Origin: Terrimicrobiaceae bacterium | GTDB taxonomy: Bacteria > Verrucomicrobiota > Verrucomicrobiia > Chthoniobacterales > JAATET01 | Direction: 5' to 3' | DNA: 36,947 nt | Assembly: GCA_028713285.1 (NCBI GenBank) | Contig: JAQTOP010000027.1 | Coordinates: 1-36,947, forward strand | Shown here: positions 1-36,947 of the stretch, one piece after another | How positions within the stretch are numbered: the first letter of the stretch is position 1 | Layout: the number at the start of each line of letters is the position of its first letter | Made by a program: the position numbers and the translations under genes | The notes under the pieces: model-generated | Database searches by the model: none | Told to the model about the DNA's origin: nothing | What the model saw: only the letters and a program-made list of their open reading frames with translations

Positions 1-55
1 TATCGGATGCCGGTTTTTGTGGGAGACCGCAACATGCTTCGATCCGGCGCAATTC

Positions 56-844
56 TCATGCCGGACCCTGCGGCGGCTTTTCGATGAGGGCGTAGGCGTT
101 GTGGTTGTGGATCGACTCGAAGTTCTCCGCCTCGACGCGATACCAGCGGATGTTTGCATCGTCCTCGCAGCGCTGGGCGATATTGCGCACGAGGTCCTCG
201 ACGAAGACCGGATTCTCGTAGGCGCGCTCGGTCACGGCCTTCTCATCGGGCCGTTTGAGCAGGCTGTAGAGCTCGCTGCTCGCGCTGTCCTCGACCAGGC
301 GGATGAGATCCTCGATCCAGATCGGCTGGCCGAAGCGCACCGCGAGCGTGACCTGCCCGCGCTGATTGTGCGCGCCGTGGGCACTGATCGCCTTCGAACA
401 CGGGCAGAGCGTCGTGACGGGCACGATGACGATGAGTACGAAATCCAGCACCCCATCCGCGAGCGTGGCGCTGAACCGCGCCGTGTAGTCGATGAGGCCC
501 ACCGCGCCGGTGACGGGCGCCTTTTTTTGGAGAAAGAACGGGAACTCGAAATCGACGTGCGCGCACTGCGAATCGAGCCGCTCGGTGAGTTGCTCGAGGA
601 TGTCACGGAGGTTGTCCACGTGCAGCACGGGGCCGTGAGAGTTCAATACCTCGACGAAGCGGCTCATATGCGTGCCCTTGTGGTGATGCGGCAAATCGAC
701 GGTGAGCTGCGCCGTCGCGATGGTGCTCTGCACGGAGCGGTGCTTGTCGCGAATCTGGATCGGATAACGCAGCGCCTTCACGCCGACGCGGTCAATGGCG
801 ATCTGGCGGTCGTCGGGTTCGCTTTGCGTGTCGCTCAGGGTCAT
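56..844 (-). CDS. folE2: GTP cyclohydrolase I type IB (FolE2)
   Basis: Converts GTP to 7,8-dihydroneopterin triphosphate, the first step towards folate and queuosine. It is the metal-flexible FolE2 (COG1469) type, unrelated in sequence to FolE. The product is 262 residues, the usual family length. The family signature C-P-C-S-K-x-I-S followed by G-A-H-N-Q-R-G is present and supplies the conserved active-site cysteine. The C-terminal N-F-E-S-I-H-N-H-N-A-Y segment is also typical. I chose the ATG at 844 because the in-frame residues upstream look like non-coding sequence. The gene is divergent from the kinase-queE-queD unit, so its product most likely feeds QueD. No second cyclohydrolase is visible here. 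Confidence 0.95.
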   Translation of the reverse strand: MTLSDTQSEPDDRQIAIDRVGVKALRYPIQIRDKHRSVQSTIATAQLTVDLPHHHKGTHMSRFVEVLNSHGPVLHVDNLRDILEQLTERLDSQCAHVDFEFPFFLQKKAPVTGAVGLIDYTARFSATLADGVLDFVLIVIVPVTTLCPCSKAISAHGAHNQRGQVTLAVRFGQPIWIEDLIRLVEDSASSELYSLLKRPDEKAVTERAYENPVFVEDLVRNIAQRCEDDANIRWYRVEAENFESIHNHNAYALIEKPPQGPA

Positions 845-901
845 GGATGCAAATGGGGTGGCCCGCCATTTTATGGACGCGCGCCGCGCCGACAATGCCT
901 G

Positions 902-930
902 TTTTCATCGCCCTGCGCCGCTGCTAAACT
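902..930 (+). promoter_or_regulatory. Candidate sigma70-type promoter for the kinase-queE-queD unit
   Basis: TTTTCA at 902-907 and TAAACT at 925-930 are separated by 17 bases. Each matches four of six consensus positions. The pair lies in the 124-base gap between the divergent folE2 and kinase genes, about 40 bases before the kinase ATG. This is pattern matching only. Confidence 0.35.
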
Positions 931-968
931 GTGCGCATGTGGTATCACGGGACGAACGGCGGGAGCCG

Positions 969-2393
969 ATGAGCCGCGGGGAGACGATCCTCGCCATCGA
1001 CGCGGGCACGTCGTCCTTCCGCGCCGCGCGGTTCGATTTCGCCGGAGGGCGCGTGGCGGATTCCCTGGTCCAGCGCGCGGTTTCCCTGCGGATGGATCGA
1101 GCGGGGATGGCCGTGCTGGATGCCGGCGAATGGCTCGCAGCCGCCGGCGATTGCGTTCATCGGGCCGCGGACGGGGCGCCGTCGCGCGCGGTGGGGATGT
1201 CGTGCTTCTGGCACAGCTTTCTCGGTGTCGATGTGAGCGGACGGGCGCTCACGCCGATCTATACGTGGGCCGACTCGCGCTGCAGCGCCGATGCCGCCGC
1301 GCTGCGGGGAGAACTCGACGAGCGGGAGATTCACGCGGAGACGGGGTGCATGCTCCGGGCCTCATACTGGCCCGCGAAGCTGCGGTGGCTGCGGCGCACG
1401 GAGCCGGCGCTCTTTCGCCGGGTCAAAATTTGGCTCTCGCCCGCCGAGTGGCTCCAATGGCGGCTCGCCGGCTCGGCGACCTGCGCCATCGGCATGGCCA
1501 CGGGCACGGGCCTGTTCGATCCGACCGCGCAGCGCTGGAGCGAGCGCATGCTGGCGGCGTGCGGGATCGACGCCGGGAAACTCCTGCCGATCTCGGATGA
1601 ACCTGCCGAATGGCGCGGTGCGTCGTGGTTCCCCGGCATCGGCGACGGCGCCGCAAGCAATCTCGGCTGCGGGGCGACCACGCCTGCGGGATCGGCCCGC
1701 TTCGCGGCGATCAACATCGGCACGAGCGCCGCGCTGCGGGTGATGCGCTCGGGACGCGTGGCCCGCGCGCCATTCGGCCTCTTTTGCTACCGCGTGGATG
1801 CGAAGCGCCATCTTGTCGGCGGCGCGGTGAGCAATGCCGGCAACCTGCGCGCATGGTGCGCGCGCGAACTCGACCTCCCCAAGGATTCCGCCGCGCTGGA
1901 TCGCGCGCTGGCTGCGCGAAAGGAACCCGCGCATGGGCTCACGGTGCTGCCATTCTGGACGGCCGAACGCGCCCCGCGTTGGAACGAGGACGACACCGGC
2001 ACGATCCACGGATTGCGGCAGAGCACGACGGCCCTCGATATCTTGCAGGCGCTCACCGAGGCATTTTACTATCGGCTTGCCGGCATCGCCGGGCAGATCG
2101 CCGGCCCGCGCGCCGCCGCTCCGAAATGGATCGTTTCCGGAGGCGGCATCCCGTCGCGCGCGGCGCTCAGTCGGCTGGCCAACGTCCTCGGCGACCCGGT
2201 TTACCTCAGCCCCGAAAGCGAGGCGTCGCTCCGCGGCGCGGCGGTGCTGGCGATCGAACGGCTCGGCGGAAAGGCGCCTCCGCTGCGGCTGGGTCGGCCG
2301 GTTTTGCCCGAGCCGGGAATTCACGCGCGCTACCTCGAGGCGCGCGCGGCGCAATCGCGCCTCGAGCGCCAGCTCGGCGCGGCGGAGCGATGA
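969..2393 (+). CDS. FGGY-family carbohydrate kinase
   Basis: Predicted ATP-dependent sugar or polyol kinase of the FGGY (xylulokinase/gluconokinase) family, 474 residues. The N-terminal phosphate-binding motif A-I-D-A-G-T-S-S-F-R is at residues 8-17. A second ATPase-fold glycine motif, I-V-S-G-G-G-I-P-S-R, lies near residue 400 and is followed by the usual S-E-A-S-L-R-G-A-A-V segment. The ATG at 969 is preceded by GGGAG. Its stop overlaps the queE start (ATGA), so it is translationally coupled to queuosine synthesis, an unusual partner for this family. The substrate cannot be told from sequence. Gluconate, xylulose or another polyol are all possible. Confidence 0.85.
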   Translation: MSRGETILAIDAGTSSFRAARFDFAGGRVADSLVQRAVSLRMDRAGMAVLDAGEWLAAAGDCVHRAADGAPSRAVGMSCFWHSFLGVDVSGRALTPIYTWADSRCSADAAALRGELDEREIHAETGCMLRASYWPAKLRWLRRTEPALFRRVKIWLSPAEWLQWRLAGSATCAIGMATGTGLFDPTAQRWSERMLAACGIDAGKLLPISDEPAEWRGASWFPGIGDGAASNLGCGATTPAGSARFAAINIGTSAALRVMRSGRVARAPFGLFCYRVDAKRHLVGGAVSNAGNLRAWCARELDLPKDSAALDRALAARKEPAHGLTVLPFWTAERAPRWNEDDTGTIHGLRQSTTALDILQALTEAFYYRLAGIAGQIAGPRAAAPKWIVSGGGIPSRAALSRLANVLGDPVYLSPESEASLRGAAVLAIERLGGKAPPLRLGRPVLPEPGIHARYLEARAAQSRLERQLGAAER

Positions 2394-3034
2394 ATCTTAC
2401 GATCAACGAAATCTACGAGTCGATCCAGGGCGAGAGCACCTGGGCAGGGCTGCCCTGCGTCTTCGTGCGGCTCACTTTCTGCGATCTGCGCTGCACGTAT
2501 TGCGACACGGAGTATGCGTTTTACGCCGGCACGAAACGCCCCGTGGCCGACGTGCTGGCTGACGTGCTGGCGATTGACTGTCCGCTGGTGGAGATCACAG
2601 GCGGCGAACCGCTGTTGCAAAAAAACGTGCTGCCCCTCATGGCGCGCCTGTGCGACGCGGGCCGCACGGTGCTCATCGAAACGAGCGGGGCGCACGACAT
2701 CGCGCCAATCGATCCCCGCGTGCATCGCATCATGGACCTCAAAACGCCGTCGAGCGGCGAATGCGCGCGCAATCGCTACGAAAACATCCCGCACCTCACG
2801 CGCGGGGACGAAGTGAAGTTCGTCCTCGGCTCGCGCGAGGATTACGAATGGACGCGCGAGCGGATCGCCGAGCACGGGCTTGCGGAGCGGGTGGGGGCCG
2901 TTTTGTTGAGTCCGGTCTTCGGAAAAATCGATCCGCGCGACATCGTCGCATGGATGCTTGCCGACAAGCTGCCCGCGCGCTTTCAGCTCCAGATGCACAA
3001 GTTCATCTGGGATCCGAAGATGAAAGGCGTGTGA
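2390..3034 (+). CDS. queE: 7-carboxy-7-deazaguanine synthase (QueE)
   Basis: Radical SAM enzyme that contracts 6-carboxy-tetrahydropterin to 7-carboxy-7-deazaguanine on the way to preQ0 and queuosine. The product is 214 residues. The iron-sulfur motif C-x3-C-x2-C is at Cys31, Cys35 and Cys38 (C-D-L-R-C-T-Y-C). The N-terminal substrate region Y-E-S-I-Q-G-E-S is typical of QueE, as is the S-adenosylmethionine-binding I-T-G-G-E-P-L-L segment. The start overlaps the kinase stop by four bases. queD follows after 49 bases. QueC, which makes preQ0 from this product, is not in the window. Confidence 0.96.
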   Translation: MNLTINEIYESIQGESTWAGLPCVFVRLTFCDLRCTYCDTEYAFYAGTKRPVADVLADVLAIDCPLVEITGGEPLLQKNVLPLMARLCDAGRTVLIETSGAHDIAPIDPRVHRIMDLKTPSSGECARNRYENIPHLTRGDEVKFVLGSREDYEWTRERIAEHGLAERVGAVLLSPVFGKIDPRDIVAWMLADKLPARFQLQMHKFIWDPKMKGV

Positions 3035-3037
3035 GGC

Positions 3038-3065
3038 GGATTTTGGATTTCGGATTTTGGATTTC
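3038..3065 (+). repeat. Perfect 14-base tandem repeat, two copies
   Basis: GGATTTTGGATTTC occurs twice head to tail and is followed by GGA. It fills most of the 49-base gap between queE and queD. Sequences of this kind look like remnants of a dispersed short repeat rather than a regulatory site. Confidence 0.85.
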
Positions 3066-3083
3066 GGACTCTAGAGTCGCCGC

Positions 3084-3446
3084 GTGAGAGCTCGATTGAC
3101 CAAGGACTTCCGCTTCGAATCCGCCCAGACGCTGCCCAAGGTGCCGCCCGCCCACAAATGCGGGCGCATGCACGGCCACAGCTTCCTCATCGAGATTTCC
3201 GTCGAGGGCGAGGTGAACCCCGAGACCGGCTGGATCTACGACCACGCGGAGATCTCGCAGGCAATGACCCCGCTCGTCGAACAGCTCGACCACGCCTATC
3301 TCAACGAAATCCCCGGCCTGGAAAATCCGACCATCGAGCTGATGGCGGGGTGGTTCTGGAAAAAACTCGCGCCGCAGCTTCCCGGCCTGGCAGAGATTGT
3401 CATCCACGAAACGCCCGCCGCCCGCTGCAGCTATCGCGGGGAGTAG
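3084..3446 (+). CDS. queD: 6-carboxy-5,6,7,8-tetrahydropterin synthase (QueD)
   Basis: Converts dihydroneopterin triphosphate, the FolE2 product, to 6-carboxy-tetrahydropterin, the QueE substrate. It belongs to the PTPS fold family and has 120 residues. The motif K-C-G-R-M-H-G-H-S-F at residues 25-34 provides the catalytic Cys26 and two zinc ligands, His30 and His32. The motifs D-H-A-E-I, L-D-H-A-Y-L-N and H-E-T-P follow as expected. The first zinc-ligand position, normally in F-x-A-A-H, reads F-E-S-A-Q here. Translation starts at GTG; no nearby in-frame ATG exists. It is last in the kinase-queE-queD unit and ends one base from the convergent gene. Confidence 0.93.
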   Translation: MRARLTKDFRFESAQTLPKVPPAHKCGRMHGHSFLIEISVEGEVNPETGWIYDHAEISQAMTPLVEQLDHAYLNEIPGLENPTIELMAGWFWKKLAPQLPGLAEIVIHETPAARCSYRGE

Positions 3447-3447
3447 G

Positions 3448-4401
3448 CTACTCGCCGGGAGTGGGCGAAGGCGTCGGTGTGGGCATCACCTGGATCGTGG
3501 CGGGGGTGGCCAACAGCAGCGCTCCATCCGGCAGAGCCGTGGAAGGATCCGATATTTTCACGAGCCGTGTTCCCGCTGGATACTCCACGCCATTGATCGT
3601 CGATGCGACGTAGCGATAGAGGACTGTGCCGGCAGGGAAGTCCGCCGGAATCTCGACGCCCGGCGGGAAAATTACCCAGGTCTCCGGTGCTGGTATGATC
3701 AATGTGCCGGCGAAGCTAATGGATACAATGGAGCCCGATCCGATGGTCAGGGGTGGGCCCGTGGGCAACTCGGCGTCTGGACCGAGAGTGAGAACTGTCA
3801 CGCTGGAGGAGCCAATCGACCCGGCCATGTTGTCCGTTGAGGCGCCGGAAGTCTCCACCTTGAACGTGTCGCCGTTCTCCCGGGTCATCCACAGACTCGC
3901 GCTTTTGTGACGCAGCAAGTTGGCGACATTCTTTCCGACGCTGAGATTTTTGAGTGCGCGGCCGGCGTTTTCCACGAACGCCGCGGCAAGCAGGTAGTAA
4001 TTGGGAATGCGTTCTCCAACATGGCCTGGAAGCAGGATGCGGCGATTCTTTGACAGTCCATTTCCGAGCCGACGCAGGGCTGCTCGCGCTTCCCTGAGCG
4101 TGCCGGATCTCGCCGCGCGTTCCGGTTTGCCAAAAAGAGAAATCAGCGATCCTGCGCCCGGCAGCGCATCGGCAAAGTCCCCGTAGCCGGCCGTGCGGTA
4201 GGCGGAGGCGACGCGCCCGATGAACCGGCGCAGGAGTCGCGCATCGTCTCTGGCTCCCAATCGCTGCAAGGCCGGAAAGTTCGCGAGCGTCTGCACCTCG
4301 GCATCCCGCTGGGGCGCGCCGGATTTCGCCTCGGCCGGCGCAAGCAGCGCGAGGAGGAGGCCAAAAAGCAGGCTGGAGGTGGAGTTCCTTCGCGACTTCA
4401 T
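3448..4401 (-). CDS. Secreted protein of unknown function with Pro/Thr-rich tail
   Basis: The family is not recognised. The chosen start gives 317 residues with a clear signal peptide: basic M-K-S-R-R, a leucine/alanine-rich core and a probable A-E-A cleavage site. The first half is helical and rich in Arg, Ala and Leu. The second half is beta-like, with repeated T-L-I, G-T-V-L-Y and Y-P-A-G-T motifs. It ends in the low-complexity P-T-P-T-P-S-P-T-P-G-E. Proline/threonine tails of this kind are frequent in secreted Verrucomicrobiota proteins. A FecR-like or surface-sensor role is possible but unsupported. An upstream in-frame start at 4434 would precede the signal peptide and is less likely. 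Confidence 0.7.
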   Translation of the reverse strand: MKSRRNSTSSLLFGLLLALLAPAEAKSGAPQRDAEVQTLANFPALQRLGARDDARLLRRFIGRVASAYRTAGYGDFADALPGAGSLISLFGKPERAARSGTLREARAALRRLGNGLSKNRRILLPGHVGERIPNYYLLAAAFVENAGRALKNLSVGKNVANLLRHKSASLWMTRENGDTFKVETSGASTDNMAGSIGSSSVTVLTLGPDAELPTGPPLTIGSGSIVSISFAGTLIIPAPETWVIFPPGVEIPADFPAGTVLYRYVASTINGVEYPAGTRLVKISDPSTALPDGALLLATPATIQVMPTPTPSPTPGE

Positions 4402-4494
4402 TTGCGACGCGACCATAGGGGATTCAGGCTGCATGGGTCAATGCCCCCGCGCGATCTGGAAAAAGGAAATTGCCTGAAATCGGAGCATTGAGGT

Positions 4495-5841
4495 TTGCCC
4501 CGGGAGCGGGCAGAGTCTGCCTCACGTTTGAAGACAGGCATCAATACGATCCAGCGCGACGACCTGCCGGTCCATCATTGGTATCGTTTTGTGTTGTCCT
4601 ACCCACCGCATCTCGTCCGGCAATTCACCGGGCGCTTCGATCTTGGGGCGGGGGACCGGCTGCTGGATCCATTTTGCGGAACGGGCACGACGCTGGTCGA
4701 GGCGAAGCTGTTGGGCATCCCCGGCGTGGGATGCGACGCGCATCCGCTCGCGGTGCTGGTCTCGAGTGTGAAAACGAATTTCGACCTCGAGCCGGATGCC
4801 TTGCGCAAGGTATTGCGCCGGACCGTGGCGGCCGCGCAGAAGACGATGAGCCGCCACAACCTTGCAGCGATGTCCATGGAGACGGCGTTCATCCGGGATG
4901 AAGGGGACACCGGCTATCGGCTGAACCCGGAAGAGGAAAAAATCCTGCCGACCGGCTTCATGAGCGAGCGGCCGCTGCTGCGGCTGCTCATCCTGCGCGA
5001 TGAGATCGAGCGGCAGGCGAAGGAGGGCGAAATCCGGGACTTTTTCTTTGTCGCGCTTTGCCACGTCATCGCGCGCGGCGCGGGGAATTTCGCCTTCGGG
5101 CCGGAGATTTACCGCACGAAAGCGAAGGAGGATTACGACGTGCTGGGCCACTTCGCGCGCCAGGCCGACTTGATGATCTCCGAACTGGAGGCGCTGCAGC
5201 GCGACGGGCTGGGCGGCGCTTCGTGCGAAGTGCATGCCGACGACGCGAGGGAACTCCGCTCGATCACGGAGCCGGTCACGGCGGTCATCACGTCACCGCC
5301 ATATCCAAACGAGAAGGACTATACGCGGACGACCCGCGTCGAATCGCTTCTGCTGAAACTGTTTTCCGACCGGGCTGATCTTCGCGGCGTGAAGGAATCC
5401 CTGCTGCGGTCGAACACCCGCAACGTCTTCGTCAACGATCGCGATGGGGACGAGGTCGCCGGGTTCGCCTCCATTCGCGCGGTCTGCGAGGCCATCGAAA
5501 ACCGGCGGATGGAACTCGGAAAGACGAGCGGATTCGAGCGCCTGTATCACAAGGTCGTCGCGCATTACTTCGGAGGGATGCGGCGGCATTTTCGCGCGCT
5601 GCATTCGAGGACGGCCGCCGGAGCGAAGCTGGCCTACGTCGTGGGCGACCAGCTTTCCTTCCTCATGGTGCCGGTGCGAACGGCGGCCCTGTTGAGCGAG
5701 GTTGCGGCGGCGGAAGGCTTCGACACGTGCGGGATCGAGCTGTGGCGGGAACGCGTGGGAACGAAGGTGCGCAACTCGGCAACCAACGCCAAAACGGTCC
5801 GCGTCGCCGAGGAAATTTTGATTCTGGAAAAGCGATCATGA
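4495..5841 (+). CDS. DNA methyltransferase, predicted N4-cytosine type, of a type II-like R-M pair
   Basis: S-adenosylmethionine-dependent DNA methylase of 448 residues. Motif I, D-P-F-C-G-T-G-T-T, is at 58-66 and the catalytic motif IV, S-P-P-Y, at 267-270. S-P-P-Y favours N4-cytosine as the target, although N6-adenine cannot be excluded. About 200 residues between the motifs probably include target recognition. The N-terminal H-H-W-Y-R-F and Y-P-P-H-L segment is common in this subgroup. Translation starts at TTG 4495 or at in-frame TTG 4528; no ATG is available. Its TGA overlaps the next gene's ATG, tying it to a predicted nuclease, so it probably protects host DNA from that enzyme. Confidence 0.88.
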   Translation: MPRERAESASRLKTGINTIQRDDLPVHHWYRFVLSYPPHLVRQFTGRFDLGAGDRLLDPFCGTGTTLVEAKLLGIPGVGCDAHPLAVLVSSVKTNFDLEPDALRKVLRRTVAAAQKTMSRHNLAAMSMETAFIRDEGDTGYRLNPEEEKILPTGFMSERPLLRLLILRDEIERQAKEGEIRDFFFVALCHVIARGAGNFAFGPEIYRTKAKEDYDVLGHFARQADLMISELEALQRDGLGGASCEVHADDARELRSITEPVTAVITSPPYPNEKDYTRTTRVESLLLKLFSDRADLRGVKESLLRSNTRNVFVNDRDGDEVAGFASIRAVCEAIENRRMELGKTSGFERLYHKVVAHYFGGMRRHFRALHSRTAAGAKLAYVVGDQLSFLMVPVRTAALLSEVAAAEGFDTCGIELWRERVGTKVRNSATNAKTVRVAEEILILEKRS

Positions 5842-6599
5842 ACCAGCTCAAGCCGAATGCTTACGATCAGGTATTGACCGCCGTGTTTCTTAAATACTGG
5901 CGCGAGGACGTGGCCGAAGTGCTCTTTACGAAGGACGACCTGATCGATGAAGCGGCGCGAATCGGATTACGAATCAAGAATCTGGCGGACGTACTCTATA
6001 CGTATCGCAGCCGGCGGGCATTGCCATCCGAGTTGACGTCCCGCGGTAATTGGGTGATCGCCTCGCGAGGGGCAGGGAAATACGCGTTCGTCACCGTTCC
6101 CGGAGAATCCATTGTGCAGATTCCTTCGCATCTGAAGGTTTATCCGATCCCGTATGCGGTGCCGGAAATTGTAGCCAGTAATCTTGCAAAGGATGAGCAG
6201 GGGCTGCTGACGATCGTGCGTTACAATCGATTGCTCGATGTCTTTTCCGGACTCGCCTGCTTTCATCTGCAATCCCATGTGCGGACGCAGGTAAAAGGTC
6301 ACGGCCAGGTCGAAGTGGATGACCTCTATGTCGGCGTGGACAAGGATGGCCAGGGATTTGTGCTGCCCGTGGAAGCAAAGGATGCCGGCGAGTCGCTGGG
6401 AGTGGACAAGGCGGTTGGATTGACGCTCTACGCGCGCGCTAAATTTCCAAACCTGATCTGCCGGCCCATTGCGGTCGTGCGCGAAAAGCCACTCCAAATA
6501 TGTTGCGTCGAATTTGAGCCCACGTCAGATCTTTCCGCGGTCGCCGTCGTCGAGATTCGCCGATACGCGCTCGTCCAGGAATCTGAAAAGTCGCACTAA
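5838..6599 (+). CDS. Predicted PD-(D/E)XK restriction endonuclease partner of the methylase
   Basis: A 253-residue protein with no family I can name. Residues 159-181 contain E-V-D-D-L-Y-V-G followed by V-L-P-V-E-A-K, an acidic residue then E-x-K arrangement that fits a PD-(D/E)XK nuclease core (Asp161 or Asp162, Glu179, Lys181). The N-terminal 100 residues look like a winged-helix or recognition region. It is coupled to the methylase by an ATGA overlap, which supports cleavage of unmethylated DNA as its role. The gene is visibly less GC-rich than its neighbours, suggesting horizontal acquisition. A nuclease role is an inference from motif and position. Confidence 0.72.
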   Translation: MNQLKPNAYDQVLTAVFLKYWREDVAEVLFTKDDLIDEAARIGLRIKNLADVLYTYRSRRALPSELTSRGNWVIASRGAGKYAFVTVPGESIVQIPSHLKVYPIPYAVPEIVASNLAKDEQGLLTIVRYNRLLDVFSGLACFHLQSHVRTQVKGHGQVEVDDLYVGVDKDGQGFVLPVEAKDAGESLGVDKAVGLTLYARAKFPNLICRPIAVVREKPLQICCVEFEPTSDLSAVAVVEIRRYALVQESEKSH

Positions 6600-6617
6600 C
6601 TCCACGTAAATCCCCGC

Positions 6618-6660
6618 CGATGCCGTGATCTCGCCGCCTCGGAATCGGCATCGCTTTTCT
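6618..6660 (+). terminator. Candidate intrinsic terminator of the R-M pair
   Basis: CGATGCCG at 6618-6625 and CGGCATCG at 6646-6653 form a perfect 8-base stem with a 20-base loop. The tract CTTTTCT follows directly. It lies 18 bases after the nuclease stop and before the lemA-like gene, so it probably separates the two transcription units. Confidence 0.5.
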
Positions 6661-6688
6661 CGGCTCGCCCGCGTAGGTTTTGCGAACC

Positions 6689-7321
6689 ATGAAAGTCCTC
6701 CTCTCCGTTCTTGGTGTCGTTGCCCTCCTGGTCCTGGTGCTGCTTGTGGGCGGCTGCGGGAGTTACAATCGGCTCGTCGGCCTCAAGCAGCAGGTCGATC
6801 AAAGCTGGGCCGATGTCGAAAATGTGTATCAGCGGCGGGCGGACCTTATCCCGAATCTCGTGAAGACCGTCGAGGGCGCTGCGAATTTCGAGAAGAGCAC
6901 GCTCACCGACGTGATCAAGGCGCGTCAGCAGGTGACGAACGTGAAGCTGCCGCCCGGCGGCGCGCCGAGCGATCCCGCGGCGCTTGCGCAATTCCAGCAG
7001 ACGCAGGACGCGCTTAGCGGCGCGCTGTCGCGTCTGCTCGTGACGGTCGAGCGGTATCCCGACCTCAAGGCGAATGCGAATTTCCAGCAGTTGCAGGCGC
7101 AGCTCGAGGGCACCGAGAACCGCATCGCCGTCGAGCGGCGGAAGTTCAACGAAGTTGCCACCACCTACAACACCGCCGTGAAGAGCTTTCCCGCCGTGCT
7201 CTACGCCGGGGCGCTCGGTTTTGCGCCGCGGTCGCTCTTCCAGGCCCGGGCGGGAGCGGATGTCGCGCCCGAGGTGAATTTTAATTTCGGCGGCGCCGCG
7301 ACACCGGCCGCGACGCCGTAA
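6689..7321 (+). CDS. LemA family protein
   Basis: Membrane-anchored helical protein of 210 residues. An N-terminal hydrophobic segment (residues 3-22) ends in V-G-G-C, which could be a lipoprotein cleavage site. The family core follows: N-R-L-V-x-L-K-x-Q-V-D-Q-S-W-A-D-V-E-N-V-Y, then R-R-x-D-L-I-P-N-L-V. The cytoplasmic/periplasmic role of LemA proteins is unclear; they are commonly encoded beside TPM-domain proteins, as here. I chose the ATG at 6689; a TTG three codons earlier also exists. It leads a three-gene unit with the two TPM genes. Confidence 0.92.
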   Translation: MKVLLSVLGVVALLVLVLLVGGCGSYNRLVGLKQQVDQSWADVENVYQRRADLIPNLVKTVEGAANFEKSTLTDVIKARQQVTNVKLPPGGAPSDPAALAQFQQTQDALSGALSRLLVTVERYPDLKANANFQQLQAQLEGTENRIAVERRKFNEVATTYNTAVKSFPAVLYAGALGFAPRSLFQARAGADVAPEVNFNFGGAATPAATP

Positions 7322-7351
7322 CGCCGCATCGCGGATTTCGCGATCCACGAC

Positions 7352-8143
7352 TTGCACAGGTTTTTACCAATCGCGGCGGCGCTGCTGGCGTTCGCCTGCG
7401 CAGCGGCCCGGGCGGCGGAGCCGTTGCCGCCCAGGCCTGCGGCGTATGTGACGGATCGCGCGGGCATTCTTTCCGCGAAGACCGTGGCGGAGTGGAACGC
7501 CCGGCTCGCAGCCTACGAGCGCGAGACTTCGAACCAGGTGCTGGCGGCCATTTTTCCCTCGGTGCCCGCCGATTACCAAATGGAGGACTTCACGCAGCGC
7601 ACGGCGGAGGCCTGGGGCGTGGGGCAGAAGAAGACCGACAACGGCGTCGTGCTCTTCATTTTTCCAAATGACCGCAAGATGCGCATCGAGGTGGGCTACG
7701 GGCTGGAGGGCGCGATCCCGGACGCGACGGCAATGGCGATCATCAACAACGAGATTCGCCCGGAGTTCCGGCAGGGGAATTTCGACGCGGGCGTGTCGCG
7801 CGGGCTGACGGCGATCCTGGCGGCGGCGCGCGGGGAGTATCATGGCACGGGAAAAACCCAGGCGGAGAATGCGGTGCAGGTCCCGTTCAGCGCGGCATGC
7901 TTCCTTGCCTTCGTCGCGGCGCTCGTGATCTTCGGATACATCACGTCGTCGAACCGGGGAGCGAGCTATCGGCGGGGCGGCCGGCGGAGCGCGGCCCCCG
8001 GCCTGTGGGGCTGGCCGCCGGGGGGCGGCTGGAGCGGAGGTTCCTCTGGCGGAGGCTGGAGCAGCGGTGGTTCCTCGGGAGGCGGGGGATTCAGCGGCGG
8101 GGGCGGAAGCTTCGGCGGCGGCGGGGCGAGCGGAGGCTGGTGA
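7352..8143 (+). CDS. TPM-domain membrane protein with Gly/Ser-rich tail
   Basis: A 263-residue exported membrane protein. A signal peptide (residues 1-21) is followed by a TPM domain at about 28-165, with the family features Y-V-T-D-x-A-G-I-L, D-N-G-V-V-L-F and R-I-E-V-G-Y-G-L-E-G-A-I-P-D. A transmembrane helix lies near 175-195 and the last 60 residues are almost entirely Gly, Ser and Trp. TPM proteins of this layout are known beside LemA and have been linked to membrane protein quality control, including photosystem II repair in plants. TTG at 7352 is the best start and begins just before the signal peptide; 30 bases separate it from lemA. Confidence 0.9.
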   Translation: MHRFLPIAAALLAFACAAARAAEPLPPRPAAYVTDRAGILSAKTVAEWNARLAAYERETSNQVLAAIFPSVPADYQMEDFTQRTAEAWGVGQKKTDNGVVLFIFPNDRKMRIEVGYGLEGAIPDATAMAIINNEIRPEFRQGNFDAGVSRGLTAILAAARGEYHGTGKTQAENAVQVPFSAACFLAFVAALVIFGYITSSNRGASYRRGGRRSAAPGLWGWPPGGGWSGGSSGGGWSSGGSSGGGGFSGGGGSFGGGGASGGW

Positions 8144-8144
8144 G

Positions 8145-8585
8145 ATGAAACCGGGAGACTTCCTTTATCGGCTGGATGATGCGCGCGTGGTCGCGGCGAT
8201 TGAGGCGGCGGAGCAGGGGACGTCCGGCGAGATTCGCGTGTTCGTCTCGGGCCGCAGGCTCGGCGGCGACGACGTGGTGGCGCGCGCGGCGGACCGGTTC
8301 AATCGTCTCGGCATGGCGAAGACGGACGAGCGGAATGGCGTGCTGCTTTATTTCGTGCCGCGCGACCGCAGATTCGCGGTGATCGGCGACCGGGGGATTC
8401 ACGAGAAATGCGGCGCGGACTTCTGGGAGGAAATCGCTGCCGGTTTGCGCGAGCGGCTGGCGCGGGAGGAATTCACGGAGGCCGTGGTCGAGGCGATCAC
8501 GCGGGCCGGCGAGGCGCTGGCGAAGCATTTCCCGCGGCGGGGCGACGACCGGGACGAACTCCCGAACGCCGTCGGGCGCGAGTGA
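8145..8585 (+). CDS. Second, soluble TPM-domain protein
   Basis: A 146-residue TPM-domain protein without signal peptide or transmembrane helix. It shows the family pattern T-S-G-E-I-R-V-F, then N-G-V-L-L-Y and F-A-V-I-G-D-x-G-I-H. It begins one base after the stop of the larger TPM gene, so both are surely co-transcribed with lemA. A LemA plus one anchored and one soluble TPM protein is a recurrent arrangement, but no biochemical role is established. The C-terminal 30 residues are charged and probably disordered. Confidence 0.88.
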   Translation: MKPGDFLYRLDDARVVAAIEAAEQGTSGEIRVFVSGRRLGGDDVVARAADRFNRLGMAKTDERNGVLLYFVPRDRRFAVIGDRGIHEKCGADFWEEIAAGLRERLAREEFTEAVVEAITRAGEALAKHFPRRGDDRDELPNAVGRE

Positions 8586-8634
8586 GCGCGGTTGATTTTC
8601 GGATGGCACGCGCGATGCTTTACCCGAAATCCCG

Positions 8635-9327
8635 ATGATCCACGCCAACTGTCGTGCCCGGTTCACGGCGGACGATTTCGACTTTATCGTCCGGTCCCTC
8701 TCCCAATCCCCCAAAGACGCGGTCTCGCTCCAGCGGCTGCTTGTCGATGCCGATGCGCGCGACGAGATTCTCGAGCACGATGCGCTTGCGTCGGTGATCC
8801 TCGAGTCCGCGGATTCGCTCCGGATTTCCACGTCGCTCTATTTTTATGTGCTGTGCCGGCGGGTGTTGAAAAATACGGCCGTCTCCAGCCGCGAGGCGGC
8901 GGACTACATCGCGGCGATGCTCGATGCCTTCACCACCACCGCCCGCGTGCGGCGGCCCGATCCGCGCCGCGACGTCGAGATGCGATACATGTCGGACATT
9001 CTGCTTGCGATCCGCAATGCGCCACCGTCGGAGGCATTCATGCTTCGCGCGCACATGGCAAACTACGCGCTCTTCCTCAGCGGCCTGTTCTCCGAAAACA
9101 TCGACAAGCGCGCGCAGCGCGGCGCGCCGGATCTTTCGTTTTACGAGGAGCTGGGGCGTTCCAGCTATCGCACCGCCGCGGGGCATCGCGACGCGAAGCG
9201 GTTCGACCTCGAGCACATCTATCGCGAGCTGGCGGACGGCTTTCGCGAGGCGCGGCTCGCGCTCAATGGCCTGGCCGAGCGGCTGTTCCATCTCGAGGCC
9301 CCGGTGAACCTGCCGCAGATCGGATGA
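8635..9327 (+). CDS. Conserved-looking helical protein of unknown function, first of a coupled pair
   Basis: Not recognised. The 230-residue product has no signal peptide and no clear transmembrane segment, and looks almost wholly alpha-helical, with many Arg, Ala, Leu and Asp residues. Striking stretches are Y-F-Y-V-L-C-R-R-V-L and R-A-H-M-A-N-Y-A-L-F-L-S-G-L-F near residue 140. A tyrosine/arginine-rich region (S-F-Y-E-E-L-G-R-S-S-Y) follows. Codon use is like that of the neighbouring chromosomal genes. The stop overlaps the next gene's start (ATGA), so the two products are probably made together and may form a complex. Confidence 0.72.
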   Translation: MIHANCRARFTADDFDFIVRSLSQSPKDAVSLQRLLVDADARDEILEHDALASVILESADSLRISTSLYFYVLCRRVLKNTAVSSREAADYIAAMLDAFTTTARVRRPDPRRDVEMRYMSDILLAIRNAPPSEAFMLRAHMANYALFLSGLFSENIDKRAQRGAPDLSFYEELGRSSYRTAAGHRDAKRFDLEHIYRELADGFREARLALNGLAERLFHLEAPVNLPQIG

Positions 9328-10019
9328 AGACGCTGTTCAGCGAAATTCAGACCCTTTTCGAGCGCACCTACGCGAGCGTCGGGGTGAATCTCGAGGAGTG
9401 CCTCGTCGATTCGCGGCGCAGCCGGCAGCTCGCGGCGCTGGCCGGCGCGCAGGCCATCGAGCTGGCGGAGACGGCGCGCACATTTCTTCGCGCGGCGGAC
9501 GGGCAGCTTCGCATCGGCATCTACTATTCGCAGTGGCTCATCGAGCAGCTCGAGCGCCACGATCCGCGCGCCGGGTTGGGGGATCACAACATCCGGGAAC
9601 TCATCGCGTTCGTCGAAGAGATCGACCATGCGCTGCACGCGGCGCTGCAATTTCACGCCGGCACGCCGCCCACGCGGGACGAGGCCTACGCGCGGAATCT
9701 CGAGCTGCAGGCGAGCGTCGATACGTATCTCGTGCTCACGCTCTTCATGGCGTTTTTCCGCCAGCCGAAGCCGCTCACGAAATTCGACCGGCGCTGGCTG
9801 CGCTTCCATTTGTTCGAGTCGCGCAATCCGCGCGCGTATCTCGATGCGCAATTGCGCGGCCGCTACACGGAGACGACGGCGCTCGCGAAATCCTACACGA
9901 AGTATCTGGAATCGCTCGCGGCCTCCCGCCGCGTGGAGGAAATCCGCCTCTTCCACGCCCTGCCCTATGCCGGGAAGCGGGACCGGATTCTCGCGCTGGA
10001 AGACACGAAGGAAACGTAG
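9324..10019 (+). CDS. Helical protein of unknown function, second of a coupled pair
   Basis: Not recognised. It has 231 residues, is predominantly helical and lacks a signal peptide. It includes the segments L-R-I-G-I-Y-Y-S-Q-W-L-I, L-V-L-T-L-F-M-A-F-F-R-Q and R-W-L-R-F-H-L-F-E-S. The hydrophobic 12-residue run is too short to be a secure membrane helix. It overlaps the preceding gene by four bases and ends six bases from the convergent RND pump gene. The pair has similar size and composition, so a diverged duplication or a two-subunit complex are both possible. Confidence 0.72.
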   Translation: MKTLFSEIQTLFERTYASVGVNLEECLVDSRRSRQLAALAGAQAIELAETARTFLRAADGQLRIGIYYSQWLIEQLERHDPRAGLGDHNIRELIAFVEEIDHALHAALQFHAGTPPTRDEAYARNLELQASVDTYLVLTLFMAFFRQPKPLTKFDRRWLRFHLFESRNPRAYLDAQLRGRYTETTALAKSYTKYLESLAASRRVEEIRLFHALPYAGKRDRILALEDTKET

Positions 10020-10025
10020 GCGCGG

Positions 10026-13000
10026 TCAGGTTTCCGCGACGGCATCGCCGCGCTGGAAGAAGGCGATCCGGTCGAGCACGCGGGTCTGGAATCTTTCCAT
10101 GTAGTAGTAGAACACCGGCGTGACGTAGAGCGTGAGCACCTGCGAGATGAGCAGGCCGCCGACGATGCAGATGCCGAGGGGCTGCCGGCTCGCGCCATCC
10201 GAGCCGATGCCGAGCGCGATGGGAATCGCTCCGAAGACCGCGGCGAAGGTCGTCATGAGAATCGGCCGAAGCCGTTCCTCGCAGGCCTCGACGATGGCGT
10301 CGTCGAGTTCCCGGCCCTCGCGCAGCCGCTGGATCGCGAAGTCCACGACCATGATGCCGTTCTTTTTCACAATGCCGATGAGCAGGAAAAGCCCGATGAA
10401 TCCGTAAAGCGAGAGGCTCATGCCAAAGAGCCAGAGCATGAGCAGACCGCCCACGCCGGCTGTCGGCAGGCTGCTGAGCACGGTGATGGGGTGGATGTAG
10501 CTCTCGTAGAGGATGCCGAGGATCACATACATCGCGAAGATGGCGATGAAGAGGAACACGACCATTCCCGAGATCGTCTGCTGGAACTGCTGCGCCTCAC
10601 CCGCGAGGCTGCCGCGAATGCCCGGCGGCAGCGTCTCGGCCGCGAGCGCGTCGAGACGCGCGGTCGCCGTGCCCACGGGGAAGCCCGGCTGGAGGTTGAA
10701 GAAGATCGTGACGGACGTGATCTGGTTGATGTGATTGATCGTCTCGGGGCCGACGCCGGTCTTCCAGCTCGCGACGGATCGCAGCGGCACAAGGCCCGAG
10801 TCGCCCCGCACGCGCAGGCGCTCGAGGCCTTTGGGAAAGCGGCGCATGTCGTTTTGCAGCTCGACGATGACGTCGTATTGATTGAGCGGCGTCATGATTT
10901 GCGCGACGCGGCCGCCCGAGTAGCCGAGCTGGAGCGCCTGTTCGACGGACTGCGCCGGCACGCCGTAGGTGTAGGCCTGATCACGCAGGATGTTCACGTC
11001 TAGGAACGGCGCCTGATGCCGCATGTCGCTGGAGACCTGCAGAAAGCCGGGCTCCGTCTGGAGCTTCGCGAGCAGGTTGGCGGCGGCGGCGTAGAGCGTC
11101 TCTGGATCCGCGCTCGTGAGCGTGTAGGCGAATTCTCCCTGCTGGTTCGACGTGGCGCCGGCGGAGATTTGCAGCGTGGGAACCGGACGGATGAGCGGCA
11201 GCACGCCGGGCACCTGCTCGTAAATCTGCCCGCTGATCTTTGCATAGACTTCGTCGATGGGAGGGCGCAGGCCCTCGGGCTTGAGTTCGCACCAGGCAAG
11301 GCCCATCGAGCCCGGCAGGCCGCCGAAGCTCGTGACGGACACGCATTTTTGCAGATACGGACTCGCTTCGAGAATGCGCATGATGCGCGCCTGATAGGCC
11401 TGCATCTGCGCGGGCGACGTGCCCTCGCGGGCGATGAACGGCCCCAGCATCGTGCCGCTGTCGCCCACGGGCAGGAACGTCTTCGGCACCGCCTGGTAAA
11501 GCAGGATCGAGCCGGCGAGCGTCGCGACCCAGACGACGAGCGCCATCCACTTGTGGCGGAGCATCCAGCGCAGCGAGCGGCCGTAGCCGCGGTGCAGCGA
11601 GGCGAAGATCGCGTTCACCTTGCGCTCGACGAAGCTGCGGTCCGACGGATCGCGTTTCTTCAGCAGCCGGGCGCACATCATCGGCGAGAGCGTGATCGCG
11701 ACGAGGCCGGACATGAGGATCGCAAAGACAATCGTGAGCGCAAACTCGTGAAACATGCGCCCGAGCAGGCCGGGCATGAACACGAGCGGGATGAACACCG
11801 CCGAGAGCGAGAGCGTCATCGACAGCACGGTGAAGCTGATTTCCTTCGCGCCATTGAGCGCGGCCTGCACGGGCGTCTCGCCCATTTCCAAATGGCGGAC
11901 GGTGTTTTCCAGAACGACGATGGCGTCATCGACGAGGAAGCCGACGGCCAGCGTGAGCGCCATGAGCGAGAGGTTGTCGAGGCCGAAGCCGCAAACGCTC
12001 ATCAGGGCGAACGTAAGAAACAGCGCCATCGGCAGCGCGAAGCTGGGGATGATGGTTTCGTTCAGCCGTCCGAGAAACAGGAAGATGACGAGCACGACGA
12101 GCGCGAACGCGAGCAGGATCGTGAACTTCACGTCCGCGATGGAATCGAGAATCTGCGTCGAGCGTTCGTAAATGATTTTGGTCTGGATCGAGCGCGGCAG
12201 CGTCGCGCGAATTTCCTTGAGCGTCTTGCGAACGCTCTCCGCGACCTGCACGGCGTTGCTGCCGGGGCCGGCGGTGATGGCCACGACATTCGTGGACGGG
12301 CGCTCGGGCTGGCCGGCGATCCACATGCGCAGCCGCTCGTATTCGCTGTCCTGCCCCTCCTCGGAAACGGCCACGTCGCGGATGCGGACGGGCGCGCCGT
12401 GCTCGTAGCGGATGATGACATCCTTGTAATCGTCGGCGTGCAGAAGCTGGCCGTTCGGATTCACCGTGTAGGACTGGCGGGGACCGTTCAGCGAACCCGC
12501 GGGCTGGAAGACGGTCGCGTTTTGCACCGCCGTCGAGAGATCTCCGAGCGTGACGTTGCGGGAGGCGAGGGCGTTCGGATCGGCCTTGATGCGCACGGCG
12601 CGCGGCGAGCCATAGACCATCGCCTGCGAGACGCCGGTGATCATCGACATGCGCTGGGCGATGAGATTGTTCGCGTAATCGTAAAGGTCGCCGAGCGGGA
12701 GCGTGTCGCTGGAGACGCCGATGTAGGAGATCGGCTTGTCATTCGGGTTGGTGAGCTGGAACGACGGCGGCGCGGGCAGGTCGGCGGGCAGATTGCCCAT
12801 CGCGCGCTGGATGGCGGCCTGCACGTCGGTTGCCGCGGATTCCATCGGCTTGCTGAGCGCAAACTGGAGCACGATGGTCGAGGAGCCTGTCATGTTTTGC
12901 GACGTGACGAGCGAGAGGCCCTGAATCTGCATCATCTGCAGCTCGAGGGGCGTCGAGACGTTGTTCGCCATGATCTGCGGGCTGGCGCCGGGGTAGTTCG

Positions 13001-13145
13001 TCGTGACGGTGATCACGGGATACGCGGCGTTCGGCAGGTCGCTGTTCGGCAGCGTGAGGAATGCGGTGATGCCGAAGGCGAGCGCGGAAAGCGCGGCCAG
13101 CGTGGTCATGACCGGCCGCCGGATGAATGGCGCGGAGAGGTTCAT
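10026..13145 (-). CDS. RND efflux transporter permease (HAE1/AcrB-like)
   Basis: Inner-membrane proton-driven drug or xenobiotic exporter of 1,039 residues, the normal length for the family. The N-terminus M-N-L-S-A-P-F-I-R-R-P-V precedes TM1. The porter domain contains the usual Y-P-G-A-S-P repeat region. The proton-relay helix reads G-F-L-V-D-D-A-I-V-V-L-E-N, with the conserved paired aspartates. A second set of membrane segments follows after the large second periplasmic loop. The start is set by the ATGA overlap with the adaptor gene; the frame stays open upstream but that reading conflicts with the adaptor. No TolC-like outer membrane factor lies downstream, so one must come from elsewhere. 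Confidence 0.95.
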   Translation of the reverse strand: MNLSAPFIRRPVMTTLAALSALAFGITAFLTLPNSDLPNAAYPVITVTTNYPGASPQIMANNVSTPLELQMMQIQGLSLVTSQNMTGSSTIVLQFALSKPMESAATDVQAAIQRAMGNLPADLPAPPSFQLTNPNDKPISYIGVSSDTLPLGDLYDYANNLIAQRMSMITGVSQAMVYGSPRAVRIKADPNALASRNVTLGDLSTAVQNATVFQPAGSLNGPRQSYTVNPNGQLLHADDYKDVIIRYEHGAPVRIRDVAVSEEGQDSEYERLRMWIAGQPERPSTNVVAITAGPGSNAVQVAESVRKTLKEIRATLPRSIQTKIIYERSTQILDSIADVKFTILLAFALVVLVIFLFLGRLNETIIPSFALPMALFLTFALMSVCGFGLDNLSLMALTLAVGFLVDDAIVVLENTVRHLEMGETPVQAALNGAKEISFTVLSMTLSLSAVFIPLVFMPGLLGRMFHEFALTIVFAILMSGLVAITLSPMMCARLLKKRDPSDRSFVERKVNAIFASLHRGYGRSLRWMLRHKWMALVVWVATLAGSILLYQAVPKTFLPVGDSGTMLGPFIAREGTSPAQMQAYQARIMRILEASPYLQKCVSVTSFGGLPGSMGLAWCELKPEGLRPPIDEVYAKISGQIYEQVPGVLPLIRPVPTLQISAGATSNQQGEFAYTLTSADPETLYAAAANLLAKLQTEPGFLQVSSDMRHQAPFLDVNILRDQAYTYGVPAQSVEQALQLGYSGGRVAQIMTPLNQYDVIVELQNDMRRFPKGLERLRVRGDSGLVPLRSVASWKTGVGPETINHINQITSVTIFFNLQPGFPVGTATARLDALAAETLPPGIRGSLAGEAQQFQQTISGMVVFLFIAIFAMYVILGILYESYIHPITVLSSLPTAGVGGLLMLWLFGMSLSLYGFIGLFLLIGIVKKNGIMVVDFAIQRLREGRELDDAIVEACEERLRPILMTTFAAVFGAIPIALGIGSDGASRQPLGICIVGGLLISQVLTLYVTPVFYYYMERFQTRVLDRIAFFQRGDAVAET

Positions 13146-14245
13146 TTCGCGGCGGGTGCTGCGTGCGGTTGCGGCGCGACCTTCACGCCCTGCGCGAGGC
13201 CGATCTGGCCGGACGTGATGACCTTCTCGCCCGCGGCGAGGCCGGATTCGATGAGGACATTGTCGCCCTCCCGCTGGCCTTTTTTCACCGGACGGATGGC
13301 GACGGTATTGTCCGCCTGCAACACGAAGACGTAGTCGCCCGTCTGGCCCACGAGCACGGCGGTCGCCGGCACGAGGATCGCGCCCTTGAGCGTGGTGAGG
13401 ATGAGCCGCACGTTCACGAACTGGCCAGGCAACAGGCGCAGATCGGCGTTCGGAAGCGTGGCGCGCATTTCGAGCGTGCCGGTGCCGGAGGCGACCTGGT
13501 TGTCGATGAATCGCAGCGTGCCGCGGCCGATGTAGTCCGCGTCGCCGGGAATCGTGATATCGACCTCGAGGCCGTCGCCGTCCAGCCACTGGCGCAATTG
13601 CGGCAGGTCGGACTCGGAGACTGTGTAGTCCACGTAGATCGGGCTCTGCGTCTGGATATTGACGAGTTTGGATTGGTTCGCGGTGACGAGGTTGCCGGTA
13701 TTGATGAGATAGGGGCCGGTGCGTCCGTCGATGGGCGACGAGATCGTGCAGTAGCCGAGATTGATCTGCGCGGTCTTGAGCGCGGCCTCTCCGGCGAGCA
13801 CGCTGCCCTGCGCAGCCTGCGCGGCGGCCTGGGCGTTTTGAAACTCCTGCACGTCGGCGACCTTCGTCTGATAGAGCTTCTGCTGGCGGGCGAGGTCCTG
13901 CTGCGCGTTGAGGAGGTTCGCCTTCGCGCTTTCGAGATTGCCCTGCGCCTGCGTGAGCGCCGCCTCGTAGGGCTGCGGGTCGATCTGGAAAATCACGCCG
14001 CCCTTTTTGACGGCTGTGCCCTCGGCGAACTGCGTCTGCGAAAGGATGCCCGTGACCTGCGGCACGATGGTGACCGACGCGATGGCCACGCAATTCCCAA
14101 ACGTATCGAGATAGAGCGGCACGTCGCCGGTCGTCGCGGCCGCGAACGTGACCGGCAGCGGCGGGGTCGCGGCGGGCTTGGATTTCTGGCAGGCCGGGGC
14201 GGCGAGCGCAAGGAATGCGATGGGAATGAGGCGGCGCACGAGCAT
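13142..14245 (-). CDS. RND efflux periplasmic adaptor (membrane fusion protein)
   Basis: Adaptor linking the RND pump to an outer membrane channel, 367 residues. The N-terminal segment with basic residues, a hydrophobic core and A-A-P-A-C looks like a lipoprotein signal, though the lipobox is imperfect. Then come a beta-barrel/lipoyl half motif (G-T-A-V-K-K-G-x-V-I-F-Q-I-D-P), a coiled coil rich in Ala/Gln/Leu at about 85-150, the second lipoyl half (T-I-S-S-P-I-D-G-R) and the barrel. The ATG at 14245 starts the signal peptide. It is first in a two-gene unit and overlaps the pump gene by four bases. Confidence 0.93.
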   Translation of the reverse strand: MLVRRLIPIAFLALAAPACQKSKPAATPPLPVTFAAATTGDVPLYLDTFGNCVAIASVTIVPQVTGILSQTQFAEGTAVKKGGVIFQIDPQPYEAALTQAQGNLESAKANLLNAQQDLARQQKLYQTKVADVQEFQNAQAAAQAAQGSVLAGEAALKTAQINLGYCTISSPIDGRTGPYLINTGNLVTANQSKLVNIQTQSPIYVDYTVSESDLPQLRQWLDGDGLEVDITIPGDADYIGRGTLRFIDNQVASGTGTLEMRATLPNADLRLLPGQFVNVRLILTTLKGAILVPATAVLVGQTGDYVFVLQADNTVAIRPVKKGQREGDNVLIESGLAAGEKVITSGQIGLAQGVKVAPQPHAAPAAK

Positions 14246-14255
14246 CGAAGCTAGA

Positions 14256-14271
14256 CAGGGTTTGCGGGATT
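14256..14271 (+). repeat. Dispersed 16-base repeat, copy 1
   Basis: CAGGGTTTGCGGGATT matches the copy at 18485-18500 at 14 of 16 positions. Here it is followed by TTGCAGGA and then by GGAATCC twice (from 14281). It lies in the divergent gap between the adaptor gene and the small membrane protein gene. Confidence 0.6.
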
Positions 14272-14368
14272 TGCAGGAACGGAATCCCGGAATCCGAAAA
14301 TCGAGCGCCAGCCGAAGGTCGGAGGAATTTCTTCCCGACCCCGCGTTTTCCAGATTCACATTCCGGCG

Positions 14369-14800
14369 ATGCAGTGGGTCTTTCAATGCGCGTCGGTCTT
14401 CGGCCTGGGCTTTCTTTATTTCGTCAGCGCGATTCCCGCGGGCGCCGCGCTGGGTCTGCCGCTCTGGCTGGCTGCGGTTGCGGCGTGGCTCGGCTACGCA
14501 TCGGGCGGCGTGGTCGTGGCGCTGGCGGGCGCGCCGGTGCGCGACTGGCTGACACGGCGATTCAAAATCGGGCCACGCGTCGGCAAGCCCTCGCTCGTGA
14601 TGCGCGCATGGGATCGCTTCGGCCTTCCCGCGCTGGGATTGCTCGCACCGGTGACGGTCGGCCCGCAGGCGGGCACGCTGCTCGGGCTCGCCCTCGGCGC
14701 GCCGAAGGGTCTGCTGGTGCTCGCCATCGCGCTCGGCGCGCTGCCCTGGGCAGCGGGATTCGCCGTGGTCGTGGGACTCGGGGTGAAGCTCGTGAAATGA
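14369..14800 (+). CDS. Small integral membrane protein, possibly COG2426 (small multidrug export protein-like)
   Basis: A 143-residue protein with about four hydrophobic helices. The segment F-G-L-P-A-L-G-L-L-A-P-V-T-V-G-P-Q-A-G near residue 85-103 resembles the half-repeat of COG2426 / Sm_multidrug_ex proteins, which have no well-established function despite their name. It has no signal peptide apart from the first membrane helix. It is divergent from the RND adaptor gene and ends three bases from the convergent DUF1634 gene, so it appears to be a single-gene unit. The family assignment is from memory of the motif and only moderately secure. Confidence 0.65.
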   Translation: MQWVFQCASVFGLGFLYFVSAIPAGAALGLPLWLAAVAAWLGYASGGVVVALAGAPVRDWLTRRFKIGPRVGKPSLVMRAWDRFGLPALGLLAPVTVGPQAGTLLGLALGAPKGLLVLAIALGALPWAAGFAVVVGLGVKLVK

Positions 14801-14803
14801 GGC

Positions 14804-15163
14804 TCAAACGAAGTAGCTCAGCAGGAGCACGGCAAAGACAAACGCCGCAATGCCCGCGTAGAGGCGGTCCCGCGCAGCCGCATAGCCCCAGGCTGCGAGG
14901 GCCACGCGCACGAGGGGATTGAACAGCAGCAGCAGCACGCCGGCCTGGATGAGGCTGTCGTCGTTGCCCTGCAGCGCGGCTTTGAAAATGGCGACCGGAT
15001 GCCGCAGGTCGGCGGGCTCGCCTGTGAATTTATGATCGCCCGGTTTCTGGCCGGCGTGGCGTGCAAGAAAAATCGCCCCGCCGGCGATCATCACGACCGC
15101 GGCAAGCGCGACACCCCACAGCATGATGCGGGCGAGCAGACGGCGCAGGCGGTCTTCCTTCAT
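14804..15163 (-). CDS. DUF1634 family membrane protein
   Basis: A 119-residue protein with three predicted membrane helices, near residues 13-33, 70-90 and 98-118. The soluble loop between the first two contains G-E-P-A-D-L-R-H-P and I-Q-A-G-V-L-L-L-L-F-N-P, which is typical of DUF1634. This family is repeatedly encoded beside TauE/SafE transporters, exactly as here, and is presumed to be an accessory subunit. Its ATG overlaps the transporter stop by four bases, so it is translated after it in the same transcript. Confidence 0.85.
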   Translation of the reverse strand: MKEDRLRRLLARIMLWGVALAAVVMIAGGAIFLARHAGQKPGDHKFTGEPADLRHPVAIFKAALQGNDDSLIQAGVLLLLFNPLVRVALAAWGYAAARDRLYAGIAAFVFAVLLLSYFV

Positions 15164-16002
15164 GCGAGGCCGAGGTTGAGGCCGCGCAGGATCATCTCGA
15201 TGCCCACGGCGACGATGGCGATGAGGAAGACGGCTTTGAGAAGGTTCACGGGCACCACGGTCAGCAGTCGCGCGCCGAGAAATGCCCCGGCGAGCACCCC
15301 GAGAGCGACCGGGAAAACCAGCACGGGATCGAGGTAGCCGTTCTTCAAATAGATGCCGATGCTCGCCGCGGCGGTGACCCCGATCATGAAATTGCTGGTG
15401 GTCGTCGTGACCTTGAATGGGATGCGCATGATCTGATCCATGCCGAGCACCTTGAACGCGCCGGATCCGATTCCAAGCAGGCCCGACAGAACGCCCGCGA
15501 CGATCATCACTAGAAATCCCCAGCCGACCCGCTGCACGTGATACGGCTGCGGCCCTGCGGGCGTGGGCAGGGCGTCATCGAGCCTCAGCCGCGCCGCGAC
15601 CGGATCGACTGGCAGCGCCGCGTCGCCGGCGTCCGTCTGCTTCCGCAACGAAAGCCCCGCTGTCGCCAGCAGCGCGAAGCCGAAGATGAGCGAAAGCCAT
15701 TGCGGATCCGAAATGCCCGCGAGCATCGCGCCGCCGACCGCGCCGAGTGTCGTGGCGATGCAGAGGAACAGGCCGATGCGCATGTTGCTGATGCCGTCGC
15801 GCAGGTAGGCCGCCGCCGCGCCCGAGGAGGTCGCGATCACCGAGGCGAGCGCCGCGCCCATCGCGTAGCGGATGTCGATGTGGAAGAACAGGACGAGCAC
15901 CGGCGTGATGACGATTCCGCCGCCGAGCCCGATCATTGCCCCGAGCGTCCCTGCAGCGACCGCCGCCGCGAACATCGTGAGGTCGAAGGCCAGCTCGTTC
16001 AC
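15160..16002 (-). CDS. TauE/SafE (TSUP) family sulfite/anion exporter
   Basis: Inner-membrane permease of about 280 residues, with roughly eight hydrophobic segments. The two family repeats are visible: G-A-M-I-G-L-G-G-G-I-V-I-T-P near the N-terminus and G-V-L-S-G-L-L-G-I-G-S-G-A-F-K-V in the second half. TSUP proteins export sulfite, sulfoacetate or related anions or move sulfur compounds; the substrate here is unknown. I chose GTG at 16002, just before the first membrane helix. A TTG at 16053 would add 17 residues unlike the family. It is coupled to the DUF1634 gene. Confidence 0.88.
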   Translation of the reverse strand: MNELAFDLTMFAAAVAAGTLGAMIGLGGGIVITPVLVLFFHIDIRYAMGAALASVIATSSGAAAAYLRDGISNMRIGLFLCIATTLGAVGGAMLAGISDPQWLSLIFGFALLATAGLSLRKQTDAGDAALPVDPVAARLRLDDALPTPAGPQPYHVQRVGWGFLVMIVAGVLSGLLGIGSGAFKVLGMDQIMRIPFKVTTTTSNFMIGVTAAASIGIYLKNGYLDPVLVFPVALGVLAGAFLGARLLTVVPVNLLKAVFLIAIVAVGIEMILRGLNLGLA

Positions 16003-16082
16003 GCGGGCATTGGAACACGCCGCTCCCCGCCTGAACACTTTTAACGCTGGCAAAATTCGGTGGATCGGACTATGTGGAATCC

Positions 16083-17177
16083 ATGAAACGCATCGCGGTT
16101 TCCCTGCTGTCGCTTCTCAGTGCGCTTTCACTCCTCACGAACGCCAAGGCCATCACCTGTTACGCGCTCACCGACACGAGCCACCTGCTGGTCTTCGATT
16201 CCTCGACACCCGGGACCGTCACCGACAAGGGACCGGTTTCGGGCATCGGCGGGGATACGCTGGTCGGCATCGACATTCGGACGACGGTGCAGACATTGGG
16301 CGCGGCAAATCCCGGCGTCGGATCGCTTTGGGCCATCGGCCGCTCGCTCCTCAATTTTCATTTATACGTCATCAATCCGGCGACGGCCGCTGCGACGCAG
16401 ATCGGGGGCAATCTCGTGGGGATCAATAACGGCGCGGGAGACAATGGATGGGGATTTGGCTTTGACCCGACGCTCGACCGGATTCGCTTCATCGGATTCC
16501 AGAGCAACTATTTGATCGATCCCAATACCGCGACCTTTGTTCAGCAGGGGAACGTCGTTGCGGCGGGGAATAGTTTTCCGGCGATCAACGGCGCCGCCTA
16601 CACGACAGCCTCGTTCGGCGGGACGAGCCAGCTTTACAGCCTCGATGACGGCCTGCACGTCCTGTTAATCTCCAGCAATCCGGCGAGCGGCGTTCTCTCG
16701 CAGGTCGGCGCCGGACTTGGGCCGACCAATACCCAGCCCAATGGTTTCGACATTTTCCAGGGCACCGCACTTTGGGCCGGGAGCCCCGGCGGCACGGCCG
16801 CTCTCTACAGCGTCAATCTCTCCTCCGGCGCGGCGACGTTGATCGGCAACATCTTTGGAAATCCCACGATTCGCGGTCTCGCCATCGTGCCCACGAGCTT
16901 CCCGCCCGTGCTTTCGGTTACCGTCAAAATCAAGGGACCGAAAAACGTCACCACCACCGGCGCATCGCTGGTCGTCCGGGGCACCGCGTCGAGCCAGTCG
17001 GGGATCAAGCTCGTGCAATACAAGATCGGCAAAGGAAAATTCAAGAAAGCCAGGGGCACGACCAAATGGAAGTTCACCGCCCAGCTCAAACCCGGCGTGA
17101 ACACGATCTCGGTGCGCGCGACCGGCGGCAATGACGTGAGCTCCGCCCTCGCGAAGGTCAAGGTCACGCGCCAGTAA
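16083..17177 (+). CDS. Secreted DUF4394-domain protein with Ig-like C-terminus
   Basis: A 364-residue exported protein. Residues 1-23 form a signal peptide. Residues 25-275 match the DUF4394 pattern, a beta-propeller-like set of repeats with Y-A-L-T-D-T-S-H-L-L-V-F-D, L-V-G-I-D-I-R, L-Y-V-I-N-P-A-T-A-A-A-T-Q-I and G-W-G-F-G-F-D-P. The last 90 residues are a beta-rich Ig-like domain with a Lys-rich surface (K-I-G-K-G-K-F-K-K-A). No catalytic motif is seen; a surface or matrix role is possible. ATG 16083 starts the signal peptide; a TTG three codons earlier is less likely. Confidence 0.85.
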   Translation: MKRIAVSLLSLLSALSLLTNAKAITCYALTDTSHLLVFDSSTPGTVTDKGPVSGIGGDTLVGIDIRTTVQTLGAANPGVGSLWAIGRSLLNFHLYVINPATAAATQIGGNLVGINNGAGDNGWGFGFDPTLDRIRFIGFQSNYLIDPNTATFVQQGNVVAAGNSFPAINGAAYTTASFGGTSQLYSLDDGLHVLLISSNPASGVLSQVGAGLGPTNTQPNGFDIFQGTALWAGSPGGTAALYSVNLSSGAATLIGNIFGNPTIRGLAIVPTSFPPVLSVTVKIKGPKNVTTTGASLVVRGTASSQSGIKLVQYKIGKGKFKKARGTTKWKFTAQLKPGVNTISVRATGGNDVSSALAKVKVTRQ

Positions 17178-17199
17178 AACGTTCCGGGTGCGGCGCGTG
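17165..17199. terminator. Inverted repeat across the end of the DUF4394 gene, possible bidirectional terminator
   Basis: CACGCGCC (17165-17172) and GGCGCGTG (17192-17199) are perfect 8-base complements with a 19-base loop. The repeat spans the DUF4394 stop and lies between two convergent genes. No T-tract follows, so intrinsic termination is uncertain. Confidence 0.3.
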
Positions 17200-17225
17200 G
17201 CGATTGGCTTGTCTGCGACGGGCGT

Positions 17226-18464
17226 TTACCAGCGGAGCGCCTGGAAGCGGCGCCCGACTTCCTCTACGTTCGCGCGGCTGTTGAAGGCCGAGATGCGGAA
17301 GTAGCCTTCGCCCGCGAGGCCGAAGCCGCTGCCCGGGGTGACGACGACATTTGCCTCGCCGAGGATCGCGTCGAACAGCTCCCAGCTCGTGCGGCCCTGC
17401 GGCCCGCGCACCCAGATGTAGGGCGCGTTCTCGCCGCCGTGGACCGAGAGGCCGCATTCCGCGACGGCCTCGCGCAGGATCGCGGCATTGCCCATGTAGA
17501 GATCGATGAGGGACGCCACCTGCGCGCGGCCTTCGGCGGAATACAGCGCCTCCGCGCCGCGTTGCGTGATGTAGCTCACGCCGTTGAACTTCGTGCTGAA
17601 ACGGCGGTTCCACAGCGGGTGCAGCGGTTTCTTTTCGCCCCCGTCGGTGTGGCAGAGCAACTCGTGGGGGACGATGGTGAACGCGCAGCGCGTGCCGGTG
17701 AACCCGCCGTTTTTGGAAAAGCTGCGGAACTCGATCGCGCACTTCCTCGCGCCGGGAATCTCGTAGATCGAGTGCGGCACGGAGGCGTCCCGGATGTAGG
17801 CCTCGTAAGCCGCATCGAAGAGAATCACCGCCTCGTGCTCGAGCGCGTAGGCCACCCAGCGTTCGAGCTGCGCGCGCGTGGCGGTCGCGCCGGTGGGATT
17901 GTTGGGATAGCAGAGATAGATCAAGTCCACAGGCTCGTCCGGCAGCGCGGACACGAAGCCATTCTCCCCGGTGCAGGGGAGATAGACCAATCCGCCGTAG
18001 CGTCCGCTTTCGTCGGCCTCGCCGGTGTGGCCCGCCATCACGTTCGTATCGACATAGACGGGATAAACCGGATCCATGAGCGCGATGCGGTTGTCGTGCC
18101 CGAAGATGTCCAGGATGTTGCCGCAATCGCATTTCGAACCGTCGGAGACGAACACCTCGTCGTCCGCGACCTCGAGGCCCTTTGCGCGGTAGTCGTTCTC
18201 CGCGATGGCGCGCCGGAGGAACTCGTAGCCCTGCTCGGGCCCGTAGCCGTGGAATCCCTCGCGGGTGCCCATCTCATCGATCGCGCGGTGCATCGCGTCG
18301 CGCGCGGCGAGGGGCAGGGGCTCGGTGACATCGCCGATACCGCAGCGAATGAGGCGCTTCGCGGCCTCGGGATTCGCATCGCAGAAGCTTTTCACCCGCC
18401 GGCCAATTTCGGGGAAGAGGTAGCCGGCCTTGAGTTTGAGGTAATTTGAATTGAGCTGGGCCAT
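17226..18464 (-). CDS. dapL: LL-diaminopimelate aminotransferase (DapL)
   Basis: PLP enzyme converting tetrahydrodipicolinate directly to LL-2,6-diaminopimelate in lysine and peptidoglycan synthesis, bypassing the succinyl or acetyl intermediates. The product is 412 residues, standard for DapL. The N-terminus [16 protein letters not shown] is diagnostic. F-V-S-D-G-S-K-C-D is at 105-113, Y-P-N-N-P-T-G at 186-192, and the PLP lysine is Lys251 in [13 protein letters not shown] at 18464 fits the conserved start. DapL is restricted to plants, Chlamydiae, Verrucomicrobiota, some archaea and a few other phyla, which helps place this organism. Confidence 0.97.
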
Positions 18465-18484
18465 GGAAAGTGGGGCAGATTTAA

Positions 18485-18500
18485 CAGGATTTACGGGATT
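18485..18500 (+). repeat. Dispersed 16-base repeat, copy 2
   Basis: CAGGATTTACGGGATT, preceded by TTTAA, matches the sequence at 14256-14271 at 14 of 16 positions. It sits in the short gap between the DUF6883-like gene and dapL. Confidence 0.6.
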
Positions 18501-18553
18501 GGACAAAGGCCGTTCGCTCCGGCAGCTCCGCCGCCGCCCAACATTTTCGCAGA

Positions 18554-18895
18554 TCACGCCACCGTCCACGCATCCGCCTGCTTGAGCACCATCACGATCG
18601 CGTCCACGATCCAAACCGAACGAATACACGGGTTGCGACCGTCGGGAGACTGCACGGTGCATTCGAGGATGAATTTTACGCCATGCTCCGAGTTCTTCAC
18701 TTCGACAACCGGCTGTGTCAGGCCGTGGCTTCGTAGTGACGCTTCAAGTTGTTCGGGCTTAGCCTGCGCAAATCCAAATTGCATAAAGAACTTTGCTTTC
18801 CCTTTGCCGTCAGGATGGGACAGCGAAAGCAGATAATCGGTGAGCTTCGTCGGCTCCACTTGAGCCCTGTCTGCGTTCTGTAACCTTTCACTCAT
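18554..18895 (-). CDS. DUF6883-like protein
   Basis: A 113-residue protein matching the DUF6883 pattern as I recall it: K-L-T-D-Y-L-L-S[13 protein letters not shown] near residue 17-37, then F-G-F, and a C-terminal [13 protein letters not shown]. No biochemical function is known. It starts two bases after the res stop and is the last gene of the restriction operon. DUF6883 and DUF4926 genes are, to my recollection, frequent neighbours; here the DUF4926-like domain is fused to the end of Res. A toxin/antitoxin relation is conceivable but unproven. ATG at 18895 is set by the fit to the family and the tight spacing. Confidence 0.75.
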
Positions 18896-18897
18896 GT

Positions 18898-21800
18898 TCA
18901 GTTCGCGGGTATAACTTGGTTGAAGGCCAAAGTGACGACTTTGGAGCCTTGCGGAGTGATGAACTCGACTTCGCAAGCGCGGCCGTCTGCATGGAGATGA
19001 ACGACCGTTCCCCTGGCACCAGCAGTAACGCCTTCAGCGGGCAGCGTGGTCGTGAGCGAGACAATGTCGTGCTCCTTGATTGACGGTGCAGTGACGGTTG
19101 CCTGTGGCCGTCCGGCCTGCCAGAGCCGGTTCAAGCCGTCCACCCAAGTCACCAACGCAGTCCTCGCCTCGGTTGGATTCGTTAGCGGTGCTTCCTGATG
19201 CGCTACGCGTGTATTCCGGAAGTCGTTAATCGTTTTCACCCGGTCCAGCAGGTCGCGCCCTCCGGTGAATTTGAGTTCCGCCTTCACAGCTTCGAACACG
19301 CCAGCCAGCCGCGTGTTGTCGTTCAGTGCGTAGTCGAGGCAGTTGCGGAGCAAGCCGAGCGGAGAGACGCCGTTCTTGTAAACAAGAGTCTTCCGCAGAT
19401 TGCGCGCGACCTCCTCGTAGTGTCGGCGTTTCGTGTGTTCGACCGCCCCGAAGTGCGGTTCAAACCAATCGCGCTGGTCCTGCATGTTGGGCGGCATCTT
19501 TGGTGTGAGCTTTTGAAGCACCAAGCCCTTCGCCGTTTCGTCAATAACACCAAGCAGCGCGGTGAACACCGGCGCATAGTTCACGTCCTGCTTCTTCTCG
19601 AAGAAACCAAAAAGCGAAATTGATTCGTCAGCAGCTTTCCGCAAACGGTCCGGCAGATTGTTGAGAAGCTTTTGATCGACGACGCCCTGCGCCTCCGCTG
19701 CTTTCCCTTCGAGCATTCCGAGACCGGCAAACAGCGGCAACTCTTCGCGAAACTTCTCCTCGTTCAGCAGGTCATGCAGCGACGGCGCACACATCCGCGC
19801 GAGTTCCGCTACGGTGTTGCCTTGGAACCGCTGGAAGACGCCTTCCGGGACGAAGAGGTATTCCCACTTCACCTGCTTCGTGGATGCCGCCTTGCACCAC
19901 TCCACCGCCGCCCGCGCCTTCACCGGCACGTCCTTGTCCACCTGGCCTTTCGTCTCGACCAAGAAGTAATTTCCCGCCGCGGCGCGGACAAAGAAATCCG
20001 GCGTGTAGAACGCCAGTCGAACGCCATCGGCGAGGTAATCCACCCGCAGGCATTGCGGTCCCGCATTCTTCGCGAACGCCGCCACGTCCGATGCCTTTGC
20101 GCACAGTCCGACGAAAGCTGACTCCAGCGTCCGATTGCAAGGCACGAGGTTGAACACCGTCCGCTCCGATTGCTGGACCGGTCGCCGCTCGCTGACCGTC
20201 ACCTGGAAGGGGCGCCACGCCGCCACGGAAATCGGCGTAGCCTCCAACGTGCGCAACTGCTTCTGAATCGTTTTCCGGCGCACCAGCGGGACAAACACCG
20301 CCCGCACATGCTCGCGCACATCGCTGTCCGAGAGCCGCGCAACCAGCGAGGACTCAAAGACCGAGTGTCCCGGCCCGAACAGCATCTCTTCAAAAAACTT
20401 CTGCAACAGCGGAGCCAGCACCTGATGCGTGCTCTTCACCTTGCAGATATATTCCACTTCCTGCACGTAGAAGGAAATCGCCCCGACCCCCGACTCAAGC
20501 AGGGCAAGGTTGACCTTCATATGTTCAACGACTTCCCCGGTGATAAGATGCCGTCCCTCGTATTGAACTTCGTCCGGACCACGCTCTCCAATAGGTAGCG
20601 GCTTGAAGGTCTTGAATGCCTCCTGCAACTCCGCCTCCGTAATCGGTCCCAGCACGGGCAGCGTCTGGTTTGCCGCCGTCAGTCTCGGGATGGAGATGGC
20701 CAGCGCTTCGGCGTCCTTCTTTGGGTTGGGGTAGATGGATACGGTGGTCGTCGGCACCTTGTCCACGTCCACGATTTCGATCGGCAGTCCCTCTTGCGCG
20801 AGTTCATCCCGATACAATCGGGCAAACGCCTCATGCTCGATCACCGCGACAATCTCATTCGCCTGCCCCGGCGGCGTCATGCGGCGCAGGCCGCGCCCCA
20901 GCGTTTGCTCCGGCAAAATGCCCGCCTTCGAGCTGTAAGCCCGCAACGGAACAATCGTCGTCACGTTCTTCACGTCCCAGCCCTCGCGCAGCATCAGCAC
21001 GCTCACGATGCAGTAATACGGACTCTCGCCGGAATCCAACTCGCGACTCAGCTTGCGCAACGCCTTCAAGTCCTCGTCGCTGATGTCCTTCTCGCTCTCG
21101 ACGAATTCCTCCCGCGCATCCGCGCCTTTTCCGATCTTCTTGATCTTGCCCTTGAGGTTCGTGTGCAGGTTGATGGTGCGCCCGTTGACCTCCTTAAAAA
21201 TTGCATCGCCATTCAAACGAGCCGTGATTTCGTCCGCCGCCGCGGTGTTCTCGCACATGACGAAAAGCAGCGGCTTCTTTCCGCTCTTCAGCCACTCGTC
21301 GCGGCTTTTAAGCCAGCGCTCGTAGCCGAGCTTCAGGTGCATCTCGAATCGGTAGGCAGCGTTGTCCGTCGCCTGCTCCACGAGATGTCCCGCCCGTCCG
21401 ATGATGGGCGTCTTGACGATGCCCGCATCGACCGCCTCGCCCAGCGGCGTGTCACAGATGATGTGTTTGAAATAGTTCGCCTTGTTGTCCTTGGGCGTGG
21501 CGGAGAAATCGAGCTGCGCCACCAGCCCGCCCTGCGTGCGCTTGCGGATGGTGTCGTGTAGAAACGTGATGGCCTCATTCCAGGCCGAGTCCGGGTCCCA
21601 GACATGGTGCGCCTCGTCGTTCATCACCATCACTCGCGCATGACCGGTGATGCGTTCGCGCAGCGCCGCTCCGGTATCCAGCGCTTTCGACTTGCTCACG
21701 GACGGCCCGATCCAGTCGTGCATCTCGCCGCTCTCGCGTTTCCGGGAGTTGTCGAAGAGCCGGTGGATGTTCGTCAGGTAAAGCGTCCCGCCCGTGCTCG

Positions 21801-22515
21801 CCCCGCCCGCCTCATCCTGCAAAACCGTGGTCAGATTCCAATCCCCGCGCCATTCCACTGGGATGAGCGGGTCGGTGTCGAAGATGTCCGGCCCGCCCCC
21901 CGCCGGTTTGAAGTCCTCCTTCAGCCGCTCAAACACCGTCAGGTTCGGCGCGATGACGATGAAGTGCCGAGCCATCGGCGAATCACTCTCCCGCAGCGCG
22001 TGAAAATAGCTCCACACGATCGCCAGGCTCATCACCTTCGTCTTGCCGGAGCCGGTCGCCATCTTGAAGGCGTAGCGGCTCCACGCATCCTCCTCTTCCG
22101 TAACGCCCAGTGCCGTCGTCTCCGCGTAGGCGCCGCCATACTCCGCGATGAGCTGCGAGAGACATTCCAGCTTTCGGACTTCCTTGAGATAAATCAGCGT
22201 CTCAATCGCCTCCCGCTGACAGAAGTAATAGCGGAACTCGTGGGCTTCCCCGTTCGTGCCGACGGCGTGCGTCCGCCCGAACCAGTGATTGAGTAATTGC
22301 CGCGACGTGTCACTCGCGCCGAAGTAAAAATTTTCCCGCCACTCCTTCACCATCGCCCGCAGATTCTGCGCGATGGCGATGCGCGTCGGTCGCCGTCCCT
22401 TCCGCTCGACAGCGCCCCGGCCACCTTCCGCCCGCACGCGATGTTTGTCCGGCTCTTCCCACGCTGCGAACAATGGTTCCAGCGCCTCGGTCTTGATGGT
22501 CAGGTTCTCGGGCAT
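18898..22515 (-). CDS. res: Type III-like restriction helicase-nuclease (Res) with HEPN-like and DUF4926-like C-terminal regions
   Basis: A 1,205-residue DNA translocase/nuclease. Helicase motifs are Walker A A-T-G-S-G-K-T at 153-159, D-E-A-H at 300-303, S-A-T at 338-340 and Q-T-L-G-R-G-L-R-R at 537-545. A PD-(D/E)XK nuclease follows: P-D at 839-840 and E-T-K at 854-856. An additional helical region, about 960-1135, ends with F-R-N-T-R-V-A-H (Arg1100, His1106), resembling the R-N-x4-H signature of HEPN ribonucleases. Residues 1146-1205 match the small beta-barrel DUF4926 pattern (H-D-I-V-S-L-T-T-T-L-P, R-G-T-V-V). It lies 3 bases after the 80-residue gene and 2 bases before the DUF6883-like gene. 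Core call secure; the two extra regions are pattern-based. Confidence 0.9.
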   Translation of the reverse strand: MPENLTIKTEALEPLFAAWEEPDKHRVRAEGGRGAVERKGRRPTRIAIAQNLRAMVKEWRENFYFGASDTSRQLLNHWFGRTHAVGTNGEAHEFRYYFCQREAIETLIYLKEVRKLECLSQLIAEYGGAYAETTALGVTEEEDAWSRYAFKMATGSGKTKVMSLAIVWSYFHALRESDSPMARHFIVIAPNLTVFERLKEDFKPAGGGPDIFDTDPLIPVEWRGDWNLTTVLQDEAGGASTGGTLYLTNIHRLFDNSRKRESGEMHDWIGPSVSKSKALDTGAALRERITGHARVMVMNDEAHHVWDPDSAWNEAITFLHDTIRKRTQGGLVAQLDFSATPKDNKANYFKHIICDTPLGEAVDAGIVKTPIIGRAGHLVEQATDNAAYRFEMHLKLGYERWLKSRDEWLKSGKKPLLFVMCENTAAADEITARLNGDAIFKEVNGRTINLHTNLKGKIKKIGKGADAREEFVESEKDISDEDLKALRKLSRELDSGESPYYCIVSVLMLREGWDVKNVTTIVPLRAYSSKAGILPEQTLGRGLRRMTPPGQANEIVAVIEHEAFARLYRDELAQEGLPIEIVDVDKVPTTTVSIYPNPKKDAEALAISIPRLTAANQTLPVLGPITEAELQEAFKTFKPLPIGERGPDEVQYEGRHLITGEVVEHMKVNLALLESGVGAISFYVQEVEYICKVKSTHQVLAPLLQKFFEEMLFGPGHSVFESSLVARLSDSDVREHVRAVFVPLVRRKTIQKQLRTLEATPISVAAWRPFQVTVSERRPVQQSERTVFNLVPCNRTLESAFVGLCAKASDVAAFAKNAGPQCLRVDYLADGVRLAFYTPDFFVRAAAGNYFLVETKGQVDKDVPVKARAAVEWCKAASTKQVKWEYLFVPEGVFQRFQGNTVAELARMCAPSLHDLLNEEKFREELPLFAGLGMLEGKAAEAQGVVDQKLLNNLPDRLRKAADESISLFGFFEKKQDVNYAPVFTALLGVIDETAKGLVLQKLTPKMPPNMQDQRDWFEPHFGAVEHTKRRHYEEVARNLRKTLVYKNGVSPLGLLRNCLDYALNDNTRLAGVFEAVKAELKFTGGRDLLDRVKTINDFRNTRVAHQEAPLTNPTEARTALVTWVDGLNRLWQAGRPQATVTAPSIKEHDIVSLTTTLPAEGVTAGARGTVVHLHADGRACEVEFITPQGSKVVTLAFNQVIPAN

Positions 22516-22518
22516 GGG

Positions 22519-22761
22519 TCAATTCTTCGGTTTGGGGGTCCCATACGGGGGCGGTGTTTCGTTGAGTAGCAGCGACTCCATCGTCATCTGGAAGAGCCAC
22601 GGCTTCACCGTCCGTCCCCGCTGCCGCTGAATGGGAGCGGCGAGCGCCTGCAGGCGGACGAGCGCGGCGATCTTCTCGGGAAAGGAAGCGCGCGCCAGCC
22701 GTTGCCGGCGGTTTTCCTTGGCGGCGAACAGCCGCTGCATTTCAGGCGTCAGCTCGTCCAT
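22519..22761 (-). CDS. Small basic protein of 80 residues in the restriction operon
   Basis: Not a named family. It is basic and helical at the N-terminus: R-L-F-A-A-K-E-N-R-R-Q-R-L-A-R, then F-P-E-K-I-A-A-L-V-R-L-Q. The tail is proline-rich. A similar small protein with R-R-x-R-L-A and F-x-E-K-I is, to my recollection, common beside genes for minimal nucleotidyltransferases, consistent with a partner or antitoxin-like role. It overlaps the nucleotidyltransferase gene by 13 bases and ends 3 bases before res, so its expression is tied to both. Confidence 0.72.
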   Translation of the reverse strand: MDELTPEMQRLFAAKENRRQRLARASFPEKIAALVRLQALAAPIQRQRGRTVKPWLFQMTMESLLLNETPPPYGTPKPKN

Positions 22762-23246
22762 AGTTTCCAGCGGGTTTCGAGTTGATGTCGCTGCACGATG
22801 GAGTCCAGCTTCGCCCGGTCGAACTCAGCCTCGGCGAGGAAGGTGGAGAAACGCTGCCGGTCCTTGTCCCGGCCCGTTTGCAGCATGATGGCCGCGAGAT
22901 GCTCCGCCCGCAGCACCCGCGCGGGCGTCACCTCATAGCTCATGTCCACAGCTTCGGTCAGCGCCTCTTCCACCAGGGGATTGTAAGCCGGCAGAAACTG
23001 CACCGGCACTCCCTCGATGTTCACGCATTCACCCTCCTCTGCATAACCGCGCTGGCGCAATGCCTCATACACCGGCCCCAGCGTCAGCAGTCCGCCGCCG
23101 GTGACGGGCAGCACCACGAACACGTCCAGATCATAGGTCAGGAAGGGCTCCATATAGAAGATGGCCCCTACTGCGCCACCGATGGCGTAGCGCGTGATCA
23201 CACCCTCGCGCTCCAACTCGTTCAGGACTCTTAACGTGGCTTCCAT
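22749..23246 (-). CDS. Minimal nucleotidyltransferase-fold protein (MNT/AbiEii-like)
   Basis: A 165-residue polymerase-beta-fold nucleotidyltransferase. The G-G motif A-I-G-G-A-V-G-A-I-F is at 21-30 and the metal-binding D-x-D is Asp39/Asp41 in T-Y-D-L-D-V-F. The usual third acidic residue is not obvious: its position reads V-P-V-Q-F-L-P. Relatives act as antitoxins that nucleotidylate HEPN toxins, as AbiEii-type toxins, or as uncharacterised proteins. Here it lies between mod and res, three bases after mod and overlapping the 80-residue gene. Because Res carries a HEPN-like segment, a modifying or inhibitory role towards Res is an attractive inference. Confidence 0.8.
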   Translation of the reverse strand: MEATLRVLNELEREGVITRYAIGGAVGAIFYMEPFLTYDLDVFVVLPVTGGGLLTLGPVYEALRQRGYAEEGECVNIEGVPVQFLPAYNPLVEEALTEAVDMSYEVTPARVLRAEHLAAIMLQTGRDKDRQRFSTFLAEAEFDRAKLDSIVQRHQLETRWKLWTS

Positions 23247-23249
23247 AGT

Positions 23250-25205
23250 TCAGACAGTGACGTCAATTGTGATGCTCGTATCGCAGCCGAAGACATCCAC
23301 CACCTTCACGCAGATCGTGTGCTTCCCGCCTTTTTCGTAGGTGTGCCCGGCGTCGCTCACGGTCTTGAGCGAACGGTCTTTGCGGGTGCGGTAATCCTGC
23401 CAGTGATGGTTGAAGGGCTTGCCGGGATGCCAGTCGAAGTCCACCGCCCAGAAATCAATGAAATCGAAGCCGCTCTTGACCGCCCGCTCCTTCAACGCCT
23501 CCAGTTCCTTGCTCGGCACCTCGGCCAGCGAGGGGAGAAACTTCGTCAGCTTCACGTCCACGGACTTCGCGCTCTTCGCGGCTTCGCGTGAGGTGGATTT
23601 TCTGACCACCGCCTCCGCTTCCAGCACCGCCATTTCGAGGAACGGCGGCGGGCTCGTGCGGTTCTTCTCCATGATCTCGCGCGGGATCGGCACCAGCTTC
23701 ATCTTGATTTTGAACTCCGCCTCCAGCGCGAGACAGTGCGTGCGCAGCTCCATCTCGAATTCCCAGGCAAGGCAATAGACCTCGCGCCCGCCCGCCTGCA
23801 CCGCGGCCTCCGCCACGGCGCGGGCTTCGTTCCGGGTGAACAGCCCGTCAATGCCGTCCACATGGCAGAACGCGCCCGCCTTGCGCCCGTGCAGGAGCGG
23901 GTTGGGCGGGCTGCTCAGAACTTCCGCCTTGAAAAACTCCAGCACGACGCGGCGATGCTCGGCGTCCGCGCCCTTGAGCCGGTCCTTCTGCCACCACTGC
24001 CGCTCGTAACGACCTAGGTTGTAAACATCGAAAGCCCGATACGGCTTGCCCTCATCGTGCAGCTTGCGTTGCAGGTCGATGAGCCGCTTGCGGCTGGTGT
24101 GGATGGAGAAGCGCCCGAGATCGGCCATCAGCCACCGCCGCCCGAGCCGCTCCGCCACCGCCCCCGTCGTCCCGCTCCCGCAGAAAAAATCGGCCACAAG
24201 GTCGCCTTCGTCCGAACCCATTCTGAGGATTCGTTCCACAAAGTCTTCAGGCTTCTGAGTGTTGTAACCGAGCGTCTCTTCAATGTTCGCCGGTTGGAGA
24301 CAACGTATGCGCCAAACGTCATCAACTGTTCGGTCCTCGCTGATATATGTAACCGCTTTCCCATCTGGACCGATGATGTTTTGAATCTGTCCGTCAACTT
24401 TCCGGTATTTGAGTTTTTTGACGGGCTCATCACGTTTCTCTTTGGGGGCGTTGTGAACATGAGAACCGGGAACCTTAGCGTAGCGAAGAATGACGTCGTG
24501 AGCGCGGGGAAGAATCTTTTTCCGGCTGTCGTGAAGCTTGTTGTAGTAATACCAAACGATTTCGTTGAGGAAGTTTTCGGTCCCAAAGACCTCATTCAGC
24601 AAAATCCTGAGTTGTGCACTCATGTGCCAGTCGCAATGCACATAGATGCTCCCCTTGTCCGAAAGCAGTTCCTTCATCAGCGTCAAACGCTCAAACATCA
24701 TGTGAAGGTAGGAGTCGGTGCCTTTTCCCCACATGTCGCGGTAGGCGACCATTTCGAGGGTGGACTGGTCTTTGCCGACGGTCTCCTTCCAGTCGCCGAT
24801 GGGCACGTCCATCGTGAAATCCGCGCCCACGTCGAAGGGCGGGTCAATGTAGATGAGATCCACGCGGCCCTTGAACTCGGCCAGCAGGCTGGCGAGCACC
24901 AGCTTGTTGTCGCCCCAGATGAGCCGGTTGCGGAACGGCTCCCCGCCGTAGCGCGCGCTTTCCTCCTTCACGCGTCCGCTGACGCCTTGATCGAACAACT
25001 CGATCTGCCCCTCCGCCGCCGCCCGCTGTCGCGGCTCGTCCACCGTCTCAATCTTCTGCATCGGCATCGCGCAGGCCGCGACATCCACCTCGCGGCGATT
25101 GCCAAACTCGTCGTATTTCCCATCCCACACCAGCTCCGTGCGCATCTTGGAGAGCGGATGAGGATTCGCCGGTCCCCAATGAAAAGCGTTCTTTGACTCG
25201 TCCAT
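23250..25205 (-). CDS. mod: Type III-like DNA methyltransferase (Mod), beta class
   Basis: A 651-residue adenine or N4-cytosine DNA methylase and likely specificity subunit of the restriction system. Catalytic motif IV, D-P-P-F, is at 121-124 and the SAM-binding motif F-C-G-S-G-T-T is at 341-347, the IV-before-I order of beta-class methylases. Target recognition is expected between them, around 215-310; the DNA there (about 24280-24570) is visibly AT-richer, as is common for exchanged recognition domains. Residues 536-552 (T-S-R-E-A-A-K-S-A-K-S) come from an inserted short repeat. The C-terminal 60 residues form a beta-rich tail. It precedes the nucleotidyltransferase gene by 3 bases. Confidence 0.92.
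   Translation of the reverse strand: MDESKNAFHWGPANPHPLSKMRTELVWDGKYDEFGNRREVDVAACAMPMQKIETVDEPRQRAAAEGQIELFDQGVSGRVKEESARYGGEPFRNRLIWGDNKLVLASLLAEFKGRVDLIYIDPPFDVGADFTMDVPIGDWKETVGKDQSTLEMVAYRDMWGKGTDSYLHMMFERLTLMKELLSDKGSIYVHCDWHMSAQLRILLNEVFGTENFLNEIVWYYYNKLHDSRKKILPRAHDVILRYAKVPGSHVHNAPKEKRDEPVKKLKYRKVDGQIQNIIGPDGKAVTYISEDRTVDDVWRIRCLQPANIEETLGYNTQKPEDFVERILRMGSDEGDLVADFFCGSGTTGAVAERLGRRWLMADLGRFSIHTSRKRLIDLQRKLHDEGKPYRAFDVYNLGRYERQWWQKDRLKGADAEHRRVVLEFFKAEVLSSPPNPLLHGRKAGAFCHVDGIDGLFTRNEARAVAEAAVQAGGREVYCLAWEFEMELRTHCLALEAEFKIKMKLVPIPREIMEKNRTSPPPFLEMAVLEAEAVVRKSTSREAAKSAKSVDVKLTKFLPSLAEVPSKELEALKERAVKSGFDFIDFWAVDFDWHPGKPFNHHWQDYRTRKDRSLKTVSDAGHTYEKGGKHTICVKVVDVFGCDTSITIDVTV
23565..23588 (-). 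repeat. In-frame CGCGAAG repeat inside mod
   Basis: Three copies of CTTCGCG on the plus strand, at 23565-23571, 23574-23580 and 23582-23588, followed by TGAGG. Read in the mod direction they encode S-R-E-A-A-K-S-A-K. Repeats with the theme CGCGAAG are a familiar dispersed intergenic type in GC-rich genomes, so this looks like an in-frame insertion. Confidence 0.6.
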
Positions 25206-25206
25206 G

Positions 25207-25395
25207 TTATTTTTCGCTCCGGTTGGGGAGGATGTAGTGCGTGCCGCTGGAGTGGCCCTTACGAACCAAACTCTTCTCCAGAATCGCGCGGTTAAAGAAG
25301 GTAATGGCCTGGTCGTATTCGACGCCCGCGATTTCGCGCAGCTTGGAGTTTCGAATCGACGGGTTTGTTTTTAGAAAGACGAGCGCGGCATCCAT
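25207..25395 (-). CDS. Small winged-helix-like protein, first gene of the restriction operon
   Basis: A 62-residue product with the pattern I-R-N-S-K-L-R-E-I-A-G-V-E-Y-D-Q-A, then F-F-N-R-A-I-L-E-K-S-L-V-R-K-G and G-T-H-Y-I-L. This is the helix-turn-helix plus wing arrangement of winged-helix domains, similar to the C-terminal DNA-binding tail of AlbA/RecG-type regulators. It ends one base before mod. It may be a transcriptional regulator of the operon, or the surviving C-terminus of a larger protein, since the sequence upstream holds a truncated hsdM start. ATG at 25395 is the only good start. Confidence 0.6.
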   Translation of the reverse strand: MDAALVFLKTNPSIRNSKLREIAGVEYDQAITFFNRAILEKSLVRKGHSSGTHYILPNRSEK

Positions 25396-25414
25396 GCAAC
25401 GGGTGAACGTCTCC

Positions 25415-25489
25415 TCAGAGACGGTCGGCGGCGGACCAGAGCTTTCGGTCGAGTTCTCTCAAAAATTGCTGGGAGTCGGCGGTGGACAT
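25415..25489 (-). pseudogene. hsdM: Remnant of hsdM (type I methylase) N-terminus
   Basis: A 24-codon frame from ATG 25489 to a TGA at 25415. Residues 9-24 read F-L-R-E-L-D-R-K-L-W-S-A-A-D-R-L, which matches the start of type I HsdM proteins, where F-L-x-E-L-D-x-K-L-W-x-A-A-D-K-L-R-S-N precedes the conserved D-A-A-x-Y-K-H region. Homology stops at the TGA, and the sequence passes into the winged-helix gene frame across the palindrome GTCTC-TGAG-GAGAC. The rest of the methylase and any hsdS/hsdR are absent, so it is a fragment left after replacement or deletion. Confidence 0.65.
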
Positions 25490-25661
25490 GGAAGAAGAGA
25501 CTGTCCTCCACGCTGCCTGGGCTCCGGGAGGCACGGGAGTCAGGGACATTTAGCGGATACGGCTCCACAGGGAAAGAAGGAACCGGCACCGTGTGTGCGC
25601 GTCGCGAGGCCGGGAAAGGCTTCGGAGAAGCCGGGTTCCCTGCCGGGGGCAGTGGGCAGCC

Positions 25662-25679
25662 GTTCAACTTGGGTTGAAC
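25662..25679. other. Perfect 7-base hairpin
   Basis: GTTCAAC and GTTGAAC are complementary with a TTGG loop. The hairpin abuts the inverted-repeat element. It could act as a weak terminator or be the outer edge of that element; no T-tract follows. Confidence 0.4.
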
Positions 25680-25819
25680 CTTAGAGAACACGGAGAATCA
25701 GCGAGGACGACTCCGGAGAGGCAAGGGGCGCAAAAACACGCCTTGCGCTCCGCACACGACGCGGCAGGCCCGCATGGCACTGCAAAGGACCGGCTCCGTG
25801 TTCTCGGTGCTCTCCGTGG

Positions 25820-25822
<3 letters not shown>
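25677..25822. mobile_element. MITE-like inverted-repeat element next to sodA
   Basis: GAGAACACGGAG at 25684-25695 is a perfect 12-base inverted repeat of CTCCGTGTTCTC at 25794-25805. AACC / GGTT pairs lie further out (25677-25680 and 25818-25821). Between them is a smaller stem (GCAAGG at 25721-25726, CCTTGC at 25741-25746). The right end supplies the TAA stop of sodA. About 146 bases, no coding capacity. Nothing shows that it moves now. Confidence 0.5.
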
Positions 25823-26446
<624 letters not shown>

Positions 26447-26546
26447 GGTGTTTTGTTGGGTTGGAGATCACGCTAGGCCGCGCGGCCCGGCGATCAAGCG
26501 TGGAGTTGCGGCGATTTCGGAATGCGGGCGGGGGCCGCGGTTTGAC

Positions 26547-27569
26547 TCAGCCGAGCCATTGGGGATTTGCGGTCGTCCCGTCGAAACGCGAGTCGATTTT
26601 GTAGTGCTCGAACTCGCCCTTCTGCGCGATGGGCGCCGTGCGGGCGAGCAGCGATGCCGTCGCCGCCGCGCTGAGCGGGCGAAAGCCCCGAGCCGCGCCG
26701 AGCGCCTGGTCCAGAATCTTCATCGATTCACAGCCGGTGATCACCGTCGAGGTCGGCAGGCTCATCGCATAGCGCAGGCACTCGCCGGCGCTGACCCCGG
26801 TCGGCTCCTTCACGATGAATCCGCCGCCCATGGGCTTCATGCCGATCACGCCGATCCCGGCTCGCACGAGCACGGGGACGACCATTTTCTCGAAGCTGTC
26901 GAAGTGCGCATCCATCACATTGAGCGGCATCTGCACCGCATCGAAGCGGAAGTCGTGGGCCGCCGCCGTCTCGAGCATCCTGAGATGAATCCCGGGACTC
27001 TTGTGCCCGGTGAAGCCGATGTAGCGGACCTTGCCGGCCTTCCGTGCGTCGCGCATCGCCTCCATCGCGCCGCCCGGCGCGAAGATGCGCTCCGGATCGT
27101 CCATGCGGATGATTTCGTGAAATTGCATCAAATCGACATGGTCGGTTTGCAGCCGCCGGAGGCTCTCGTCGATCTGCCGGGCGGCGGCCTCCTTCGTGCG
27201 GCCGTCGATCTTCGTCATGAGAAACGCCTTTGCCCGATACCCGTCACGCAGCGCGCGGCCCATGCGCTCCTCGCTGCCTCCGCCGTGGTAGTCCCAGCAG
27301 TTATCGAGGAAGTTCACTCCCGCATCGAGCGCGGTCCGCACGATGCGCACGCCCTCGTCCTCGCCCGGGCTGCCGATGTGGAAGCCGCCCACGCCGATGA
27401 GAGAGACGGTCTCACCGGTGCGTCCCAGCGGGCGGCGGGCGATCTCGCCGGAAGTCTCCACCGCGGCGGCCGATCTGCCGGTCAGGGCTGCGCCTCCGAC
27501 GAGGGTTCCTGCCCCGGCGGCCGCCAGCCAGAGGAAACGCCGTTTCGTCATGCCGTCAGACTTGCTCAT
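26547..27569 (-). CDS. Aldo/keto reductase with Tat-like signal
   Basis: A 340-residue NAD(P)H-dependent reductase-fold protein. The N-terminus T-K-R-R-F-L-W-L followed by an alanine/glycine-rich stretch fits a twin-arginine signal, so export of the folded, cofactor-loaded enzyme is likely. The AKR tetrad is visible: Asp89 and Tyr94 (N-F-L-D-N-C-W-D-Y), Lys120 (M-T-K) and His151 (Q-F-H-E). The G-V-I-G-M-K-P-M-G-G segment and late S-T-V-I-T-G-C-E-S cofactor region fit the family. The substrate is unknown. The start may be ATG 27569 or ATG 27551, right before the Tat motif; neither has a good Shine-Dalgarno site. Confidence 0.9.
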   Translation of the reverse strand: MSKSDGMTKRRFLWLAAAGAGTLVGGAALTGRSAAAVETSGEIARRPLGRTGETVSLIGVGGFHIGSPGEDEGVRIVRTALDAGVNFLDNCWDYHGGGSEERMGRALRDGYRAKAFLMTKIDGRTKEAAARQIDESLRRLQTDHVDLMQFHEIIRMDDPERIFAPGGAMEAMRDARKAGKVRYIGFTGHKSPGIHLRMLETAAAHDFRFDAVQMPLNVMDAHFDSFEKMVVPVLVRAGIGVIGMKPMGGGFIVKEPTGVSAGECLRYAMSLPTSTVITGCESMKILDQALGAARGFRPLSAAATASLLARTAPIAQKGEFEHYKIDSRFDGTTANPQWLG

Positions 27570-27734
27570 ATCGGAATTCGTGATTCGGCGGGGCAATGGA
27601 CGCATGGGGGTGGAAGGGAATTTCCCAGCCTGCCGGGAAATTGCAAAGCCCTTCCGCAAAAAAATCCTCGACGAGTTCGCATTTTTCGTTCCCGGAGCTT
27701 TCCAGCCGGCGATTCTCCTGCGACGGTGCGCGCC

Positions 27735-28505
27735 ATGCGACTCATCGTCTCGTTCATCCTGTTCTGCCTGCTGGAGCTGGGTCTCATCGCCGGCCTCCTT
27801 GCGCTTGGCCGCCGCACCGACCGGCTCACCGCCGCGCCGGGACTCGATCTCGTCGTGAGCGCGCTGACCTGGATCCCCTGGGTGCTTGCCGTCTGGCTGT
27901 GCGGCTGGGTCGGCCTGCTCGGCTGCGTGCTTGGCCAGCTCGCCGCGATGGAGGCATTCTGCTTCTGGCACGAGAAGCGCAGCGGACGGGGCGGCTCGTC
28001 GATCCTTCGCACGCTCAACGGCCTCACGAGCCCGGTCGCCAACAATGTCGCCCTCCTCGCCACGGTGCCCGCGCTGCCTGCGTTCCTGCTGATTCGGTTT
28101 TCCCAGCTCACGACGTACCCGATCCTCGTGCGCACGATCCGGCTGCCGCCCTACAATCATGCCGAGTGGGTGAGCGTCTCGCGGCAGAAATTTTCCGGCC
28201 TGGTCGGCCACGATCTCGTCTGGTGCCTCTACTGTGACTGGATGACCGGCATCTACGCGCTTGGCGGCGAGATGCTGCGCAACCTCGAGAGCTTCTGGTG
28301 CCCGATCCGCTTTTATCCCGGCAAAAAGTGCGAGAACTGCAAGCTCGACTTCCCGGACATCCCGCAATGGGTGCCGGCCGACGGGACCGTCGAGGACGTG
28401 GAGGTCAAGCTCGTCGAGAAATACGCGGGCCGGAAGTGGAACAGTTGGTGGGGGCACCCCGACCGCAAGCCCGGCGGGAAATCCACTCCGCAGGCGGGAG
28501 CGTAG
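27735..28505 (+). CDS. Membrane protein of unknown function with two CxxC pairs
   Basis: A 256-residue protein. The first 135 residues hold three or four hydrophobic helices (about 1-25, 38-70 and 95-120). The remainder is soluble and carries C-L-Y-C-D-W-M-T-G-I-Y near residue 159-169 and C-E-N-C near 196-199, which may bind metal or form disulfides. Two tryptophan/cysteine-rich patches (F-W-C-P-I-R-F-Y) are also conserved in appearance. No family name can be given. It is divergent from the aldo/keto reductase, with a 165-base shared promoter region that shows no clear -35/-10 pair. Confidence 0.72.
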   Translation: MRLIVSFILFCLLELGLIAGLLALGRRTDRLTAAPGLDLVVSALTWIPWVLAVWLCGWVGLLGCVLGQLAAMEAFCFWHEKRSGRGGSSILRTLNGLTSPVANNVALLATVPALPAFLLIRFSQLTTYPILVRTIRLPPYNHAEWVSVSRQKFSGLVGHDLVWCLYCDWMTGIYALGGEMLRNLESFWCPIRFYPGKKCENCKLDFPDIPQWVPADGTVEDVEVKLVEKYAGRKWNSWWGHPDRKPGGKSTPQAGA

Positions 28506-28636
28506 CGCGACCGCCTGGCCGGAACAGATACCCACTGACTCGCCGGTCTGGAGAACGATGTTGTCAAGATTGGCGGCCTTGGAAGTTGCCGGCGCGGACG
28601 ATTCCAAGGGATTCCTGCGCGCGGGCTCCAATGGCG

Positions 28637-29251
28637 TCAATCTCGCGAAGGAACATTCAAAGCAAAAGGGTCGCCCGCCCCCGTGAAGAGTCGTATCGGT
28701 TCTTCCAATTCAACCTTGAAGACCGTTGCATCCGCATCGGAGGCGCCCTCGGGCGCGTCGATCCAGAGGACACCCGGCAGATTGGCCGGGGGAAAGCCTC
28801 CGAGAACCCTGTGTTTGACCTCGGGACCGCCCAGAATGCTGGTTCGCCGCACTTTGCTCAGCAAACCCTTCACCGCGACGGACTCGATCGGCCGATCGAA
28901 GGAAAAGAGATAGAGCACATCCCGCGTCTTGGTCAGGGTCGATGCGCCGTAGAAAAGACCGGGAGGAAGTGCCGCTTCCGTGCCGTAGATCGCTTCCCCG
29001 TGCTTTTTCATCCAGCGCCCGCCCCCTTTCAAGACCGCGACCTGCTCGGGCGGAATGGTTCCGTCGCTCATCGGGCCGACATCGAGCAGGAGGTTGCCTC
29101 CCATTCCCGCGCATTCGACCAGCATCCGGACGCACTGGCGGATGGTTTTGTAGTTGCGGTCGTTTTTTTGAGACCTCCCGATGGCGTCAACGGCCATGGA
29201 GCTTCGCAGTCCGTGAGTGGACATCGCCTGGGAAATCGGCGCGGGCATCAC
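28637..29251 (-). pseudogene. C-terminal remnant of an alpha-L-fucosidase (GH29)
   Basis: An open frame of 204 residues with G-G-N-L-L-L-D-V-G-P-M-S-D-G-T-I-P near residue 52-68, the hallmark of the end of the GH29 catalytic barrel, preceded by K-N-D-R-N-Y-K-T-I. The rest is the C-terminal beta domain. The N-terminal 300 or so residues with the nucleophile aspartate are missing: an in-frame stop lies about 17 codons upstream of the first GTG. It cannot be an active fucosidase, and is most simply read as a truncated gene. Its lost 5' end faces the lost 5' end of the next fragment. Confidence 0.75.
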
Positions 29252-29340
29252 GCGATGGACCGATGCCGGTTCCGGGGCATCCCTTCTCCGTTCCGGTGCA
29301 GATCACGCTTCGTTTACGATCGTGGTTCAGCGGACGCCCC

Positions 29341-30048
29341 CCCGCGGCGGCCAATGATGCCGCGTTGCAGATCAGCACGCGGGCGGCCTTGGGGCGCAAC
29401 CGCATCGGGCGGAGCGGACAACGCTTTGTCTCCCGTCTCGTGTCCGCGACCTCGCTGGAAAAAGGCCCGGTTTTTCACACCGTTCAGTTGGACTATGAAA
29501 TCGAGCATATGCCCATGTGCCGGGTTCTGCTGAAGGCGCACCGGAATACGCCGCGGGTCGATGTCTCCGTTCGCCTGTTGAAAAATCCGACGTGGGACGC
29601 CGAGACGGTTTACATCTCGCTGCCGTTCACGGCGGGAGAAGGATCGGTGCTCTGGCTCGACAAGGCGGGGGCGCTCGTGCGCCCGCGAGCCGACCAGCTC
29701 CCAAATTCCTTGACGGACTATTACGCCGTTCAAGACGGTTGGATGTGGGCTGCCGACGGCTCTGGGGTGGCGATTGCGTCCCCGGACGCGCCGCTGGTCC
29801 AGGTCGGTCCGCTGGAGCATGGAGTTCGCAAGCTTCACGGGCATCCGAGGCTCTCCGAGGACAAGGAACTCGTCTATAGCTGGATCATCAACACCTGCTG
29901 GGAAACGAATTTTGAAATCAATACCGGAGGGTTCCATGAATTCCGCTATTCGGTCCTGTCGGGATCTGCGTTCGCCGAACCGGCCGCTTCAATGAAGGCT
30001 TGCCGATCGGCGAATCTCGGCTTCCAAACCTACCGGAGCTATCGGTAG
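29341..30048 (+). pseudogene. C-terminal remnant of a GH38-like alpha-mannosidase
   Basis: The last 235 codons of a large glycoside hydrolase. G-P-V-F-H-T-V-Q-L-D-Y-E and R-V-D-V-S-V-R-L-L-K, followed by T-V-Y-I-S-L-P-F and the final W-E-T-N-F-E-I-N-T-G-G-F-H-E-F-R-Y-S, fit the C-terminal beta-sandwich domains of GH38-type mannosidases. The catalytic N-terminal half is absent and no start codon or ribosome site precedes the homology. The left boundary is approximate; the frame stays open further left but that part resembles nothing. It lies about 90 bases from the oppositely oriented fucosidase remnant. Confidence 0.65.
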
Positions 30049-30097
30049 GGCCGAACCGACTTTCCACGCCGGCGCGCGCCTGCCAGGCTCCGGAGCG

Positions 30098-30772
30098 TTG
30101 AACGGCATCGGGAATCCCAGACGCAATATCCTCCTGCTGCTCCTGAGCGCGGCGGCGGGTTGCGTGGACGCGATTGCCTTTGTTCACGCCGGGGTTTTTC
30201 CGGCAAACATGACTGGCAACTCGGTGGTGCTCGCCGTCGGCATCCTGCATCCCGAGACCGGCGGCGCAACACTCAGCGCGCTTGCATTGCTCGGCTTCTG
30301 CCTCGGCGCCGCGGTGGGCGCGCGGGGCGTGCATTCATCCGAACGCGGCTGGTCGCGGCGGGTCAGCCTCGTCCTGTTCGGCGCTGGCGGGCTCGTGCTG
30401 GGATGCGCCATCGCGCTGCCGCTCACCGGGGGCCGCTTCCTGCCAGGCCTGATCGTTGCCGCCGCTGCGGCGATGGGGCTCCAGAGCGCGGCAGTGCAGC
30501 AAATTGGCATCCCGGGAGTCGCCACCGTCTTCATGACGGGCACCCTCACGACAGCGATCACGCGCTTCGTCGGCGCAGCCCGCGAGGGGGATGCCCCGCC
30601 GCGGCGCGAGGAAGGCCCGTGGCTCCCCGCATCGAGCTGGGCGGCCTATTTCGCCGGCGCATTCCTTGGCGGTCTGGAAAATGTCCTGCATACGGGCATC
30701 TCGATTGCGCTGGCCGGCATTCTTCTCATTGCGGTGGCGCTCGCGGCGCCGGCGTCACGCAGCGGTTCGTAA
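30098..30772 (+). CDS. YoaK / DUF1275 family membrane protein
   Basis: A 224-residue integral membrane protein with about six helices. The family signature A-G-C-V-D-A-I-A-F-V-H-A-G-V-F-P-A-N-M-T-G-N is near residue 20-41, followed by A-A-M-G-L-Q-S-A-A-V and V-F-M-T-G-T-L-T-T. The function of the family is unknown. TTG at 30098 is the best start because it precedes the first helix by about ten residues; no in-frame ATG lies near. It stands alone, 50 bases after the mannosidase remnant and 210 bases before the phosphoribosyltransferase gene; that 210-base gap shows no gene or clear signal. Confidence 0.88.
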   Translation: MNGIGNPRRNILLLLLSAAAGCVDAIAFVHAGVFPANMTGNSVVLAVGILHPETGGATLSALALLGFCLGAAVGARGVHSSERGWSRRVSLVLFGAGGLVLGCAIALPLTGGRFLPGLIVAAAAAMGLQSAAVQQIGIPGVATVFMTGTLTTAITRFVGAAREGDAPPRREEGPWLPASSWAAYFAGAFLGGLENVLHTGISIALAGILLIAVALAAPASRSGS

Positions 30773-30982
30773 AGAGGGATTGCAAGCAGGCAAAAACGCG
30801 GCCTGCGCGAGATTGTTCAAAGAAAACACCTGGTCGCGATCGCCTCGCAAAGTTCTTCGCCCAAAGGAGCACGAACTCCGACGGGCACAGCAGATGCGCG
30901 ACGAACATCCGCAAAATATCCGGGATTCCAACCTGCGTCCCAAGCTCGCCATCGCGGCAGCAGCCCGTTAACCAAGGTCGCC

Positions 30983-31618
30983 ATGACTCCGGCGGAAAGA
31001 ACCGAAAACATCCTGCGCGAAGCGCACGCCATCCTCGAAAACGACCACTTCGTATCGATCAATGGGTACCATGGCGCGGGATGGATCGACAAGGACGCCA
31101 TCAACCCCCGTCTGCCTCTCGTAAGTGAACTCTGCTCGATGCTTTGGGATTCCGCCATCGACCTTCAGCCCGAGATCATCTGCGGCCCCGCCGAAGGAGG
31201 GCTGATTGTCTCGCTCTGGACTGCCAGCCACGCCGGGCTGCCGGGTGTGTTTGTCGAGCATGAAGCCGCGCACGGCCGGGAGTTGCGCGGACGTTTCATC
31301 TTCCGCCGTGGCTACGACCGGTGGGTGGCCGATAGACGCGTGCTCATCGTGGACGATATCGTGAACACCGGCCACTCGGTGCGCCAGACCGCGCAAGCCG
31401 TAAGCGCCGCGGGTGGCGGGATCGTCGGCATTGCCTGCTACGTGGATCGCGGCAACGTTACCGCCGCCGATTTGGGCGGCCACCCGTATCGCTACCTGCT
31501 TCAGTGGAAAATTCCAAGCTGGCCCGAGGCGGAGACTCCACCCGAGATCCTCGCCCGCCCCGTCAACACCCGCTACTCCCACGGCGCGGAATATCTTGCG
31601 CGCCAAACTTCCACTTAG
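30983..31618 (+). CDS. Orotate phosphoribosyltransferase-like PRT-family protein
   Basis: A 211-residue phosphoribosyltransferase fold. The PRPP loop V-L-I-V-D-D-I-V-N-T-G-H-S is at 121-133 and the G-P-A-E-G-G loop near 69-74. N-terminal H-F-V-S-I-N-G-Y-H-G-A-G-W-I-D resembles the OPRT hood region where orotate is held. It differs from standard PyrE in that region and is not in a pyrimidine operon, so it may act on another base or be regulatory. The C-terminal 45 residues are an added tail. It is a single gene ahead of the DMT transporter. Confidence 0.8.
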   Translation: MTPAERTENILREAHAILENDHFVSINGYHGAGWIDKDAINPRLPLVSELCSMLWDSAIDLQPEIICGPAEGGLIVSLWTASHAGLPGVFVEHEAAHGRELRGRFIFRRGYDRWVADRRVLIVDDIVNTGHSVRQTAQAVSAAGGGIVGIACYVDRGNVTAADLGGHPYRYLLQWKIPSWPEAETPPEILARPVNTRYSHGAEYLARQTST

Positions 31619-31703
31619 CCGGATTTCCGCCGCGTGGAAGCGCGCGAGCCTCGAACGAGACGGGGAGCGTCCCCCGGAAGAGGGGCCGGGATAGCTCATC
31701 GAG

Positions 31704-31731
31704 CTGACAATTCGTGCGTCCCGTATATCCT
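31704..31731 (+). promoter_or_regulatory. Candidate sigma70 promoter of the DMT transporter gene, near-leaderless
   Basis: CTGACA at 31704-31709 matches five of six -35 positions and TATCCT at 31726-31731 matches four of six -10 positions, with a 16-base spacer. The ATG at 31740 follows only eight bases after the -10, so the transcript would have almost no leader. No Shine-Dalgarno site precedes this ATG. Confidence 0.45.
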
Positions 31732-31739
31732 ACAGTCGC

Positions 31740-32783
31740 ATGCTGAAGTCCGGTTCATCGTTTGCCCTGCTCGCGGCGGTGCTGTTCGGCGCGAGTACGC
31801 CCGCGGCAAAGCTCCTCCTCGATCATTGCGGCCCCGTCATGCTGGCGGGTCTGCTTTATCTCGGATCGGGCATCGGGCTCGCCGCCTTCCGGCTGGCATC
31901 CCGCGACCGGCGGGAGACCCGCGAGGCGCCCCTGTCGCGCCGTGATGCGCCCTGGCTGGCCGCCGCGATTGCGTGCGGAGGGATCGCTGCGCCGGTATTG
32001 CTTTTGCTTGGCCTGGGTGGAATCGCCGCATCGACCGGCGCGCTGCTGCTCAATCTGGAAGGCGTCTTCACCGCGCTGCTTGCCTGGTTTATTTTTCGCG
32101 AGAATTTCGACCGGCGCATTTTTGCCGGCATGGCCGCCATCACCCTGGGTGCGGCCGTGCTGGCGTGGCCGGCCCCCGGTGTCGAGGTCGCATGGCCCGC
32201 CCTGTTGATCGCAGGGGCCTGCGCCGCATGGGCGCTCGATAACAACCTGACGCGGAAGGTCTCGGCTGCAGATCCGGTGCAAATCACTTTCGTGAAGGGA
32301 CTGGTCGCGGGCGGCGTGAACCTCGCGCTGGCGCTGCTGATCGGCGAGAAGCTCCCGGGGGTTTCCGTCATCCTGCTTGCCCTGGCGCTGGGGCTCCTCA
32401 GCTACGGCATCAGCCTGACGTGCTTCGTGCAGGCGCTGCGACATATCGGGACGGCCCGCACGGGAGCCTATTTTTCCACGGCGCCGTTCGTCGGCGCGGC
32501 GATCTCCCTCGTGGTATTTCGCCAGCAGCCTTCATTGAGTTTCTGGCTGGCGGGCGCCTTGATGGCGTTCGGGGTCTGGATGCATCTCTCGGAGCATCAC
32601 GAGCACACCCACACCCACGAGGAACTGGCGCATGAGCACGAGCACGTCCATGATGCGCACCACCAGCACGCACACGGCGCCGGAGTCTCGCCGGGAGAGA
32701 CCCATACGCACTGGCACGTTCACGCCCGGCTCAGGCATCGGCACGAGCACTTTCCGGACATTCACCACCGGCATGGGCATTGA
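31740..32783 (+). CDS. DMT-superfamily (EamA) transporter with histidine-rich tail
   Basis: A 347-residue permease. Ten hydrophobic helices fill residues 5-281, as two EamA halves: L-L-N-L-E-G-V-F-T-A-L-L-A in the first and the G-T-A-R-T-G-A-Y-F-S-T-A-P-F motif in the second. The last 66 residues (from 282) hold 25 histidines, mostly as H-x-H or H-H pairs with Glu and Asp. Such tails are seen on a subgroup of these transporters and point to binding of Zn, Ni, Co or a similar metal, though the substrate is unknown. It is preceded by a near-leaderless promoter and stands alone. Confidence 0.88.
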   Translation: MLKSGSSFALLAAVLFGASTPAAKLLLDHCGPVMLAGLLYLGSGIGLAAFRLASRDRRETREAPLSRRDAPWLAAAIACGGIAAPVLLLLGLGGIAASTGALLLNLEGVFTALLAWFIFRENFDRRIFAGMAAITLGAAVLAWPAPGVEVAWPALLIAGACAAWALDNNLTRKVSAADPVQITFVKGLVAGGVNLALALLIGEKLPGVSVILLALALGLLSYGISLTCFVQALRHIGTARTGAYFSTAPFVGAAISLVVFRQQPSLSFWLAGALMAFGVWMHLSEHHEHTHTHEELAHEHEHVHDAHHQHAHGAGVSPGETHTHWHVHARLRHRHEHFPDIHHRHGH

Positions 32784-32806
32784 GAGCGGCGGCTCGGTCG
32801 CGCCCG

Positions 32807-34330
32807 TCAGTGAGCCTTCGTCGCCGGATCGCTGAGATTCTCCACCGCGGGCAAACCGTAGGAACTGCGCAGTTGTCCGGCGGTTCTCCCGACCTCCGCC
32901 GCGTCCAGGTAGAGCACGCCGGGGTCCGCCTCCAACTCGATCTTGTGAAAACCGTTGAGGGGATGCTTCGCGGCTTCGGCGACATCCTCGAGGCTTCGGA
33001 TCGGGAGTCCGTTGATTCTCTCGACGACGTTCGCGCCGACGTCCTCGTAGCCGACGGTCGTGTCGGCCGGCAGCACCTGGCTGAGGAAGACGATCTTGCC
33101 GCGGTCGGAAGGCAACTCGTCCTGAAATTCGTCGAGATAAACCAGCCGGGCGGGCGCGTTATTGCGCCAATCGCCGCCCCATTCGCGCAGATAGGATCGC
33201 GAGAGTTCCTGGAAGACAAGGCCGCCCAAGATGTAATATCGCGGCGCGCGATCGACGATCGCCGATTCGCTGAGAATCGTGGAGGGATCGCGGGGCTCGA
33301 GGGGCAGAGTGAGGTCGATCACGCCGCCATTGCGCAGCACGCGGATGGGGAGTTCGCCGCCGGGAAGGCTGGCCGTGGAGACGAGGTAGCTGAAGGGGAT
33401 TTTCCCGTAGTCCGGGTGGGTGTAGTTGCCGTCCTCGTCGATGTCGCTGCCGTCCACGCGCATGACGACGTCACCTTTCTTCAGGCCGGATTTTTCGGCG
33501 GGGCTACCGTGCGCGACGGAGACCACATAGACGCCGGTCTGGCCGCCGGTCATCCCCAGGTAGCGGCGGAATTGAGGGTCGCGAGTGGGGGCGAATGCGA
33601 TGCCGGCGCGGGGGAAACCGGTGTAAGGCTGGCGGGCGGCGCGTGCGAGGAAACTGGAGATGACAGCTCCGGGAACGAGATCGGCTGACTGCGAGCGCGT
33701 GTCGTAACGCATGAGCAGGCCGGCCAGACGGTCGCCCGCGAAGACGGGCATGGTGAAGCTGTTGTCGCGATACTGGAGGGGTGCGGTGAGCCGGTAGGCG
33801 AGCAACGCGACGCCGTCGGCGGGGTAGGGGGCGACGGTGATGGTGGTGACGACACCGGGCGTGAGGGCGACCGCGCCGGTGTTCTCGAGTTGCACGACAT
33901 TGACTTCCGAGCCGACCTGCACGTCTTTCGCGAGCTGAACGGGGCGTGCGCCCGAAAGAAACTTCGGATCCTGCGGCTTGAGAATCGCGAGGTTCGATTC
34001 GTAATCGACGCGCTCCACCTCGGCGGCAATTTTTTCGGAACTCGCGGGGCGTTCGAGTTCGACATACGAGTGGTTCGCGATGAGTTCGGCGGTGACGAGC
34101 ACCCGGGCATTGTCGATCACGACGCCGATGCCCCGGCGGGTAAACGGCGGGCGCTTGCTCCACGGTTTCACGAAATTGAAGGCCTGGTTCGTCGAGTTCA
34201 CGCGCACGAGGGACGCGGCGACGGGGAGGGTGGCGGCGGGCTTGTTTGCAGGCTCCGACGGTGACTCGGCGCGGAGATTGCCGGTGACGGCGAGTGCGAC
34301 GGCAAAGAGGATGGTGCGAAACGGGGTCAT
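32807..34330 (-). CDS. Deg-like PDZ protein with a degenerate protease domain
   Basis: A 507-residue exported protein with a signal peptide (1-21), a trypsin-like fold (about 35-215), and one or two PDZ regions (G-V-Y-V-V-S-V-A-H-G-S-P-A-E-K-S-G-L-K-K-G-D at about 266-288, and a C-terminal one). Compared with the upstream paralogue, the catalytic histidine region T-N-A-H-V-V reads T-A-E-L-I-A (Leu83), the aspartate S-D-L-A-I-L reads S-N-L-A-I-L (Asn113), and G-N-S-G-G-P reads D-N-S-F-T-M-P. It is therefore probably not a protease but a regulatory or binding subunit. Its ATG overlaps the paralogue stop by four bases. Confidence 0.88.
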   Translation of the reverse strand: MTPFRTILFAVALAVTGNLRAESPSEPANKPAATLPVAASLVRVNSTNQAFNFVKPWSKRPPFTRRGIGVVIDNARVLVTAELIANHSYVELERPASSEKIAAEVERVDYESNLAILKPQDPKFLSGARPVQLAKDVQVGSEVNVVQLENTGAVALTPGVVTTITVAPYPADGVALLAYRLTAPLQYRDNSFTMPVFAGDRLAGLLMRYDTRSQSADLVPGAVISSFLARAARQPYTGFPRAGIAFAPTRDPQFRRYLGMTGGQTGVYVVSVAHGSPAEKSGLKKGDVVMRVDGSDIDEDGNYTHPDYGKIPFSYLVSTASLPGGELPIRVLRNGGVIDLTLPLEPRDPSTILSESAIVDRAPRYYILGGLVFQELSRSYLREWGGDWRNNAPARLVYLDEFQDELPSDRGKIVFLSQVLPADTTVGYEDVGANVVERINGLPIRSLEDVAEAAKHPLNGFHKIELEADPGVLYLDAAEVGRTAGQLRSSYGLPAVENLSDPATKAH

Positions 34331-35781
34331 GGCTTCAGATTCGATTCGCTGCCCACGCCGTAGCGGCTAAGAATGCGGGAGCGCGCGGCGGCGACGGCCT
34401 TCGCCTCCAGCACGAGCGGGCGGCTGGCGCCGACGAACTCGATCACATAGGTCTCGGCGGGGCTGGCGAAGGCGGCGGCGACGTCGTCGAGCGTCTTGAT
34501 TTTTTGTCCATTGATCGTATCGACCATCGCCTGCCGGAACTCGTCGGCATAGGCGTTCACCGGATCGGAGAGGACGTTGCTCAGGATGACGATCTCGGGG
34601 CGTTCCTTGTAGAGATTGTCCTCAAGGAAGTGGTCGAAATAGTAGCGGGTGCGCGAGTTCTTGAGCGGCGTGTCGTTTACGAAGTTCTGGTCCAGCGGTT
34701 GGAACAGGAGGCCGCCGAAGAGCACGTAGCGCGGCTTCACGTCGTAGGCGTTTGCGAAGAGGTTGAATGGAAACGGCTCGGTGAGCGGAACGACGAGCTT
34801 GAGCGGTTTTCCGTCGCGGATGATTTTGAGCGTGGCCTTTTCGCCTTTGAATTTCCGCTCGATCACCTCCGCCAGCTCGACATCGCTTCCATCGATCTGG
34901 ACGGAGCCATCGCTCGCGACGGCATGCCCGTCGATGGCGAGAATCACGTCGCCCGGCTTTACGATGCCTGCCGAGGAGCCGCCGCCAAAGACCGTGCTGA
35001 CGGTTACGCCCTGGCCGTCGTCCGGCAGGCCGAGCGCGTGCCGGGCGGCGGGGTTGTAGAGCGGAAACCAGGTGAGGGCGAGATCGACGTAGTGGTCGTA
35101 ATGGCCGTCCTCGATGTCCTTGAGGAAGCGTTTGATGACGGACGTGGGGATCATGTAGCCGGTGTTCTGCGCGACGTCGCCGCTGTAGCCCTGGAAGGCG
35201 ACGCCCACGACGGCGCCGTCCTGCACGACGGGGCCGCCGCTGTTGCCGGGATTGATCGCGGCGTCGATCTGGATGACGAGATGCGAATCGGCGCCGGAGT
35301 GGCTGTAGTCCTGGAAATCGACCCGGGAGACGATGCCCCGCGTGACGGAGGCACGGTCGCCGCCGATCGGGTAGCCATAGACCATCACGGTCGATTCGAT
35401 CTCGGGGATGCCGTTGAACTCCAGAGGCCGCATGGACTTGAAGAAATCGAGGTTCAGCGGCTGGAGGATGGCGAGGTCGGAGTCGTGGGCGATGAACTTG
35501 ATCTTTGCCGCGTAGCGGTTCGGGTCGCCCTCGCGTGTAATCCAGATCATGCGCGCGTTGCTGACGACGTGGGCGTTCGTCAGGATGCGGTCGCCTGCGA
35601 TGACGAATCCCGCGCCGATGCCCTGGCCGATGACGCCGGTGTTCCAGGGCGTCGTGTAGTCGGGATCCTGCGAGACGGTCTGGATGCGGACGAGCGACTT
35701 GCGGATGAGATCGGGCGACGCGATACCGACGATGGGCGACAGCAGGGCGAGCAGGAGCAATGGGCGCAGGAAATGACTCAT
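34327..35781 (-). CDS. Deg/HtrA-like serine protease with PDZ domains (Deg9-like)
   Basis: A 484-residue exported serine protease. A signal peptide covers residues 1-22. The catalytic triad is intact: His71 (T-N-A-H-V-V), Asp102 (H-D-S-D-L-A-I-L) and Ser181 (G-N-S-G-G-P). A PDZ domain follows (A-G-I-V-K-P-G-D-V-I-L-A-I-D-G near 273-287). The C-terminal region, with P-R-Y-V-L-F-G-G-L-L-F-Q-P-L, is typical of plant Deg9/Deg10-like proteases and of bacterial relatives. It leads a two-gene unit with its degenerate paralogue, so a mixed oligomer is likely. Probably degrades or guards misfolded envelope proteins. Confidence 0.92.
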   Translation of the reverse strand: MSHFLRPLLLLALLSPIVGIASPDLIRKSLVRIQTVSQDPDYTTPWNTGVIGQGIGAGFVIAGDRILTNAHVVSNARMIWITREGDPNRYAAKIKFIAHDSDLAILQPLNLDFFKSMRPLEFNGIPEIESTVMVYGYPIGGDRASVTRGIVSRVDFQDYSHSGADSHLVIQIDAAINPGNSGGPVVQDGAVVGVAFQGYSGDVAQNTGYMIPTSVIKRFLKDIEDGHYDHYVDLALTWFPLYNPAARHALGLPDDGQGVTVSTVFGGGSSAGIVKPGDVILAIDGHAVASDGSVQIDGSDVELAEVIERKFKGEKATLKIIRDGKPLKLVVPLTEPFPFNLFANAYDVKPRYVLFGGLLFQPLDQNFVNDTPLKNSRTRYYFDHFLEDNLYKERPEIVILSNVLSDPVNAYADEFRQAMVDTINGQKIKTLDDVAAAFASPAETYVIEFVGASRPLVLEAKAVAAARSRILSRYGVGSESNLKP

Positions 35782-35831
35782 GAAAAAATCTGGGCTCCGG
35801 CGCGCTGGATCACTGGTCCTTTTGATGCGAA

Positions 35832-36596
35832 TTAGAACGAGTCGAGCCCGCCGAACCGATCGACGCGGAACGTATTGCTGCGCTGCTTCTTCGCGGCTTC
35901 CTGCACCGGATCACGCTCGGGGCGAGTGGGGCGTCCCGCTCCGAGGTTCGCGCTGCCTCCGCTCGGCGGGCCGAAGAAGCGGGGGTCATTGAAAGTGTTG
36001 ATCGCGATGAGCGCGCTGCGGCCCCCGCCCGCGAGTCTGCGGCGCGGGTTGATGAAGTCGGAGGGCGCGTAGTAGTTCGTGAAATCGTGGCGGAAGCCCG
36101 TCCGCGTCACCCCCATGGAGATGTTCTTGTGAATCTCGAAGTGCAGATGGGCGGGATACATGCCGCGATTCGTGCCCATCGTGCCAACCTGCTGTCCGCG
36201 AAGAACCTGCTGGCCTTCCTTGACAACGATGCGGTCGAGGTGGCCATAGAGTGAATCGACCGTCTTGAGGTCGCCACCCTCGAAGTAGATGTGGCGGATG
36301 ACGATGACGTTGCCCCAGCCGAGGCGGACGTCGCGAGCGAAGACGACGAGGCCGTTCGCGGTCGAGTAAATGGGGGAGCCGAGGTCGGTGTTGCCGCCGC
36401 CGATGCCGTTCCAATCCTCACCCAGGTGTCCGTTGGGCCGGAAGCCGCGCGCCTTGTAGTAGCCGTCGGCGTTCGGCTTGCCGACCGGGAAATCGAAGCC
36501 GTCGGCCACGCGGGTGCGGGCGACATTCGGATCGGGCGCGCCGACCAGCGTCGCGACTCCGACGCTGAGGGCGAGCCAGAACCAGGATTTGCGCAT
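35832..36596 (-). CDS. M23 family metallopeptidase (LytM-like), exported
   Basis: A 254-residue protein with an N-terminal signal peptide (1-19). The zinc motifs of M23 peptidoglycan endopeptidases are present: H-x-G-x-D at 57-61 (G-H-L-G-E-D) and H-x-H at 150-152 (A-H-L-H-F-E-I), plus Y-G-H-L near 118-121. The G-W-G-N-V-I-V-I-R-H strand typical of the fold precedes them. It likely cleaves peptide cross-links during wall growth or remodelling. The C-terminal 80 residues are Gly/Pro-rich and probably disordered. ATG at 36596 begins the signal peptide; 50 bases separate its stop from the Deg-like protease start. Confidence 0.9.
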   Translation of the reverse strand: MRKSWFWLALSVGVATLVGAPDPNVARTRVADGFDFPVGKPNADGYYKARGFRPNGHLGEDWNGIGGGNTDLGSPIYSTANGLVVFARDVRLGWGNVIVIRHIYFEGGDLKTVDSLYGHLDRIVVKEGQQVLRGQQVGTMGTNRGMYPAHLHFEIHKNISMGVTRTGFRHDFTNYYAPSDFINPRRRLAGGGRSALIAINTFNDPRFFGPPSGGSANLGAGRPTRPERDPVQEAAKKQRSNTFRVDRFGGLDSF

Positions 36597-36648
36597 AGCC
36601 CGCCAGCCTAAACGCAGGTGGATTGGCGCGCAAGTTTTTGGCCGGGGG

Positions 36649-36665
36649 CTGTCGGTCCTCGACAG
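36649..36665 (-). terminator. Hairpin after the partial gene, possible terminator
   Basis: CTGTCG at 36649-36654 and CGACAG at 36660-36665 form a perfect 6-base stem with a 5-base loop, four bases downstream of the stop of the partial minus-strand gene. No T-tract follows, so the call is weak. Confidence 0.3.
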
Positions 36666-36669
36666 TCTC

Positions 36670-36947
36670 TCATGCCGTCGGGTTGCCCTGCGGAGAAATC
36701 TGGACGACGGGCAGCGGGAAGCGCAGTTGCAACTCGTCATCGAGATGAATTTCGATGTGATGCAGGCCGAAGTGGTCGAACTTCACGCCGCCAAAGACAT
36801 GGACATTCGTCGCGTGCGACTCGAACTCATTCAGTCTGAATTCGACGCGGGATTCCGCGAGGATTTGCTCGTTTTCGGACGAAATAATGAGCGAGCGTTG
36901 AATGAACGTGCCCTCGCCGCCGCACCAGCGCGACCACAGGCAGAGCT
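36670..36947 (-). CDS. C-terminal part of a protein of unknown function (runs off the window)
   Basis: An open frame enters from beyond 36947 and ends at the TGA at 36670-36672. The visible 91 residues are beta-rich, with S-R-V-E-F-R-L-N-E-F-E, N-V-H-V-F-G-G-V-K-F, H-H-I-E-I-H-L-D-D-E-L and a final F-P-L-P-V-V-Q-I. The pattern of a beta-sandwich that carries a residue before a closing Pro-Leu-Pro strand resembles DUF6941-type proteins, but the match is weak and only from memory. The upstream part and its start are outside the window. Confidence 0.6.
   Translation of the reverse strand, partial: LCLWSRWCGGEGTFIQRSLIISSENEQILAESRVEFRLNEFESHATNVHVFGGVKFDHFGLHHIEIHLDDELQLRFPLPVVQISPQGNPTA

Follow-up and report, generated by a model that had tools for sequence, protein, structure and literature searches.

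A mobile type III restriction-modification island whose Res subunit carries a likely HEPN ribonuclease module and a putative DUF4926 antitoxin domain, with proposed RNA-attacking arms

The window (the whole stretch of DNA analysed here, 36,947 nucleotides from a Terrimicrobiaceae bacterium) contains a defence island at positions 18493..25819, inserted upstream of a gene at 17226-18465 which flanks it and which we named, by eye, LL-diaminopimelate aminotransferase-like. The congeners L112-L114 do not have the island, and the genes that flank it (17226-18465 and 25820-26467) are close together in these organisms: they are separated by about 0.08 kb in L113, 0.6 kb in L112 and 2.9 kb in L114, which makes this a variable site. 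The genomes compared throughout this work are largely MAGs. All genes of the island that are discussed below are on the minus strand. The mod gene (23250..25205) codes for a type III DNA methyltransferase of 651 residues (PADLOC MTase_III, 762 bits; Pfam N6_N4_Mtase), and the res gene (18898..22515) codes for a type III restriction subunit of 1205 residues (Pfam ResIII, 53.7 bits; PADLOC REase_III). A Mod methyltransferase and a Res helicase-nuclease that are encoded together correspond to the gene layout of type III restriction-modification (R-M) systems. The gene downstream of res (18554..18895) codes for a DUF6883 protein, predicted to be an RNase toxin of the BECR fold that is probably inactive in the window.

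Two accessory genes lie between mod and res. The first one (22749..23246) codes for a protein of 165 residues which is nucleotidyltransferase-like, as judged by eye from a GG...DxD pattern; this product has no match in Pfam, PADLOC, NCBIfam or the PDB. The second (22519..22761) overlaps the first and codes for 80 residues with no family match in Pfam, PADLOC or NCBIfam. In relatives, the slot between mod and res contains, again by eye, an ABC/OLD-type ATPase (L043), a PIN protein (L045), a Fic protein (L050) or an AlbA-type protein (L065); in others it contains no accessory gene, and mod abuts res directly in many relatives. The pairing of a HEPN domain in Res with an MNT partner encoded at 22749-23246 was rejected as a rule, since this gene is absent beside res in the relatives examined, including those that have the same Res.

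Res consists of an SF2 helicase, a PD-ExK nuclease whose motif (PDFF...VETK, residues 839-856, positions 19948..20001) was read off the translation, an all-helical HEPN-like module (residues 905-1140, positions 19096..19803, supported by an alignment of 33 sequences, an AlphaFold model and VIA-align) and, at its very end, a fused DUF4926 domain (residues 1146-1205, positions 18901..19080, above the Pfam cut-off). It has in common with EcoP15I-like type III enzymes the Mod and Res subunits, the SF2 helicase and the C-terminal nuclease (PMC4490356), and it differs from them by its additional C-terminal residues. A sequence-only reading of positions 18898-19638, which code for residues 960-1205 plus the stop, had counted about 345 of these; the true addition amounts to about 300 residues (905-1205), since the relatives that have no tail end near residue 907 of the window protein.

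The relatives of Res were drawn from the genomes of the order and of the phylum, from a GTDB-wide scan and from two viral contigs. Almost all those that are full-length or nearly so stop just past the helical region, around residues 1135-1140. More distant Res proteins (L035, L036 and L037, 32-34% identity), which are 915-1000 residues long, end ahead of the HEPN-like region and align no further than about residue 907. This makes the helical region an addition, one by which a subfamily of Res is defined. This subfamily occurs in Verrucomicrobiota, Lentisphaerota, Planctomycetota, Hydrogenedentota, Cyanobacteriota, Chloroflexota, Acidobacteriota, Pseudomonadota and others. The alignments thus indicate that the HEPN-like part is the normal C-terminus of a widespread subfamily of type III Res, and is not special to the window gene. 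In one of the relatives (G063, L033:8075-11576), res is split into two overlapping frames, which is either a frameshift or a real split.

The motif that had attracted attention to this region, R-N-x4-H, is indeed in place: the translation reads RNTRVAH from R1100 to H1106 (positions 19198..19218), with N1101 after the arginine. The pattern FRNxxVAH is kept in near-full-length Res proteins of about nine phyla, and its R, N and H are invariant in the 33 aligned sequences (33/33), whose identity goes down to 27%. It is important to note that one of the two patterns used to search for loci required FRN..VA (H was not required), which by itself accounts for part of the conservation of R and N; yet the whole motif is also kept in five relatives which were found without that pattern, by plain protein search (L031, L032, L033, L038 and L039). 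As far as sequence comparison can tell, the motif is more than chance. Upstream of the motif, where the second conserved acidic residue of HEPN domains (Ex3[KR]) was looked for, D992 (D88 of the alignment) is invariant and is accompanied, in the window, by K996. The dN/dS ratio of the HEPN-like region is low (0.055-0.15).

Regarding the fold, the AlphaFold model of the region (about 905-1140) is an all-helical bundle (pLDDT 86.6, pTM 0.78), as the sequence-only reading had expected of the helical C-terminus, and R-N-x4-H is at the end of a long helix which is followed by one last helix. In HEPN domains, too, the end of the motif-bearing helix precedes one further helix. When the model is compared to known structures with VIA-align, the best match is the HEPN domain of the toxin RnlA (residues 199-357; Z 9.7, rmsd 3.6, 138 aligned residues), a Z score that helical bundles can reach by chance; the next match has a Z of 7.9, Csm6 comes third, and MtlR is also listed. 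Foldseek gives no match under E 0.2 in the PDB or among viral models. In terms of profiles, Pfam matches nothing at residues 905-1140 of Res, no Pfam HEPN family is above its cut-off, no profile match of the region to any HEPN family is significant, and a search against the sequences of the PDB returned no relative. Single members of the subfamily give sub-threshold matches to the HEPN families AbiU2, Abi_2, CARF_HEPN, Csx1 and ApeA, among a handful of weak matches overall. A direct profile comparison with AbiU2 gave no signal, with an AbiU2 alignment of three sequences, which is too thin to count.

The HEPN ribonuclease motif is described as Rx4-6H with an asparagine after the arginine (PMC3710099), and R-N-x4-H of Res fits this pattern, including the polar residue after R. 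The absence of a significant profile or Foldseek match makes the HEPN assignment likely, not proven: considering the motif, the predicted fold and the weak profile hints together, we believe that residues 905-1140 probably form a HEPN domain, and, with a little less confidence, that this domain is catalytic. The earlier proposal of an RNase-like tail is supported in what concerns the HEPN-like bundle, the invariant motif and the presence of HEPN proteins among the best structural matches. The structure and profile searches of the tail returned DUF4926 above its cut-off and no significant HEPN match.

It may be instead that residues 905-1140 are a non-catalytic helical domain, used for the dimerisation of Res, for contacting Mod or for binding nucleic acids, in which case the enzyme would be an ordinary type III enzyme. 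That the module is standard in the Res subfamily, that no HEPN profile or Foldseek match is significant, and that some HEPN domains are known to be non-catalytic (PMC3710099) are all in line with this idea. On the contrary, all three residues of the RNase motif (R, N and H) show no variation (33/33) over a large divergence, the HEPN domains thought to be non-catalytic are those without the RNase motif (PMC3710099), and distant type III Res proteins manage without the module. We consider this alternative rather unlikely, and we favour a HEPN ribonuclease module.

Fusions of HEPN domains to helicases are already known in R-M systems, and a second line of defence based on RNA cleavage has been proposed for them (Anantharaman et al. 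2013, PMC3710099, in the parts used here). Like these fusions, Res has the HEPN-type R, polar N and H on an SF2 helicase-nuclease subunit; unlike what we describe, the helicases and families named in those parts of the article are SWI2/SNF2, EcoEI-like and SF-I helicases and DUF4145, not type III Res.

The end of Res has a different history. DUF4926 (PF16277), which the sequence-only reading had recognised in the last 60 residues, is matched by Pfam at residues 1148-1193 (42.9 bits, for a gathering cut-off of 29.1). Among the relatives of the Res subfamily that we collected, only the window, L044 and L045 run on into DUF4926. The close relatives L042 and L043 do not have it, the Res of L031/L042, which is 95% identical over residues 1-1140, is without it, and the tree of the clade of the window requires two changes (gains or losses). 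A fourth fusion is found in L088 (G038), on a type III Res of an unrelated family, which has its own Mod upstream. In all four cases (window, L044, L045, L088), DUF6883 is the next gene downstream, and since the Res of L088 belongs to another family, the architecture in which Res::DUF4926 precedes DUF6883 arose at least twice. A search of 388 genomes of the phylum gave no Res::DUF4926 above the cut-off besides the window, and three sub-threshold matches in long frames; for 244 genomes of another phylum, there is no long frame among the DUF4926 matches listed. The two C-terminal parts of Res therefore differ, as their distribution indicates: the HEPN-like part is found across the subfamily, and DUF4926 is a sporadic fusion. 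The possibility, raised earlier, that the whole tail is an ordinary part of the Res family holds for the former and fails for the latter, which is absent from most Res relatives.

That the fusion results from an error of assembly or of frame is extremely improbable. The window is one contig of a genome in 157 contigs, but the separate assemblies L044 and L045 share the fusion and the downstream gene, and L088 has it on another Res; these independent genomes led us to rule out the artefact.

The product of the gene at 18554-18895 is a clear DUF6883 (PF21814, 95.8 bits for a gathering cut-off of 27). The adjacency of DUF4926 and DUF6883, which the sequence-only reading had mentioned, is borne out in 147 genomes of the order: of the 26 DUF6883 matches, 25 lie no more than about 100 nt away from a DUF4926 match. 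Two small adjacent genes forming a unit are the layout of type II toxin-antitoxin pairs. DUF6883 precedes DUF4926 in 23 cases, and the two exceptions are the window and G038 (L088), in both of which a type III Res that ends in a fused DUF4926 comes before DUF6883. In L089 (671-1318), DUF6883 and DUF4926 are joined in a single open frame of 215 residues. A DUF6883/DUF4926 pair is also present on a conjugative cyanobacterial plasmid (Stanieria, L099:2098-2722), beside a tyrosine recombinase, a neighbour that fits a mobile cassette. The genome of the window itself contains, elsewhere (G000:C140 64320-64717; L001, L004), two tandem DUF4926 genes with no DUF6883 match.

In the phage contigs L119 and L124 (IMG/VR), Mu gpF-like head proteins have DUF6883 as their C-terminal domain (Pfam Phage_Mu_F and DUF6883, both above cut-off). 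In MuF polymorphic toxins, a small immunity gene comes after the C-terminal toxin domain (Jamet et al. 2017, PMC5576092), and DUF6883 occurs at the same C-terminal position with a small gene directly after it: in L119, this gene codes for 60 residues that match DUF4926 below the cut-off (E 2e-4), and in L124 the small gene matches solely another SH3-type domain. The window departs from the MuF layout: there, the presumed immunity domain is part of a restriction enzyme and is encoded ahead of the toxin gene.

The AlphaFold model of the intact DUF6883 of L044 (pLDDT 94.8) has 6cp9_G as its best structural match (Z 11.6, rmsd 2.1 over 100 residues; Foldseek E 1.4e-4), followed by other CDI toxins, BrnT and RelE. 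The structure 6CP9 is that of CdiA-CT(Kp342), a tRNase toxin of the BECR fold whose active site consists of K157, Y160, H170, R252 and T255 (PMC9086364). In L044, K17, Y21, H27, R105 and T108 follow one another in that order, and, going by where the structural alignment starts and stops (11 on 151, 112 on 259), K17, R105 and T108 fall on K157, R252 and T255, if the ends are ungapped. DUF6883 thus shares with CdiA-CT(Kp342) the fold and the order of K, Y, H, R and T; it differs in being a free-standing or MuF-linked cassette with a DUF4926 partner, and the window copy has neither R nor T. A profile search of DUF6883 against the sequences of the PDB gave no relative, and two low E-values were discarded as matches to the repeats of a designed TIM barrel. 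Searching the literature for both DUF names returned a passing mention of DUF4926 and nothing else. The best reading of these gene neighbourhoods and predicted structures is that DUF6883 acts as an RNase toxin, with DUF4926 as the antitoxin, which would here be fused to Res. The DUF4926 of the first description is a real domain, and the evidence points to an antitoxin for DUF6883 and not to a continuation of the RNase segment.

The DUF6883 copy of the window is damaged. The window and L044 DNA are homologous across DUF4926 and on into DUF6883, as far as the codons of RSVWI(V/I)D, and no further; in the window, unrelated sequence at the island's edge takes the place of the last strand of DUF6883, with its R-x2-T pair. 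The equivalents of the active-site K, Y and H are present, and R and T are lost, whereas L044 has all five. This toxin is probably dead in the window because of the loss of the C-terminal strand and of two active-site residues. From this comparison, the second arm of the system is probably vestigial in the window and intact in relatives, while the antitoxin domain stays on Res.

Another hypothesis is that DUF4926 is a small SH3-like domain that binds nucleic acids or proteins, without any antitoxin role, and that the fusion arose neutrally when a DUF4926/DUF6883 pair happened to land beside res. The fusion is rare, it has been lost or gained among near-identical Res proteins, the DUF6883 of the window is damaged, and small DUF4926-like proteins give weak matches to other SH3-type domains, all of which speak for this hypothesis. 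But the same architecture exists on two unrelated families of type III Res, each time with DUF6883 directly downstream; purifying selection acts on the fused DUF4926 (dN/dS of 0.08 when compared with L044); and DUF6883 resembles a toxin domain whose small partner gene is DUF4926 or DUF4926-like. A neutral fusion seems improbable to us, and we favour an antitoxin role for DUF4926.

Taken together, the domains and their conservation, the order of the genes, the repeated occurrence of the fusion and the folds of the predicted models lead us to an interpretation which we hold with moderate confidence: the island is a mobile type III R-M system whose Res carries a HEPN RNase module and a DUF4926 antitoxin domain, which we propose to be arms for attacking RNA. 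The enzyme that protects against viruses seems to be wired to two ways of attacking RNA.

The first way would rely on the HEPN-type ribonuclease module (905-1140), which would be fixed in the Res subfamily. HEPN RNases act as dimers. A HEPN toxin, for instance, has been described as a dimer with a composite site (PMC7180214), and in type III enzymes, where each Mod dimer is joined by one Res, two inverted sites are required (PMC8259958, PMC4490356), with cleavage occurring only once two complexes have met on unmodified DNA. The meeting of two Res on unmodified DNA, or the collapse or disturbance of the Res complex, may thus pair the HEPN modules, and this pairing would trigger RNA cleavage, which would serve as a back-up or as a suicide arm. 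In the second way, the DUF4926 borne by Res would bind and silence the adjacent DUF6883, the predicted RNase toxin, and the loss or the sabotage of Res would free this toxin, so that lost restriction would be punished.

PrrC held by PrrI is an analogue of a toxin held by Res (PMC3710099). The likeness with the PrrI type Ic R-M system is that a restriction system is tied to a back-up RNase; the difference is that PrrC, an ABC-ATPase/HEPN protein, is encoded separately next to a type I system, whereas the candidate RNase is here within a type III Res (same source). Our search of the literature found no restriction enzyme that carries the antitoxin domain of an RNase toxin encoded next to it.

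A more specific proposal, which we make tentatively and consider possible rather than probable, is that type III Res has become, at least twice and independently, the antitoxin of an adjacent BECR-fold DUF6883 by fusion to DUF4926, that the loss of Res or the failure of restriction would free the toxin, and that a built-in HEPN RNase would act in addition. If this is true, a single polypeptide cleaves DNA, is able to cleave RNA as well, and keeps a second RNase under guard. It would offer testable functions for DUF6883, as a BECR RNase toxin, and for DUF4926, as its antitoxin, and it would tie restriction directly and physically to toxin-antitoxin control, since the antitoxin would be the restriction enzyme itself. 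Last, a broad subfamily of type III Res would have a likely RNase module, so that the idea of an RNA-attacking back-up could be tested on a single protein.

Follow-up and report, generated by a model that had tools for sequence, protein, structure and literature searches.

The locus described here raises the question of why a bacterium should carry, directly behind the gene of a Deg-like serine protease, a second gene of the same layout whose product has no catalytic triad. It lies on a contig of a Terrimicrobiaceae bacterium (JAQTOP010000027.1), which was analysed over its whole length of 36,947 nucleotides (the window). The upstream gene is called A and the downstream gene P in the following; both are on the minus strand of the window.

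Layout and active sites of the gene pair

Gene A (34327–35781, minus strand) encodes a Deg2/Deg9-type serine protease of 484 aa with the intact triad His71, Asp102 and Ser181, followed by a PDZ and a PDZ_3 domain. Gene P (32807–34330, minus strand) encodes a pseudoprotease of the same fold with 507 aa, which carries Glu82, Asn113 and Phe192 at the triad positions and likewise has PDZ and PDZ_3. The four-base overlap mentioned in the initial annotation is an ATGA at positions 34327–34330 (minus strand), in which the stop codon of A overlaps the start codon of P. A shared layout of signal, protease-like domain and PDZ had also been claimed there and is well supported: A and P are homologous over their full length (26% identity in 469 aligned columns, E = 5e-40) and both contain PDZ and PDZ_3, the signal peptides of both being called by eye from their hydrophobic N-termini. 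Pfam assigned Trypsin_2, PDZ_2 and PDZ_3 to A, and PDZ_2, PDZ and PDZ_3 to P, where Trypsin_2 stayed below the cut-off of 27.6 bits with a score of 20.0 (A: 85.7 bits). The PDZ_3 domain (PF17815) was located by profile match at 34345–34752 in A and at 32849–33259 in P (both minus strand), with a score of 93.5 bits in the latter. For both proteins, the closest solved sequences are plant Deg2 and Deg9, while neither A (124.7 bits) nor P (39.1 bits) reached the NCBIfam cut-off of 416.2 bits for the Do family (TIGR02037). Within the genome of the window, A and P are the only two matches to PF17815, a domain absent from all 14 control genomes; Trypsin_2 gave six matches there, including the one below cut-off in P.

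The catalytic Ser181 of A, whose codon was placed at 35239–35241 (minus strand) by alignment position and sequence, lies in a GNSGGP motif, and His71 and Asp102 are in place as well. Based on the intact triad, this motif and the fold, A, in which PDZ and PDZ_3 are also found, is predicted to be a working Deg2/Deg9-type HtrA protease. P of the window lacks both the triad and the GNSGGP of this protease type: it reads DNSFTMP where A has GNSGGP, and Phe192 (codon 33755–33757, minus strand, from the alignment) is aligned to the catalytic Ser. The loss of His, Asp and GNSGGP from the second copy had been recognized before and is seen residue by residue.

To see how far this loss is shared, 49 sequences each of A and P from the order of the window were aligned jointly, the P set being picked by similarity to the window's P, independent of the triad. 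TNAH, the Asp and GNSGGP were kept by A in 49/49, and P had lost His in 48/48 and Ser in 49/49. The His column of P contains Glu (33), Asp (9), Gln (3), Ser (2), Gly (1) and one gap, the Asp column Asn (46) and Asp (3), and the Ser column, where Ser never occurs, Phe (39), Tyr (7) and another residue in three sequences. In A, the residue preceding the catalytic Asp is Cys in 47 of the 49; the two exceptions, one of them the window, have Ser. Among the dead rows of the phylum, the His letter survives in two (L229 and L240) and a Ser letter, there without GNSGGP, in one (G158). A Pfam trypsin match does not equal activity, as illustrated by P of Akkermansia muciniphila, which scores 44 bits on Trypsin_2, above the cut-off, despite Asn-Asn-Ala at the triad positions. 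Alignments A1 and A2 comprise 25 of the 49 order P and 25 of the 49 order A, respectively; to the window, A3 adds 47 of the 78 P of the named set of relatives and A4 adds 42 of the 74 A of that set.

Distribution, gene order and ancestry in Verrucomicrobiota

At the level of the order, 57 genomes were searched (the window's own and relatives) and matches were obtained in 54. The tally over the 57 comprises 48 genomes with A and P, seven with neither, one with A only (G012) and one with P only (G045), where a 3.6-kb contig has P at its edge (genome completeness 89%) and no A was found. The named loci come from the best 80 of 435 relatives, and those listed by title all belong to Verrucomicrobiota. 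A profile search of 288 genomes of the phylum yielded 112 genomes matching with E ≤ 1e-20, of which 109 were classified (G264, G296 and G335 were left out): 69 carry A and P (in G135, A was counted from a profile match on another contig), 34 carry A without P, six have a distant paralogue only, and none has P without A. For five of the 34 A-only genomes (G184, G194, G218, G257 and G317), A lies no more than 400 bases from the contig end on the side of P. Rows of the phylum sample were labelled by their triad and the labels compared with HMM scores; class and triad state agreed in 105/105 rows and in 54/55 of a further set, where the discordant row (L289:153-1562) is a conventional HtrA that had been wrongly filed as P. 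The pair is also present in A. muciniphila, and in group g32, taken as Akkermansia, A has His-Asp-Ser and P Asn-Asn-Ala. The distant paralogue of the six paralogue-only genomes retains the His and GNSGGP motifs. A distant third paralogue with PDZ_3, its motifs looking active, occurs in some genomes of the order (L081:4788-6662, L083:4583-6304, L084:3607-5469) and, at L263-L268, in six f17 genomes where neither A nor P was found.

A tandem arrangement was found at 105 loci, 45 in the order and 60 beyond it from 19 families, and in all 105 the two genes share a strand and A precedes P. The spacing is -4 in 28 loci, -1 in nine, 0 to 61 in 42 and over 61 in four; since start codons were set mechanically as the first start after a stop, the longer overlaps (more than four bases) of the remaining 22 are not trusted. 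The named set, which overlaps the 105, gave 73 same-strand pairs with a spacing mostly from -4 to +5. A wider conserved operon, including the M23 peptidase upstream in the window (35832–36740), was considered and rejected, because no other neighbour cluster occurs at more than 15 of the 105 loci, a count that includes the misfiled L289 and some loci with short flanks, and which lacks the pair of L068, too far apart at 2.5 kb for the distance rule. A and P are unlinked, and both still present, in G266, G294, G305 and G006 (G038, with both genes at contig ends, was excluded from these cases).

Phylogenetic analysis placed P apart from all other sequences. FastTree separated 97 P from 107 others among 204 rows (four partial rows of 208 omitted), none misplaced, with a support of 1.0, and an IQ-TREE analysis under a mixture model, with the active-site columns removed, recovered P as one clade with 100/99 (76 of the 208 rows). 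The A and P subtrees contain like family groups, and the A-only families group together on the A side. These trees fit one duplication, one inactivation and inheritance as a pair, with the fast P branches carrying a risk of long-branch effects. The comparison across the phylum suggested in the initial annotation thus found the loss in every classified downstream copy, with a single origin on the trees. The outcome that would have spoken for recent decay, namely intact triads in the relatives, is excluded by the conserved loss, with A intact in 49/49.

Sequence conservation differs between the two proteins. In A, mean pairwise identity is much higher in the protease domain (0.73) than in the PDZ domains (0.55 and 0.54), whereas the dead domain of P (0.55) is level with its PDZ1 (0.48) and PDZ_3 (0.56). 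Raw pN/pS within genus ranged from 0.27 to 0.58 for P and from 0.22 to 0.46 for A, with synonymous sites near saturation and six non-independent comparisons each. Judged from these values, P, including its dead domain, is under purifying selection. Could P nevertheless be a recently decayed copy that is being lost? It evolves somewhat faster than A, but its single inactivation is older than the families sampled, its reading frame is open in every tandem, and selection still acts on the dead domain; this explanation was rejected on the loss being conserved across families, and we give it practically no credence. Conserved loss, fixed gene order, a single clade, the absence of P-only genomes among those classified in the phylum and a full predicted fold together indicate that P is a pseudoprotease of ancient origin, retained and tied to A.

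The pair in Leptospira

Outside the phylum, P was searched by tblastn in plasmid records only, which gave three matching records, two of L. interrogans and one of Sulfurovum mangrovi. The Leptospira record encodes a protein annotated as an S1C family serine protease, with a His-Asp-Ser triad, and 14 bases downstream a protein annotated as PDZ domain-containing, in which the triad columns read Ser-Asn-Phe. A second tree without active-site columns, calculated from 77 rows including Leptospira and Sulfurovum (the two longest branches, L254:5822-7327 and L198:4357-5949, omitted), again gave a P clade with 100/100. The PDZ-annotated Leptospira protein falls inside the P clade (100/100) and the S1C protease inside a clade of 31 paired A (98/94), while the lone A of Sulfurovum groups with the A-only families (100/97).

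LIC20142 (adenine phosphoribosyltransferase), LIC20143 and LIC20144 have been described as one operon (PMC7709667), an arrangement found likewise in the Leptospira plasmid record, and the residues Asp124 and Ser203 given for LIC20143 in that paper match the Leptospira A protein. LIC20143 and LIC20144 represent the same pair, with the dead copy in the P clade and the same order as in the window. In print, LIC20144 is a PDZ-only protein (PMC7709667), whereas its sequence identifies it here as a full-length pseudoprotease, which corrects this label; in the passages of PMC7709667 considered, LIC20144 is not presented as a dead protease, and the words “pseudo” and “inactive” do not occur. For LIC11112, a triad of His77, Asp108 and Ser188 was reported, as well as a stop codon in contact with the LIC11111 start codon (PMC7709667). 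Its triad spacing of 31 and 80 is close to that of A in the window (31 and 79), and together with the contact of stop and start codon, these published numbers suggest that LIC11112 and LIC11111 may be a second active/dead pair.

Possible roles of the dead copy

The AF2 model of P (pLDDT 87.8, pTM 0.84) best matches Deg2/Deg9, with Z = 39.9 to 5ilb_A and an rmsd of 2.3 over 458 aligned residues, compared with a Z of about 26 for DegP; the model of A (pLDDT 86.5) reaches Z = 38.1 to Deg9. P thus models as a complete Deg9-like fold, in which the protease-like domain, PDZ and PDZ_3 are arranged as in Deg2/Deg9. Columns 146 and 150, which align, in an approximate register, to trimer contacts of Deg5/Deg8, are hydrophobic in A and mostly not in P. 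The N-terminal Pro-Trp is kept in both, in P in 113 and 112 of 115 rows, a set that includes the misfiled L289 and two partial rows. The lost hydrophobic strand face in P speaks, though weakly, against a simple ring shared with A. An observation on the N-terminus concerns P of L075 (4719-6251, minus strand), whose lipobox-like LVTAC hints that some P may be lipoproteins.

HtrA/Deg proteases are usually regarded as self-regulating homo-oligomers. The pairing of live and dead subunits has a parallel in ClpP/ClpR, and yeast Ynm3/Nma111 unites an active and a degenerate Deg protease domain in a single chain. Plant Deg7 likewise combines an active with a degenerate Deg protease domain, the inactive one being involved in trimerization (PMC3473262); its domains are fused in one chain, unlike the two ORFs of A and P overlapping by ATGA. 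HtrA proteins act as trimers (PMC3640471), and plant Deg5/Deg8 form hetero-oligomers of homotrimers (PMC4877387), so that two Deg paralogues share one hetero-oligomer in a way similar to the assembly proposed here for A and P. Both Deg5 and Deg8, however, have a His-Asp-Ser triad, unlike P, and Deg5 has no PDZ domain (PMC3640471, PMC4877387). MamE and MamO of magnetotactic bacteria are an active HtrA with a degenerate HtrA partner as in A/P, where MamO promotes MamE-dependent proteolysis; this type of pairing arose in three taxa (PMC4794232). MamO differs from P, which has PDZ and PDZ_3, in its TauE domain, its di-histidine metal site and its part in magnetite formation (PMC4794232); Pfam gave no TauE match in P of the window. 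Paired active and dead HtrA proteins are therefore already known, and the A/P pair is spread more widely than the published cases we found. In the open-licence literature of PubMed Central, nothing was found that names this pair as active and dead.

Because an active and a dead copy recur together across the phylum and in Leptospira, the dead copy probably assists or regulates its live partner. We lean towards the reading that A and P form one exported Deg2/Deg9-type machine, in which P, itself dead, is a non-catalytic helper of A. The two would be parts of one exported, ATP-independent quality-control protease for proteins, going back to one ancient duplication followed by a permanent loss of catalysis in the downstream copy. 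A and P would be co-translated and assembled, the PDZ domains of P might bind substrate or a signal for A, and P may set the assembly or activity of A. The mixed oligomer put forward in the initial annotation, in which P binds substrate or controls A, is plausible by analogy. P could sit either inside the trimer of A or in a ring of its own stacked on that of A, the latter being weakly favoured by the lost hydrophobic strand face.

The main competing explanation, which we regard as possible but rather unlikely, is that P acts independently, for example as a periplasmic chaperone or as a PDZ scaffold for peptides or envelope proteins, and shares only an operon and a stress programme with A. The seeming loss of the trimer-contact columns and the full fold with PDZ domains would agree with this, as would the 34 phylum genomes that have A without P; together with G012 and Sulfurovum, these genomes mean that A can work alone. 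Against independence stands that the reverse was never seen in the 109 classified genomes, even where the genes are unlinked, and that P has retained the whole dead protease domain beyond its PDZ domains. A new catalytic or metal-binding activity of P at or near the old active site is improbable. The residues there do follow a conserved pattern within the order (acidic at the His place in 42/48, Asn in 46/49, aromatic in 46/49), but they differ elsewhere, for example Asn-Asn-Ala in most rows of the Akkermansia group, so that no shared ligand is visible at this site across lineages; moreover, the His before the Asp place, one of the two metal-ligand positions of MamO, is missing in 49/49 P of the order.

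Returning to P as a helper of A, we see about an even chance that many Verrucomicrobiota, including Akkermansia, and Leptospira possess an envelope protease in which an inherited dead Deg, as the second subunit, takes up substrate or signal and gates the live subunit, as a two-gene counterpart of MamE/MamO or ClpP/ClpR. If this is true, proteins now labelled as PDZ domain-containing or trypsin-like peptidase would be regulatory subunits, and the A/P arrangement would either be older than the divergence of the phyla or have spread en bloc. With the pairing found throughout a phylum, in a cultured gut species and also in a spirochaete, active/inactive Deg pairs become testable outside magnetosomes.

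Three further features of the window were observed apart from the pair. An EamA transporter (31740–32783, plus strand) has a long, His-rich C-terminal tail, possibly metal-binding. Positions 28637–29251 (minus strand) hold a remnant of an alpha-L-fucosidase, the match being confined to profile positions 287–345 of 345. At 18898–25205 (minus strand), two proteins look like a restriction-modification system: one of 1205 aa matches ResIII, and another of 651 aa, encoded on the same strand, matches N6_N4 methylase.
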